A DNA stretch of 53,084 bases. Source: Desulfosporosinus nitroreducens. Its GTDB lineage: Bacteria > Bacillota > Desulfitobacteriia > Desulfitobacteriales > Desulfitobacteriaceae. Positions 1 to 53,084 of the stretch are shown piece by piece (position 1 is the stretch's first letter; the number at the start of each line of letters is the position of its first letter). The stretch is taken from assembly GCF_023897015.1 (NCBI RefSeq), contig NZ_JAMHFY010000033.1, forward strand, positions 1-53,084, in the 5' to 3' direction. The notes beneath the pieces were generated by a model. The model made no database searches and was not told where the DNA came from. It was given only the letters and a program-made list of their open reading frames with translations. Both the position numbers and the translations under genes were made by a program.

Positions 1-104
1 TCGCTCATGATTTCTTTTGAAACTCTTTCGAGTCTCTCTCATTGGCTGTCCTTGTTGTTTAGTTTTCAAAGACCATCGTGTAATTTTACGTCCCTTTAGG
101 ACCG
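1..104 (-). promoter_or_regulatory. 5' leader of an rRNA operon running out of the left edge
   Basis: Read on the minus strand this stretch contains CTTTGAAAACTAAACAACAA followed by a short GACTC-GAAA-GAGT hairpin. That motif is typical of the leader just upstream of 16S rRNA in Firmicutes. A strong promoter sits immediately upstream, and lysS lies before it, as in B. subtilis where lysS is followed by an rrn operon. No rRNA sequence itself is inside the window, so the operon is inferred from the leader and from gene order. Confidence 0.55.
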
Positions 105-139
105 AGTTATATCTTAGCATTTCTAACTTACATTGTCAA
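104..139 (-). promoter_or_regulatory. Strong sigma-A promoter, probable rRNA promoter
   Basis: On the minus strand the -35 TTGACA lies at 134-139 and the -10 TAAGAT at 111-116, with a 17-base spacer. The predicted start is near 104, just upstream of the rRNA-type leader. A perfect -35, ideal spacing and a near-perfect -10 fit an rRNA promoter. Confidence 0.65.
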
Positions 140-224
140 TACTAATTTATTCCAGACTCCAATTCTTAAAGGCGTACTTGTTTGCTTCGCTCTTGGCAGG
201 TATTTTGTCGAGCGAACAAATAGT

Positions 225-254
225 ACTATACCATAACTGTATAACTCTCCTCAA
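225..254 (-). promoter_or_regulatory. Possible second upstream promoter
   Basis: A minus-strand TTGAGG (249-254) and TATAGT (225-230) are separated by 18 bases. rRNA operons often have tandem promoters, and this one would lie about 115 bases upstream of the stronger one. The match is moderate and the region is AT-rich, so chance is possible. I see no gene in the surrounding positions 140-388. Confidence 0.3.
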
Positions 255-435
255 ATATGATTTGAATCCATAATATCATTATTATATCCCAAAACTGTTC
301 ATATTCTTCCTGATGCTCCGTTTATCTGGATAATATATTTTTCTTTACAATATTTCTTAGCAGGTTTCAACATAATCCCGTATTGACAAAAGCTACCCAA
401 TTCTTAAAGAGGCCACTGAAAAAGTCCCGTTGTAG

Positions 436-482
436 AAAAAAGGTATAACACCTCATGATTTTGAGGAAGTTATACCTTTTTT
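436..482. terminator. Bidirectional terminator-like hairpin at the left end of the IS
   Basis: The arms AAAAAAGGTATAAC (436-449) and GTTATACCTTTTTT (469-482) enclose a second small stem, CCTCA/TGAGG. Both strands end in a U-run after the stem. Such hairpins near an IS end stop outside transcription from entering the transposase gene. The TTG at 481, a possible start codon, lies inside this hairpin, which argues against it as the transposase start. Confidence 0.7.
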
Positions 483-525
483 GCTTTATAATTATGATAT
501 CAATTTCATGAAGGTGAGTACTACT

Positions 526-1977
526 ATGATTCAAAAACAACAATCAATGATCCTTAGCCCATTTATGGATATCTATGATATAGTCGTTCCAAGGGATAAT
601 CGATTGAGAAAATTAAACGAACTGGTTGACTATTCTTTCGTATATAACGAACTAAAGGATAAATATTGTCTTGATAACGGTCGAAACGCCATCGACCCTA
701 TTCGGATGTTTAAATATTTATTGTTAAAATCTATCTATGACATATCTGATGTTGACGTGGTAGAGCGTTCGAAATATGATATGTCGTTTAAGTACTTTCT
801 TGATATGGCACCAGAAGAGGCGGTAATTGAGCCGAGTTCTTTAACCAAGTTCCGGAAACTACGGCTAAAAGACGTAAACCTTTTAGATATGCTGATTAAT
901 AAAACCGTTGAAATTGCCATCAAAAAGGAAATCATCAAAAGTAAAGCTATTATTGTTGATGCCACTCATACGAAAGCTCGCTATAATCAAAAGGCCCCTA
1001 AAGAAATCCTGATGGATCGGTCAAAAAAGCTGAGAAAAGCCGTTTATAAAATAGATGAATCCATGAAAGACAAGTTTCCTGCCAAAACAACAACGGACGT
1101 ATTGGAAGATGAACTATCCTACTGCCAAAAGCTCGTTGATGTGATCGAAAAGGAGGACAGCATTTCCAGCTATCCAGTAGTAAAGGAACATCTAAACCTT
1201 TTAAAAGAAACCATTGTGGATGATCTCGAACACCTGCGAATCTCGGATGATCAAGATGCAAAAGTTGGACACAAAAGTGCGGATTCCTCATTTTTTGGGT
1301 ACAAAACGCACCTTGCCATGAGTGAAGAACGAATCATCACCGCAGCGACGATCACGACCGGCGAAAAAAGTGACGGAAAAGAATTACTGGCACTGATAGA
1401 AAAAAGTGTGGCAGCAGGCTTGGAGATTGAAACAGTCATTGGAGATACAGCCTATTCGGAAAAGGAAAATATTAAATACAGTAAGAAGAATGACATTAAA
1501 TTAGTTGCTAAATTAAATCCTTTAATTACTCAAGGGAACAGGAAAAAAGAAGATGAGTTCAATTTTAATAAAGATGCCGGAATGTATGTGTGTGAAGCAG
1601 GCCATATGTCAATTCGGAAGGCCCGACAGGGTAGAAAAAAGCAAGGCAAAAATCAAAGGGATACATATTACTTTGACATTGAGAAGTGCAAGAGATGCCC
1701 ATTAAAAGAGGGTTGTTATAAGGAAGGGGCCAAAAATAAGACCTATTCCGTTACTATTAAATCTACAGAACATACAGAACAGGCAAGATTTCAGGAAAGC
1801 GAGTACTTTAAAGAAAAATCAAAAGAGCGCTATAAGATTGAAGCTAAAAATAGCGAGCTGAAGCACAGGCACGGATATGATGTGGCATCATCTTCGGGTC
1901 TAATTGGTATGGAGTTACAAGGGGCGATGGCCATATTTACCGTAAATTTGAAAAGGATATTAAAGCTGATGGAGTAA
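526..1977 (+). CDS. IS1182-family DDE transposase
   Basis: The protein has 483 residues if it starts at ATG 526, which follows an AAGGTGAG ribosome site at 511-518; the frame stays open back to a TTG at 481. It catalyses cut-and-paste or copy movement of the surrounding IS. DDE-type features are visible: an aspartate in IIVDATHTKARY, a second in VIGDTAYSEKEN, and a C-terminal glutamate in the region RYKIEAKNSELKHRHGYD. Between them lie paired cysteines (KCKRCPLKEGC), typical of the zinc-ribbon-like insert of this family. The N-terminal half (DPIRMFKYLLLKSIYDISD) is the usual DUF772 segment. The frame is intact. It is the only gene in the IS and runs opposite to lysS, its neighbour. Confidence 0.9.
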   Translation: MIQKQQSMILSPFMDIYDIVVPRDNRLRKLNELVDYSFVYNELKDKYCLDNGRNAIDPIRMFKYLLLKSIYDISDVDVVERSKYDMSFKYFLDMAPEEAVIEPSSLTKFRKLRLKDVNLLDMLINKTVEIAIKKEIIKSKAIIVDATHTKARYNQKAPKEILMDRSKKLRKAVYKIDESMKDKFPAKTTTDVLEDELSYCQKLVDVIEKEDSISSYPVVKEHLNLLKETIVDDLEHLRISDDQDAKVGHKSADSSFFGYKTHLAMSEERIITAATITTGEKSDGKELLALIEKSVAAGLEIETVIGDTAYSEKENIKYSKKNDIKLVAKLNPLITQGNRKKEDEFNFNKDAGMYVCEAGHMSIRKARQGRKKQGKNQRDTYYFDIEKCKRCPLKEGCYKEGAKNKTYSVTIKSTEHTEQARFQESEYFKEKSKERYKIEAKNSELKHRHGYDVASSSGLIGMELQGAMAIFTVNLKRILKLME

Positions 1978-2009
1978 CAAAGGGACTAAATAGTCTATCA
2001 AATACTAGA

Positions 2010-2052
2010 AAAAGACGGTCACATTCAAAAAATGGAATAATGACCGTCTTTT
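2010..2052 (+). terminator. Terminator after the transposase gene
   Basis: The arms AAAAGACGGTCA (2010-2021) and TGACCGTCTTTT (2041-2052) form a 12-bp perfect stem, with an inner ATTC/GAAT stem and an AT-rich tail. It lies 33 bases after the transposase stop codon, inside the IS. Confidence 0.75.
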
Positions 2053-2108
2053 ATTTATTTAATCACCGACTACTAGTAAGAAAAACATAAGTTTTTCAGT
2101 GGCCTCTT

Positions 2109-2126
2109 CTTAAATCGGGTAGCTTT
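2109..2126 (-). terminator. Split intrinsic terminator of lysS (right half; left half at 389-406)
   Basis: With the IS and one copy of CTTA removed, the minus-strand RNA would fold into a continuous 14-bp stem (arms 2113-2126 and 389-402, one G-U pair) closed by a four-base loop, then UUUUG. It lies 14 bases after the lysS stop and fits an intrinsic terminator, now interrupted by the IS. The pairing is perfect only in minus-strand RNA because of the G-U wobble, which supports that orientation. Confidence 0.65.
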
Positions 2127-2139
2127 AAACACTAATAGG

Positions 2140-3651
<1,512 letters not shown>

Positions 3652-3713
3652 CTAATTATCAATTTTACCAAACTTAGACTTCAATAAACAAGAAAATTTA
3701 ATTTCAATAAATA

Positions 3714-3762
3714 AAGTGCAGCATCTGTACGTGGCCAAACCAGTCACAGAAACACTGCACTT
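3714..3762 (-). terminator. Terminator hairpin after greA
   Basis: The arms AAGTGCAG (3714-3721) and CTGCACTT (3755-3762) enclose a further TCTGT/ACAGA pairing. On the minus strand a TATTTATT tail follows. It lies about 55 bases after the greA stop and ahead of lysS, so it may only partly stop readthrough into lysS. Confidence 0.6.
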
Positions 3763-3817
3763 ACAAATACTTAGTTCTAATGTTTTCTCAAATTTGAGTG
3801 TACACTCTTACTTGATC

Positions 3818-4288
3818 TTACTTAATATCAAGAATTTGATAGTGTAAAATACCTGCTGGTACATTTACTTCAACTACAGATCCTTTAGTTTGGCCTAAAA
3901 CTGCTTTTCCGACAGGGGATTCATTGGAGATTTTGTTGGTACCTGGATCAGCCTCAGCTGACCCGACAATAAAGTACTCTTCTTCCTCACCAAAGTCCAA
4001 GTCTTTCAGGAGTACTTTTGTGCCTACTGCCACGACATCTGTTCCTTCTAGTTCATCAATAATTCGCGCATTCCTAAGCATTTTCTCGAGAGTAATAATC
4101 CGACCTTCGATAAAGGCCTGATCATTCTTAGCATCATCATACTCTGAGTTCTCACTAATATCTCCAAAGTCAATGGCCTGCTTAATGCGCCCGGCGACTT
4201 CCCGCCGCTTCACAGTTTTAGATAGCTCCAACTCTTCCTCAAGTTTTTTGAGGCCTTCTAATGTTAGAATAACTTCTTTTTCAGCCAT
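3818..4288 (-). CDS. greA: Transcription elongation factor GreA
   Basis: GreA binds the RNA polymerase secondary channel and stimulates cleavage of backtracked RNA. I take the start at 4288 ([12 protein letters not shown]), giving 156 residues, the family norm; an in-frame extension to 4348 is open but unlike the family. An N-terminal coiled coil (residues 12-75, [10 protein letters not shown] to [12 protein letters not shown]) carries the tip acids in [15 protein letters not shown], and an FKBP-like C-terminal domain follows ([19 protein letters not shown]). The ribosome site GGGAGCGAGGA precedes the chosen ATG. A perfect-consensus promoter lies upstream at 4426-4454. Confidence 0.95.
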
Positions 4289-4419
4289 ATTTTCCTCGCT
4301 CCCTTTTCTCATCCTACGCATTATGCTTCTATACTTGTTGTACCACACACTTTTAAAAAGTTATATGCGTAATTCCTTTTAAATCTAGGAACTCCTTGAA
4401 AGATTCCTCATTTACATTA

Positions 4420-4479
4420 CTCGTTATTATAAGGACCTTGCAAAATATTGTCAAGGATGCGGCTGTTATCTATAACGAG
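4420..4479 (-). promoter_or_regulatory. Perfect sigma-A promoter ahead of greA, nested in inverted repeats
   Basis: The minus strand has TTGACA (4449-4454), 17 bases, then TATAAT (4426-4431): full consensus. It is bracketed by CTCGTTAT (4420-4427) and ATAACGAG (4472-4479), with an inner pair CCTTG (4436-4440) and CAAGG (4452-4456) that overlaps the spacer and the -35. The start would fall near 4420, leaving a leader of about 130 bases. The promoter call is firm; an operator role for the repeats is inference. Confidence 0.7.
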
Positions 4480-4522
4480 ATATGCCATCAAATTATTCCT
4501 TTTTTCTGCAAAAAATAACACT

Positions 4523-5479
4523 TCACCCTGTTATTCGGGTTAAGACAGCTCGCATTTCTTCCGGTGATCTCGTTTGCATAATTTCATCCCGGATTTGGGC
4601 TGCCTTCCTAATCCCTTTAATATACCACACCGCATGTTTTCTCATTTCATTAAGACCAATTCTTTCACCCTTATAACGCAACACACGCTCGAAATGCTGT
4701 AATGCTACCTGTATCCGTTCTTCAATTGACGGTTCAGGCAATAAGATACCATCTTTTAAAAAAGATTGGGTACGCGGAATAAGCCATGGATTGCCCAAGG
4801 CACCACGTCCGATCATTACCCCGTCGCATTCCGTTTGCCCGATTAATCTACCGGCATCTTCAGGCCTAGAAACATCCCCATTACCGATAACCGGAATACT
4901 TACTGCTTGCTTTACCCTCCGAATCCATCCCCAGTCAGCATGACCCGAATAAAATTGCTCACGGGTTCTTGCGTGAACTGTTAGCATCTGGACACCTACC
5001 GATTCTAGACTTTTAGCCAGTTCAAGGGCCACAATTTCTTGATCGTTCCAACCAAGACGAATTTTTACGGTTACTGGTACATTAACGGCTTGTACGACAG
5101 CTGAGGCGATAGCTTGCGCACGGGGGAGATCCTTTAGCAGTGCCGATCCTTCACCATTCTTAACAATTTTCTGTGCTGGGCATCCCATGTTAATATCAAT
5201 AACATTGGCGCTGGATTTCACGGCCAACAGGGCTGCTCGGGCCATTGTCTCAGGATCTGTACCAAACAACTGTACAATTCTCGGTTCCCCTTCTCCACTC
5301 AAATCCAGCATCTTCAAGGTTCTCGAGTTTTGATAAGTTAATGCTTTATCACTTATCATTTCCGTCCACACATACTCTCCGCCCACTGCACAGACTGTTT
5401 CTCGAAATGCTTTATCTGTCACACCAGCCAAAGGTGCCAGAAATACCGGGACTCCAAGTTCATAATGTCCTAACTTCAT
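4523..5479 (-). CDS. dusB: tRNA-dihydrouridine synthase DusB
   Basis: This FMN enzyme reduces specific uridines in the tRNA D-loop. It has 318 residues, normal for DusB. The TIM-barrel FMN domain opens with [14 protein letters not shown] (residues 13-26). The catalytic cysteine is Cys100 in [19 protein letters not shown], and [12 protein letters not shown] and [12 protein letters not shown] are typical FMN and phosphate contacts. It starts 20 bases after coaX and is probably the last gene of the pan/nad/coaX operon. In B. subtilis dusB also lies just before lysS, so this is conserved position rather than a functional link with NAD or CoA synthesis. Confidence 0.95.
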
Positions 5480-5499
5480 ATTCTTATTCCTCTTAATTA

Positions 5500-6267
5500 C
5501 TATTTCCTGTTACGTTCGTAGATTAATAAAAGTCCCTCAAGGGTTAAGAAGGGATCGACAGTTTCAATCATTTCCGATTCTTGAGAAATCATTTTGGCTA
5601 ATCCACCTGTGGCAATTACTTTAGTCTCTGGTCCTAATTCCCCTTTCATACGTTTAACTATTCCATCCACCTGGCCAGTGAATCCATAATATATCCCGGA
5701 TTGCATTCCAGCCACCGTATTTTTCGCGATAACTGAAGTGGGCTTAACCATTTCAATGCGAGGTAATTTTGAGGCCCTTTGAAAGAGGGCTTCTGTCGAG
5801 ATCCCTATACCTGGAGCAATCGCCCCACCTAAGTATTCTCCGCGTTTTGATACTACGCAAAATGTCGTTGCAGTTCCAAAGTCGACAATGACAAGCGGTC
5901 CTCCATATTTAGTATATGCAGCTACTGCATTCACAATGCGATCAGCCCCAACCTCTCTGGGATTATCATAAATAATTGGCATCCCTGTTTTAATGCCAGG
6001 CCCCACAACAAGAGGTTCTACTCCAAAATACTTTCGAGCGAGAGATTCTAACGTAGGCATCACTGGTGGGACTACCGAGGAAATTACAACCGCATTAATT
6101 TCTTGAAAGGTCAAGCCGCTTAAATCGAATAAATTTTTAATAACCACCGCATACTCGTCCATAGTACGTGATTTATCTGTTGACACCCTCCAATGATGAG
6201 TTAATGTTCTCTCATCGTAGACCCCCAACACAATATTTGTATTACCTACATCAAATAATAGAATCAT
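5500..6267 (-). CDS. coaX: Type III pantothenate kinase
   Basis: CoaX phosphorylates pantothenate, the first committed step from pantothenate to CoA. The start is ATG 6267 ([11 protein letters not shown]), preceded by AAAGGAGCG; this gives 255 residues, the family length, while the open extension to 6345 is unlike the family. The ASKHA-fold signatures are visible: DVGNTN at residues 6-11, [17 protein letters not shown] and VDFGTATTF. It follows nadC by 22 bases. PanC and PanD in the same cluster make pantothenate, so the operon holds both the synthesis and the first use of this vitamin. Confidence 0.96.
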
Positions 6268-6289
6268 AATAACGCTCCTTTTGGCCCAT

Positions 6290-7162
6290 TTAAAGTCCTC
6301 TTTCCCAGTTTGCTCTCGTCGTGGCTTTAATCTCGCCCAGGTCAAGACTAAAGTCCATGGCCTTAACCGAATGGGTCAAAGCACCAATTGAAATCAAATC
6401 GACCCCAGTCTGAGCCACTTGACGAAGTTGATCTTCCTGAATCCCCCCTGAAGCTTCAACGATTGCCCGGTGGTCAATATAAAGAACTGCTTCCCGCATT
6501 TCATCGATTCCCATATTATCCAGCATAATCACATCAACACCGCAAGCTACGGCGTCTTCCACCTGTTCGATCGTTTCACACTCAACTTCTATCTTAACCA
6601 TGTGCCCAATTACGGCCCTTACCCTTTGAACAGCTTCTGTTAATCCACCCACTGCAGTAAGGTGATTATCTTTTAACATCACTGCATCATAGAGTCCAAA
6701 TCGGTGGTTATGCCCGCCTCCGACTCTTACCGCATATTTCTGCAAAGCTCGCCATCCTGGGAGAGTTTTTCGTGTATCCACAATACAGGTCGAAAGTCCA
6801 GTGACCTGATCAACGGCACGTTTTGTTGCCGTTGCGATTCCTGAGAGGTGTTGTAAGAAATTTAAAGCTGTTCGCTCTCCCTGCAAAATAGTGCTTAAAG
6901 GGCCGTCCAGCTCGATTACAACCTCTCCAACCTTGACTTCATCTCCATCTCTCACTAATTTATGGACCTGTATCCGTTGGTCTACACGCTGAAAGACCTG
7001 CTCAACAAGTGCCAGACCAGCGACTATTCCATCCTGTTTAGCATACAGTTTTGCCAAACTGGTTAAATCCTCCGGAAAAATCCTAGTGCTCAGATCCCCC
7101 GTCCCGATATCTTCCATCAATGCCTGATCAATCAGCTCTTGAAACTGGAACGTAGCGTACAT
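6290..7162 (-). CDS. nadC: Nicotinate-nucleotide pyrophosphorylase (carboxylating)
   Basis: NadC converts quinolinate and PRPP to nicotinate mononucleotide, CO2 and pyrophosphate, completing the de novo branch begun by NadB and NadA. It has 290 residues from the ATG at 7162; an ATG three bases upstream is equally possible, and both follow AAGGAGG. Typical segments are [23 protein letters not shown] with the basic PRPP and quinolinate contacts, [17 protein letters not shown], and EVECETIEQ. The start lies inside the 3' end of nadB (35-base overlap), which implies translational coupling. Confidence 0.96.
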
Positions 7163-8771
7163 CATTATCCTCCTTATGTTGCAGAGAGTGCTTTTGCCAG
7201 GATTCATCAAGCCGCACGGGATAATCTGAACGGAAATGCCCGCCTCGACTTTCTTTACGATCTAAAGCGGCTTTGGCAATAGCTACTCCGACCGTCAACA
7301 TGTTTACTGTTTCAAGTTCATGCACAGAACCTGTTGACAAGACTTCTTGCTCCCAACCCAGCAATAACCCAACGGCCTCTCTAAGGCCCGTTTCATTTCT
7401 CAAAATACCCACCTTGTCCCACATTAAGTCTTGAATATGAGTCCTCAAGCTTTGAGCATCTATGGGTTTCTTTGATCGATATATTCCTGTTACATTAAGA
7501 CTTCCCTCAGGACTAAGTACGTCCTCCCATGAAGGACGTTTACCAGGACCCTTATCCCCTATCTTTTCTACGATACGCGCTCCAAAAACCAGTCCATCCA
7601 ACAATGAGTTACTTGCTAACCGATTAGCTCCGTGGACCCCATTACACGCGCATTCTCCAGCCGCATAAAGATGAGGCAGGCTTGATTCCCCATAGGAGTT
7701 TGTTGCGATTCCGCCCATCATATAATGAGCCGCCGGTGCAACTGGTAAAGGCATAGTTAATACATCCCTACCATACTTCAAACACGTTTGGTATATGGTA
7801 GGGAATCTCTCAAGGATCCTCTTTTCTCCGATAGGTCGAAAATCCAAATAAACTGAACCATGATTCATTTCTTCCCAAATTGCTCGAGCGACAACATCCC
7901 GTGCTGCAAGTTCTTTCCCAATAATATTTTCCATAAAGCGTATCCCAGACGCGTTAATTAAATGTGCACCCTCACCACGCACTGCCTCCGAGATGAGGAA
8001 GCGGGGCGCATTAGGGATCAACAAAGCCGTAGGATGAAATTGAACAAATTCCATGTCCATCAAATCTGCGCCTGCACGCAAGGCTACGGCCATTCCATCA
8101 CCCGTTGCAACACTGGGATTTGTTGTAAAGCTATAGACCTGCCCCAACCCTCCGGTTGCCAGAACCACTGCATTTGCTAAGTGACTTTCCAGCTCCCCTG
8201 TTTCTCCATTAAGAACTAAGGCCCCAACAATATGCCCTCTATCATTTTCTAAAAGATCAATCACAAAACGTTCTTCAAATGTGCTGACATTAGGGCTTGA
8301 CTTTACCTTGGCAACCAAAGCCCGTTCTATTTCCCATCCCGTAGCGTCTCCCAGCGCGTGCAGTATTCTCCTCTGACTATGTGCGCCTTCACGGGTAAGA
8401 GCAAGCTCCCCATCATGGTAGTCGAACTGAGCACCCATACCCATTAATTCCTCAACACAGATAAGCCCTTCTTCCACCAGAATCCTCACTGTCAAAGGGT
8501 CGCAGAGCCCCGCGCCTGCCCTAAGAGTGTCATTTAAGTGCAACGTTGGAGAGTCAGCTTCATCAATGGCTACCGCGATCCCACCTTGGGCATGCTCTGT
8601 ATTGCTTTCTTCAATTGTTTTCTTAGTAAGAACAGTAACCTTAAATTGTTCACTTGCTTTGATTGCTGTGTATAACCCGGCGATTCCGCTTCCCAATACA
8701 AGTACGTCCGAATCAAAGACCTTTACCCCTGTTTTAGACCAAGGGTATAAATATCGTCTCAACACGCCCAT
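7128..8771 (-). CDS. nadB: L-aspartate oxidase
   Basis: NadB is an FAD enzyme that oxidises aspartate to iminoaspartate, the substrate of NadA. In anaerobes fumarate is the usual electron acceptor. It has 547 residues. The FAD dinucleotide motif GSGIAGLYTA is at residues 27-36, followed by EHAQGGIAVA and the flavoprotein core. The family's HPTALLIPNAPRFLISEAVRGEGA and LYAAGECACNGVHGANRLASNSL are present. The C-terminal helical domain (LREAVGLLLGWEQEV) is complete. The ribosome site before the ATG is weak (GCAGGGG). It lies between nadA (18-base gap) and nadC (overlap). Confidence 0.97.
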   Translation of the reverse strand: MGVLRRYLYPWSKTGVKVFDSDVLVLGSGIAGLYTAIKASEQFKVTVLTKKTIEESNTEHAQGGIAVAIDEADSPTLHLNDTLRAGAGLCDPLTVRILVEEGLICVEELMGMGAQFDYHDGELALTREGAHSQRRILHALGDATGWEIERALVAKVKSSPNVSTFEERFVIDLLENDRGHIVGALVLNGETGELESHLANAVVLATGGLGQVYSFTTNPSVATGDGMAVALRAGADLMDMEFVQFHPTALLIPNAPRFLISEAVRGEGAHLINASGIRFMENIIGKELAARDVVARAIWEEMNHGSVYLDFRPIGEKRILERFPTIYQTCLKYGRDVLTMPLPVAPAAHYMMGGIATNSYGESSLPHLYAAGECACNGVHGANRLASNSLLDGLVFGARIVEKIGDKGPGKRPSWEDVLSPEGSLNVTGIYRSKKPIDAQSLRTHIQDLMWDKVGILRNETGLREAVGLLLGWEQEVLSTGSVHELETVNMLTVGVAIAKAALDRKESRGGHFRSDYPVRLDESWQKHSLQHKEDNDVRYVPVSRAD

Positions 8772-8789
8772 CCCCTGCTCTTCTGCTGC

Positions 8790-9716
8790 TTATAAGGCCA
8801 GCATTCGCTCTAGTGCCGCTTTGGCTTTAACTCGTATTTCCTCTTTCACTGTAACACGTGGAGAGAGGTTTTTAAGTGCATCTCTTACCTTTTCTAAGCT
8901 TGTCAATTTCATATTTGGACAAACTAAACGTTCTGAAGCGAGATAGAATTTTTTCTCTGGACAAACTTGGTGGAGTCGATGTAAGATTCCTGACTCCGTC
9001 CCCACAATAAATTCTTGGTTTTCAGAGTTTTGAGCATACTTAATCAATCCTGCTGTAGAGCCAACATAATCCGCTGCTTCACAAATGTCTTCTCGGCATT
9101 CCGGGTGAACTATGACTTTGGCGGAGGGATGCTCATTCTTCGCTCGTTGAATGTCTTCCTTCGACAATCGGTCATGAGTTTTACAGTAACCAGGCCAGAA
9201 CTGAAGGGAACGCCCAAGAATTTTGGCAGCGTAACGGCCAAGATTTTCGTCCGGAATAAATAAGATGTTATCTCCTTGTAAAGACTGCACTACTTTCACC
9301 GCATTAGAGGAAGTACAGCAGATATCGCTCTCCGCTTTGACTTCTGCAGAGGAATTAACATAACATACCACCTGAACTTCGGGAACCCTCTTTTTATAAG
9401 CTCGCAAGCCGTCGGCATCAACCATGTCTGCCATTGGGCAACCCGCCTTTTGATCGGGCAATATTACGACTTTGTTCGGGGATAGAATAGCTGCACTTTC
9501 TGCCATAAAGTGGACACCGCAAAAGACAATGACCTCCGCGTCTGTATTTGCAGCTTGTTGACTCAGTTGCAAAGAATCTCCAACGAAATCTGCAATATCC
9601 TGAACCTCGGGTCTTTGATAATAGTGGGCTAAAATAACTGCTTTGCGTTCTTTTTTAAGCACTTCAATCTCCGCAGCTAAAGTCTCAAATAAGTCTTGGC
9701 TAATGGTATAATTCAT
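8790..9716 (-). CDS. nadA: Quinolinate synthase A
   Basis: NadA condenses iminoaspartate with dihydroxyacetone phosphate to quinolinate using an oxygen-sensitive [4Fe-4S] cluster. It has 308 residues, the short form common in Firmicutes. Likely cluster cysteines are Cys66 (FCGVHFMAES), the one in HPECRED and the one in VCPNMKL. HYYQRPEVQDIADFVGDSL is a family signature. It begins the nadABC part of the operon, 66 bases after panD. NadB and NadA both act on unstable iminoaspartate, which explains why the genes stay together. Confidence 0.97.
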   Translation of the reverse strand: MNYTISQDLFETLAAEIEVLKKERKAVILAHYYQRPEVQDIADFVGDSLQLSQQAANTDAEVIVFCGVHFMAESAAILSPNKVVILPDQKAGCPMADMVDADGLRAYKKRVPEVQVVCYVNSSAEVKAESDICCTSSNAVKVVQSLQGDNILFIPDENLGRYAAKILGRSLQFWPGYCKTHDRLSKEDIQRAKNEHPSAKVIVHPECREDICEAADYVGSTAGLIKYAQNSENQEFIVGTESGILHRLHQVCPEKKFYLASERLVCPNMKLTSLEKVRDALKNLSPRVTVKEEIRVKAKAALERMLAL

Positions 9717-9782
9717 AAAATATTATGCCCTCCCTTGAGTAACAAAATCTTTTTAAAAGATTAGGTCTTTCGATTAAATTTG

Positions 9783-10166
9783 TCAAGATTCCCGTCCATG
9801 AACTTCTTCTGAAGCAATCTTAGTTTCATGGTTTTTTTCATCGACAAAAACGACTTTAGGGGTATACTGATGAGCCTCTTCATCAGTTAACACCGCATAA
9901 GAAATAATAATTACTTGATCGCCAACTTGTACCTGACGAGCTGCCGCACCATTTAAGCATATCACTCCAGAATTTCTCTCTCCGGGAATAACGTAGGTCT
10001 CAAGCCTTGCTCCGTTATTATTGTTAACGACCTGAACCTTTTCATTAATCAATAAATCCGCTGCCTCCATCAATGCGACATCAATGGTAATACTGCCTAC
10101 ATATTGAAGATTCGCTTCTGTTACGACCGCCTTATGAATTTTTGATTTCATCATCGTTCTATACAT
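9783..10166 (-). CDS. panD: Aspartate 1-decarboxylase (pyruvoyl enzyme)
   Basis: PanD converts aspartate to beta-alanine for pantothenate synthesis. It has 127 residues, the normal length. The proenzyme cleaves itself between Gly24 and Ser25 in YVGSITID to form the pyruvoyl group; both residues are present, as are the N-terminal [11 protein letters not shown] and [22 protein letters not shown]. The start codon lies inside the end of panC (8-base overlap), so the two are translationally coupled. NadB, downstream, also consumes aspartate. Confidence 0.96.
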
Positions 10167-11016
10167 TCTGCTTAACCTCCACTACTTTATTATCAATTAA
10201 ACGGGTTGTCCCAAATTTAACTGCTAAAGCTAATAGCACCGGCCGCTTTATTTCTGTTACTTCAGACAAGTCACCAGCATCTCTTACCTCTGCATAGTCG
10301 ATAATACCCTGACTCTCAGAAGTAATCCTTTCTCGCAGTTGCCTTTCAATTTCCCGAGCTGATCGTTGCCCCGTTTGTATGCTTAACTCTGCAGCAGCAA
10401 GACTCTTGGACAAGATTTGGGCTTTTTGCCGTTGTTCAGAGGTTAAAAAAATATTGCGGGAACTCATAGCTAACCCATCTTCTTCCCGAACAATAGGGAC
10501 AGGGCAAATTTGAATTGGCAGATTAAGATCTCTCACCATACGTTCAATAATCAGATACTGCTGATAATCTTTCTGCCCAAAAAATGCCCTGTCAGGTTGG
10601 ACGATATTGAACAACTTGTTTACAACAGTAGTGACTCCACGAAAATGTCCAGGACGAGTTGCCCCACAAAGCATCCCATCTAATTGGCCTACCTCAACAA
10701 ATGTAAGCATCGGGTGGGGATACATTTCTTCAACCGTCGGATGAAAAAGGGCATCAACCCCGGCCTCTTCCAAGAGTCGGACATCACGTTCTAAGTCCCT
10801 GGGGTAACGTGATAAATCTTCATTGGGGCCAAATTGCAATGGATTAACAAAAATGCTCACTACCAAGAAATCATCCTTCTGTTGGGCTTGCTCAATTAAC
10901 GATAAATGTCCACGATGTAAGAAACCCATCGTAGGCACGAAATTAATTTTTCGTCCCCGTTTTTTTTCCTCAGCTATCATCTCACGCAGTTCATGGATAT
11001 GTGAAGTTCTTTTCAC
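10159..11016 (-). CDS. panC: Pantothenate synthetase
   Basis: PanC joins pantoate and beta-alanine with ATP to make pantothenate. It has 285 residues. The HIGH-like nucleotide motif is [11 protein letters not shown] (residues 30-40), followed by [44 protein letters not shown] and the KMSKS-like MSSRN. It overlaps panD and follows the DUF2520 gene by 17 bases. panB (ketopantoate hydroxymethyltransferase) is not in the window, so pantoate supply must come partly from elsewhere or from the neighbouring reductase candidate. Confidence 0.97.
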
Positions 11017-11033
11017 ATCTCACTCCACCTTTC

Positions 11034-11918
11034 TTATCGAAATTCACCGTCTGAATTTTGTCCACCAAGCAACAATTTCAAAATGTTTAGCTCCTCTGAA
11101 GGATAGCTTAATCCTTGTTTAGCCCTCTTGTTTTTCCCTAACTCTAAAGCCTTTAATCCCAAGCCTTTATAAATTTCCGTGAGTTTAGATGGCAACTGAT
11201 CTAAATGCCCTTTAATAACTTGTACTTCTCCACGAGCAATTGGTCCGGTTAATGCTTGGGGCAACCCTACTTGTTCTAAATTAGAAAGTGTCCCTTTCAT
11301 CAGCGGTAATAAAGAAGCCAAGGCTTCTTCTCCTTGAATTCCTGCTGCCGCAAAAAGCTCTACAGCTAATGAAGCAAGTACTGCCAAATAATTCGAGGCA
11401 ACAACAGCGCCAGCATGATAAAGTGTCTTCTCATCAGCTAAAATTTTATGCGGAATTCCACCGAGATCTTTCACGATCTCCTCTCCCAGCGCCTCTGCCT
11501 CTCCTTCAACTCCAAAGTGAGTTCCAGAAAGAATTGTCAGTGCATTATCCACACTTGCAAAGGACTGTAGAGGGTGTAACGACAAGCAACGCACAGGTAG
11601 GTCTTCCTGGATACGTAGAATGGATGAAGGAAGCGAACCTGAACAGTGAATCCATATTTGGTCCGGAATAATTAGATCTTTTTCAACTAGATTCTCTGCA
11701 ATCGATTGAATCATGCCATCCTGTGTCGTAATAAACAAAAAATCAACTGCAGGCACAAGCTCCTCTAAAAGAAGATGATCGATATTTAGATAACTGCGAA
11801 ACCGTTCATATGAGAGTCGACTTCGGGTATGAACCCCTAAACATTCATGACCTGCCTCTGTTAATTGCACTGCTAATGCGGTACCCACTATTCCAGCTCC
11901 AATTATTCCAAATTTCAT
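11034..11918 (-). CDS. DUF2520 Rossmann-fold reductase, candidate ketopantoate reductase (PanG-like)
   Basis: The protein has 294 residues. An N-terminal Rossmann domain carries the NAD(P) motif GIIGAGIVGTAL (residues 4-15), and HCSGSLPSSIL and LHPLQSF are typical of DUF2520. The C-terminal helical domain includes YHAGAVVASNYLAVLASLAVELF and GPIARGEVQVIKGHL. It is first in the pantothenate operon, directly ahead of panC. From what I know, PanG, an alternative ketopantoate reductase described in Francisella, is of this general type, so reduction of ketopantoate to pantoate is a reasonable inference from family and context. It is not a classic PanE sequence. A GGAGGA ribosome site precedes ATG 11918. 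Confidence 0.8.
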   Translation of the reverse strand: MKFGIIGAGIVGTALAVQLTEAGHECLGVHTRSRLSYERFRSYLNIDHLLLEELVPAVDFLFITTQDGMIQSIAENLVEKDLIIPDQIWIHCSGSLPSSILRIQEDLPVRCLSLHPLQSFASVDNALTILSGTHFGVEGEAEALGEEIVKDLGGIPHKILADEKTLYHAGAVVASNYLAVLASLAVELFAAAGIQGEEALASLLPLMKGTLSNLEQVGLPQALTGPIARGEVQVIKGHLDQLPSKLTEIYKGLGLKALELGKNKRAKQGLSYPSEELNILKLLLGGQNSDGEFR

Positions 11919-12025
11919 TTCGTTCCTCCTTTCAAACGCAGTTTGATCTGCAATGGCGTTGGCAGTAAGAAATAGATTATCCCGTTCTCAGTGTGCCGTA
12001 TTTCGGCATGAAGTCAGACCAGCAT

Positions 12026-12050
12026 AAAAAAACCTTCACGAGCGTGAAGG
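12026..12050 (-). terminator. Terminator after folK
   Basis: On the minus strand an 8-bp stem, CCTTCACG/CGTGAAGG (12043-12050 with 12033-12040), is followed by seven Ts. It lies about 160 bases after the folK stop and separates the folate operon from the pantothenate operon. The rest of 11919-12211 shows no convincing gene; it should hold the promoter of the pan/nad operon, which I could not place. Confidence 0.75.
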
Positions 12051-12211
12051 ATATTTTCTCTCTCCTCCGTCTCAGTCATCTTGATCTAAGCGGGTTATTA
12101 TTGAATTTTCAGAAATAAATATTTGTCAGTCTATTCAATATATTTTATAAAAAATAATTAATCTAAATCAGTACAATTCAAGAATGATATTGTCTGATAT
12201 TAGATTTCCGT

Positions 12212-12676
12212 TCAGGTAAGTGGATAAACCTTACCATCTCCCATTACTTCATTTATAGATCTACCCGAGGGCAGGATGAGTTCTGGTGCAATTTCTCGTA
12301 ATGGAGCAATAACAAAAGCACGTTCTTCCAAGTATGGATGAGGTAAGCTTAATTCTTCTGTCTCACTTACTCTATTATCGTAAATTAAAAGGTCTATGTC
12401 AATGGTTCTTGAACCCCAATGTACCTTACGCTCTCTCCCCAGGCTCAGTTCAATTTCTTGGCAAACATGAAGCAGGTCTAGTGGCTCTAGGATTGTCTCA
12501 ATCTCTATGACCTGATTCCAAAATAAAGGTTGATCTATCCCCCCCCAGGGTTCTGTTTCATATATGCGGGACATCGCCATTATTCTAATTGATCGGCCTT
12601 TCAAAGCCGAAATTGCCTCTCTAAGGTAAAAAGCTCGGTCTCCCATATTACTTCCTAACCCTAGATACACTTTCAT
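12212..12676 (-). CDS. folK: 2-amino-4-hydroxy-6-hydroxymethyldihydropteridine pyrophosphokinase
   Basis: FolK transfers pyrophosphate from ATP to hydroxymethyl-dihydropterin, the step before FolP. The start is ATG 12676 (MKVYLGLGSNMGDR), giving 154 residues; a TTG at 12697 in frame adds seven residues but has no better ribosome site. Signatures present: LGLGSNMGDR, ETEPWGG, and the HPPK block HWGSRTIDIDLLIYD with HPYLEERAFVIAPL. Its start is six bases ahead of the folB stop (12682), so the genes nearly touch. Terminator at 12026-12050. Confidence 0.95.
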   Translation of the reverse strand: MKVYLGLGSNMGDRAFYLREAISALKGRSIRIMAMSRIYETEPWGGIDQPLFWNQVIEIETILEPLDLLHVCQEIELSLGRERKVHWGSRTIDIDLLIYDNRVSETEELSLPHPYLEERAFVIAPLREIAPELILPSGRSINEVMGDGKVYPLT

Positions 12677-12681
12677 CGCTT

Positions 12682-13047
12682 TCACCTGCCTCGCCAAATC
12701 TCCACAGAAACATCTCTAATAATTCCCGGGATTGGTGCCTGTGGCTTGTGGACTTCTACTCGCACTGATTCACAGGCAAACTGCCCCAGTACCCTTTTAG
12801 AAATTTCTTCAGCCAGGCGTTCTATTAATAGATACCTGCCCTCAGTTACGCACGCTTTAATAACTTGGTATACCTCTCCATAATGAATCGTATCCTCAAC
12901 TCGATCAGAAGAACCTGCCTGGCTCAAGTTGTGGAAAAGATCCATATCTATTAAAAATCTCTGTCCTAAAACATTTTCTTCGGGTAATACCCCATGGTAC
13001 GAATAGAATTCCAGTCCACGAAGGTGAATCACGTCAAGCTCCGACAT
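12682..13047 (-). CDS. folB: Dihydroneopterin aldolase
   Basis: FolB cleaves dihydroneopterin to hydroxymethyl-dihydropterin and glycolaldehyde. It has 121 residues, normal. Family features: LRGLEFYSYHGVLPEENVLGQRF with the substrate-site tyrosine and glutamate, DTIHYGEVYQVI, and LIERLAEEIS followed by VRVEVHKPQAPIPG (catalytic lysine region). The start overlaps the 3' end of folP by 14 bases, so translation is probably coupled along folP-folB-folK. Confidence 0.95.
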   Translation of the reverse strand: MSELDVIHLRGLEFYSYHGVLPEENVLGQRFLIDMDLFHNLSQAGSSDRVEDTIHYGEVYQVIKACVTEGRYLLIERLAEEISKRVLGQFACESVRVEVHKPQAPIPGIIRDVSVEIWRGR

Positions 13048-14248
13048 AATGGACTCCTCTCTGCCCTCTTACAATGGCATCTGCCATTTGTATCGCCCTG
13101 CTATTTGCCTTAACATCGTGAACACGTATAATATCTGCCCCAGAAACCACCCCCAGAACGCTGGTTGCCAATGTCCCCTCTAAGCGCTCATTCACCGCTA
13201 GGTTTAAAGTATTTCCAATCATTGATTTGCGAGAAGCCCCTAATAATACAGGGTGTCCCAGCGTCTTTAATTCTGCCAAACGGGCCATAACTTCAAGATT
13301 CTGCTCTGTTGTTTTCCCAAACCCGATTCCTGGATCCAGAATAATCTGGTCTCCTGACAATCCCTGAGTTTCAGCCAATTCGATGCTCTTTTGCAAAAAA
13401 GCAAAAATGTCCCCCATAAGGTGGTGGTAGGCTGTTCCATCCTGATTATGCATTACAACGACGGGTACTCGGTAATCCCCAACCACTCTAGCCATATCCG
13501 GATCTCTTTGGAATCCCCATACATCATTAATCATATGAGCACCTACTTCAAGCGCTTTGGCCGCGACGCTCGCCTTATAGGTATCTATTGAGACAGGGAC
13601 GGCTACTCGCTCTAAAAGCGCCTTCAGTATGGGCTCTAAGCGTTTCCATTCTTCTTCAGCACTTACACCCGCATAATTCGGCCGAGTAGACTCTCCGCCG
13701 ATATCTAAAATATCTGCACCTTCATCAATCAAACGTTGCGCTTGAGAAATAGCGTCTTCAATACTAGCGTATCTGCCCCCATCCGAGAACGAATCTGGAG
13801 TTACATTTAAAATCCCCATGACAAGGGTGCGCTCCCCCAGAATTAGTTCTTTTCCTCGACAATTTAGACTGCGGGTCGTCGATGGCTCCAAGGCAATAAG
13901 TAATTGCTTGAGGGCCTGTCCAATCTTCTTAAGTCCAAATGGTTGGGCTGACACCTTTTTCGCAAGGTGCTCTAATTGCCGAACTGTACCGAGTAACATA
14001 ACATCTGTTGCATCTATGCTATTTGTAATTACATCCCGATGAACTGCAGCATCTCCACCAACGGACAGCATCTCTTGCTTAAGAATATGGGCTGCGCGTA
14101 ATGGAACTTGCTCTAATTTTATCGCACGGCCAATTCCTTTACCTGCCATGTTTGCGACTCCTGCCGGGTCAGATCCAATCTGTGTCAACGCCATCTTAGC
14201 TTCTGACAAGTTATCAATCGCAACCCAACGCATTCCATATATTTGCAT
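13034..14248 (-). CDS. folP: Dihydropteroate synthase with N-terminal extension
   Basis: FolP condenses hydroxymethyl-dihydropterin pyrophosphate with p-aminobenzoate; it is the sulfonamide target. At 404 residues it is about 130 longer than the common form. The catalytic TIM barrel starts near residue 143 with MGILNVTPDSFSDGG, followed by GADILDIGGESTRPN, PVSIDTYKA, INDVWG, ILDPGIGFGKT, LLGASRKSMIG and RVHDV. The extra N-terminal part (residues 1-140) has no motif I recognise beyond KLEQVPLRAAHILKQEMLSVGGDAAVHRD, a segment seen in other long clostridial FolP proteins. It follows the HD gene by 12 bases. Confidence 0.96.
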   Translation of the reverse strand: MQIYGMRWVAIDNLSEAKMALTQIGSDPAGVANMAGKGIGRAIKLEQVPLRAAHILKQEMLSVGGDAAVHRDVITNSIDATDVMLLGTVRQLEHLAKKVSAQPFGLKKIGQALKQLLIALEPSTTRSLNCRGKELILGERTLVMGILNVTPDSFSDGGRYASIEDAISQAQRLIDEGADILDIGGESTRPNYAGVSAEEEWKRLEPILKALLERVAVPVSIDTYKASVAAKALEVGAHMINDVWGFQRDPDMARVVGDYRVPVVVMHNQDGTAYHHLMGDIFAFLQKSIELAETQGLSGDQIILDPGIGFGKTTEQNLEVMARLAELKTLGHPVLLGASRKSMIGNTLNLAVNERLEGTLATSVLGVVSGADIIRVHDVKANSRAIQMADAIVRGQRGVHYVGA

Positions 14249-14260
14249 TGCGGTCCCTCC

Positions 14261-14755
14261 TTAATACATAATTTGTTTCATTGCGGGCTTAAACTTGTGA
14301 CATAAAGTTTGAGCGGAACAATATCGACAATCTCTAGACCAATCATCCGCATTAGCTAATACCTCGCCAAGTAAAGTCAGATTGTCATAATGATGCCGAC
14401 GATGTTCACGGATTCCTCCCAGGATTATCCCTATATCCTCCGAGCAAAAATTACACGATTTGAGCAAGGGGAGTGCCAATCGGGCACTTGCCTCAGCGTG
14501 ATCTTCACCCGTTTGATATTCTACCCATCGTCCGATATCATGCAGCAATGCAGCAGCATAAACTGCTTCTTTAGATAGACTTACATCCCCTTTTTCCAGC
14601 AGGTAGGCATAGGAGATGCGTGCAACACTTAACCCATGTTCAAAGCCATGTTTACAAAATCGTCGTTCTTTTTCTAATTTATCAATTTTCTCTATATAGC
14701 AAATATAATCTTCATGGTCCAATAGCCGGTTGACGCGAGCCATTGAATGTAACAT
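14261..14755 (-). CDS. HD-domain phosphohydrolase in the folate operon
   Basis: The protein has 164 residues. HD metal-site residues are visible: His40 in HGFEHG, His72-Asp73 in LLHDIGRW and an aspartate in NADDW (137-138). The HIR-type segment IREHRRHH is in between. It also has seven cysteines, including CNFC (101-104) and CRYCSAQTLC (143-152), which might bind a metal cluster. It lies directly ahead of folP with a 12-base gap. The substrate is unknown. Since folate synthesis needs removal of phosphates from dihydroneopterin triphosphate before FolB, and no Nudix enzyme is here, that role is a reasonable but untested inference. Confidence 0.75.
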   Translation of the reverse strand: MLHSMARVNRLLDHEDYICYIEKIDKLEKERRFCKHGFEHGLSVARISYAYLLEKGDVSLSKEAVYAAALLHDIGRWVEYQTGEDHAEASARLALPLLKSCNFCSEDIGIILGGIREHRRHHYDNLTLLGEVLANADDWSRDCRYCSAQTLCHKFKPAMKQIMY

Positions 14756-14796
14756 TTAGCCACACTCCCAAGATTTCATCTCATTTCTCCCAAAAC

Positions 14797-15507
14797 TTAA
14801 GCCCCTGAGTCAGCTAAGGGTTTCGCTTCCTTAAACGAATATGAACCTTTGTAGGATGGGATACGCAGAGTTTTCCTTGCTATACTTACAGTCATGCCTC
14901 TATCTTTAAGAGTTTTTCCATCCAGTTGGGAAACATAGTCGAGAAGCGTTTCCTGATCCCCGATGGCACTAAATTCATAAGGGTTTCCCTCTGTACGATT
15001 TATAGGCACTTTGTTTACTAGGATAGTCGAACTTCCGCTCAACACAATATCTGTAGAACCAACAATCCGTTGGCCATTGATACTGATTGCTTCTGCACCA
15101 GCCAGTTTTAAGGTGTTGATCATTCTTAAAATTTCATCCGTATAAAGCGGAAAAGTTACCTTTTTATTACGGTCGTCGATGCTTACCAAAATTCCTGGTC
15201 CTTCTACTTCTTGTGTACCATCAAGCATTTTCAATTGTTTGAGATGTACAAGCAGTTGAGGATCCGTCCCTACTTGGTTACGTGCTAAGTCCAGCTTTTC
15301 CGACAGGCCCTTATGTCTTTCCTGAAGCAGAGCATTTTGTTCCTGAGAATTCACCAGCACCGCTTTCATTTGAGACATACGTTGTGCACTAATTTGTTCG
15401 GCAGCCGATACATTCTTTTGAGTTTGAGCCTGAAGGGCAATTAAAAACCCTAGGGCAATCGCTACCATAGTGACCGGTAAAGCTAAGGTTCTTTTCCAAC
15501 GTTGCAT
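14797..15507 (-). CDS. DUF881 membrane-anchored protein (second copy)
   Basis: The protein has 236 residues. One N-terminal membrane helix (residues 8-25, LALPVTMVAIALGFLIAL) is followed by a coiled-coil-like stretch (about 40-90) and the DUF881 domain (ILVSIDDRNKKVTFPL, EAISINGQRIV, INRTEGNPYEFSAIGD). The fold should sit outside the membrane. DUF881 proteins are often near cell division genes in Firmicutes, but their function is not known to me. It starts at the last base of the upstream DUF881 gene, so the two are coupled and probably arose by duplication. Confidence 0.85.
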   Translation of the reverse strand: MQRWKRTLALPVTMVAIALGFLIALQAQTQKNVSAAEQISAQRMSQMKAVLVNSQEQNALLQERHKGLSEKLDLARNQVGTDPQLLVHLKQLKMLDGTQEVEGPGILVSIDDRNKKVTFPLYTDEILRMINTLKLAGAEAISINGQRIVGSTDIVLSGSSTILVNKVPINRTEGNPYEFSAIGDQETLLDYVSQLDGKTLKDRGMTVSIARKTLRIPSYKGSYSFKEAKPLADSGA

Positions 15508-16223
15508 TACGTTCCCTCCTTAATGGGTTCCGCATAACGATAATCTCTCAATTTGCCCGCCGGAGTCTTTACTTCTTCTAAAACCTCAAGCTTGCGAGTT
15601 ATTCCATACTGTTCTTGAAACTCTCCAAGTCTATCCCAGCTATAACCATAAAACTTAAGGGCAGCAGACAAATTATGTGAATCACCAATAGCCCCAATCA
15701 CATAAGGGGGCATTTGACGGGTGCCATTGACCTGGATAAACGATCCCCCACAAAACACTTCAGTGTTCGTCGTCACGCGTTGCCCATTAACTGCAATGGC
15801 TTCAGCCCCACCATTCCAAAGTGCATTCAATATTTCACGAATATATTCCTCATGAATATAATAATTATTTGGGTCTTCTTCCCCAGTTGCTACGCGAGTA
15901 GAGTCATCCAAAGTGATTTGCACACCTGGACCCGCGAGCTCAATTAAGCCTGCATTCATCATAGCCTCTTTTACTTGCTCATTTAGCAATGAGGACGCGC
16001 TTTGACCCTGAGCATATTTAATTAATTCTTGCTCTATTTTATCATTTTCTACGGAAAGCTGTTGATTCTCCTGTTCCGTTTTAATCAGACTAGGGATAGC
16101 CGTTTCCTGTTGTGTCACCTGACTGCCCGCAACACCCTGCGCTTTAATCAGCAGGACAAAGAGAAATCCTAGCAAAATTGCAGAAAACCCCAGCAGAGAC
16201 CGTTCTTTTCTATCCAGATGCAT
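15507..16223 (-). CDS. DUF881 membrane-anchored protein (first copy)
   Basis: I choose ATG 16223 (MHLDRKERSLLGF), preceded by GGAGGTG, giving 238 residues; the frame is open to 16286 without a better site. A membrane helix lies at residues 10-28 (LGFSAILLGFLFVLLIKAQG). A short coiled-coil-like region follows and then the DUF881 core (GPGVQITLDDSTR, GGAEAIAVNGQRVTTNTEVFCGGSFIQVNG, PPYVIGAIGD). It resembles its downstream neighbour in the domain core, so this is a tandem pair. Its function is unknown. It lies downstream of ndk, with a terminator between. Confidence 0.85.
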   Translation of the reverse strand: MHLDRKERSLLGFSAILLGFLFVLLIKAQGVAGSQVTQQETAIPSLIKTEQENQQLSVENDKIEQELIKYAQGQSASSLLNEQVKEAMMNAGLIELAGPGVQITLDDSTRVATGEEDPNNYYIHEEYIREILNALWNGGAEAIAVNGQRVTTNTEVFCGGSFIQVNGTRQMPPYVIGAIGDSHNLSAALKFYGYSWDRLGEFQEQYGITRKLEVLEEVKTPAGKLRDYRYAEPIKEGT

Positions 16224-16305
16224 TTGATACACCTCCACAATACCAACTTTAGAAAACTTAGGAGCCATAGATAGACCATAAGTCATACTATCTGACCAGT
16301 ATTTG

Positions 16306-16334
16306 AAAAAAGGACACCCCTGCGGGCGTCCCTT
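16306..16334 (-). terminator. Terminator after ndk
   Basis: On the minus strand GGACGCCC pairs with GGGTGTCC (one G-T pair) around a GCAG loop, followed by six Ts. It lies 15 bases after the ndk stop. Confidence 0.85.
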
Positions 16335-16348
16335 ATTAAGTTTCTTAT

Positions 16349-16798
16349 TTATTCACTCAGCCATTCATCGCCTGCTTTTCGATAGTCAACAAGTTCCTCG
16401 GGTTTAAAGTAAAGGGCAATTTCGCGGTCAGCACTGGCAACCGAGTCTGAGCCGTGAATAACATTTCTGCTAATATCCATCCCATACATCCCTCGAATAG
16501 ATCCCGGGTTTGAATTTGCAGGATTTGTTGCACCCATTAACTCACGAGCCAAAGCAACTACGTTTTTACCTTCCCAGACCATTGCTACGACCGGAGAGGA
16601 CATAATGTAACCAACCGTCGGCTCAAAGAACCCTTTGCCCCTGTGTTCGGCATAATGCTCTTCCGCCAAGGCACGATCTACTTGAATTAACTTCATACCC
16701 GCAAGTTTGAAGCCCTTTTTCTCGAAACGATTAATTACCTCTCCGACTAATCCCCTCTGAACTGCATCCGGCTTGAGCATAATAAATGTACGTTCCAT
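16349..16798 (-). CDS. ndk: Nucleoside diphosphate kinase
   Basis: Ndk equalises nucleoside di- and triphosphate pools through a phosphohistidine. It has 149 residues, normal. The start [16 protein letters not shown] and the active-site histidine in [20 protein letters not shown] are clear. [11 protein letters not shown] and [17 protein letters not shown] match the nucleotide-binding region. It is preceded by ftsH with a 38-base gap and followed directly by a strong terminator, so it may end the tilS-ftsH-ndk unit. It is not at this place in B. subtilis. Confidence 0.97.
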
Positions 16799-16836
16799 TC
16801 TTCCTTCTCTCCTCTACAATCGAAACTCTTTATAAA

Positions 16837-18786
16837 CTATTGAATTTTATTTAACTCTTTTTCCATTATTTGACCAGGCAACTCAGTATCTTGCTTAGTT
16901 TTAGTTTCTGTAATGTCTAATGGACCTTCAACAGCCTTTTCTAGAGTAACGGTACCTTCGGCTTGTTTGACTGCCTCAGGATTAGGATCAAATTTAGCCA
17001 TTAGTGCTGCGAAATCTTTGACATCAAGGGTTTCCTTCTCCATTAATGCTTCAGCTATGGCATGCAGTTTTTCAATATTTTGCTCAATCAGATCTTGAGC
17101 CTTCTGATAGCAGCCATCGATAATGCGCCGAGCCTCTTTATCAATAGAATATGCCACAGCATCACTGTAACTGCGATCTCGCGAAATATCTCTGCCTAGG
17201 AAGACTTGCTCTTCTTTGTGCCCAAAGGTTAGTGGACCTAATTCCTCGGACATTCCCAATTCAGTAATCATTTTTCGAATAATCCCCGTGGCCCGCTCTA
17301 AGTCATTAGATGCACCTGTACTAATTTCATGAAGTACCACCGCTTCAGAGACGCGTCCACCAAGTAACATAACTACTTGGTCCAGCAGTTGGGATTTAGT
17401 CATATAATTACGGTCTTCTTTCGGAAGAAGAAGGGTATAACCCCCTGCCCGTCCACGCGGGATAATGGAAACCTTGTGTAAGGGGTCCGTATGAGTGAGT
17501 AGCTCTCCTAACAAAGCGTGCCCTGCTTCATGATAGGAAACCAGTTTCCTCTCAAATGGACTTATTACGCGACTCTTCTTCTCGGGCCCTGCAATAACTC
17601 GTTCTATCGAATCTTCCACGGACTGCTGTTTAATTTGGGTTTCGCTGCGACGAGCAGAAAGAAGTGCAGCTTCATTTAACAGATTTGCTAAGTCTGCCCC
17701 AGTAAAGCCTGAGGTTTGACGAGCAATAACCTGAAGGTCAACATCCTCCTTCATCGGCTTACCTTTAGCATGGACTTTAAGGATCTCTTCACGTCCTCTG
17801 ACATCCGGAACATCGACAATTACTTGCCGGTCAAAACGACCCGGACGCAAGAGTGCCGGATCAAGTACATCCGCTCTATTTGTAGCCGCAATGATGATAA
17901 CTCCATCATTGCCATTAAATCCATCCATTTCTACAAGAAGCTGGTTAAGAGTCTGTTCCCGCTCATCATGTCCGCCGCCTAAGCCTGCTCCCCGTTGCCG
18001 TCCAACAGCATCAATCTCGTCAATAAATACAATGCAAGGAGCATTTTTCTTGGCCTGTTCAAACAAATCCCGAACTCGAGAAGCCCCAACCCCTACGAAC
18101 ATTTCCACAAAGTCTGAGCCGCTGATGCTAAAGAATGGCACACCTGCTTCTCCAGAGACAGCGCGAGCAAGTAAGGTCTTACCTGTTCCAGGAGGTCCGA
18201 ACAGAAGTACACCAGTAGGGATCTTGGCCCCTAATTCATGAAACTTCTTCGGCATCTTCAAGAATTCAACCACTTCTTGAAGCTCCTCTTTAACCTCATC
18301 AGCACCTGCGACATCTGCAAATGTCACTTTTTTCTTATCTTCCCCAACCAGGCGTGCTTTACTTTTTCCGAATTGCATTACCCGGTTTCCACCGCCCTGG
18401 CTTTGCTGCATCATAAAGAAGAACAAACCAACGATGACAATAATAGGCAACATTGTGGTTAGCAGTCCGACCCACCACGGTGTCTTCGGAGGTTGTTCTA
18501 TGCGCAAAGACGGAACATGAGCATATAAATCCGAGGTAAGTTGTGGGTCAGAGGCAAGTCCAATAACCTCGTGTTTTTCATCATCCTTCATGGTGACTGA
18601 ATATTTAGTCGAATTGCTTTCAACAACAGCAACAACACTTTTAACTTGATCCTCTACTACCGCCTTTTTAAAAGCGTTATAATCTAAACCAATGTCTTTA
18701 CTAACGGGAGGGGTCGACCACTTTATTAGCATTATCGCCATGAGAATTATTAGTATATAAATTGCCGCATTCTTAAAGACCTTCAA
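16837..18786 (-). CDS. ftsH: ATP-dependent zinc metalloprotease FtsH
   Basis: This membrane AAA+ protease removes damaged membrane and regulatory proteins. It has 649 residues. A first membrane helix (residues 6-22), an outer domain and a second helix (about 103-126, [23 protein letters not shown]) precede the AAA module with Walker [12 protein letters not shown], Walker [13 protein letters not shown] and the second region of homology ([13 protein letters not shown]). The zinc site HEAGH is in [13 protein letters not shown]. The charged C-terminal tail is poorly conserved. It lies 77 bases after tilS; in B. subtilis hprT would separate these two genes. Confidence 0.98.
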
Positions 18787-18863
18787 ATATGGTCCTCCTC
18801 TCTAGTTAGGAAGCTGCTTCACCGAGAAGCAATTCTTCATATTATACCATGGGGTATTGCGTT

Positions 18864-20321
18864 TTACAATGAATTCAAATTAGAACACCCGCTCAGTGGT
18901 GTGAGAATACAATACATTTTTTCGTCATCATAATCGGCATAATACAGTCCGCTTTGGCGAACCCCGGGAATCCATAGAACCTCTGTCCCTATGGCGATCA
19001 AAGGCACGCTGTTTCTCTCTTTATCGTCTATTTTTGCTTCCTGAAAAACCTTTTTAAGAGGCTTATGTCCTACACCCTTAAACCACATTCTGTCCCCTTC
19101 CCGCCTTACACGACATACCAAGGATCGCTCAGAAATGCTTGTCAATAGGTCGCGGCTAAAAACCGCTATCTTGTTCTCACATCTATCACTATAATTTGGC
19201 GTGGAACGATTCCATTCTTTAAATAAGCCAACGGCCATTTTTAAGCCAGAAATTTCAGTCCATTGCCCCATGACTAAAAGTATCTCTGAGTTTAATCCCT
19301 GCTGTTCGCTTAAAGCATCCATTAATCCGTCGTTTTGTCTGCTATTAATATGCGAACGGCTAAACTGCAAACCTACTTCTGAGATCTTAACCCTCAAACC
19401 TGGCAAATCCTGAACCCAACCGAGCTTACCCTGATAGGACATAATCTTTGCAACATAGGCAAAACCCAGTCCACGGGGTTCTTGGGTGACCTGCATAGCC
19501 GCCTTACGCAACAGACGGGAAAGAATAGCAGCGGGCTCCTCAAAAACGTCAAGGCTTAAGCAGATAGTTCCCTCAGAATTTTTAAAGTGATACCGTTTCC
19601 AGGCGGCTTCCACCTGCTGGTCAAAATATTCTTCATCCCAACGCAAAAGTTCTCCTGTTCGTCCCAAGGCTTCCTGAATACGAGAATTGTAGCTCCTCTC
19701 CAATTCTGGTAACAACTCTAAGCGAATTCGATTGCGTACATAAACTGGTTCTTCATTTGAGCGATCAAGAGCATATGGAACTGCTTCACTCTCACAATAA
19801 TGTAGGATATCTGCTTTTGTAAAGGTCAACAATGGACGAATAATTGAGCCTTTGCTAGGATACATTCCCGCTAAACCCGCTGTCCCGCTTCCTCTAAGCA
19901 ACCTGAAAAGAATGGTCTCTGCTTGATCTCCCAGGTGATGAGCCGTGGCTAGAAGCGAGCACCCTTCCTTTGCCATATCCTCTTTCCAGCGAGAGTAGCG
20001 CCATTCTCGCGCAGCTTCTTGGAACGATTGACCCGTAGTTTTAGCGTATTGTTTAGCATCAAAACGGTGTATTAGACAAGGCACATTCCACTTCTTCGCC
20101 ATCTTTCGAACTAAGTCTGCTTCTTCATCCGACTCTTTTCGAACCCCATGATGGACATGGGTTAATACTAGCGAAATCCCTCTGCCGCTCTCCTCTTGTA
20201 CATACCTCCAAAGAATATGACTTAATGCCATTGAGTCGGGTCCTCCGGATACTGCAACCATAACTCTAGATTGAGAAGGAATTAGTTGGGGCAGTATGAA
20301 TTTGCGCAATTTCTCGTACAT
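18864..20321 (-). CDS. tilS: tRNA(Ile)-lysidine synthase
   Basis: TilS converts C34 of tRNA-Ile(CAU) to lysidine, so the tRNA reads AUA. It has 485 residues. The PP-loop motif SGGPDSMAL is at residues 25-33, with HVHHGVRKESDEEADLV and TAHHLGDQAETILFRLLRG following in the N-terminal adenylation domain. The C-terminal part (VRREGDRMWFKGVGHKPLKKVFQEAKID) matches the TilS tRNA-binding domain. The full length rules out a fused hypoxanthine phosphoribosyltransferase. Upstream, 20322-20609 holds a palindromic repeat and the fhs terminator but no gene. Confidence 0.96.
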   Translation of the reverse strand: MYEKLRKFILPQLIPSQSRVMVAVSGGPDSMALSHILWRYVQEESGRGISLVLTHVHHGVRKESDEEADLVRKMAKKWNVPCLIHRFDAKQYAKTTGQSFQEAAREWRYSRWKEDMAKEGCSLLATAHHLGDQAETILFRLLRGSGTAGLAGMYPSKGSIIRPLLTFTKADILHYCESEAVPYALDRSNEEPVYVRNRIRLELLPELERSYNSRIQEALGRTGELLRWDEEYFDQQVEAAWKRYHFKNSEGTICLSLDVFEEPAAILSRLLRKAAMQVTQEPRGLGFAYVAKIMSYQGKLGWVQDLPGLRVKISEVGLQFSRSHINSRQNDGLMDALSEQQGLNSEILLVMGQWTEISGLKMAVGLFKEWNRSTPNYSDRCENKIAVFSRDLLTSISERSLVCRVRREGDRMWFKGVGHKPLKKVFQEAKIDDKERNSVPLIAIGTEVLWIPGVRQSGLYYADYDDEKMYCILTPLSGCSNLNSL

Positions 20322-20354
20322 CTTGCGCCCCCCTTTCAGATCGGTTGCAGGCTT

Positions 20355-20428
20355 TGTCCTTAGTTACACTGATGGCTGGCTATGACTCAAGCACAGATGT
20401 CCTAGATTAGAGCATGCCAGCGCATACA
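20355..20428. repeat. Palindromic intergenic repeat, copy A
   Basis: GCTGGC-t-ATG-a-CTC (from 20375) pairs with GAG-CAT-GCCAGC (to 20421), a 12-bp stem with two bulges and a loop of about 21 bases. The sequence between and around the arms is shared with copy B at 29669-29741 (blocks TGGCYATGACTCRA and AGATTAGAGYAT). I do not recognise the element; it lies between tilS and fhs. Confidence 0.45.
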
Positions 20429-20550
20429 TTATGTGTCGATAGTTATATCTTCCACTGAAAGAACTCGTTTCAAACCTGCCAACCCCAACTAGTTTATCAC
20501 TTTATCCAAAAACAAACACTCCTTTTTGCTGGTTTGATTTGGCAGAATTG

Positions 20551-20573
20551 AAAAGACCCTGATTGCTCAGGGC
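20551..20573 (-). terminator. Terminator after fhs
   Basis: On the minus strand CCCTGA/TCAGGG (20567-20572 with 20558-20563) forms a short stem followed by TCTTTTC. It lies 37 bases after the fhs stop. Confidence 0.7.
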
Positions 20574-20609
20574 CTAAACCTTATATTCCGTAATTAGTTT
20601 TAAATCATT

Positions 20610-22370
20610 TTAGAACAATCCGCTTACTTTACCCGTCTTGGTATCAACGTCAATTCTTCTGTAAGCGGGGTCTGAACTTGTACCAGGCATCAAACTGATT
20701 GTTCCAGCCATTGGGCAAAGGAATTTCGCTCCGCCATATACTAAGATATCACGGATCGGCAATCTCCAGCCTGTTGGCACACCTTTCAGAGTGGGATCAT
20801 GGGACAAACTCAAATGGGTTTTAACCATCATGGTGGAGAAATCAGCATAATATGGATCTGATTCAAATCTCTTAGCCTTAGCTTCTGCCTCAGGTGACCA
20901 ATCTACGCCGTCTGCCCCATAAACTTCTTTAGCGATAAGCTCAACGCGTTCACGCAACGGCATTTCCAAAGGATAGAGGCATTTGAATTGAGATTCTTCT
21001 GTGCAAGCATCCATAACAGTATCTGCTAATTCTAAAGCACCATCTCCACCGCTGAGCCAGTGATCAGAATGAGCACAACGAGCTCCTGCAGCCCTGACAA
21101 TTTTCTTAATTAAGTCAATTTCTGCTTGGGTGTCTGTGTAGAAACCGTTAATGCAGACAACTGGAACAATTCCAGACTTTTTAATAATTCCAAGGTGGTG
21201 AAGCAGGTTAGCGCAACCCTTTTCAACCAGTTCGAGATTTTCTTGGGTGTACTCTTCAGGTAATGGACGACCCGGTACGACTGCAGGTCCGCCGCCATGC
21301 ATTTTTAGAGCACGGATAGTTGCTACGAGAACGGAAACATCCGGTTTTAAACCGCCCAAACGAGCTTTAACATTCCAGAACTTCTCAAATCCGATATCTG
21401 CTGCGAATCCGCTTTCCGTAACATGATAATCAAACATTTTGAGACCAACCCGATCCGCAATAATGGATGATTGTCCAATAGCAATATTAGCGAAAGGACC
21501 AGCATGAACCATGACAGGTTGACCTTCAGCTGTGTAACAAATTGTTGGATTAATTGTGTTACGCATCCAAGCAGTCATTGCGCCATCGACTTCTAAGTCC
21601 TTTGATGTAACAGGTTGGCCGGTTTTACTATAGGCAACGATAATTTTGCCAATCCGCTCTCTGAGATCCGGGAGATCTTTAGCGACAGCCAAAATTGCCA
21701 TCAACTCTGATCCAACAGCAATCCCAAATTTAGATGTCATTTGGAAGCCATCTTTTTTACCGCCAATACCAATGATAATATTTCTCAGGCCTTGAGCTGC
21801 ATAATCGATTACCCAGCCCATTTCAACATTCTTAGGATCGATGTCCAAGCGTTTCAATCCGCGCTTAGCAAGCTCTTCATCCGTATAGTTTGCTTCATGC
21901 TGCATCCGAGCATTAAGGGCAACCATGCATAGATTATGGGCATTCATGATATCATTTATATCACCAGTGAGTCCTAGGGAAAACTCAGTCATAGGAATCA
22001 AGAGAGCATTCCCACCACCAGCAGCGGTACCCTTAATATTCATCGTTGGGCCGCCGGACGGTTGCCGAACTGCGCCACCAACGTTCTTGCCTCTCTTAGC
22101 AAGTCCTTCGATGAGACCCAGAGTCGTCGTAGTTTTTCCTTCACCGAGCGGCGTTGGAGTAATAGCTGTTACTTCAATATATTTGCCATCGGGTTTATCT
22201 CCAAGGCGCTCCATCATTTTCAGAAAGTCTACTTTTGGTGTTTTTCCGTATGGAATTATTTCTTCTTTTCTAAGTGACAACGTTTCGATTAATTGTTCCA
22301 CAGTAGGCATGTTTTTTTCGGCCTCTTCGGCGATTTGCCAGTCCTTAAGTTTGGTTGCATCCCAAGCCAT
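20610..22370 (-). CDS. fhs: Formate-tetrahydrofolate ligase, long subtype
   Basis: This enzyme activates formate onto tetrahydrofolate with ATP, in the methyl branch of the Wood-Ljungdahl pathway. It has 586 residues, about 25-30 longer than the common clostridial enzyme. The P-loop [11 protein letters not shown] and the folate and nucleotide regions ([41 protein letters not shown]) are present. The [11 protein letters not shown] and IMNAHN wording, as I recall, is closer to the type found in Deltaproteobacterial sulfate reducers than to Moorella-type Fhs. A GGGAG site precedes the ATG. It has its own terminator and a palindromic upstream site, and interrupts the spoIIE-tilS order, so gene transfer is plausible. 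Confidence 0.95.
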
Positions 22371-22482
22371 TTTTAATCCGCTCCCTCAATTCAATTTCTA
22401 CTTTCCAGTAACTTAGATATGGAAAGCTTACCCGCACCATTAGTTAAACTATTATTAAAGCGTAGGTCCTATACCTTAATAT

Positions 22483-22504
22483 TACTAATCAAACGTGATT
22501 AGTA
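22483..22504. promoter_or_regulatory. Palindromic operator-like site ahead of fhs
   Basis: TACTAATCA (22483-22491) and TGATTAGTA (22496-22504) are perfect 9-bp arms with an AACG spacer. It lies 113 bases upstream of the fhs start, in a promoter-sized, otherwise empty region. The short spacer suits a dimeric repressor site better than a terminator, and there is no T-run. The regulator is unknown. Confidence 0.45.
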
Positions 22505-22528
22505 TATCCACAAACGTATTTTTAATAT

Positions 22529-22550
22529 AAAAAACACCTCCGAGGTTAGT
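22529..22550 (-). terminator. Weak terminator after the small ORF
   Basis: On the minus strand a short ACCT/AGGT stem is followed by GTTTTTT. It starts 12 bases after the 44-codon ORF. The stem is short, so this is tentative. Confidence 0.35.
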
Positions 22551-22561
22551 ATTTCCTAAAC

Positions 22562-22696
22562 TTAACTTTTTGGAATTTTCGGTTTAACAAACTCCCGGTG
22601 CTGGGCATTTTCAGATTTGATTACAATAGTTTGATTCGACACGCATTTCTGATATCCTTCTTCATACCTAATCTTTTCAGGCGAGTTTTCCCACAT
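22562..22696 (-). CDS. Possible small protein of 44 residues
   Basis: The ATG at 22696 opens a frame of 44 codons ending in TAA; the frame is open 11 codons further upstream but without a standard start. The product is hydrophilic and charged, beginning MWENSPEKIRYEEGYQKC and ending FVKPKIPKS, with one cysteine and no membrane segment. An AGGAG lies about 14 bases before the ATG, further than ideal. It sits 61 bases after spoIIE, and a weak terminator follows. I do not recognise it. Composition looks coding, but at this length chance is possible. The rest of the 387-base gap before fhs holds the palindrome at 22483-22504 and no other gene. Confidence 0.35.
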   Translation of the reverse strand: MWENSPEKIRYEEGYQKCVSNQTIVIKSENAQHREFVKPKIPKS

Positions 22697-22757
22697 TTTA
22701 AAATTTTTGCACTCCTGAGTAACCCTAATTAAAACCAGCGCGGCATCTTAAGATCAA

Positions 22758-24842
22758 TTATTGATTCCAAAAGTTTTTTCGAATGACCAAAACTATTCCA
22801 TCATCATCTAAAGTCCCTCCGCTTAAACGGCGGGCTTCCTGTCCAATTAGATCTGCAATTTCTTGAGATTTGACTAAGGGCGTTTTCTCTAAATAGTCTT
22901 TGATCCAATCCGTTCCTTCCTTTAAAACATCTTGAACCCCATCCGTCAATAAAACCAAGGCTTCCCCGCTCTGCATTTCCAATTCAATAACAGGAGTGTC
23001 AATCTGGTTTAAAATTCCCGCAGGAAGGCTTGAAGATTCAATAACTTTTACTCCATCTTGACCGATTAAATAGGAGGGCGAGGCCCCCACTTTAATTAAC
23101 TTTAAGTTAGTGGACTCTAAATCAAGAATTGCCATATCAATTGTAACGAAACTTTCTTCGGGAGAACGCAGTACCAAAATCGAATTCAGGGCTTGGATCG
23201 CGCCTTCAGGTTTGAACCCTGTTGTCAGGAGTTGCTCAAGAAGGGTTAATGCCGTCGCACTCATTTTGGCTGCATTTTCCCCAACACCCATACCATCACT
23301 TAAAACAAATGCATGTTCCTTTGTGGAATAAGCAATAGAAGCATAATTATCCCCGCTCATTCCATTTCCGGTTTTCGTAAATGTTGTTATCCCCACATCA
23401 AGAAAAAAGCGGCGGCGACGGGCTAAATTCGATGGTTTTACTACTTCCCAGTTATGCTGTGTATGAAGTTCCTTGGCTAGGTTTCCTATAACCTGCGAAA
23501 CATTTAGAAATTGGCGAGACAATGCTTCTTGATTAAGAAGCAAGCGGCGACGCCATGTTTCTTGGTTCTTCTCTTGCTCAATGATAAACTGCACTCCCAA
23601 TAGCATCTCTTTTAATCTCCCGCAATGACGTTTCCATTCGATGGGTAAGGCCTGTAACTTTACGTCTGTTTGCTTTTCGACCAATCCAAAAAGTTCAAAG
23701 AAAATATGGTATGTTTTATAAAACTCTCGGTTCCAACACACATCCATTGTTGGGCAAGAATGACATACACGCTCAACCAGAACATTCATTAATTCTGGAA
23801 CTTCTGGACGCATCTCAAATGATTCTACCTCTGCGGCTTGATAACTTAAGGCTATTTGATCGAAAATCTCTGACAATGCTTTGACTTTGGAAACCGTGGT
23901 CTCAACCTCTGGAATTACCTTAGGTTTTAAGAAATCTTTTTCCGGGGTTGCTCCTGGCCATATTAAAAAGAGGAAAAGACCCGCTGTAGAGGAAATGAGC
24001 TGCGAATATATTGCCTCCTGCCGCAAAAAGACGGTAAGTATCAGCATCACCGAAATAAAAGCGGTCCCGATTCCCAGTTTACCTAACCGCCGAAAAGCCC
24101 CCGTGCAAAAACCGGCTAATCCGTATATTCCAGCATCTATGAGATTCTGAGTATTTACCGATAATTGAGGCATAAAACCAAGTAACGCTCCTACACCCGC
24201 AGCCGTCCCTGCTCCGTAACGTTCCGATACAAATAACGTAAAGAAACTCAATAGGACGATTGGGAAATTGATTCCCATAACCTGAACCCCTTGAAGACCG
24301 CTAATTACACCAATAAGGATGAAAAGCCAAGCAATCCCTTGTTCATTCTGGAACTCCCCACTCCAAATGGGCTCCTGATGACATAAAGCAAACCAAAAAA
24401 TAATTGAGCATCCTCCAGAAATTATCCCCTGAAGTGCAACTATAAGAAAGGCATATAGATCAGGATTTGCGAAGCTAATAGAAAGAGAAGGAACTAGGGC
24501 TGTCATCAAAGTCGTTAAGGCAACTAAAAAAATCCCCTGATGCTTCTTTTTACGCAAAGAAGGCACAATCACCATTAAAGCGGCTAACATAGCCACACCC
24601 TGTAAAGTGAAAGATATGTCGTTCAATGAAATCATACCCATCAGAATACCCAGCAAACCAAAAGGAAACCCTTTTTCTCCTCTCAGTATCAAGGCTGCTC
24701 CGAACGCCACCCCAAAGGGATGTAACCCAAATATGCTTCCTCGCGCCAACACTCCCCCAAGTATCAAAGGAAGAAACGCACTTTCAATTGAAATTCTGCT
24801 TCGCAGACCTTGATCCAGTTTTAATGTTGCCCATTCTGCCAT
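22758..24842 (-). CDS. spoIIE: Stage II sporulation protein E (PP2C phosphatase)
   Basis: SpoIIE dephosphorylates SpoIIAA in the forespore to release sigma-F and also acts at the polar septum. I use ATG 24842 (MAEWATLKLDQG), preceded by AGAGGTG, giving 694 residues, shorter than the roughly 827 of B. subtilis. A multi-helix membrane domain (about residues 25-310) precedes a cytoplasmic linker with a cysteine-rich segment (RVCHSCPTMDVCW) and the PP2C domain (VLSDGMGVGENAAKMSATAL, VLLTDGVQD, GTLDDDGIVLVI) with its metal aspartates. The upstream promoter has the long spacer expected of a Spo0A-activated gene. Confidence 0.96.
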   Translation of the reverse strand: MAEWATLKLDQGLRSRISIESAFLPLILGGVLARGSIFGLHPFGVAFGAALILRGEKGFPFGLLGILMGMISLNDISFTLQGVAMLAALMVIVPSLRKKKHQGIFLVALTTLMTALVPSLSISFANPDLYAFLIVALQGIISGGCSIIFWFALCHQEPIWSGEFQNEQGIAWLFILIGVISGLQGVQVMGINFPIVLLSFFTLFVSERYGAGTAAGVGALLGFMPQLSVNTQNLIDAGIYGLAGFCTGAFRRLGKLGIGTAFISVMLILTVFLRQEAIYSQLISSTAGLFLFLIWPGATPEKDFLKPKVIPEVETTVSKVKALSEIFDQIALSYQAAEVESFEMRPEVPELMNVLVERVCHSCPTMDVCWNREFYKTYHIFFELFGLVEKQTDVKLQALPIEWKRHCGRLKEMLLGVQFIIEQEKNQETWRRRLLLNQEALSRQFLNVSQVIGNLAKELHTQHNWEVVKPSNLARRRRFFLDVGITTFTKTGNGMSGDNYASIAYSTKEHAFVLSDGMGVGENAAKMSATALTLLEQLLTTGFKPEGAIQALNSILVLRSPEESFVTIDMAILDLESTNLKLIKVGASPSYLIGQDGVKVIESSSLPAGILNQIDTPVIELEMQSGEALVLLTDGVQDVLKEGTDWIKDYLEKTPLVKSQEIADLIGQEARRLSGGTLDDDGIVLVIRKNFWNQ

Positions 24843-24865
24843 AATGTCACCTCTTAACCATTTAT

Positions 24866-24937
24866 TGGAAACATTATAACGCAAATTATTGGCAAAGCTT
24901 GTCTAGTAAAGTCAATAAAGCACAGCAACTTTCGACG
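24866..24937 (-). promoter_or_regulatory. spoIIE promoter with 21-base spacer and possible Spo0A box
   Basis: On the minus strand TAGACA (24900-24905) and TATAAT (24873-24878) are separated by exactly 21 bases, too long for ordinary sigma-A use. The B. subtilis spoIIE promoter has the same feature and depends on Spo0A. CGTCGAA (24931-24937), one base off the 0A box TGTCGAA, lies about 65-70 bases upstream of the predicted start. Confidence 0.6.
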
Positions 24938-25016
24938 TTGTTCACAGTAAATCTCACTAAAATCTCGCGATAACACTATGTGCCTGATAAATATGCCAGC
25001 ATTTTTATTTTTTGTA

Positions 25017-25042
25017 ATAAAAAAACCGCCTTTCCGGCGGTT
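25017..25042 (-). terminator. Terminator after the S1 protein gene
   Basis: On the minus strand AACCGCC pairs with GGCGGTT, loop GGAAA, followed by a run of Ts. It lies six bases after the stop at 25048. Confidence 0.9.
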
Positions 25043-25047
25043 ATGTT

Positions 25048-25437
25048 CTAGTATCTGCTTGATCCTCTGCCTCCACGTTTAGAGTCTGTGGCCCGACGGA
25101 ATTCAGTCTGACGTTCATCACTGTCTTTTATAAACTTAGCCAATTTATCCTCAAAGGACACTGTTGGCGGAAGACGGCGTTCACGACTCACATTGCGAAC
25201 AGGGGGATTTGCTTGTTTAATCGAGAGTCCAATTTTTCCCTTTTCATCAACGTGAATGACCTTAACTTTTACATGATCTTGTTCCTTTAAGTAATCTCGA
25301 ACGTCCTTGACATAGGCATCAGCGACTTCCGAGATATGTACAAGTCCGGTGATTCTATCCGGTAATTCAATAAATGCCCCAAAGTTCGTGATCCCTGTTA
25401 CGACACCTTCAACAATACTGCCAACGTCAATGGCCAT
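25048..25437 (-). CDS. yabR: S1-domain RNA-binding protein, YabR type
   Basis: From ATG 25437 (MAIDVGSIVEG) the protein has 129 residues. A TTG three codons upstream is closer to the GGAGGAG ribosome site, but the ATG aligns with the start of YabR. A single S1 RNA-binding domain covers residues 3-73 (GVVTGITNFGAFIEL, GLVHISEVADAYVKDV, VKVKVIHVDEKGKIGLSI). The tail is basic and low-complexity (DSKRGGRGSSRY). It lies between divIC and spoIIE as in B. subtilis. Its role is probably in translation or RNA handling, but the exact function is unknown. Confidence 0.9.
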   Translation of the reverse strand: MAIDVGSIVEGVVTGITNFGAFIELPDRITGLVHISEVADAYVKDVRDYLKEQDHVKVKVIHVDEKGKIGLSIKQANPPVRNVSRERRLPPTVSFEDKLAKFIKDSDERQTEFRRATDSKRGGRGSSRY

Positions 25438-25537
25438 ACGAAGCAAACTCCTCCTTGTGATGATCTATCTATACTTACTCTATATTATATGCAGTACATT
25501 TCATGCCTGTCAAGGTTAAGTAGACTAATGTGGCGTA

Positions 25538-25849
25538 CTAATTCTTGGGAGAAATGAGAATTTCGCCTTGTTTCACAAGACCTAGCTGTTCTCGGGCTAA
25601 CTGTTCGATGTAACTTGGTGTATTTAACCGAGTAATCTCATCATTAAGAATCTTTTCCCGTTGAAGTAATTTGGTCTTTTCTTGATTCAATTGAGCTAGT
25701 TGATCCTCAACCCGAGTTCGGAGTTTCCATATCTGCCAAGCTGAGCTCCCAACTATCGCCATAAACACCACCAAAATAAGAATAGAACTGCGACGAATTC
25801 GGACCCTTTGGCGATTTTTTGGGTTACTCTTCAGACGAGCCCTCTTCAT
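25538..25849 (-). CDS. divIC: Septum formation protein DivIC/FtsB
   Basis: DivIC is a bitopic membrane protein of the divisome that pairs with FtsL. It has 103 residues. A basic N-terminal cytoplasmic segment (residues 1-20) is followed by a membrane helix (about 23-40, ILILVVFMAIVGSSAWQIW) and an extracellular coiled coil (about 45-78, RTRVEDQLAQLNQEKTKLLQ). It ends with the family block YIEQLAREQLGLVKQGE. Its start overlaps the 3' end of the HTH gene by 26 bases, so the two are translationally coupled and share the DnaA-box leader upstream. Confidence 0.93.
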   Translation of the reverse strand: MKRARLKSNPKNRQRVRIRRSSILILVVFMAIVGSSAWQIWKLRTRVEDQLAQLNQEKTKLLQREKILNDEITRLNTPSYIEQLAREQLGLVKQGEILISPKN

Positions 25850-26066
25850 CCAATTCCTCTCCTCCTATACCAAGTTCCCCGCCCGGAATGATACAGACAA
25901 TTTCATATCCTTTACTTCTTGCGCGGGTTAATAGAGTCGCGACCGAACTCTGACTGAGATGAAGCCGTTTTGCGATGTCTTCCAGCGACTTTCCACTTTC
26001 CTTGAGAATCACTGCTTGGCGTTCCCGAAAACTAAGTTTTTCCAAGCCTCGAATTTCTAGTTGCAC
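25824..26066 (-). CDS. Small helix-turn-helix protein (sigma-70 region 4 / LuxR-like)
   Basis: I place the start at GTG 26066 (80 residues, VQLEIRGLEKLSFRERQAV). A GTG at 26126 in frame adds 20 residues, but those codons are the DnaA-box leader and read as unlikely protein. The helix-turn-helix is clear: LSFRERQAVILKESGKSLEDIAKRLHLSQSSVATLLTRARSKG (about residues 10-52), close to sigma region 4 or LuxR-type domains. The acidic C-terminus (GGEELDEEGSSEE) has no known domain. It overlaps divIC. There is no counterpart at this place in B. subtilis. It might control its own operon or the sporulation genes nearby; this is unproven. Confidence 0.7.
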   Translation of the reverse strand: MQLEIRGLEKLSFRERQAVILKESGKSLEDIAKRLHLSQSSVATLLTRARSKGYEIVCIIPGGELGIGGEELDEEGSSEE

Positions 26067-26089
26067 TGTGGCACGCCCTTGCTTAAAAG

Positions 26090-26121
26090 TTATCCACAAA
26101 TTGTGGATAGATTGTGGACAG
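26090..26121. promoter_or_regulatory. Cluster of three DnaA-box-like sites
   Basis: TTATCCACA (26090-26098) is a perfect DnaA box. TGTGGATAG (26102-26110) is one base from the reverse consensus and TGTGGACAG (26113-26121) two bases. The first two form an inverted pair 3 bases apart; the third repeats the orientation of the second 11 bases later. They lie in the leader of the HTH-divIC unit, downstream of the predicted start of transcription. DnaA binding is inferred only from sequence. Confidence 0.65.
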
Positions 26122-26135
26122 ATCACCTACAATCT

Positions 26136-26157
26136 GTTTACAAACCGTTTACAAACC
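26136..26157. repeat. Tandem 11-mer GTTTACAAACC
   Basis: Two perfect head-to-tail copies (26136-26146 and 26147-26157), one DNA turn apart. Each is nearly symmetric (GTTT-AC-AAAC), so they look like adjacent protein-binding sites. They lie between the promoter and the DnaA-box cluster. Confidence 0.6.
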
Positions 26158-26163
26158 AACGGG

Positions 26164-26198
26164 TAATTCCATTATAGCACTCAGCATTAAGGAATCAA
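26164..26198 (-). promoter_or_regulatory. Sigma-A promoter for the HTH-divIC unit
   Basis: On the minus strand TTGATT (26193-26198) is followed after 16 bases by TATAAT (26171-26176). The predicted start near 26164 leaves a leader of about 98 bases to GTG 26066 that contains both the tandem 11-mers and all three DnaA-like boxes. Confidence 0.6.
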
Positions 26199-26213
26199 GA
26201 CCTCTGGGAAATT

Positions 26214-26720
26214 TTAACCATTTGTTCTTGGTGGCAGAAGCCCCTTCCACCAATCTCTGAGCCTTCTTTTAATACGTCTGGCTCGCTTAAAAAGAATAAC
26301 TTCTCCAATTCTATAAAGAAGCAAACTCAACCAGTGCAATATCGCATAAGGGGGTCTCATTATGATTACCAAACCCCTAATTGGAATCTTGATGCTTCTG
26401 TGAATAAGTTTAGCAAGAAAGGATATCAGTCTGTAGAATCCGAAACAAGCACGTAACGTAAAATAACTAAATATTTTCAGATACAGCCCTAAGCCCAGCA
26501 GGCTTCCCCAAATAATGTAAAAGCGAAAGTCTAGCGCGTTAGCTCTTTCAAAAAAGTAAAAAAGAATCACTATGGAAATTAAAGAAAAAATCACATCCCC
26601 TATAAAGGTTAAAATTTGTCCAAAGTCTTGCCAGCGACGAAAAGAACGATAAAAGTCAAAAACCAAACCGACGGTTGCTCCAGCAAGGATTACCCAAAAG
26701 AAAGTCTCGAATTCTGAGAT
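26214..26720 (-). CDS. yabQ: Spore cortex protein YabQ, probably with an AUC start
   Basis: YabQ is a mother-cell membrane protein needed for the spore cortex in B. subtilis. The first standard start in frame is a TTG at 26666, but the 18 codons upstream (SEFETFFWVILAGATVG) continue the family's first membrane helix up to LVFDFYRSFRR. The only plausible start there is ATC at 26720, seven bases after AGGAGG, giving 168 residues. Membrane segments lie near residues 8-24, 41-58, 66-86 and 110-130. The C-terminus is very basic. It follows yabP by 55 bases. Confidence 0.8.
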   Translation of the reverse strand: MSEFETFFWVILAGATVGLVFDFYRSFRRWQDFGQILTFIGDVIFSLISIVILFYFFERANALDFRFYIIWGSLLGLGLYLKIFSYFTLRACFGFYRLISFLAKLIHRSIKIPIRGLVIIMRPPYAILHWLSLLLYRIGEVILFKRARRIKRRLRDWWKGLLPPRTNG

Positions 26721-26775
26721 TGTTCTTCCTCCTCTCTTTCTTCATTCTTCAAGCTATGGAGGAATCGTTCGCTTT

Positions 26776-27054
26776 TTAACGAAACACACGGTTCAAAAAT
26801 CCTCGACGCGCAGCATTGCTCGAACTTCGATGATAAATTAAAGCACCAACTGATCCTTGAAGATCCACTAAACCTTCCTCAAGATTGAGCAATTTAATGC
26901 CTAACTGATCCCCTTTGACACTCAATATCCCAAGTTCTGTTTCCAGAACAATTTCCTTGGGGTCAAAGGACTGAACTTTTAGGATCCCTGTCAATTCAAT
27001 AAGTTCACGATTCTGCATGACAAGGCGATGTCCCTTGGCAACTTTATCGACCAT
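26776..27054 (-). CDS. yabP: Sporulation protein YabP
   Basis: YabP is needed with YabQ for late sporulation, under sigma-E in B. subtilis. It has 92 residues, the usual length. Family features: HRLVMQNRELIELTGILKVQSFDPKEIVLET and GILSVKGDQLGIKLLNLEEGLVDLQGSVGALIYH. A GGGGGAT ribosome site precedes the ATG. A structured leader of about 200 bases lies upstream (27121-27198). It is followed by yabQ, as in B. subtilis. Confidence 0.93.
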   Translation of the reverse strand: MVDKVAKGHRLVMQNRELIELTGILKVQSFDPKEIVLETELGILSVKGDQLGIKLLNLEEGLVDLQGSVGALIYHRSSSNAARRGFLNRVFR

Positions 27055-27120
27055 GCCCCATCCCCCTAACTCTTTTTCTTCATATAACCCTATTCAGCCG
27101 GCCTGTACTTTAGACATCTT

Positions 27121-27198
27121 GGGAGTTAGTTTCTTAGAGCGCACTTAGAGTTCGTACCGATTTCAGTCGAAACCGGCTCTCTAAGCTTAGTTCCTCCC
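27121..27198 (-). promoter_or_regulatory. Structured, possibly switchable leader RNA ahead of yabP
   Basis: On the minus strand CTTAGAG pairs with a CTCTAAG, enclosing an 8-bp stem (27169-27176 with 27157-27164, loop GACT). A second, identical CTCTAAG lies 4 bases beyond the first (27133-27139 and 27144-27150), so one arm can pair with either copy. An outer GGGAG/CTCCC pair frames it. One A-C mismatch on the plus strand becomes G-U in minus-strand RNA, which fits a function in the yabP leader. The rest of the 308-base gap 27055-27362 shows a weak GAGGC/GCCTC hairpin and no gene. Confidence 0.4.
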
Positions 27199-27339
27199 CT
27201 GGACAGGGTAATCCTTAACAGTTCGTGAGTTAGGGTCACTGAGGCATTGTTTGCGCCTCTTACGTAATGATACTGAGCTGAAGTGTAATCCGGAAAATGT
27301 GCACGATCCTCACTTAATTTTGGTGAAACCCAGGAATAT

Positions 27340-27378
27340 ATAGAAAAGACAGAGTCTTTTACTTAAGACTCTGTCTTT
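27340..27378 (-). terminator. Terminator overlapping the rqcP stop codon
   Basis: A perfect 14-bp stem (27345-27358 with 27365-27378) followed on the minus strand by TTTTC. The TAA stop of rqcP (27363-27365) lies at the loop edge, so the last codons form part of the hairpin. Confidence 0.8.
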
Positions 27379-27626
27379 CGTTCATCTCGAATCAATTCGT
27401 AGAGTGTCTGCGCTTCGTTAGCTTTTATACTGTTCGGAGTCGATAACACTTGGACTTCAATCAAACGATTTGCAAACTCCAGAGTGATACGGTCCCCTGG
27501 CTTGACATCTGCCGAGGGTTTAGAGACTTTTCCGTTAATTGAAATTTTTTCTCCCACACAAACATCTTTAGCAACCGTTCGACGCTTAATGAGTCGAGAT
27601 ACTTTTAAATATTTATCAATTCGCAT
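27363..27626 (-). CDS. rqcP: S4-domain protein RqcP (YabO/Hsp15-like)
   Basis: RqcP helps RqcH add alanine tails to stalled nascent chains on the 50S subunit. It has 87 residues, the normal length. The S4 RNA-binding domain begins at the first residue (MRIDKYLKVSRLIKRRTVAKD) and continues through GEKISINGKVSKPSADVKPGDRITLEF. It lies between hup and yabP; in B. subtilis yabO holds the same place beside yabN (mazG). Its stop codon is inside a terminator hairpin. Confidence 0.93.
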   Translation of the reverse strand: MRIDKYLKVSRLIKRRTVAKDVCVGEKISINGKVSKPSADVKPGDRITLEFANRLIEVQVLSTPNSIKANEAQTLYELIRDERKTES

Positions 27627-27674
27627 ACCAACCCCGCCTTAAAAACTTAAATAGTTTAACTTTCACGGATATAC

Positions 27675-27707
27675 AAAGTCAGGTTCCAGAAATGGAACCT
27701 GACTTTA
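27675..27707 (-). terminator. Hairpin after hup, probable terminator
   Basis: The 12-bp arms AAGTCAGGTTCC and GGAACCTGACTT pair around ATTTCT. The T-run on the minus strand is short (CTTTG), so termination may be partial. It begins 17 bases after the hup stop. Confidence 0.6.
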
Positions 27708-27723
27708 TCACCAGTCCGAAGAC

Positions 27724-27999
27724 TCATTTTTGTACCGCGTCCTTGAGAGCTTTACCTGCCTTGAAGCCGGGTACCTTAGCCGCAGGAATTTGGATTTCTT
27801 CCTTCGTTTGTGGGTTTCTTCCAGTCCGTGCTGCACGATCTTTAACTTCGAATGTCCCAAAACCAACTAGTTGGACTTTTTCACTTTGTGCCAACGATTC
27901 CTCGATCACTTCAAAAACAGCTTTTACTGCTTTTTCAGCATCCTTCTTGGACATGTCGGCCTTCTCCGCAACTGCGCTAACTAATTCAGCCTTATTCAA
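27724..27999 (-). CDS. hup: DNA-binding protein HU
   Basis: HU bends and compacts DNA as a dimer. It has 91 residues, normal. [29 protein letters not shown] forms the helical base, and the beta-arm region [25 protein letters not shown] carries the proline and basic residues that intercalate DNA. It follows mazG with an 84-base gap that could hold a promoter. A ribosome site GGAGGG precedes the ATG. HU is not at this place in B. subtilis. Confidence 0.96.
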
Positions 28000-28083
28000 A
28001 ATGAGTCCCTCCTAAATAACTGATCTACTACGTAAATTATATTTCGCGATAAATAACCAATCTCCTGCTTTTTTTAGATTATA

Positions 28084-29538
28084 TTACACCTTATTGCCAC
28101 TTTTTTCTTGAGATTTTGCTTTTTCCCAAAAAATATCCATTTCATCAAGGGAAAGTTGCTCAAAATCTACATCATTTTTCTCGCTTAATTCAACCATTTT
28201 TAGGAAACGTTTCTGAAACTTATGTATAGTGTCCCTTAAAACCTCTTCAGTATCAAGCTTTAAAAATCTAGAGAGATTAACGATGGAGAACAATAAATCA
28301 CCTAGTTCTTCCCGGATCCCAATCCCATCAGTTAAAGCACTTTCCAGCTCTTGTAATTCCTCTTTAACCTTACCCCAAGGCCCCTCGATATCTGACCAGT
28401 CAAACCCTGTCTTGGCAACTCTGCGTTGAGTTGACGCGGCCCACATGAGTGACGGCAACCCCTTGGGATCATTAAAGAAGTCTCTTCTCTTATCGCTCTC
28501 CTTCTCTTTCAGCTTAATTCTATCCCAAGTAAGGATGACATCATCTGCAGTTTCAGCCTGCTCTTCGCCGAAAACATGGGGATGCCTGCGAATCATTTTT
28601 TGAATAACCCCGCGCAATACATCTTGAACTTCAAAAATACTGGCCTCAGTAGCGATCTGAGCATGAAAAACTACTTGCAATAATAAGTCTCCCAACTCTT
28701 CACACAAATTATACATATCTTTTTTTTCGATTGCTTCAAGAACTTCATAGCTTTCTTCAATCAGATATTGCTTTAACGTATCATGTGTTTGTTCTCTATC
28801 CCATGCACACCCTCCTTCTGCACGCAAGGTCCTCATAACTTTGACCAACTTATAAAAAGAGATGACCTCTGAGTTAGGAGGCAAAACAATCGTCGTTAAA
28901 TGATCGAAGTCTCTATGGTCCATCTCGTAAAGCGGAAGCTTGTCCACGTGTTCTAATTTAGTTCCCAAAGCCTGGACTACATATACCCATGCATCATCTG
29001 GATAGGCATTCATAAGATCTAATTTGACCTCTGAGGCGATTAACTTATTATAAACTTGAGGAATAACAAGCCATTCCCGCCCTGTTAGTTCAACATCTTT
29101 GAGGGCATCATAGTTTCGTATTGACACTCCATCGATAGGGTCGAACTTCAAGACTCTGAAAATCTCATCCACAAAGCTCATCGCTGGATGAATCACAACG
29201 TTATATTCTGGAGCAAGTCTTTCCGCAATAAGTTGTACTGTCCTTTCTGCAACCATGGGATGACCCGGTACTGTATAGATGACCTCAGCCCTCTTTTTTA
29301 ATTCGTTACGCAATTGCTCTGTGATCTTTTCATATACCGCCTCAAAGGATGTTTCTGCAGCATAGATTTCATCAAATGATTCGACACTTACACCCTCAGC
29401 CATTAATTCTTGAACGCAAGGATGCTGGGCTGTGCGCGCAAAGATTTTCTTTGCACTGCATATACGCCGATAGTTTCCAAGGGTTAGCTGCTCTAGGCCG
29501 GCAGGACCTAACCCAATTACATGAAGACACGCAGACAT
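28084..29538 (-). CDS. mazG: MazG nucleotide pyrophosphohydrolase fused to tetrapyrrole methylase-like domain (YabN)
   Basis: The protein has 484 residues. Residues 1-215 resemble a SAM-dependent tetrapyrrole methylase (HVIGLGPAGLEQLTLGNY, VIYTVPGHPMVAERTVQLIAE). The C-terminal half is MazG, with paired helical blocks (CAWDREQTHDTLKQYLIEESYEVLEAIE, LCEELGDLLLQVVFHA) and a second motif set near 430 (IREELGDLLFSIVNLSRFL). EExxE and ExxD residues for metal are present in both. MazG hydrolyses nucleoside triphosphates; the role of the methylase-like part is unknown. Gene order matches B. subtilis yabN. Confidence 0.95.
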   Translation of the reverse strand: MSACLHVIGLGPAGLEQLTLGNYRRICSAKKIFARTAQHPCVQELMAEGVSVESFDEIYAAETSFEAVYEKITEQLRNELKKRAEVIYTVPGHPMVAERTVQLIAERLAPEYNVVIHPAMSFVDEIFRVLKFDPIDGVSIRNYDALKDVELTGREWLVIPQVYNKLIASEVKLDLMNAYPDDAWVYVVQALGTKLEHVDKLPLYEMDHRDFDHLTTIVLPPNSEVISFYKLVKVMRTLRAEGGCAWDREQTHDTLKQYLIEESYEVLEAIEKKDMYNLCEELGDLLLQVVFHAQIATEASIFEVQDVLRGVIQKMIRRHPHVFGEEQAETADDVILTWDRIKLKEKESDKRRDFFNDPKGLPSLMWAASTQRRVAKTGFDWSDIEGPWGKVKEELQELESALTDGIGIREELGDLLFSIVNLSRFLKLDTEEVLRDTIHKFQKRFLKMVELSEKNDVDFEQLSLDEMDIFWEKAKSQEKSGNKV

Positions 29539-29668
29539 TTAGGTATCACCTCCTAAAATAGTTTACCACAAACTGCCTAACGGGCATAGAAAGGAAGAGT
29601 GGCTGGAACATGCGGGTCTAACCGCCACAAGAAAACTCGACAAGCGCCAAGGTCTTAAGGACAGGAGA

Positions 29669-29741
29669 CGTCTTAATTGTACGTATGCGCTGGCCATGAC
29701 TCGAACAGGACATTAGAGATTAGAGTATCGCGGTGGATGGC
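29669..29741. repeat. Palindromic intergenic repeat, copy B
   Basis: It shares blocks with copy A at 20355-20428: GCTGGCCATGACTC near 29689 and AGATTAGAGTAT near 29717. Its left end GTATGCGCTGGC also matches the complement of copy A's right end, as expected of a palindromic element. The right arm here is degenerate. It lies in the 267-base gap between mazG and spoVT, which otherwise holds only the spoVT terminator. Confidence 0.4.
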
Positions 29742-29757
29742 AAGGTGCCCGGGTATA

Positions 29758-29788
29758 AAAAATAAAGCGGCAGGACCGCTTTATTATG
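29758..29788 (-). terminator. Terminator after spoVT
   Basis: On the minus strand AATAAAGCGG/CCGCTTTATT is a 10-bp perfect stem, loop TCCTG, with a T-rich tail. It begins 18 bases after the spoVT stop. Confidence 0.9.
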
Positions 29789-29805
29789 TATTGCTTTGCT
29801 AATGC

Positions 29806-30366
29806 TTATTGTTCCATCTGCTTTGCTAAGAAACCTGCGGCAGTTTCAACTAACTTGACCTCCAATTCACCCATCTTCATGTTTAAATCTTTGGACATTA
29901 GGATCACCGCACCTATTGGATCTCCTTGTGAAATAATCGGTGCAACAACTTCACTGGTAACCTTACAATCTTCATCCTCATTTTCAGGGCAACTTTTACA
30001 GGAGGTATGTTCTCCTGCAACGCCTATTTGAATAGTTTTTCTTTCGTCCATAGCTTGTTCAATAGCTGGTCCTATCGCTTTATTTAGATACTCTTTCTTT
30101 GACGCACCAGCGACTGCAATGATCGTATCTCTGTCTGCGATACAAGTAATATGCCCAGTAGATTCGAATAAAGAATCAGCATATTCCTTAGCAAACTCTC
30201 CCAATTCACGGATAGGAGAATATTTCTTTAATATTACTTCCCCTTCCCGATCTACAAAAATCTCTAACGGATCTCCTTCTCGAATACGAAGAGTCCGACG
30301 AATTTCTTTTGGAATAACGACACGACCGAGGTCATCAATTCTTCTTACTATACCTGTTGCTTTCAT
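29806..30366 (-). CDS. spoVT: Stage V sporulation protein T
   Basis: SpoVT is a forespore transcription factor that modulates sigma-G genes. It has 186 residues, slightly longer than B. subtilis (178). An N-terminal AbrB swapped-hairpin DNA-binding domain (MKATGIVRRIDDLGRVVIPKEIRRTLRIREGDPLEIFVD) is followed by a GAF-like domain (about 55-180). The GAF part has three cysteines near HTSCKSCPENEDEDC, absent from the parts of the family I know best. It is preceded by prsA and followed by a strong terminator. I did not find a convincing sigma-G promoter upstream. Confidence 0.96.
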   Translation of the reverse strand: MKATGIVRRIDDLGRVVIPKEIRRTLRIREGDPLEIFVDREGEVILKKYSPIRELGEFAKEYADSLFESTGHITCIADRDTIIAVAGASKKEYLNKAIGPAIEQAMDERKTIQIGVAGEHTSCKSCPENEDEDCKVTSEVVAPIISQGDPIGAVILMSKDLNMKMGELEVKLVETAAGFLAKQMEQ

Positions 30367-30489
30367 AGACGTACATTCCTCCTTTTGTCGTTCCCGAAAA
30401 CATATTTCGTCTTGTCCTTTTGCGAGCTAAATTCAATGATAGTATATATCTAGAGATTGCCAATTATTCATTATTTTCCAAGGTAAAAT

Positions 30490-30519
30490 ATAAGAAGGCA
30501 TTTTCTAAATGCCTTCTTA
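30490..30519 (-). terminator. Terminator after the PrsA-type gene
   Basis: On the minus strand TAAGAAGGCATT/AATGCCTTCTTA (12 bp) with a short loop and a TATATTTTA tail. It begins 12 bases after the stop at 30531. Confidence 0.85.
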
Positions 30520-30530
30520 CGCTCGTTTTA

Positions 30531-31481
30531 TTAACTTTCTGGCTTATATCCTTGAGAATACTCTATTTTTGCATTTTTACGAAGGTCGTCAAAATACGTC
30601 TGAAACTTGGTGTCTTTTGCCTGATTTAATGCGTCTTGCCCCACTTGATCTTTCACCTTCGCGAAGTCTGGTGATGAAGCCTGTGTGTGAGCTTCAACCT
30701 TGATAACATGATAACCAAATTCTGTTTTTACAGGAGCTGACGAAAAGGTACCCACTTCTTGAGCAAAGGCTGCAGTTTCAAATTCAGGAACCATTTTCCC
30801 TTTAGTAAACGTTCCCAGATCTCCGCCAGACTCATTTGCCCCGGGCTCAATGGACTTTTCTTTCGCAAGTTGTTCGAAATTAACTCCCGTGCTAAGTTGC
30901 GCTATAATTGCCTTAGCCTCATCTTCAGTTTTAACCAAAATATGCCGTGCTTTTACACTTTCGGGCTGACTGTAATACGAAATATTTTGATCATAAAAAT
31001 TCTTTATATCTTCATCGCTTACCTTGACGTCACTGGTGACCTTCTCATATACTGCCAAAAAATTCCTTAATTCAGGTTCTGTCATACCCTGCTGTACCAG
31101 TGTATCTTGAAATGTTGTTTCATCGCCCATATTCTTTTTAATAATATCTTCTTGCTCTTTTACTTTGGCATCCTCTGGATCAAGTCCAAGCTTCTTAACC
31201 TCTTGAGCAATCAGTTCCCCTTCTATCATACGATCTAATAATTGGTTTTTGATTTGAGGCAATGCTTGCTTTCCTTGATCAGTGTCAAATTTCATACCTT
31301 GTTTTTCATAAATTTTTTGTGCTTCAGTAACGCGGGCATCATAATCTTTTACTAAGATCGAACTTTCGTTAACTTTAACAGCCCATTTACCGCCAACCAG
31401 CGAAGAGCACCCCGTGGTCACAAACATCAACGCCAGGACTCCATAAATTAACCCCACGCGGGACTTTTTCAATATAGACAC
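30531..31481 (-). CDS. prsA: PrsA-type peptidyl-prolyl isomerase lipoprotein
   Basis: This extracytoplasmic foldase helps secreted proteins fold. It has 316 residues. A signal peptide ends in the lipobox VTTGC with lipid-carrying Cys25. A SurA-like N-terminal chaperone region (residues 45-170) is followed by a parvulin domain (about 175-275; VKARHILVKTEDEAKAI, GANESGGDLGTFTKGKMVPEFE, VKTEFGYHVIKV). It lies 30 bases after mfd. Such a gene between mfd and spoVT is common in clostridial genomes, as I recall, though not in B. subtilis. Confidence 0.93.
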   Translation of the reverse strand: MSILKKSRVGLIYGVLALMFVTTGCSSLVGGKWAVKVNESSILVKDYDARVTEAQKIYEKQGMKFDTDQGKQALPQIKNQLLDRMIEGELIAQEVKKLGLDPEDAKVKEQEDIIKKNMGDETTFQDTLVQQGMTEPELRNFLAVYEKVTSDVKVSDEDIKNFYDQNISYYSQPESVKARHILVKTEDEAKAIIAQLSTGVNFEQLAKEKSIEPGANESGGDLGTFTKGKMVPEFETAAFAQEVGTFSSAPVKTEFGYHVIKVEAHTQASSPDFAKVKDQVGQDALNQAKDTKFQTYFDDLRKNAKIEYSQGYKPES

Positions 31482-31511
31482 ACCCTTTCAATTAGACATG
31501 GGAATAGTATA

Positions 31512-34500
31512 TCAAGGAGTTGTCCTTGAAGCAATGTCGCAAAATGTCGAAAGCACCCTGTAGACAGCCTTAATAGCCACTTCTTGGTCAAGCGTACGGA
31601 TACGAACCTTGCACTCTAGATTTCCATTTTGCATAGTTCTAAACGACAATGGATAGGGGGAAGCTGAAGCCGCAGACATCAAATGTTCTCCCGTTAGGAA
31701 ATTGATATTTGCCAAGAAACGAAGGCTGACATTTTGTTTGGCTTGTTGAATTTGTTCGATTTTCAACGAACTTGCCAGTAATTTTATTCGAATAATTTCA
31801 ATCAGATGCTCAACTTCACGTGGAGGGGTTCCAAAACGATCCAACAGTTCATCCACCATCTCACTGAGTTGATCCTCATTTCGCACCATAGCCAGCCTTT
31901 GGTATAAGGATGCCTTGGTTTGATTATCCGCAACGTAGGTATCCGGCAAGAAGGCATCAATTTGAAGCTCAATGCTCGGCTCGATAATCTCTTCGAGCTT
32001 TTCTCCACGGAGTTCTTGGACCGCTTCCTTGAGCATCTGACTATACATTTCAAATCCTACTGCAGATAAATGCCCATGCTGCTGAGCGCCAATTAAGTTC
32101 CCTGCACCACGAATCTCTAAATCACGCATGGCAATTTTGAATCCCGCTCCAAACTCTGTAAATTCTCGTATTGCCGCCAGACGTTTTTCTGCAATTTCCG
32201 TGAGAACCTTTTGAGGTTTATACAAAAGATACGTATACGCTTTACGATTGGAACGCCCGACGCGCCCTCGCAGTTGATAGAGTTGGGACAACCCGAAACG
32301 ATCAGCTTCATCGATAATCAGAGTATTGGCGTTGGGCATATCAAGGCCAGTTTCGATAATAGTGGTGGAGACCAAAACATCCATCTCGTGTTCTAAAAAA
32401 TCAAGCATAACCCGTTCCAATTCTCTCTCACGCATTTGTCCGTGGGCAACCCCGAACCTCGCTTCAGGAACTAATTGACTCAAGAAATTAGTAACCTTGT
32501 CCATGTCCTCAACTCGATTATGAACATAGAACACTTGACCTCCGCGTTGGATCTCACGCCGTATTGCCTCACGTACCACATCGGCTCTAAATTCAGTAAC
32601 GTACGTTTGCACAGGATAACGACCTTCGGGCGGGGTCTCAATGACACTCATATCCCTAACGCCCACGAGCGACATATGTAAAGTTCTCGGGATCGGAGTT
32701 GCAGACAATGTCAGTACATCCACATTCCCCTTTAACGTTTTTAACTTTTCCTTATGCGCAACCCCAAAACGTTGCTCCTCGTCGATTACCAATAAGCCTA
32801 AATCACTAAATTTAACTACTTCTGAGAGAATGCGATGCGTCCCAACAATAACATCAATTCGCCCTTCCTTCAGGCCCTGAATTATTTCCTTTTGCTCTTT
32901 CTGAGAACGGAAACGACTCAGCATTTCGATGGTAATCGGATACCCGATAAAACGTTCTTTGAAGGTATTAAAATGTTGCTGAGCCAAAATAGTTGTAGGA
33001 ACAAGTACCGCGACTTGCTTGCTGTCCATCACAGCTTTAAAGGCTGCCCGAAGGGCAACTTCGGTTTTACCGTACCCCACATCTCCACAGAGTAACCGAT
33101 CCATGGGACGTGAGCGCATCATATCTTTCTTCACATCTTCAATACTCTGAATTTGATCCGGGGTTTCAACATAAGGAAACTTCTCCTCAAATTCAGTTTG
33201 CCAGACATTATCTTGAGAAAAAGCAAAACCTTGGACGGCCTCCCTTTGAGCATATAACTTTACCAAATCAATAGCCATTTCCTTGACAGCACTTCGCGTT
33301 TTCCGCTTTACTTTATACCACTCAGAGCCCCCGAGTTTATAAAGCTTAGGCAGGGTTTCCCCAGCACTCCCTAAATACTTCTGCAGGAGATGCAACTGAT
33401 CTAAAGGAACATAGAGTCGGTCTTCCCCGGCATAGCGAATTCCAAAATAGTCTTTAGCTATACCGCCCACTTCCAGCCGCTCTATGCCAGTAAATTGACC
33501 GATTCCATGATGGACATGCACCACAAAGTCCCCGGGTTTAAGATCCGCAATAAATATATTCTTTTGGGCAGGAGCACTAGGCTTCTTGCCAATCGCCTTA
33601 CTCTCTCGTTTATAGATTTCTGTCTCGGTAAGAATAACTAGTTTGCCGAGCGGCAACTCAAATCCTTGATCAAGCGAAAATGGATAGATATAAACATTTC
33701 CTTCCTCAATCGGATCCAGAAGTTCCTTACGAGATGCTGTCACTCCACGATCCTTTAAGCCCTGAATTAATCGTTCAACATGATCTTCATCCCCGACAAA
33801 TAATGCTACCACATTTCCGGCATCCTTACGATGTACAATCTCATCAACCAATTTACTTGTTTTTCCCATGAAACCCGTTAACGGTCGAGCGTTAAGGTTA
33901 AATATCCTCTTCGGAGAAAGCCCAGGAGCCTGCCTCAACAGAGTTGAAAGCCCAATCAAGGGGTGATGGTCACCATGCTTTAATAACTCCTCGTAGACAA
34001 TAAATTGCGACTCGGGATGAACAACTCCTTCACCGTTTTCCAATTGCTGCGTAAATTCAAGTAAGCGTTCATTGGCCTGAAACTCTAATTGTTCCTTTAA
34101 ACGAAGCGGCTCATCTAAAACCACAAAATGGTCGTCAGTAAGATATGAGAAAAATGGAACGAGCGGGGTATTTACTAAGCTTAAGAAGGGATAAACATTT
34201 TCGTCTAAAATACCCTGCTCAAGTCGTTCCACTAGTAAATCAACTTTATTTTGTAATCGTTCAGCAGCTTCTTTTCGCCCTGAACGCTGAAGACGGCCTG
34301 TTGTTTTACGAGCTTCCGCCCGAATTGCAAAGCGCAATTCTCCAAGTTCTTCCTTAGTTACGATATATTCCATAGCAGGAGACACCAAGACCTTATTCTG
34401 GGAACTCGTTGATTTCTGCGTTCCCAAATCAAAGGTTCGAATGGAATCAACTTCATCATCGAAAAACTCAATCCGCACCGCTTCCCCATCCAAGGGGGCA

Positions 34501-35099
34501 ATGTCCAAGATCCCTCCTCTTAAGGCAAACTGACCTTGCCCTTCAACCGTCTCGATCCGTTCGTACCCTCCAGTAGTTAATAAAGACAGCACTTCGGACA
34601 AGTTATATTTTTGCCCTATTTCAAAGGTAAGTGTAAAATTTTTCCATCTATCGACTGAAAATAACCGTCGTTCTACGGCGAGAACAGAGGCGACCACAGT
34701 ACACTTCCGATCGTGAGCCAGCTGATTTAAAACACGAATCCTTTCTGCGGTTGTTTCTCTGCTTTTGCCCAATATTTCAAATGGGAGCCATTCCGTTGTC
34801 GGCAGATGCAGAATGGTTTGATCAGTACACCAAGTACGCAAATCATTGGCCCACTTTTGAGCCTGCTCCTCCGAATAAGTTAAGATCAACCCTGGTTTAG
34901 ACTTTTGGAAAAGCTGAGCGACAAAGGCTGCCTTTTGGCTTCCCGTTAAATCATAAATCATTTGGGGCCACTCTCCATGGCTTAAGGACTGATTAATCTC
35001 CTTAATATCGAGCCCCCGACGAAGATAACTGTGAATAGTATTCAAAATGTCCATCCTTTCGGGTAATTGAAAAAGATGAACGTCCGTACGGACCCCCAT
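31512..35099 (-). CDS. mfd: Transcription-repair coupling factor Mfd
   Basis: Mfd displaces RNA polymerase stalled at DNA lesions and recruits UvrA. The full open frame is 1210 residues from 35144; I prefer ATG 35099, preceded by AGGGGGCAGG, giving 1195 residues, while ATG 35054 aligns with the B. subtilis start but has no ribosome site. Domains in order: UvrB-like region, polymerase-interacting domain (PGDFVVHVHHGIGQFTGIERL), SF2 helicase with DVGYGKTEVALRA and DEEQRFGV, translocase motif (NLIGAQQHGHLSAVGFEMY) and the C-terminal UvrA-inhibiting domain. It follows fin by 104 bases. Confidence 0.97.
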   Translation of the reverse strand: MGVRTDVHLFQLPERMDILNTIHSYLRRGLDIKEINQSLSHGEWPQMIYDLTGSQKAAFVAQLFQKSKPGLILTYSEEQAQKWANDLRTWCTDQTILHLPTTEWLPFEILGKSRETTAERIRVLNQLAHDRKCTVVASVLAVERRLFSVDRWKNFTLTFEIGQKYNLSEVLSLLTTGGYERIETVEGQGQFALRGGILDIAPLDGEAVRIEFFDDEVDSIRTFDLGTQKSTSSQNKVLVSPAMEYIVTKEELGELRFAIRAEARKTTGRLQRSGRKEAAERLQNKVDLLVERLEQGILDENVYPFLSLVNTPLVPFFSYLTDDHFVVLDEPLRLKEQLEFQANERLLEFTQQLENGEGVVHPESQFIVYEELLKHGDHHPLIGLSTLLRQAPGLSPKRIFNLNARPLTGFMGKTSKLVDEIVHRKDAGNVVALFVGDEDHVERLIQGLKDRGVTASRKELLDPIEEGNVYIYPFSLDQGFELPLGKLVILTETEIYKRESKAIGKKPSAPAQKNIFIADLKPGDFVVHVHHGIGQFTGIERLEVGGIAKDYFGIRYAGEDRLYVPLDQLHLLQKYLGSAGETLPKLYKLGGSEWYKVKRKTRSAVKEMAIDLVKLYAQREAVQGFAFSQDNVWQTEFEEKFPYVETPDQIQSIEDVKKDMMRSRPMDRLLCGDVGYGKTEVALRAAFKAVMDSKQVAVLVPTTILAQQHFNTFKERFIGYPITIEMLSRFRSQKEQKEIIQGLKEGRIDVIVGTHRILSEVVKFSDLGLLVIDEEQRFGVAHKEKLKTLKGNVDVLTLSATPIPRTLHMSLVGVRDMSVIETPPEGRYPVQTYVTEFRADVVREAIRREIQRGGQVFYVHNRVEDMDKVTNFLSQLVPEARFGVAHGQMRERELERVMLDFLEHEMDVLVSTTIIETGLDMPNANTLIIDEADRFGLSQLYQLRGRVGRSNRKAYTYLLYKPQKVLTEIAEKRLAAIREFTEFGAGFKIAMRDLEIRGAGNLIGAQQHGHLSAVGFEMYSQMLKEAVQELRGEKLEEIIEPSIELQIDAFLPDTYVADNQTKASLYQRLAMVRNEDQLSEMVDELLDRFGTPPREVEHLIEIIRIKLLASSLKIEQIQQAKQNVSLRFLANINFLTGEHLMSAASASPYPLSFRTMQNGNLECKVRIRTLDQEVAIKAVYRVLSTFCDIASRTTP

Positions 35100-35203
35100 T
35101 CGCCTGCCCCCTAAAGCCAAAATAAGGGTCACAGCGGCGTTCATCGATATTGATCCCGTCTAGTCATTGCTTGCCATCTTAAAGACCAATGCCAAGCCTT
35201 CCC

Positions 35204-35380
35204 TTAATGATATACGTTACAAGGCTCTGTTTTCATGTCATTAAGACAATCTGTACAAAGCGCGTATGCCACGTTTCCAATAATATCCATTATAGGATCC
35301 GAGTTATTGCTGGTCAAGTCATCTAACTCAATCTCTCCAATAATTCGATCACAAGTATGGCAGACTTTAAATATTTTCAT
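35204..35380 (-). CDS. fin: Anti-sigma-F factor Fin (YabK family)
   Basis: From ATG 35380, preceded by GGGAGGTG, the protein has 58 residues. It has two CxxC motifs, CHTC (residues 7-10) and CTDC near the C terminus, as in the zinc-ribbon Fin family. In B. subtilis Fin, made in the forespore, blocks sigma-F so that sigma-G can take over. The gene lies between pth (spoVC) and mfd, exactly as in B. subtilis. Sequence similarity is modest, so the call rests mainly on the zinc pattern, size and position. Confidence 0.85.
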   Translation of the reverse strand: MKIFKVCHTCDRIIGEIELDDLTSNNSDPIMDIIGNVAYALCTDCLNDMKTEPCNVYH

Positions 35381-35439
35381 CCTGTAATCACCTCCCTTTG
35401 CTAGTAGAATTACCCCTAGCACAGGAGGTTATACTCAAC

Positions 35440-35997
35440 CTAACGATGGTATAAGTTCATAGCCCGCTCAGATTCCCCTTTAATCCATAAATAGCTCGCC
35501 TTTTCCGCACGCCCTAATACATCATCTAACAAAGCAAATTCATCTTCCACGAAGGGAGCGAGCACGTAGCGTGCCGGGTCCCACTCTTTTGGCGGACGAC
35601 CTATCCCCAACTTCAGCCGCCATAATTTTTCCGATCCTAATTCCGCTTGAATGGATTTGATTCCGTTATGTCCACCTGCACTTCCCTGATCACGCAGACG
35701 GATTTTGCCAAGCGGCAAATCCATATCATCTTGAACTATTAATACATCTTCTTGAGCGATTTTATAGAAATGAATAAGCTCACTTACCGAACGGCCGCTC
35801 AAATTCATAAATGTTTGAGGCTTTAAAAGAAATAGCCGTTCCCCCTCAATAGTCCCCTCTGCCAATGATCCCTGAAACTTTGCACGAAATTGCAACTTAT
35901 GAACTTCTGCCAGCAAATTAACCAGCAAGAAACCAATATTATGGCGCGTCTCTTCATATTGAGAACCGGGGTTTCCAAGACCAACAATAACCTTCAT
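35440..35997 (-). CDS. pth: Peptidyl-tRNA hydrolase
   Basis: Pth releases tRNA from peptidyl-tRNA that dropped off the ribosome. It has 185 residues from ATG 35997, which follows GGAGGTGATTAGA; the open frame reaches 36126 without family similarity. Signatures: [19 protein letters not shown] with the catalytic histidine, [13 protein letters not shown] and [27 protein letters not shown]. It was named spoVC in B. subtilis. It diverges from the PRC-barrel gene. Confidence 0.96.
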
Positions 35998-36088
35998 TCT
36001 AATCACCTCCAAAGCATATTCATTCGATGCAATGAATACATTCTTTAAGAATAGAAAACGGATCAAGACTAAATAAAGGGGGTGAACT

Positions 36089-36808
36089 ATGAAACCCAGC
36101 CGTAAATTCTTATCATTACCTATCATTTCCCTTCAGGAAGGGCAACAACTAGGGTATGTAAAAAGCCTGATTCTAAATGCTGGTACAAAGTCCCTTGCTG
36201 CAATCGTCGTAGACCCTAAAGGCTTTTTTAAGGATCAGCGCATTATCCCCTATTCTAAAGTTGTTAGCGTCGGCGATGACGCAATTACCATTAACAAGGA
36301 ATCTCATGTTGAAAAGACCTCCAGCTTACCTGAATTGTTAGATTTGGTCAAAGAAAAACTGACCATCATCGGAACAAAAATGGTCACGGAAACAGGAAAA
36401 ACCCTTGGAACTGCCGACGAATACTACGTCGATCCAAGCACCGGAAAAATAACTCAAATCGAAATCTCAGGTGGTAAACTCGAAGGATTTCTAAATGGTA
36501 AGGCATGGATTTCAGCAGAATACATTACGACGATCGGCCATGATGTTATTGTAATCCAAAAAGGAAGCGAAAATGCACTAACCGTGTCTGACAAAGGACT
36601 CAGTGATTCATTTAAAAATCTGATTCACACAACATCTAACCTGGCCTCAGAAACAACTCACACCATCAGTAATTACTTTAAGAAAGAAAGAGTCAAACCT
36701 CAACCCGCTCCAGAGAAGGCTGCCATCATCTTTCCTGAAACCGAAGTTATCTCACCAACTGAACAGACTGTTTCAGAAATACCTACAACTAAAGACCCCC
36801 TGGGGTGA
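36089..36808 (+). CDS. PRC-barrel domain protein
   Basis: The protein has 239 residues and the start is clear (AGGGGGTGAACTATG). Two PRC-barrel repeats are visible, about residues 5-80 ([34 protein letters not shown]) and 90-160 ([33 protein letters not shown]). The C-terminal tail (about 170-239) is low-complexity and proline-rich. No signal peptide or membrane helix. PRC barrels occur in RimM and in YlmC-type sporulation proteins; the function here is unknown. It is one of few plus-strand genes and has its own terminator, which overlaps the stop codon. Confidence 0.8.
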
Positions 36809-36827
36809 CACCCCGGGGGCCTTTTTT
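36795..36827 (+). terminator. Terminator after the PRC-barrel gene, overlapping its stop codon
   Basis: A GC-rich stem, CCCCCTGGGG with CCCCGGGGG, is followed by six Ts. The TGA stop (36806-36808) is in the loop. Confidence 0.9.
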
Positions 36828-36865
36828 ACACTAATCAGAAACGTGACTCTCTGGAAGCATAAGTC

Positions 36866-36883
36866 CTTGACTGCAAGGACACT
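36866..36883 (-). terminator. Possible weak terminator after prs
   Basis: GTCCTTG and CAAGGAC pair around a four-base loop, 37 bases after the prs stop on the minus strand. There is no proper T-run, so termination is uncertain. Confidence 0.3.
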
Positions 36884-36919
36884 CGGCCATCCGATGGGCT
36901 TGGGGCCAGCAAGTTCTCT

Positions 36920-37861
36920 TTAGCTGAAAAGTTTGCTCACCGAAAGATCCTCATGAATGCGAACAATAGCCTCACCTAAGAGTGGAGCGACGGATAATAC
37001 TTTAATCTGAGGAATTACTTTCTCTTGGGTTAAGGGAATTGTATTTGTCACAACGAGCTCCCGAATAACGGAATTAGCTAAACGTTCGACAGCGGGCCCG
37101 GATAATACCGGGTGAGTACAACAGGCATATACTTCCTTCGCGCCTCGATCAACAAGAGCTTGGGCCCCTTGGGTAATAGTTCCTGCTGTATCGATTATGT
37201 CGTCAATCATAATCACGGTTTTGCCCTTCAGCTCGCCAATGACATGCATTATTTCGGAAACATTGGCTTCCGGTCTCCGCTTATCAATAATAGCAAGCGT
37301 AGCGCCAATTCGTTCAGCTAGGTCTCTAGCTCGTGTAACCCCACCTAAATCCGGAGAAACAACACAAATGTTTTCCAGACCTTTTTCTCTAAAATATTCT
37401 GCCAGAATTGGGACACCAGGCAAGTGATCAAGCGGGATATCAAAAAATCCTTGGATTGCTGGAGCGTGTAAGTCCATAGTTACCACACGATCCGCTCCCG
37501 CGGTTGTAATTAGATTTGCCATTAGCTTTGCCGTGATGGGATCACGAGCTCTGGTCTTGCGCTCTTGACGAGCATAACCGTAATAGGGCATCACTGCCGT
37601 AATACGACGCGCTGAAGCCCTGCGAATAGCATCAATCATAATTAATAATTCCATGATGTTATCATTCGTTGGATGGCAGGTAGGTTGAACAACATAAATA
37701 TCCGCCCCCCGAACGCTTTCATCTATGGCAAGACAAGTCTCTCCGTCTTGAAAACGTTTAATCTTTGCTTCACCTAGCGGTACTCCTAAATAGTCTACAA
37801 TTTCTTGTGCCAATGGACGATTAGCATTCCCACAAAAAATTTTAAATTCTTTTGCTGCCAT
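36920..37861 (-). CDS. prs: Ribose-phosphate pyrophosphokinase
   Basis: Prs makes PRPP from ribose 5-phosphate and ATP, for purines, pyrimidines, NAD and histidine. It has 313 residues, normal. The ATP and PRPP motifs are present: [27 protein letters not shown], the cation loop [19 protein letters not shown], and the PRPP-binding [14 protein letters not shown]. It follows glmU by 15 bases, so the two are one unit. PRPP is the effector of PurR and the substrate of NadC, both in this window. Confidence 0.98.
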
Positions 37862-37876
37862 GCCTCTTTCTGCCCC

Positions 37877-39238
37877 CTATTTTATCTTTTCGCGATGCCA
37901 ATTTTCCTTGACCACTTGTTGGCTCCGTTCAACGACCAAGGCCTTTGCTGGAACATTCTTCGTAATAGTAGATCCAGCACCCGTAACGGCATATTCCCCC
38001 ACTTCAAGTGGCGCAACTAAATTTGTATTACTGCCGATGAAAGCATGATCTCCAATTTTGGTGTGATGTTTGTTAACCCCGTCATAGTTACAGGTAATTG
38101 TGCCCGCTCCAATATTCGCGGATTTCCCAACATGTGTGTCTCCAATATAACTCAAATGGGGAATTTTTGCCCCCATTTCAACCCAACTGTTTTTGATTTC
38201 AACAAAGTCCCCTACTTTTACTCTTGCATCCAGTTTTGTGCCTGGTCTTAAATAGCTAAAAGGACCAATATGACAACATTCTCCGATCACCGCATCTCTG
38301 GCAACAGAGCAGGTTACTTCAGAACCACGTCCAACCGTACAATTCTCTAGATTTGTCTGGGGACCGATCACTGAATCCTCTTCGATCTTGGTTTTCCCCA
38401 CTAACCTTGTAAATGGCAGAATCGTAACATCTTGAGCCAATATTACTTCTGCATCGATAAAGGTTGACGCGGGATCAACAATCGTAACTCCTTCAGACAT
38501 CCAATGCTCCAGAATATTTTTCCGAACAATTCCTTCAGCTTCAGCTAATTGACCTCGACTATTAATTCCTAATGCTTCTTGGGAGTTCACAGTACGATAC
38601 GTCAATACTGTTTTTTCATGCTTTAGTAAAACATCAAAAACTTCCGTTAAATAGTATTCCCCTTGTGCGTTCTGAGTAGTAATTTTTGTCAGAGCATCCT
38701 TAAGTGCAGACCCCTTGAAACAATATGTTCCAGTATTAATCTCCTTAATTTCCCGTTCATCTGGAGCTGCATCCTTTTCCTCGACAATTCTAACGAGGTT
38801 CTCACCCTTTTTAATAATCCTACCGTAACCAAAGGGTTGTTCCATATAGGATGTCAAGACTGTTGCGCTAGCCCCTTGCGCTTGATGCAATTTAACAAGT
38901 TCATTTAGAGTCTCGGATTTGAGCAACGGTTGATCCCCGCTTAAGACAAGAACGGTCTGTTCACCCTCTAAATAAGGCATAGCTTGCAGAACAGCATGCC
39001 CAGTACCAAGCTGTTCTGTCTGAACGACGATCTCCGCTCGATTCTCTATAAGGGCTTTAACACCCTCTCGACCATGCCCTACGATAACTAGGGAGCGGTC
39101 AACTCCAGCTCGGCCCACTATATCTAAGACATGTTCAATGAGAGTTTTTCCAGCCAATGAATGCATGACTTTCGGCAACTTAGATTTCATTCTTGTGCCT
39201 TTTCCTGCCGCCATGATCACCGCTACCAAATTAGACAT
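37877..39238 (-). CDS. glmU: Bifunctional UDP-N-acetylglucosamine pyrophosphorylase / glucosamine-1-phosphate acetyltransferase
   Basis: GlmU makes UDP-GlcNAc for peptidoglycan. It has 453 residues. The N-terminal pyrophosphorylase has AAGKGTRMKSKLPKVMH and LSGDQPLL; the C-terminal left-handed beta helix has the hexapeptide repeats and active site KNSWVEMGAKIPHLSYIGD with NIGAGTITCNYDG. It follows spoVG after a 279-base gap that holds a long hairpin (39447-39504) and AT-rich sequence, where its promoter must lie, and leads into prs. Same order as in B. subtilis. Confidence 0.98.
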   Translation of the reverse strand: MSNLVAVIMAAGKGTRMKSKLPKVMHSLAGKTLIEHVLDIVGRAGVDRSLVIVGHGREGVKALIENRAEIVVQTEQLGTGHAVLQAMPYLEGEQTVLVLSGDQPLLKSETLNELVKLHQAQGASATVLTSYMEQPFGYGRIIKKGENLVRIVEEKDAAPDEREIKEINTGTYCFKGSALKDALTKITTQNAQGEYYLTEVFDVLLKHEKTVLTYRTVNSQEALGINSRGQLAEAEGIVRKNILEHWMSEGVTIVDPASTFIDAEVILAQDVTILPFTRLVGKTKIEEDSVIGPQTNLENCTVGRGSEVTCSVARDAVIGECCHIGPFSYLRPGTKLDARVKVGDFVEIKNSWVEMGAKIPHLSYIGDTHVGKSANIGAGTITCNYDGVNKHHTKIGDHAFIGSNTNLVAPLEVGEYAVTGAGSTITKNVPAKALVVERSQQVVKENWHREKIK

Positions 39239-39446
39239 AATCTAATTCTCCTCCAGCTCTAGTTTAACCTCTACTTATTTTATATACCCGTAAAGTATAA
39301 CTTTCGGATGGCATAAGCGCAACTAAGATTTCAATAGCCGTTTTTATACCTAAAAATTGTTTATTCGCCAAAATAGGAAAGAATCCTTTTTTATTAGGCA
39401 GAAAGTATTAAAGAGGCTTTATCATAAAATTTCCTTTAACCAAAGT

Positions 39447-39504
39447 TTTTAGGCGTGCCAAAGGAGACCTAACTGCAAGGTCCCCTTTAGCACGCCTAAA
39501 ATAT
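39447..39504 (-). other. Long hairpin in the spoVG 3' region
   Basis: Minus-strand RNA can form about 24 continuous pairs, arms 39447-39470 and 39478-39501, enclosing a short loop. The plus strand has two mismatches at positions that are G-U wobble pairs in minus-strand RNA, so the structure is kept in the minus orientation. It starts 14 bases after the spoVG stop. No U-run follows, so it may be an RNA 3' stabiliser or a non-classic terminator. Confidence 0.55.
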
Positions 39505-39517
39505 CTAAATAAGCTCT

Positions 39518-39772
39518 TCAAATGGCTTCTTGATAAGCTTTCAAAACAGCAGTTTGAATTACTTCTCGTGCAACAGCTGAAATGGGATGGGCGATATCAC
39601 GAAATTCCCCTTCAGGAGTTTTACGGCTAGGCATCGCTACGAAAATACCATTCATACCCTCAACGACTTTGACATCATGGACTACAAAAGCATTATCAAA
39701 GGTTACCGAGACCACCGCTTTCATCTTTCCTTCTGTATTAATCTTCCGAACCCGCACATCGGTAATATTCAT
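39518..39772 (-). CDS. spoVG: SpoVG
   Basis: SpoVG is a small nucleic-acid-binding regulator of septation and sporulation. It has 84 residues, one of the short forms. The conserved core is complete: [74 protein letters not shown] ribosome site precedes the ATG. It has a textbook sigma-H promoter (39815-39843). It lies between purR and glmU, as in B. subtilis (without yabJ). Confidence 0.97.
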
Positions 39773-39814
39773 TATGAATCACCACCCTTCCACTTTCCGG
39801 GCCTATTCATAATA

Positions 39815-39843
39815 ATATTCTCTGTATGGTAAAAAAATCCTGC
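39815..39843 (-). promoter_or_regulatory. Sigma-H promoter of spoVG
   Basis: On the minus strand GCAGGATTT (39835-39843) and AGAGAATAT (39815-39823) are 11 bases apart. Both match the sigma-H consensus RNAGGAWWW and RNNGAATWW at every position. spoVG is the classic sigma-H gene in B. subtilis. Predicted start near 39808. Confidence 0.8.
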
Positions 39844-39901
39844 TTCAATTTTAGGAAAATTTCTATTAATAATAAAAATTATCTTATTTGATTTGTATAA
39901 A

Positions 39902-40714
39902 CTAAAAAATAGAAACAACCGTTGTCTTTCCTGAATATGGATTTAGTTCCTTGAGTTGCAACAAAGACAAATACCCTTCAACGAGCTTAGGCTCTGCAGT
40001 TATTTGAGCTTCTACCAAAATCCCAATTCCGACAACGTCTGCTTCAAATTCTTCCATCAAGTTTTTGATTCCCAACGCCGTCCCCCCAGCTTTCATGAAA
40101 TCGTCAATAATCAGAACACGTTGCTGAGGTTCTAAGGCCCTTCGAGAAAGCGACATAGTTTGAATACGCCGAGATGATCCAGAAACATAGTTAATACTGA
40201 CTGAAGAACCTTCCGTAACTTTGTTGCCACTGCGAATGACTACCATAGGAAGTCCTAACGCCTCTGCTGTAACAAGGGCTAAAGGGATCCCTTTTGTTTC
40301 GATAGTAACTACTACATCAGGCTTCTTATCTCGAAAAGCACCAGCAAAAATTAAACCTAGCGGCCGCAAAATTGAGGGATCGAACAATAAGTCCGTCATA
40401 TACAGGAAGCCCCCGGCAAGAATTCGCTCCTTATCGTTCAGACGTTCAGCCAGTGAACTAAGGACTTGTGTTGCTTCTTTTTTAGAGATCTCTGGAATGT
40501 AACGCACTCCTCCGGCTGCCCCTGAAATGGTTTCGAGATGACCGTGCCCTGAAAGGAGTAAGCTCCCCTTGACAGCCATCAAATCCTCACTAATTGTAGA
40601 CTTAGCCGTTCGAAACTGTTCTGCAAATAAAGTTAACGGAGTCAGGACATTCGGTTTTAACATCAGTACTTGAGTGATGGCTACCATCCGTTCCGCTCTT
40701 TTCATCTTTTCCAC
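39902..40714 (-). CDS. purR: Purine operon repressor PurR
   Basis: PurR represses purine genes and is relieved by PRPP. It has 270 residues from the GTG at 40714, or 267 from an ATG three codons later. An N-terminal winged helix (about 1-75, MVAITQVLMLKPNVLTPLTLFAEQF) precedes a phosphoribosyltransferase-like domain. The PRPP motif is RVLIIDDFMKAGGTALGIKNL. The gene nearly abuts the GntR gene upstream (gap 5 bases), so they form one transcript; prs, which makes its effector, lies nearby. I saw no PurBox ahead of genes in the window. Confidence 0.95.
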   Translation of the reverse strand: MEKMKRAERMVAITQVLMLKPNVLTPLTLFAEQFRTAKSTISEDLMAVKGSLLLSGHGHLETISGAAGGVRYIPEISKKEATQVLSSLAERLNDKERILAGGFLYMTDLLFDPSILRPLGLIFAGAFRDKKPDVVVTIETKGIPLALVTAEALGLPMVVIRSGNKVTEGSSVSINYVSGSSRRIQTMSLSRRALEPQQRVLIIDDFMKAGGTALGIKNLMEEFEADVVGIGILVEAQITAEPKLVEGYLSLLQLKELNPYSGKTTVVSIF

Positions 40715-40719
40715 GTTTT

Positions 40720-41412
40720 TTAATCCACCTTGTCCGGATCATTCTTTATACTGAGTACATCGAACATAACATTCTCTGCAGTAACAATATGTGCCATCGC
40801 TAAAGATTGAGCTTCCTCGCTATTATGATTTCTTAAAGCCTCAACAATCATTCGATGCTCCTCAATCGCAAGTTTATTTCGTCCTGGAACAGCTAATGAA
40901 GTAGCGCGAAAACGTTGAATCTGTTCTCTTAAGTTCGCTAAAATTTGAATCAAACGTTCATTGCGACTCGCGCTATAGACTAAGGCATGAAAATCTGTGT
41001 CAGACTTTACAATCTGCTCTAAGTCCAGTTCTCCCTCGCCGGCTTTATAAAACAAGACCCTTTCCATTTGTTCCAATTCATCCTCCGTAATACGTTCGGC
41101 TGCGAGTCCTGCAGCCAATCCTTCAAGAGCAGATCGGATTTCAAAAACATCAGCAACATCTTTCGACGAAACGCCGGCTACGTAGGCACCCTTGCGGGGA
41201 ATCATTACAACAAAATTCTCAAGTTCTAATTTTCGAATTGCTTCACGTACCGGGGTTCGGCTAACTCCCATTTCTTCAGCCAGCTGAATCTCCATCAACC
41301 GCTCTCCCGGTTGGAGAACGCCGCTCAAAATAGCCTCCCGCATAGATTCAAAAACAATCTCCCGCAGCGGTTTATAACCATCAAGTATTACCGGTAACAA
41401 TCGTTTCTCCAC
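40720..41412 (-). CDS. GntR-family (FadR subfamily) transcription regulator
   Basis: I use GTG 41412, seven bases after AGGGGA, giving 230 residues; a TTG at 41430 is an alternative. An N-terminal winged helix (about 10-75, LREIVFESMREAILSGVLQPGERL, EEMGVSRTPVREAIRKLE) is followed by an FCD effector domain (about 85-215, DVFEIRSALEGLAAGLAAERI, DTDFHALVYSASRNERLIQIL, EHRMIVEALRNHNSEEA), with the metal-binding histidines this domain often uses. The effector is unknown, possibly a small organic acid. It sits between ispE and purR; B. subtilis has no such gene here. Confidence 0.9.
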   Translation of the reverse strand: MEKRLLPVILDGYKPLREIVFESMREAILSGVLQPGERLMEIQLAEEMGVSRTPVREAIRKLELENFVVMIPRKGAYVAGVSSKDVADVFEIRSALEGLAAGLAAERITEDELEQMERVLFYKAGEGELDLEQIVKSDTDFHALVYSASRNERLIQILANLREQIQRFRATSLAVPGRNKLAIEEHRMIVEALRNHNSEEAQSLAMAHIVTAENVMFDVLSIKNDPDKVD

Positions 41413-41440
41413 CAAACTATCCCCTTTCAAACAATTACTG

Positions 41441-42298
41441 TCAAATAGTATTCGTCACCCAAACATATTTAAAACCCTTTTTTCTCAACTTCTCCGCTAC
41501 TTTCATGGCGTGTTGCTCTCCTTGTGCAATCCCAAATACACTCGAGCCGCTGCCAGACATTAAGGCTCCATAACACCCTGAGTCGAGTAAACTCTGCTTA
41601 TATTCGAGGATATTAGGAACTAGTTGAATCGAGGCCGGCTCAAGATCGTTATATAGCAATTCGGCGATTTGCTGAACCGAATTCCCGCTTAGAGCCTTTT
41701 CCCAGTCCATTTTCCTTAACAATCCTCCCTGTCCTCCCACGTCAAACTGACGGTAAGCTTCCCTGGTATTCACCCCATCAATTGGTTTAATTAAAACAAG
41801 ATTCATTTTGGGAGCTGAGGGCAATTGTTCAAGTCGCTCGCCCCGTCCAGTAGCCCACATCGTTCCACCCTGTAAACAGAATGCGACATCTGCCCCACAC
41901 CTGCTCGCCAGTGCAAGAAGCTCCTTCTTACTCAAAGGTTCTCCATAGAGCTGATTTAATAATCTCAGTGTTGCCGCCGCATCCGTACTCCCTCCAGCTA
42001 ATCCGGCTTGAATCGGAATATGTTTCTCGATCTCAATTTCAATTCCTTCGGATTGTCCACATAGTTCTAAAAACTCTACCGCAGCCATATAAGCCAAATT
42101 CTTAGGGCCGCTTAATGCTCCACAACGACATACAACCGTTTCTCCATGACGACGAACCCGAACAATATCGTGCATTACAATGGATTGCATGACACTTTGA
42201 AGCTCATGATACCCATCTTCTCGAATTCCTTGAATGGCTAGAGCCAGATTAATCTTCGCGTTTGCGAACGTTGTAAGAAAAGATCCTTCCATTTGCAT
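41441..42298 (-). CDS. ispE: 4-diphosphocytidyl-2-C-methyl-D-erythritol kinase
   Basis: IspE is the ATP-dependent kinase of the non-mevalonate isoprenoid pathway. It has 285 residues from the ATG at 42298; an ATG two codons later is an alternative. GHMP-kinase motifs: FANAKINLALAIQG, the ATP loop PIQAGLAGGSTDAAATLRLL, and MSGSGSSVFGIAQG. It is followed by the GntR gene and preceded by the cphA terminator, so it likely has a separate promoter in 42299-42476. The gene order ispE-purR matches B. subtilis. Confidence 0.95.
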   Translation of the reverse strand: MQMEGSFLTTFANAKINLALAIQGIREDGYHELQSVMQSIVMHDIVRVRRHGETVVCRCGALSGPKNLAYMAAVEFLELCGQSEGIEIEIEKHIPIQAGLAGGSTDAAATLRLLNQLYGEPLSKKELLALASRCGADVAFCLQGGTMWATGRGERLEQLPSAPKMNLVLIKPIDGVNTREAYRQFDVGGQGGLLRKMDWEKALSGNSVQQIAELLYNDLEPASIQLVPNILEYKQSLLDSGCYGALMSGSGSSVFGIAQGEQHAMKVAEKLRKKGFKYVWVTNTI

Positions 42299-42476
42299 TA
42301 CCTCTTCCGAACATTGCCAGAGTATTTCCTTTCATTATACATATTTTTAGGTTTAAGTTCCAGCACTTCTCTGGGTAAAATCTTTTAGAAAACTTGGCTG
42401 ACGGCTGCCAAAGTTGTACTTATGCTTGGAAAGTATATAACGATGAGTTTTATACTTTCTGACTGTACAAACAAAT

Positions 42477-42501
42477 AGGGGCGAAGATAATCCTCGCCCC
42501 T
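42477..42501 (-). terminator. Terminator after cphA
   Basis: On the minus strand AGGGGCGA pairs with TCGCCCCT, followed by ATTTGTTTGT. It begins 42 bases after the cphA stop, so cphBA is separate from ispE. Confidence 0.75.
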
Positions 42502-42542
42502 CCTAACTCTTAATACCAACTTTCCCTTGTCTGTCTCAAGCC

Positions 42543-45200
42543 CTAGAATTCTCCACCAACAACCCAATCATTCTGAGTTGGTATATAGGACAAGGCCTTT
42601 TGCAATTCCATTCTCTTGCGAATCTCCTCTTCGATTGGCTCTAAGTGCTCATAAAACATCACAAATGTGTCTCCTGGCACGCAACTGTCAAGTCCCTGAG
42701 AGAAAGCTTCTATTTCTGGCAGTACTACCTTTATGTTTTTGGGAGCCATTCCACTTAGTATCGCCTCATCATAAAGCAATTGAGCAATCTCCCCAGGTTT
42801 TCGCCCTCTCAAATCAGAATCCTCACGAATAATTAACCGCTGGAACCCCTTTGCTGCAATCCGCGCTACTTCACGAACTGTTTCATCTGGCCGATCTCCT
42901 GGCACAGTGATACATCCTACAAGAGATTTCTTTTTAAATTGTTTAAGAGTCTTGGCAATCTCTTGAATGCCTGCTGCATTATGACCATAGTCAATAAACA
43001 CATGGACCCCGTCAAGTTCATATAGATTAAGTCGTCCGCGATTATGCTCTGCATCCGATGAGAATTCTTGAAGAGAATCTCTAATGGTTGCTGTACCTAT
43101 TCCAAGTGCCCAGCCTGACGCGATTGCAGCTAAGGTGTTTTGGATATTATGCTTTGCCTTGCCATCCCACGTCACAGGAATCTGTTTTACGGAGCAAATC
43201 CGAAAAATTTCTGAACCCTGGCAAAGCAAAATCGTACCTCTCCGTACAAAAACAGCCGTTCCGCCTTTCCCCAAGTGTTTGCGAATATGAATGTTATCTT
43301 TTTCCGTACTGAAGAAGATTACTCTTCCTTGCGTGCGCTTTGCCATCTGAACAACATAAGGATCATCCGCATTCAGGACCACATAACTATGAGGCATAAC
43401 CACCTCAGCAATGAGGCTTTTAACATGAGCGATATCTTCTAGCGTCTCTATTCCATATTGCCCTAGATGATCATTTGAAACATTGGTGATTACTGCTACA
43501 TCCGCATAGTCATAACCTAAACCTGATCTTAAAATCCCACCCCTTGCTGTTTCTAAAACAGCGACCTGAACTTGGGGATGTCTTAAGACAGCTTTAGCGC
43601 TCTCCGGGCCAGTAGTATCTCCTTTAACCCACATCTTTTTATTAATATATATCCCATCTGTAGAAGCCATTCCTACTAAAAGTTGCTGATCTGCAAGTAG
43701 CTTCCCAATCATACGAGTAGTTGTTGTTTTACCATTTGTGCCACTGATCGCAACAATTGGGATGCGTCCATTTCCGGCAGGCAGTATTTGCTCTACGATT
43801 GCTTTACCCACATTTCTCGCTTTTCCCTTACTCGGAAAATGGTGCATACGAATTCCTGGAGCTGCGTTTACTTCAATGATATGACCGCTTCTCTCACGAT
43901 AGGATGCCTCAATATCCTCGATGACTAAATCTATGCCTGCAACATCCAACCCGATCAACTTCGAGGCATAGACTGCCAAATCCACATTATCAGGATGTAC
44001 GAGATCGGTTACATCTTCGGCAATCCCTCCAGTGCTTAGATTGGCACTGTCCCGCAGATATACCACTTCTCCCTTTTCAGGAACAGAAGACAGGGTCAAG
44101 TTTTTGAGAGTCAAGTTCAAAAGCACTACCGAATCGATTTTAATTTTCGTTAAAACCTTCTCATGATCATCTCCACGCAATGGGTCAGCATTGGTCTGAA
44201 CAACTAATTCCTCAATTGTCGATTTCCCATCCCCTGTTACATGAGCCGGAACTCTCTTGGCAGCGGCAATTAGATGTTCTCCAACCACAACCAAACGATA
44301 ATGTTGTCCCTCAATATATTCTTCAATGATAACCCATTCTCCATAAGTTTGCGCAACTTTAAACGCGGCTCTAACTTCAGCCGCATTTGTAAGCTGAAGA
44401 GTTACGCCTTTCCCTTGATTTCCATGCAACGGCTTGATCACTACCGTGGTTCCCATATCAAGGAAAGCCTCCACAGCTTCTTCTTCCGTTCTGACAATAT
44501 GTCCGCAAGGGACAGGTACCCCGCCCTCACTAAGTATCTTTTTCGTCATTTCTTTATCACAAGCAATATCTACCCCAATGCTAGATGTTGCATCAGTAAT
44601 CGTCGCTTGGATACGTCGTTGGTTCCGACCATACCCCAACTGCAACAGGCTCCCCTCATTAAGGCGATGGACTGGAATTCCGCGTTCCTTACAAGCATCA
44701 ACAATTACCTGCGTAGAAACCCCCAATTCACATTTGGCCATGACCGCCTTAATTTGGTCTACTGCTGTTGACACATCAAAAGAGTTTTGATTCAGAAGAG
44801 TTTGCACAAGCAAAAATCCCTGTTTAAATCCCTCAATTGCGCCAGCTTCTACTTCATAATTGAAGATGATCTCATACCAACCAGGTTGATCTAATACAGC
44901 CATGGTTTTGCCATATTTAATAGTTTGCCCTGCTTGAGTTAAAAGCTCTATAGTTACATGTTCAACGACATGTCCAATAAGGGTTCCTTCATGCAACCGT
45001 TCTAGAAATCCGCCACGTTTACCCCGCGAACAATAGTGCTCATCCAATGTGGGCAAATGTTCGACGAGTCGTTTTCTGAAATCTTCCAGTTCATTAGTAA
45101 ACCGTTCTGTCCATTCTTGGAGATCCACAATCGCTCGAATAATTGGGCGATGGCTGTAAACATTAGCCCCCTCGATTGTTTGGATTTCTCTAATCTCCAT
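42543..45200 (-). CDS. cphA: Cyanophycin synthetase
   Basis: CphA polymerises aspartate and arginine into cyanophycin, a nitrogen and carbon store. I use ATG 45200, after AAGGAGGAACA, giving 885 residues. Three parts are visible: an N-terminal domain (HVVEHVTIELLTQAG), an ATP-grasp domain (about 215-480; SIGVDIACDKEMTKKIL, VVIKPLHGNQGKGV) and a Mur-ligase-like domain from about 490 (AISGTNGKTTTTRMIGKLL, VFIDYGHNAAGI). Both ligation sites look complete. It follows cphB by 94 bases with an independent terminator. Its place between yabG and ispE is where veg and sspF lie in B. subtilis. Confidence 0.95.
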   Translation of the reverse strand: MEIREIQTIEGANVYSHRPIIRAIVDLQEWTERFTNELEDFRKRLVEHLPTLDEHYCSRGKRGGFLERLHEGTLIGHVVEHVTIELLTQAGQTIKYGKTMAVLDQPGWYEIIFNYEVEAGAIEGFKQGFLLVQTLLNQNSFDVSTAVDQIKAVMAKCELGVSTQVIVDACKERGIPVHRLNEGSLLQLGYGRNQRRIQATITDATSSIGVDIACDKEMTKKILSEGGVPVPCGHIVRTEEEAVEAFLDMGTTVVIKPLHGNQGKGVTLQLTNAAEVRAAFKVAQTYGEWVIIEEYIEGQHYRLVVVGEHLIAAAKRVPAHVTGDGKSTIEELVVQTNADPLRGDDHEKVLTKIKIDSVVLLNLTLKNLTLSSVPEKGEVVYLRDSANLSTGGIAEDVTDLVHPDNVDLAVYASKLIGLDVAGIDLVIEDIEASYRERSGHIIEVNAAPGIRMHHFPSKGKARNVGKAIVEQILPAGNGRIPIVAISGTNGKTTTTRMIGKLLADQQLLVGMASTDGIYINKKMWVKGDTTGPESAKAVLRHPQVQVAVLETARGGILRSGLGYDYADVAVITNVSNDHLGQYGIETLEDIAHVKSLIAEVVMPHSYVVLNADDPYVVQMAKRTQGRVIFFSTEKDNIHIRKHLGKGGTAVFVRRGTILLCQGSEIFRICSVKQIPVTWDGKAKHNIQNTLAAIASGWALGIGTATIRDSLQEFSSDAEHNRGRLNLYELDGVHVFIDYGHNAAGIQEIAKTLKQFKKKSLVGCITVPGDRPDETVREVARIAAKGFQRLIIREDSDLRGRKPGEIAQLLYDEAILSGMAPKNIKVVLPEIEAFSQGLDSCVPGDTFVMFYEHLEPIEEEIRKRMELQKALSYIPTQNDWVVGGEF

Positions 45201-45294
45201 TTTGTTTTTGTTCCTCCTTAAAAGCGATGGGTTAATATCCTTCACTAGTTTTAACCTTTTTCCCTCTTGGTATTCCTCATTAGTTTCATTTTGC

Positions 45295-46095
45295 TTAAAG
45301 CAGGGAAACCCTCTGTTTTAGATCAAAACCATAACCCTCGGATAGAACATGCATCAAAATTGGGCTTAGTACAAGGGATTGTCCTGGAGTTGTTTCCGAG
45401 ACGTTCGTAGTTGTCGAAGTGGATGCATCAACCACTGTTACTGTATTGCTTCCGATGACCGAAAAGCTTGCATCAGACTGCACTAAAATTGCGGTATCCT
45501 CGTCAATTCCCACGCCAAGAACATATGGATTTTGTGAAATTGCAGATAAAAGTCTGCCTATTCGCCCACGCTGAGCAAAATGTTGATCAACTACCACAGA
45601 ACGAAGCAGTCCAAGTCCCGGGGCCATCGACAAAGTATTTTTCTTCGCCGTTCCTGCTTCTCCACCGACAATCATTGTATCCGACATGACTGAGGCTCCC
45701 GCGCTGGTTCCTGCAATAATGATTCCGTTTTGGTACAACTGTTGCAGTTTCCGACCGAGCAAGGTACCTCCTAGCAATCCCGTAATCCGAAGTTGATCAC
45801 CGCCTGTAAAAAAAATCCCAGTTGACTTCTCAAATTCATTTTCAATGCCTTGCCTATTTGCTTGGATTCGGTCTGAAACATCGAGAACTTGAACTTCCTT
45901 GGCCCCTAGTTCTAGAAACAAGGCATGGTACTCTGTCCCTACTTGAAGCGGGTATTCCGTCGCAGCGGTCAGTACTGTAATACGGCTTTCTCTGCCGCCT
46001 GATTCCTCGACAAAACGCTTAAGGATTTTGCACTCGTTCTTTTTATCTTCCGCTCCACCAATAATAAGCAGTTTTCCTTCCACATGTTCTGTCAA
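45295..46095 (-). CDS. cphB: Cyanophycinase
   Basis: CphB is a serine peptidase that cleaves cyanophycin to beta-Asp-Arg dipeptides. I use TTG 46095, after GGAGGGATCAG, giving 266 residues starting at LTEHVEGKLLIIGGAED; the open frame extends to 46170 but upstream residues are not family-like. The nucleophile is the serine in GTSAGASVMSDTMI; GGAEDKKNECKIL, FTGGDQLRITG and GIDEDTAILV are further family blocks. No signal peptide, so it is cytosolic, which suits turnover of an internal store. It lies ahead of cphA, forming a make-and-use pair. Confidence 0.9.
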   Translation of the reverse strand: MTEHVEGKLLIIGGAEDKKNECKILKRFVEESGGRESRITVLTAATEYPLQVGTEYHALFLELGAKEVQVLDVSDRIQANRQGIENEFEKSTGIFFTGGDQLRITGLLGGTLLGRKLQQLYQNGIIIAGTSAGASVMSDTMIVGGEAGTAKKNTLSMAPGLGLLRSVVVDQHFAQRGRIGRLLSAISQNPYVLGVGIDEDTAILVQSDASFSVIGSNTVTVVDASTSTTTNVSETTPGQSLVLSPILMHVLSEGYGFDLKQRVSLL

Positions 46096-46317
46096 ACTGA
46101 TCCCTCCAGTCCAAAATCGTGGTTCGAACACGGAACATCGAATATCGCTTGCGTCCCTGAATAAGCTCAACTAACTTCCAAATGAAAAAAACTCTGCGGA
46201 ACTAAGCTCCTATAGTCTCCACCTAGAATAGGTCTAATTATGCAACGAACATTCAGAAATCATGAACATAGCATGAGATAGAACCAAATTATTAAGAAAG
46301 AAAGGAGCTTCTGCTCT

Positions 46318-46656
46318 ATGCCCAACCGCCAAATTGTTATTTATACGGCCAGTCGATTGCTTGAGCTCTATGAAGGGACTCAACGAATTTGTTCTTATCC
46401 TGTCGCAGTAGGCAAAGGATCAACCCCCACTCCGCTGGGCCATTACACCATTGCCACAAAAATGGAGTACCCTGGTGGAGTCTTTGGCAGTCGTTGGTTG
46501 GGACTCTCTATCCCTCATTATGGAATTCACGGTACTAACAACCCTTCAAGCATTGGGCAGGCTGTTTCGAAAGGCTGTATCCGCATGCATAACCATGATG
46601 TTGAATACCTATATCAAACCGTCGAAATTGGGACCCTGGTAACCATTCAAAAGTAG
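46318..46656 (+). CDS. Small L,D-transpeptidase (YkuD domain)
   Basis: The protein has 112 residues, just one YkuD domain. The catalytic block is GIHGTNNPSSIGQAVSKGCIRMHNHDVEYL, with the histidine, cysteine and arginine of the active site. The N-terminal IVIYTASRLLELYEGTQRICSYPVAVGKGSTPTPLGHY is the usual first half. No signal peptide or membrane segment, so either it acts inside the mother cell, on the forming spore, or is exported otherwise. AAAGGAG precedes the ATG. It is divergent from cphB and convergent with yabG. Confidence 0.93.
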   Translation: MPNRQIVIYTASRLLELYEGTQRICSYPVAVGKGSTPTPLGHYTIATKMEYPGGVFGSRWLGLSIPHYGIHGTNNPSSIGQAVSKGCIRMHNHDVEYLYQTVEIGTLVTIQK

Positions 46657-46659
46657 CCT

Positions 46660-46726
46660 TCTAAACAAAAACTGACGCGGGAAACGGTTCTCTTGTCTAA
46701 ATGACAACAAAACCGTTCCCGCGTCT
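46660..46726 (-). terminator. Terminator after yabG, between convergent genes
   Basis: GACGCGGGAAACGGTT and AACCGTTCCCGCGTC pair over about 15 bp with one bulge, enclosing TTGTC/GACAA. The U-run (AGTTTTTGTTT) follows only on the minus strand, so it serves yabG; on the plus strand there is none. Confidence 0.75.
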
Positions 46727-46785
46727 GCCCTGTGTCTAACTTCACCCTAAGCATCAAAACTAACTGTCGTCTGCCTGATTTTACC

Positions 46786-47628
46786 TTAATAAGGGCTTCG
46801 AGGATACCCTCGTCTCATCTGCCCCCTCGTCTCAACTCCGCCAACCCCATCCGTGCCTGTAATCGTGTGTGTCAAGATATCTTTTACCGAAACAATTTGG
46901 TCAGTGGGGGTAAAAGCAATTCTCTCAACGATAAAAACAGGGTCAAAGGCGTGGATTAGCATGCGTTTCGGAGAGGAAGCAAAATTTGCTCCTGCGGAAA
47001 GAATTGCTTCATAATTTGATTGACAGGCACCTGCAAAAATCACCAATGCATCTAGATTATGCTGAAAACGTCGAGCCTCTAAGACAGATTCCACAAAATA
47101 GCGAGAACTGCGATAACTATCCATGTTATGAAAATCCTTTTTTCCCGAAATCAATCCGTCGTGACCTGTCAACACCAAGATATCCGCGGGATTTTCTTGC
47201 AGAATTTCCCGTATAACCCTTGGTTGTTCTATTTCCGACTTACAAATTCCCTTAGCCTCGATTCCCATTTGTCGATAGGTCTTGATACATTGGTGTAAAT
47301 AATCTTGGTCCCCATCGAGCTGTAACACCCGGCCCGGTATCTCAAAAAATTCTCTTTGATCGTCTTGAGCGGTCTTCCTTTGACTAGTTAATTTGTGTAA
47401 TTTCTGATAAATCATTTTATGATCTTCGCGCTCATAGTTAGCAACTTCAACGGAACTCTTTAGTACAAGGTCGGAGATAGGAGCATCCGCTAACAGTCTT
47501 AAATTCAGACCTTTAAGAATCACTAAACCCGAACCTTTGCTTTTTAAACTCCCCTGTATCTTATCAACATGGAAATAGATATCTTGTTGATGAGAGAGAC
47601 GCGCAACAATATCCCCAACCTGAACCAT
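46786..47628 (-). CDS. yabG: Sporulation-specific protease YabG
   Basis: YabG is a cysteine protease that processes spore coat and related proteins. It has 280 residues; B. subtilis YabG is similar in size. The start MVQVGDIVARLSHQQDIYFHVDKI, the block LQLDGDQDYLHQCIKTYRQMGI, and DILVLTGHDGL and VIFAGACQSNYEAILSAGANFASSP are family signatures, with likely catalytic His and Cys in GHDG and GACQSN. A GGAGG site precedes the ATG. It is divergent from the glycosyltransferase, with two CATAnnnTA elements in the space between. Confidence 0.95.
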   Translation of the reverse strand: MVQVGDIVARLSHQQDIYFHVDKIQGSLKSKGSGLVILKGLNLRLLADAPISDLVLKSSVEVANYEREDHKMIYQKLHKLTSQRKTAQDDQREFFEIPGRVLQLDGDQDYLHQCIKTYRQMGIEAKGICKSEIEQPRVIREILQENPADILVLTGHDGLISGKKDFHNMDSYRSSRYFVESVLEARRFQHNLDALVIFAGACQSNYEAILSAGANFASSPKRMLIHAFDPVFIVERIAFTPTDQIVSVKDILTHTITGTDGVGGVETRGQMRRGYPRSPY

Positions 47629-47657
47629 AGATTGACCTCCTTTTCCTTTTTATTGCT

Positions 47658-47702
47658 ATATACTATGTCGAACATCATTAAACGGCATATAGTATAGCAA
47701 GT
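47658..47702. promoter_or_regulatory. Divergent promoter region of yabG and the glycosyltransferase gene
   Basis: The imperfect inverted repeat GCTATATACTATG ... CATATAGTATAGC places a CATAnnnTA element, the -10 form of sigma-E and sigma-K, on each strand (CATATAGTA on plus, CATAGTATA on minus). I could not find convincing -35 elements at the right distance, so this is tentative. Confidence 0.35.
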
Positions 47703-47725
47703 TAAGTTAAAGGGGGCCCCCCACG

Positions 47726-48592
47726 ATGTTCGCAACCATTATTCCTGCTAAAAATGAAGAAAAGAGCATCTTGGCAACTCTGACCACCATTCTCCGCCTT
47801 CCTATCAGCCACATCATTTTAGTTCTCAACGGTTGCACAGACCGAACATTTGAACTTATCCGTTCAATCCCTGATACTCGAATTCATATTCTCTATTTCT
47901 CTGACCCTCTGGGAATTGATATACCAAGAGCCATTGGAGCACTCTATGCGCGACATCTAGGAGTTAAAGGAGTACTATTTGTCGATGGAGATATGTCGGG
48001 AGATATCTATGAGAATCTGGTTAAGCTCCTTGCTTCCATTGAGTCAGGAATTGATGTTGCTCTTACAAATTGTTATCCTTACATTCCACATCGTCAAAAG
48101 CTCGCTAATCTCGTCCTTAAATTCAGAGCCAAACTCAACCGTGAACTAGACTTGTTTAAAAGTCTTGGCCTCGCAACCCCCACACACGGACCTCATGCGC
48201 TTTCAGAACGAGCCTTGCAGAGTCTTCCTCTCGAAGCAATTGCAATTCCCCCGCTCACTTTGTATTGGGCTAAGAAAAGTAACTTAACCATTAAGGTAGT
48301 TGCATCCATTCCCCACGAAGCGCTCCATTCTCCTAGAAAACACCGGCGTCATGCCCGTCTGATTGCCGAAACCATCATTGGAGATTGCCTAATGGGCTTA
48401 TCTCTGGTTCAAAATGAACCCCCGTCTCGTTCACTGGGTAAACACAATTTATTGGGATATCACCCGGAAAGACGTTTTGATCTCCTGGAGTATTGGGAAC
48501 AATCCCTTAAGTCTCAAGGCATGTTTTATGAGCAACATATCATTATTCCAGGATCCTCTCTTCCTATTTCGAACTCCTCCGAGGGTCGATAA
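47726..48592 (+). CDS. Family 2 glycosyltransferase
   Basis: The protein has 288 residues. A GT-A fold is visible: TIIPAKNEEKSILATL (residues 4-19), LVLNGCTDRTFELI, and the metal motif VDGDMSGD. No membrane helix. The donor and acceptor are unknown. It is a lone plus-strand gene that diverges from yabG and ends five bases before the convergent stop of the next gene. The ribosome site is AAAGGGGG, directly followed by six Cs that could pair with it. Its place beside yabG and the sigma-E/K-like elements hint at a spore role. Confidence 0.85.
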   Translation: MFATIIPAKNEEKSILATLTTILRLPISHIILVLNGCTDRTFELIRSIPDTRIHILYFSDPLGIDIPRAIGALYARHLGVKGVLFVDGDMSGDIYENLVKLLASIESGIDVALTNCYPYIPHRQKLANLVLKFRAKLNRELDLFKSLGLATPTHGPHALSERALQSLPLEAIAIPPLTLYWAKKSNLTIKVVASIPHEALHSPRKHRRHARLIAETIIGDCLMGLSLVQNEPPSRSLGKHNLLGYHPERRFDLLEYWEQSLKSQGMFYEQHIIIPGSSLPISNSSEGR

Positions 48593-48597
48593 GGAGT

Positions 48598-49194
48598 TTA
48601 TTGAGTTCTTAATTTTGGATCAATACTATGCTTTTGAAAGTAATCAACTATTTCATCCTTTTCCTCTACTTGCACATGGACAGTCGGTTGCAGTTTTCCT
48701 TCTCGCACTCCACTCCACTTCATATAAATCGTTTGATTATACGATTTGTCCAATATGGGATCTGTATACTGTAAGTCAACAACCACGTAATGCTCGTTAA
48801 TATTAAGTTGTTTAGGATAAAGCTCGTCACTAGGTATGTTCATAACCAAACTTGAGGCAGCATCCTTAGGTATTTCATTGACAATTGATGACTCATCATA
48901 GTAAATCGGCTCTGCTGATAACTGCTCATCAAAGACGACAGTCGTACTAGAGAGAGTAATGGCCGGGTGTATACCCACGTTATTGAATTTTAATTCTAAA
49001 CTAAGTTCATCGCCTAGCTCTACTTTTGGAGACTCCTTTAACACAAAATAAGGACGTGTTGTCTCTTGTTGAACCTTCCAGGCGGTAACCGTTAAGTAGA
49101 CAGTGATTAGCGCTGTAATGGCAAGCACAGACGTTGCTCCCGTACCAATAACGCTCGACCATTTTATTGAGCTATGCTTAATACTTTTTCCCAA
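48598..49194 (-). CDS. Hypothetical membrane-anchored protein
   Basis: The protein has 198 residues from a TTG at 49194 that follows GGAGGGTG by 11 bases. One N-terminal membrane helix (about residues 14-36, VIGTGATSVLAITALITVYLTV) is followed by an extracytoplasmic domain with beta-rich character (FVLKESPKVELGDELSLELKFNNVG, YVVVDLQYTDPILDKSY). I do not recognise a family. It is convergent with the glycosyltransferase gene (5-base gap) and upstream of it lies the ksgA terminator, so it is probably transcribed alone. Confidence 0.7.
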   Translation of the reverse strand: MGKSIKHSSIKWSSVIGTGATSVLAITALITVYLTVTAWKVQQETTRPYFVLKESPKVELGDELSLELKFNNVGIHPAITLSSTTVVFDEQLSAEPIYYDESSIVNEIPKDAASSLVMNIPSDELYPKQLNINEHYVVVDLQYTDPILDKSYNQTIYMKWSGVREGKLQPTVHVQVEEKDEIVDYFQKHSIDPKLRTQ

Positions 49195-49340
49195 ACTTCA
49201 GTTCACCCTCCATTAATCTTACCAACCTCATAAGTCTGCTTCGTACCATGAATTAGGCTATACGTTAATGAACCCCATTTATGTTTTGGATATTTCTCTT
49301 GTTTTATGCCCCTTAGACGAAATATTGTCCGTTAAATATA

Positions 49341-49364
49341 AAAGCCCTCCACCTGGAGAGCTTT
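49341..49364 (-). terminator. Terminator after ksgA
   Basis: On the minus strand AAAGCTCTCC pairs with GGAGGGCTTT, then TATA follows. It begins 25 bases after the ksgA stop. Confidence 0.8.
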
Positions 49365-49388
49365 TGGAGACATTGAATTAATCCCGGT

Positions 49389-50213
49389 TTACAGGAAGGC
49401 TTTTGTTAATACTTGAAATTCCTCAATACTCAGTGACTCTGCTCGCCGGCCATCCGAAATTCCGGCACCTTGCATACGTTCAATGACTTCTTCTTTTTTT
49501 AGCCCCAGCCCGCCGGCCAACGAATTGCCTAAGGTCTTTCGCCGTTGGCTAAAGGCAGCTTTAACCACTCGAAAGAAGTCTCTCTTATTCACATTGAACC
49601 CTGGGTAAGGGCGAAGGTCTAACCTAATTACTGCTGATGTTACCTTTGGAACCGGCCAGAATGAACTTGGCGAAACATCCCTAACTTTAGTAACTTTGGC
49701 AGAAATCTGAACAGCAATGGATAAAATTCCATAAGTCTTACTTCCTGGGCCCGCAGCGATCCGATCGGCCACTTCTTTTTGAACCATAATCGTCATCCCA
49801 CTTAGTTGATCTGCCTGATCTAGAAAGTGCATAATCAGCGGGCTGGTAATATAGTAAGGTAAATTTCCTACCAAATAGCCCATTCTGTCTCCCCATAAAT
49901 CTTTCAAATCAAGCTTTAACGCATCTTGATGCACAATTTCTATGGGGTGTTCCTTTAGCTCCTTTTTGAGAATGCTAATCTTATGATTATCCAACTCGAC
50001 TGCCCACATCTTCGGTACCTTTGGAGCAAGAGCACGAGTTAACACTCCGAGACCTGGTCCAATTTCTACTAGAGGAACATCTGGTTCCAATGTACTGGCA
50101 GAAACAATGCTTTCAATTACTTCATCACTTATCAAAAAAACCTGACCCATTGATTTATGCGCACGTGCCCCATATTTTACGAGACGTTGAGTATATTCAG
50201 CTGAAGTCTCCAC
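49389..50213 (-). CDS. ksgA: 16S rRNA adenine dimethyltransferase KsgA/RsmA
   Basis: KsgA dimethylates two adjacent adenines in the 3' end of 16S rRNA. It has 274 residues from GTG 50213, preceded by AGGAGGTGCAAC. SAM-binding and active-site motifs are present: VEIGPGLGVLTRALA, LVGNLPYYITSPLI (the NLPY block), and FSQRRKTLGNSL near the C terminus. Its start lies inside the 3' end of rnmV (17-base overlap), so translation is coupled. Confidence 0.97.
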   Translation of the reverse strand: METSAEYTQRLVKYGARAHKSMGQVFLISDEVIESIVSASTLEPDVPLVEIGPGLGVLTRALAPKVPKMWAVELDNHKISILKKELKEHPIEIVHQDALKLDLKDLWGDRMGYLVGNLPYYITSPLIMHFLDQADQLSGMTIMVQKEVADRIAAGPGSKTYGILSIAVQISAKVTKVRDVSPSSFWPVPKVTSAVIRLDLRPYPGFNVNKRDFFRVVKAAFSQRRKTLGNSLAGGLGLKKEEVIERMQGAGISDGRRAESLSIEEFQVLTKAFL

Positions 50214-50748
50214 GTTGCACCTCCTCTACTGCTTGAAAAAACTGCTCACGGGAAATTCCAAACCGGTTCAATCGATGGAGAAATTGTTTTGCATTAGAAT
50301 CCCCGATTCCCAACTTGCGACCAAGAGCTAACCTATTTTCGCTGGCTCGCGCAAACCCCACAAGCCCTGTATGCACTAAATCCTCTATAGTGAACTTCTG
50401 GTCTGGAGTTCCCTGATCTTGTTTAATATCAGAAAAGGCGCGACGGATTTCCTCTAAGGCTGCATTTTCGACCCCGATATCTCCTTTTTTTATTGCAACT
50501 TTTCTTGTCAAATAAACATGCTTGGCCTTAGGAACATGCGCTCGAATGCGATTTCGGATCTGCTCCCCAACTGTATCCGGATCAGTAAAAACAATTACCC
50601 CTTGTCGGTTAGCCATTTCTGCAATGTACTCTAACTTCTTTTTAGTCAGCCCAAAACCATCGGTCCAAATTATATCAACTTCCCCAAGGGCAAGGCGCAC
50701 CGCATGCGCATCATTTTTCCCTTCTACAACTATGAGTTCCTTTATCAT
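50197..50748 (-). CDS. rnmV: Ribonuclease M5
   Basis: RNase M5 matures the ends of 5S rRNA. From ATG 50748, preceded by GGAGGAATCAAGG, it has 183 residues. The TOPRIM domain is visible at the start: VVEGKNDAHAVRLALGEVDIIWTDG, and VIVFTDPDTVGEQIRNRI with the metal aspartates. It overlaps ksgA; both act on rRNA, as in B. subtilis where the same pair is adjacent. Confidence 0.95.
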   Translation of the reverse strand: MIKELIVVEGKNDAHAVRLALGEVDIIWTDGFGLTKKKLEYIAEMANRQGVIVFTDPDTVGEQIRNRIRAHVPKAKHVYLTRKVAIKKGDIGVENAALEEIRRAFSDIKQDQGTPDQKFTIEDLVHTGLVGFARASENRLALGRKLGIGDSNAKQFLHRLNRFGISREQFFQAVEEVQRGDFS

Positions 50749-50844
50749 CCTTGATTCCTCCGTTTTCAACTCCTATATCTTAACCGAGAATGACGAAATA
50801 CTCAAATAAACGGGTTATAAACTTGGCTGACCCGTTATACATTA

Positions 50845-50902
50845 AAAAGGAGGCCGTAACGAAAACTGATAAATTGACAGTTTTTTCGCTACAGCCTTTT
50901 AA
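50845..50902 (-). terminator. Terminator after the GH18 gene
   Basis: On the minus strand AAAAGGCTGTAGCGAAAA pairs with TTTTCGTTACGGCC, enclosing an AACTG/CAGTT stem; TCCTTTTT follows. It begins 36 bases after the stop of the upstream gene. Confidence 0.75.
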
Positions 50903-50928
50903 ATATCTTTTAAATATCTTTTAAATAT
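50897..50928. repeat. Three tandem copies of TTTTAAATATC
   Basis: Copies at 50897-50907, 50908-50918 and a partial third at 50919-50928. It is AT-rich, in the space between the GH18 stop and its terminator. Probably slippage of no function. Confidence 0.6.
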
Positions 50929-50937
50929 TTAAGAAGT

Positions 50938-52113
50938 TTATTTCTTTTCTTGGGTATCTTTATTTGTTCCATACGTCTTAATTAGCTGATCCCAGATCTG
51001 AGGATCTTCCATACCTAAACGCCAAATAGCAACACCATGTAACTTGTATTTAAGCGCATCGTCCATCTTGGCTCTTAAGCTGGCGATGTTCTCAAAGTAG
51101 ACTTCGTGCCGTATCCCATTTGCGGTATAGGTAAACTGTGGGACTTTAGCGTTGGGGTCAGTATGAATTTCTACACCATGCTTTTTAGCTCTCTCAACCG
51201 TTTGAGCATAGGACAGATAATCTGGCATTGTGGGCTTGTTTGTTCCCCAGTCAAATGAATATACTGGCAGACCCATCACAATCTTTTCTTTAGGGATTTT
51301 TCCCACTGCGAATTTAATAACTCGATCAACCCATCCCTCAGAAGCTACCGGGCCTTGGGTTGTACCCAGTCCATGTTCATCATAGGTCATTAGAATAATT
51401 TGGTCTGCAGATTTACCAATGGCAGCATAATCATACGCACCCGACCATAGATCTGACGGATAATCTGCAAATTTTGCAGGGATAGAAATATTTAAGACTT
51501 TATCTTTTGCTTGGAGCGCTTTCTTAAGCTCTGCGACAAAAGCAGAAAAATTATCCCGGTCTCCAGGAGGGGTTTTCTCAATATCGATAGAAATTCCGTC
51601 CCAATTATCTTTAGTTGTCAGATTAACCAAGTTTGTTACTAAGTTTGACCTTTTCCCTGGGTTTGATAACATACTATGCGCTAGATTCTCATCAAAGCCA
51701 ACCGTCCCTTTTAATTTCATGTTATGCACCAAAGCATAGGCCTTGGCTCCATTTTTTTGAACCTGATCTTTGATTTTTAGATCAATTTCTCCTGTCGGAA
51801 TGACTTTGCCGTTTGCGTCAAAAGAGTACCAGAAAAACGCAACTTCATTTAGTAGCTTTCCATTTTTCAAAGTAGTTTCTTTTGAACTAGGTACAGGTCC
51901 CTCTTGGTCAGTATAAAATCCCATGACAACTCGCTTTTCTGGCCCCAATACAGATTCGCGTGTTGCCCCTGCCTCGGCTTCTGGCAGTTGTGCCGTTTGC
52001 TCCGGTGGTGTTTCGGGACCAGCCGGTGGTTGTACATTCGTACATCCTGTCACGGTAAGGCTTAAAACCAAGGCACTAGTCGCCAATAAAGTCAGAAACC
52101 GTTTCATGCGCAC
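50938..52113 (-). CDS. Glycoside hydrolase family 18 lipoprotein (SleL/YaaH-like)
   Basis: The protein has 391 residues. A signal peptide ends with the lipobox TVTGC (Cys24), followed by a short proline-rich linker (about 28-50). The GH18 domain carries the catalytic motif DGISIDIEKTPPGD, in which the last Asp/Glu are the acid catalysts, and ILMTYDEHGLG, VMGLPVYSFDWG and GVAIWRLGMEDPQIW as typical barrel strands. No LysM repeats, unlike B. subtilis SleL. Such enzymes act on spore cortex or cell wall glycans; the exact substrate is not visible. It follows cwlD by 101 bases. Confidence 0.88.
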   Translation of the reverse strand: MRMKRFLTLLATSALVLSLTVTGCTNVQPPAGPETPPEQTAQLPEAEAGATRESVLGPEKRVVMGFYTDQEGPVPSSKETTLKNGKLLNEVAFFWYSFDANGKVIPTGEIDLKIKDQVQKNGAKAYALVHNMKLKGTVGFDENLAHSMLSNPGKRSNLVTNLVNLTTKDNWDGISIDIEKTPPGDRDNFSAFVAELKKALQAKDKVLNISIPAKFADYPSDLWSGAYDYAAIGKSADQIILMTYDEHGLGTTQGPVASEGWVDRVIKFAVGKIPKEKIVMGLPVYSFDWGTNKPTMPDYLSYAQTVERAKKHGVEIHTDPNAKVPQFTYTANGIRHEVYFENIASLRAKMDDALKYKLHGVAIWRLGMEDPQIWDQLIKTYGTNKDTQEKK

Positions 52114-52214
52114 TTCAACTCCTTAATCTAGATTCGGTAACTGACTTTATCTTCCCCGCTTCAAAAAGAGGTTATGTATCTAAGAATAGAGCGTTAATAT
52201 CCTATTTAAGCTAA

Positions 52215-52922
52215 TTATGGAAGTTCAAAATAATTAGAAATCCCTTTGGCAATTGCTCTGGATAGTTGTTCTTGGTACCAAGTTTGTTGCAATTTCTTCT
52301 GTTCCTTAGTACTTGACAGATATCCGACTTCAACAATAACAGCAGGCATGCTAGTGTTTTTAATGATATAAAAATCTCCCGGTTTTGCAATCCTGCGATT
52401 CATTCCATTTATTTTTATCATTTCTTGTTGAATTAATTCTGCTAACCTTTTTCCAGATTCAGACTTATAGTGATAAAACGTTTCTGCACCAGAATTTTGA
52501 CCCGTTAAAGTCGCATTAACATGCAAACTGACAAAAATATCCGCTTTTTCTTCTTTAGCCATTTCAATACGATGGTTCAAGTCTATTTGTTTCTTTGTTG
52601 TTTTTCCCTTAACCCCATTTGGAACATAATCTAGATCTTCCTCGCGAGTAAGAAATACGTTTATTCCACTTGGCATCAACATCTCTTTCACCTTTTGTGC
52701 AATTTTAAGATTTATCGATTTTTCATAAATACCCTGAGAGGAAACCGCTCCAGGATCGTATCCTCCATGCCCCGGATCGAGCATTACCACATAACGGTTT
52801 TCAAATTGACTGATTACAGCAGTTGAACCTTGCCAAAATACAGAGAGTACCAGTGTACACATAACACCAATGACAAGCAAAATTGCAAACTTAGTTCCTA
52901 TTATCACTTTTGGCCATCGCAT
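52215..52922 (-). CDS. cwlD: N-acetylmuramoyl-L-alanine amidase CwlD
   Basis: CwlD helps form muramic-delta-lactam in spore cortex. It has 235 residues. A signal anchor covers about residues 10-30 (TKFAILLVIGVMCTLVLSVFW). The amidase-3 domain has the zinc site MLDPGHGGYDPGA, IFVSLHVNA, and VEVGYLSS near the C terminus, with the catalytic glutamate in VEVG. ISNYFELP ends the protein. It is the rightmost complete gene and is followed by a GH18 lipoprotein, another cortex or wall enzyme. Confidence 0.93.
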   Translation of the reverse strand: MRWPKVIIGTKFAILLVIGVMCTLVLSVFWQGSTAVISQFENRYVVMLDPGHGGYDPGAVSSQGIYEKSINLKIAQKVKEMLMPSGINVFLTREEDLDYVPNGVKGKTTKKQIDLNHRIEMAKEEKADIFVSLHVNATLTGQNSGAETFYHYKSESGKRLAELIQQEMIKINGMNRRIAKPGDFYIIKNTSMPAVIVEVGYLSSTKEQKKLQQTWYQEQLSRAIAKGISNYFELP

Positions 52923-53017
52923 TCAGCACTCCCCCGTTTCGCGATTCTATTAAAGAGTATGTGCTGATAAATAAAGATATACTTTTTAGTATAAAAAGAG
53001 GCCCTCGCTTTTTAAAA

Positions 53018-53084
53018 TGGACCCTGTAAAATAGACAGTTAGAAAAAGAGGCTCTATAGCCAAAATTTAACTGACTCTGTTTTA
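53018..53084. mobile_element. Possible left end of an IS3-type element, cut by the window edge
   Basis: TGGACCCTGTAAAATAGACA (53018-53037) resembles the terminal inverted repeats of some Firmicute IS3-family elements from memory. The sequence continues past the window without an ORF, so the identity cannot be confirmed. No gene is seen in 52923-53084. Confidence 0.35.

Follow-up and report, generated by a model that had tools for sequence, protein, structure and literature searches.

The window (by which we mean the whole 53,084-nt stretch of Desulfosporosinus nitroreducens DNA that was analysed) is one contig (C26) of a 5.46-Mb genome in 95 contigs. On its minus strand lie, in this order, yabP, yabQ, a gene for an 80-aa helix-turn-helix (HTH) protein, divIC and a gene for an S1-domain protein; the long ORF that follows is taken, by eye, to be spoIIE. 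The divIC product clears the Pfam DivIC cut-off comfortably (53.8 bits vs 28.9). A sigma-A-type promoter, TTGATT-16-TATAAT, had been predicted upstream of the HTH gene (26198-26171, minus strand) and can be read there in the sequence. Between this promoter and the HTH gene, at 26090-26155 of the same strand, six tandem units succeed one another with an exact 11-bp period (Table 1).

Table 1. Features of the locus. Positions are those of the window unless another stretch is named; array units are numbered in the order in which the minus strand is read.
Feature	Position	Strand	Basis
-35 element TTGATT	26193..26198	-	sequence; invariant in 28-locus genus alignment
-10 element TATAAT	26171..26176	-	sequence; invariant in 28-locus genus alignment
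11-mer GTTTACAAACC, two copies	26136..26146; 26147..26157	+	read from sequence
Array unit 1, TTTGTAAACGG	26145..26155	-	11-bp register, genus loci and 54 representatives
Array unit 2, TTTGTAAACAG	26134..26144	-	11-bp register, genus loci and 54 representatives
Array unit 3, ATTGTAGGTGA	26123..26133	-	11-bp register, genus loci and 54 representatives
Array unit 4, TCTGTCCACAA, two-mismatch DnaA-like box	26112..26122	-	TGT invariant, CACA nearly so (genus alignment)
Array unit 5, TCTATCCACAA, one-mismatch DnaA-like box	26101..26111	-	genus alignment; box scan
Array unit 6, TTTGTGGATAA, inverted perfect DnaA box (TTATCCACA on +)	26090..26100	-	kept as TGTGNATAA in genus alignment
Two-mismatch DnaA-like box CTGTCCACA	26113..26121	-	read from sequence
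One-mismatch DnaA-like box CTATCCACA	26102..26110	-	
Perfect DnaA box TTATCCACA	26090..26098	+	
AAGGG, likely Shine-Dalgarno sequence of HTH gene	26076..26080	-	sequence; invariant in genus alignment
HTH gene, 80 aa, GTG start at 26066, sigma-70 region 4 type	25824..26066	-	PF08281 5.4e-11; start region conserved
divIC, 26-base overlap with HTH gene	25538..25849	-	PF04977 1.7e-14
Short DnaA-like protein	L302:1417-2394 (own genome C22, domain IV 241983-242180); L296:1698-2711; L297:970-1956		

The original prediction described two kinds of element in this leader: a pair of tandem 11-mers and three DnaA-like boxes, one of them perfect and the other two near matches. All of these exist, but not as neighbouring elements. 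The 11-mers are the first two units, and the boxes the last three, of a single array in one 11-bp register. The genome contains a single instance of the doubled motif GTTTACAAAC N0-3 GTTTACAAAC, and none of its reversed control. DnaA-like boxes as such are ordinary in the window, with 52 sites at no more than one mismatch from TTATNCACA against 51.1 expected; the signal lies in the clustering, phase and conservation of the boxes, not in their number.

Within the genus the arrangement is conserved. Of its 29 genomes, 28 yielded the HTH gene; in the remaining one (G026) it may lie past a break, since the S1 gene there sits at a contig edge. TTGATT, TATAAT, one or more exact TTATNCACA boxes and an unbroken chain of at least three YGT units are present in every one of the 28 leaders, while the bases between them change; the boxes predicted here have thus come through comparison with relatives. 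A search for five TTGT units, two mismatches allowed, gave 26 rows in 17 of the 29 genomes, 21 at this locus and five elsewhere (reversed control, 11 matches); the window's own genome has no match because its units read CTGT and CTAT. That the leader might be protein-coding, a possibility named at the outset as refuting the prediction, can be set aside: in 10 of the 28 loci a stop lies in the HTH frame no more than 60 nt upstream of the start, and leader lengths fall in all three frames (11, 10 and 7 loci).

The HTH gene reaches well beyond the genus. Of 73 genomes of the order, 61 have it, two of these as partial matches; in the class the figure is 65 of 82, at a more permissive threshold that lets in other HTH proteins too. 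A survey sampling the Bacillota evenly, in which the 14 best candidates per genome were scored and absence is not proof, gave 155 of 398 genomes and 109 of 267 genera. Among the named loci—the best 80 of 170 confirmed—are those of Acididesulfobacillus, Carboxydothermus, Moorella, Syntrophomonas and Sulfobacillus. In all 80, an ORF of at least 89 aa begins at -44 to +6 bases relative to the HTH stop; judged by eye, it is DivIC-like. The same simple scan, used elsewhere, took the wrong frame in some GC-rich loci. Ten downstream genes of distant loci were tested against the Pfam DivIC cut-off, with seven above it and three below.

From 174 loci (97 + 17 + 60), 54 representatives were chosen whose HTH proteins are less than 80% identical. 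Loci with fewer than 130 bases upstream were dropped before clustering, two with truncated HTH genes (L069, L070) were left out, and only identical 150-base leaders were merged beforehand, such that some species appear twice among the 174. One record (L138), labelled a deltaproteobacterial MAG, is perhaps mis-binned. Over 130 bases of upstream sequence in the representatives, pairs of TGT separated by 11 bases number 117, against 4.0 (sd 2.0) in shuffled leaders. Separations of 8, 9, 10, 12 and 13 bases give 3, 5, 2, 5 and 4 pairs, which is background, and separations of 22 and 33 give 84 and 49. At a leader length of 200 bases, 42 of the 54 have at least three YGT units in an unbroken chain, where 0.21 are expected from shuffles; none of 510 control windows from the same loci has one. 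Because the representatives share ancestry, the shuffle figures overstate independence. Shuffles and control windows are the grounds on which a chance origin is rejected.

A chain of three is absent from the 200-base leaders of 12 representatives; in L127 and L254 not even two units are chained. Some units in four leaders (L112, L212, L231, L245) read CGT instead of TGT at the same 11-bp step, and the conserved core may therefore be YGT. In the leader of L236 (G199), about five tandem 11-mers reading TTGGGATAAGC replace the TGT units; they lie near an inverted DnaA box and have the same period but a different core. Of 52 leaders scanned for a consensus promoter at the array, 40 gave none, and of the 12 promoters found three are probably spurious; in distant lineages the scan was largely negative. 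Where the promoter is plausible, the first TGT falls 3 to 28 bases past the -10 element in seven representatives, and touches it in two, L144 (of the Sulfobacillus benefaciens-like type) and L261.

DnaA boxes, too, are strongly enriched. The exact TTATNCACA box occurs 36 times, in 28 of the 54 representatives, against 0.46 in shuffles and one in the reversed control, and TTGTNCACA occurs 34 times, in 27; the 510 control windows hold them in six and four cases, respectively. The 130-base leaders of 26 representatives have no exact TTATNCACA, and 16 have neither type of box within 200 bases. Several conserved boxes between promoter and gene, as expected of a DnaA-regulated promoter, are present here, with an exact box in 28 of 28 genus loci and 28 of 54 representatives. 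The boxes keep to the register: 49 of 68 pairs of an inverted box and an upstream TGT[AC] are spaced at a multiple of 11. Their third base, moreover, depends on orientation. Forward boxes read TTGT 27 times and TTAT 8 times, inverted boxes TTGT 7 times and TTAT 28 times (Fisher p 3e-6, boxes taken as independent). Either choice keeps TGT on the same strand and in the same phase, as would be expected if a second protein reads TGT.

Which gene does the array accompany? A strict three-unit pattern ending in TGTNCACA gave 15 matches in 14 of 35 HTH-bearing genomes (reversed control, none), 14 of them upstream of the HTH gene; 21 of the 35 have no match. In 19 genomes in which no HTH gene was found, 30 of 31 DivIC-family matches yielded loci, FtsL- and FtsB-like paralogues included; a TGT chain of three occurs at none of the 30, and the exact box at two. 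In family f3, counted as 15 loci with the boxed G068 set aside, all 15 have the HTH gene and YGT chains of at least two, 13 have chains of at least three, and none has TTATNCACA or TTGTNCACA. Twelve loci from other genera of family f1 have the exact box in 11 cases and a chain of at least three in 11. Judged by family f3 and by its linkage, the array accompanies the HTH gene and can exist where DnaA boxes are missing.

Two members of another genus (g9) are suggestive, and only that, because both are deletions: in G044 (L070) the HTH gene is truncated and the array partly visible by eye, in G043 (L152) the gene is a remnant and the array is gone, and divIC is intact in both. Co-occurrence of array and HTH gene may reflect neighbours lost together. 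Comparison through the S1 gene of genomes without the HTH gene was uninformative, most matches being to other S1 proteins.

The HTH protein belongs to the sigma-70 region 4/GerE-like class (PF08281, 42.4 bits vs a cut-off of 25.7; PF04545, 26.3 vs 24.1). Region 4 domains read TTGACA-like DNA. An AlphaFold model of the L044 relative comprises a strand, a three-helix HTH and a strand, with a mean pLDDT of 77.5 and a poor C-terminal tail. The PDB folds nearest to it are sigma region 4 and LuxR/GerE domains, alike in the three-helix core over about 45 residues, mostly to about 1 Å, though none at E <=0.001. What sets the protein apart from both is that it stands alone, at 80 aa, with flanking strands and an invariant EIRG-E-L-RERQ head. 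We found no study of the family in the open-access literature.

The array is a real, deeply conserved, phased element, nearly unique in the genome and linked to the HTH gene. From it we infer a binder, repression by binding, and a link to the cell cycle, as follows. A candidate protein that reads YGT (mostly TTTGT) once every 11 bp would occupy the leader immediately past the -10 element, reaching that element itself in some lineages. The likeliest candidate for this role is the product of the next gene, the small sigma4/GerE-like HTH protein, which would keep its own operon, and with it DivIC, at a fixed level. A protein oligomer on the array would stand in the way of initiation or of early elongation. 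Many lineages have start-proximal units that double as DnaA boxes in the same register, forward TTGTNCACA or TTATNCACA and then inverted TGTGNATAA. DnaA, perhaps as DnaA-ATP and cooperatively, and the HTH protein would then share or contest the same turns of DNA, and this sharing would give divIC transcription a replication-cycle input. On balance we favour this reading, a composite operator that probably combines autoregulation by the HTH protein with in-register DnaA boxes as the replication input to divIC.

DnaA control of divIC, as first suggested, survives in part: the boxes are conserved and the input is still live, but the array is tied more closely to the HTH gene than to the boxes, and DnaA alone is therefore probably not the whole story. 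The companion suggestion, that the HTH protein itself binds the 11-mers, also remains live as far as the sequences can tell.

The main rival to the composite operator is DnaA acting by itself. Strong boxes would anchor DnaA, weak TTGTNNNNN 9-mers 2 bp apart (11-bp period) would fill progressively with DnaA-ATP, HTH-divIC would be silenced or timed, and the HTH protein would act elsewhere. According to the available portions of PMC6727663, low-affinity arrays of E. coli oriC hold four sites separated by 2 bp, hence an 11-bp period, beside strong boxes, and need neighbouring bound DnaA. The enrichment of boxes speaks for this rival, as does the presence of TTGTNCACA in other DnaA-box clusters. 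The likeness is incomplete, however: the array here lies in a promoter leader, most units share just TTGT with the box, and in family f3 all 15 loci retain the array without an anchor box. Nor does DnaA alone account for the orientation bias of the third base, or for the lack of an array at the divIC loci of genomes without a found HTH gene. We consider it rather unlikely, if still a serious contender.

Stretches from the dnaA region tell against it as well. No TGT chain of three occurs in three dnaA-region stretches (L034, L035, L300) or in three DnaA-box clusters (L030, L031, L032). L033 has one, on the minus strand. On the stretches examined, we reject the idea that the array is common to oriC or to other DnaA-box clusters.

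Some of these regions deserve a remark in their own right. In L030:1499-1630 (own genome C33:73498-73629), five copies of TTATCCACA and one of TTGTCCACA are clustered between ORFs that resemble, by eye, tsaD and 5-formyltetrahydrofolate cyclo-ligase; in B. subtilis, too, DnaA boxes are clustered near gcp (tsaD). In L031:1014-1108 (own genome C4:127613-127707), three exact DnaA boxes lie on one strand between genes. There is also a second, short DnaA-like protein of 325-337 aa, with the ATPase domain and the DnaA C-terminal HTH but without the N-terminal domains, encoded between LysR-type and phosphofructokinase-like genes (Table 1). Among 27 genomes searched, a second Bac_DnaA_C match occurs in the window's own genome and in seven of seven closed genomes of family f1, with a weak one in G050.

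The converse possibility, that the array is simply the operator of the HTH protein and that the likeness of its inner units to DnaA boxes is of no consequence to DnaA, we regard as improbable. It fits the way in which the array stays with the HTH gene and, in family f3, is retained where boxes are missing. Yet 36 exact boxes, where shuffles give 0.46 and the reversed control one, with the free base of the consensus truly free, are hard to explain without DnaA.

More doubtful still is a DnaA titration or inactivation site in the manner of datA, near the origin and with no role in divIC transcription. The locus had been described as away from oriC, and away it is, yet near: in the three closed genus genomes measured, it and dnaA are 64, 67 and 82 kb apart. 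In 27 of 27 closed genomes dnaA is nearby, 26 within 300 kb (median 106 kb) and one at 512 kb. This is, however, the location of the whole yabP-to-spoIIE gene block, which could be the reason for the nearness; and the array, with its few strong boxes, is placed between promoter and start codon and goes where the HTH gene goes. Least credible of all is a leader-mRNA hairpin controlling translation, for although the two convergent arms around 26090-26110 are self-complementary in the window, the strict 11-bp TGT period needs no RNA, and the free base of one arm varies without regard to that of the other (6 of 13 representative pairs can pair, against 5.9 if the columns are independent, and 27 of 69 when all loci are counted), a pattern in keeping with DnaA boxes rather than with an RNA stem.

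Known systems offer parallels to the composite operator. MraZ of the dcw cluster is likewise a small DNA-binding protein that heads a division operon with tandem direct repeats in its own promoter region; according to the available portions of PMC8475190, it represses that operon and binds the repeats, whose motif in M. genitalium occurs nowhere else. The likeness is one of arrangement only: regulator gene, tandem-repeat candidate operator and division gene in one unit. The HTH protein here matches sigma-70 region 4, the repeat motif and the operon differ, and DnaA boxes lie inside the array; sigma-70 region 4 and other HTH families are among the Pfam and NCBIfam matches listed for the protein, and MraZ is not. 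On the DnaA side, the accessible parts of PMC8203912 and PMC11019786 report that DnaA binds the ftsL promoter of B. subtilis in vivo, linking DnaA to a membrane divisome gene of the FtsL/DivIC type, albeit another gene in another lineage, and with neither an HTH partner nor a phased array described in those parts. In the open-access literature we found no description of the array, no paper that brings together DnaA, divIC and a DnaA box, nothing on the HTH-divIC gene pair, and no report of binding at its leader by DnaA or the HTH protein.

A single DNA element before divIC thus combines, in a shared register, DnaA boxes with what is probably the operator of a dedicated regulator, and it points to a family of HTH proteins found in 155 of 398 Bacillota genomes. 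It is possible, and we raise it tentatively, that in the HTH protein DnaA has a dedicated partner or competitor, the two co-assembling on the array or excluding each other, and so coupling the state of replication initiation to the supply of DivIC. If true, this would be a hard-wired switch from replication to division across a large part of the Bacillota.
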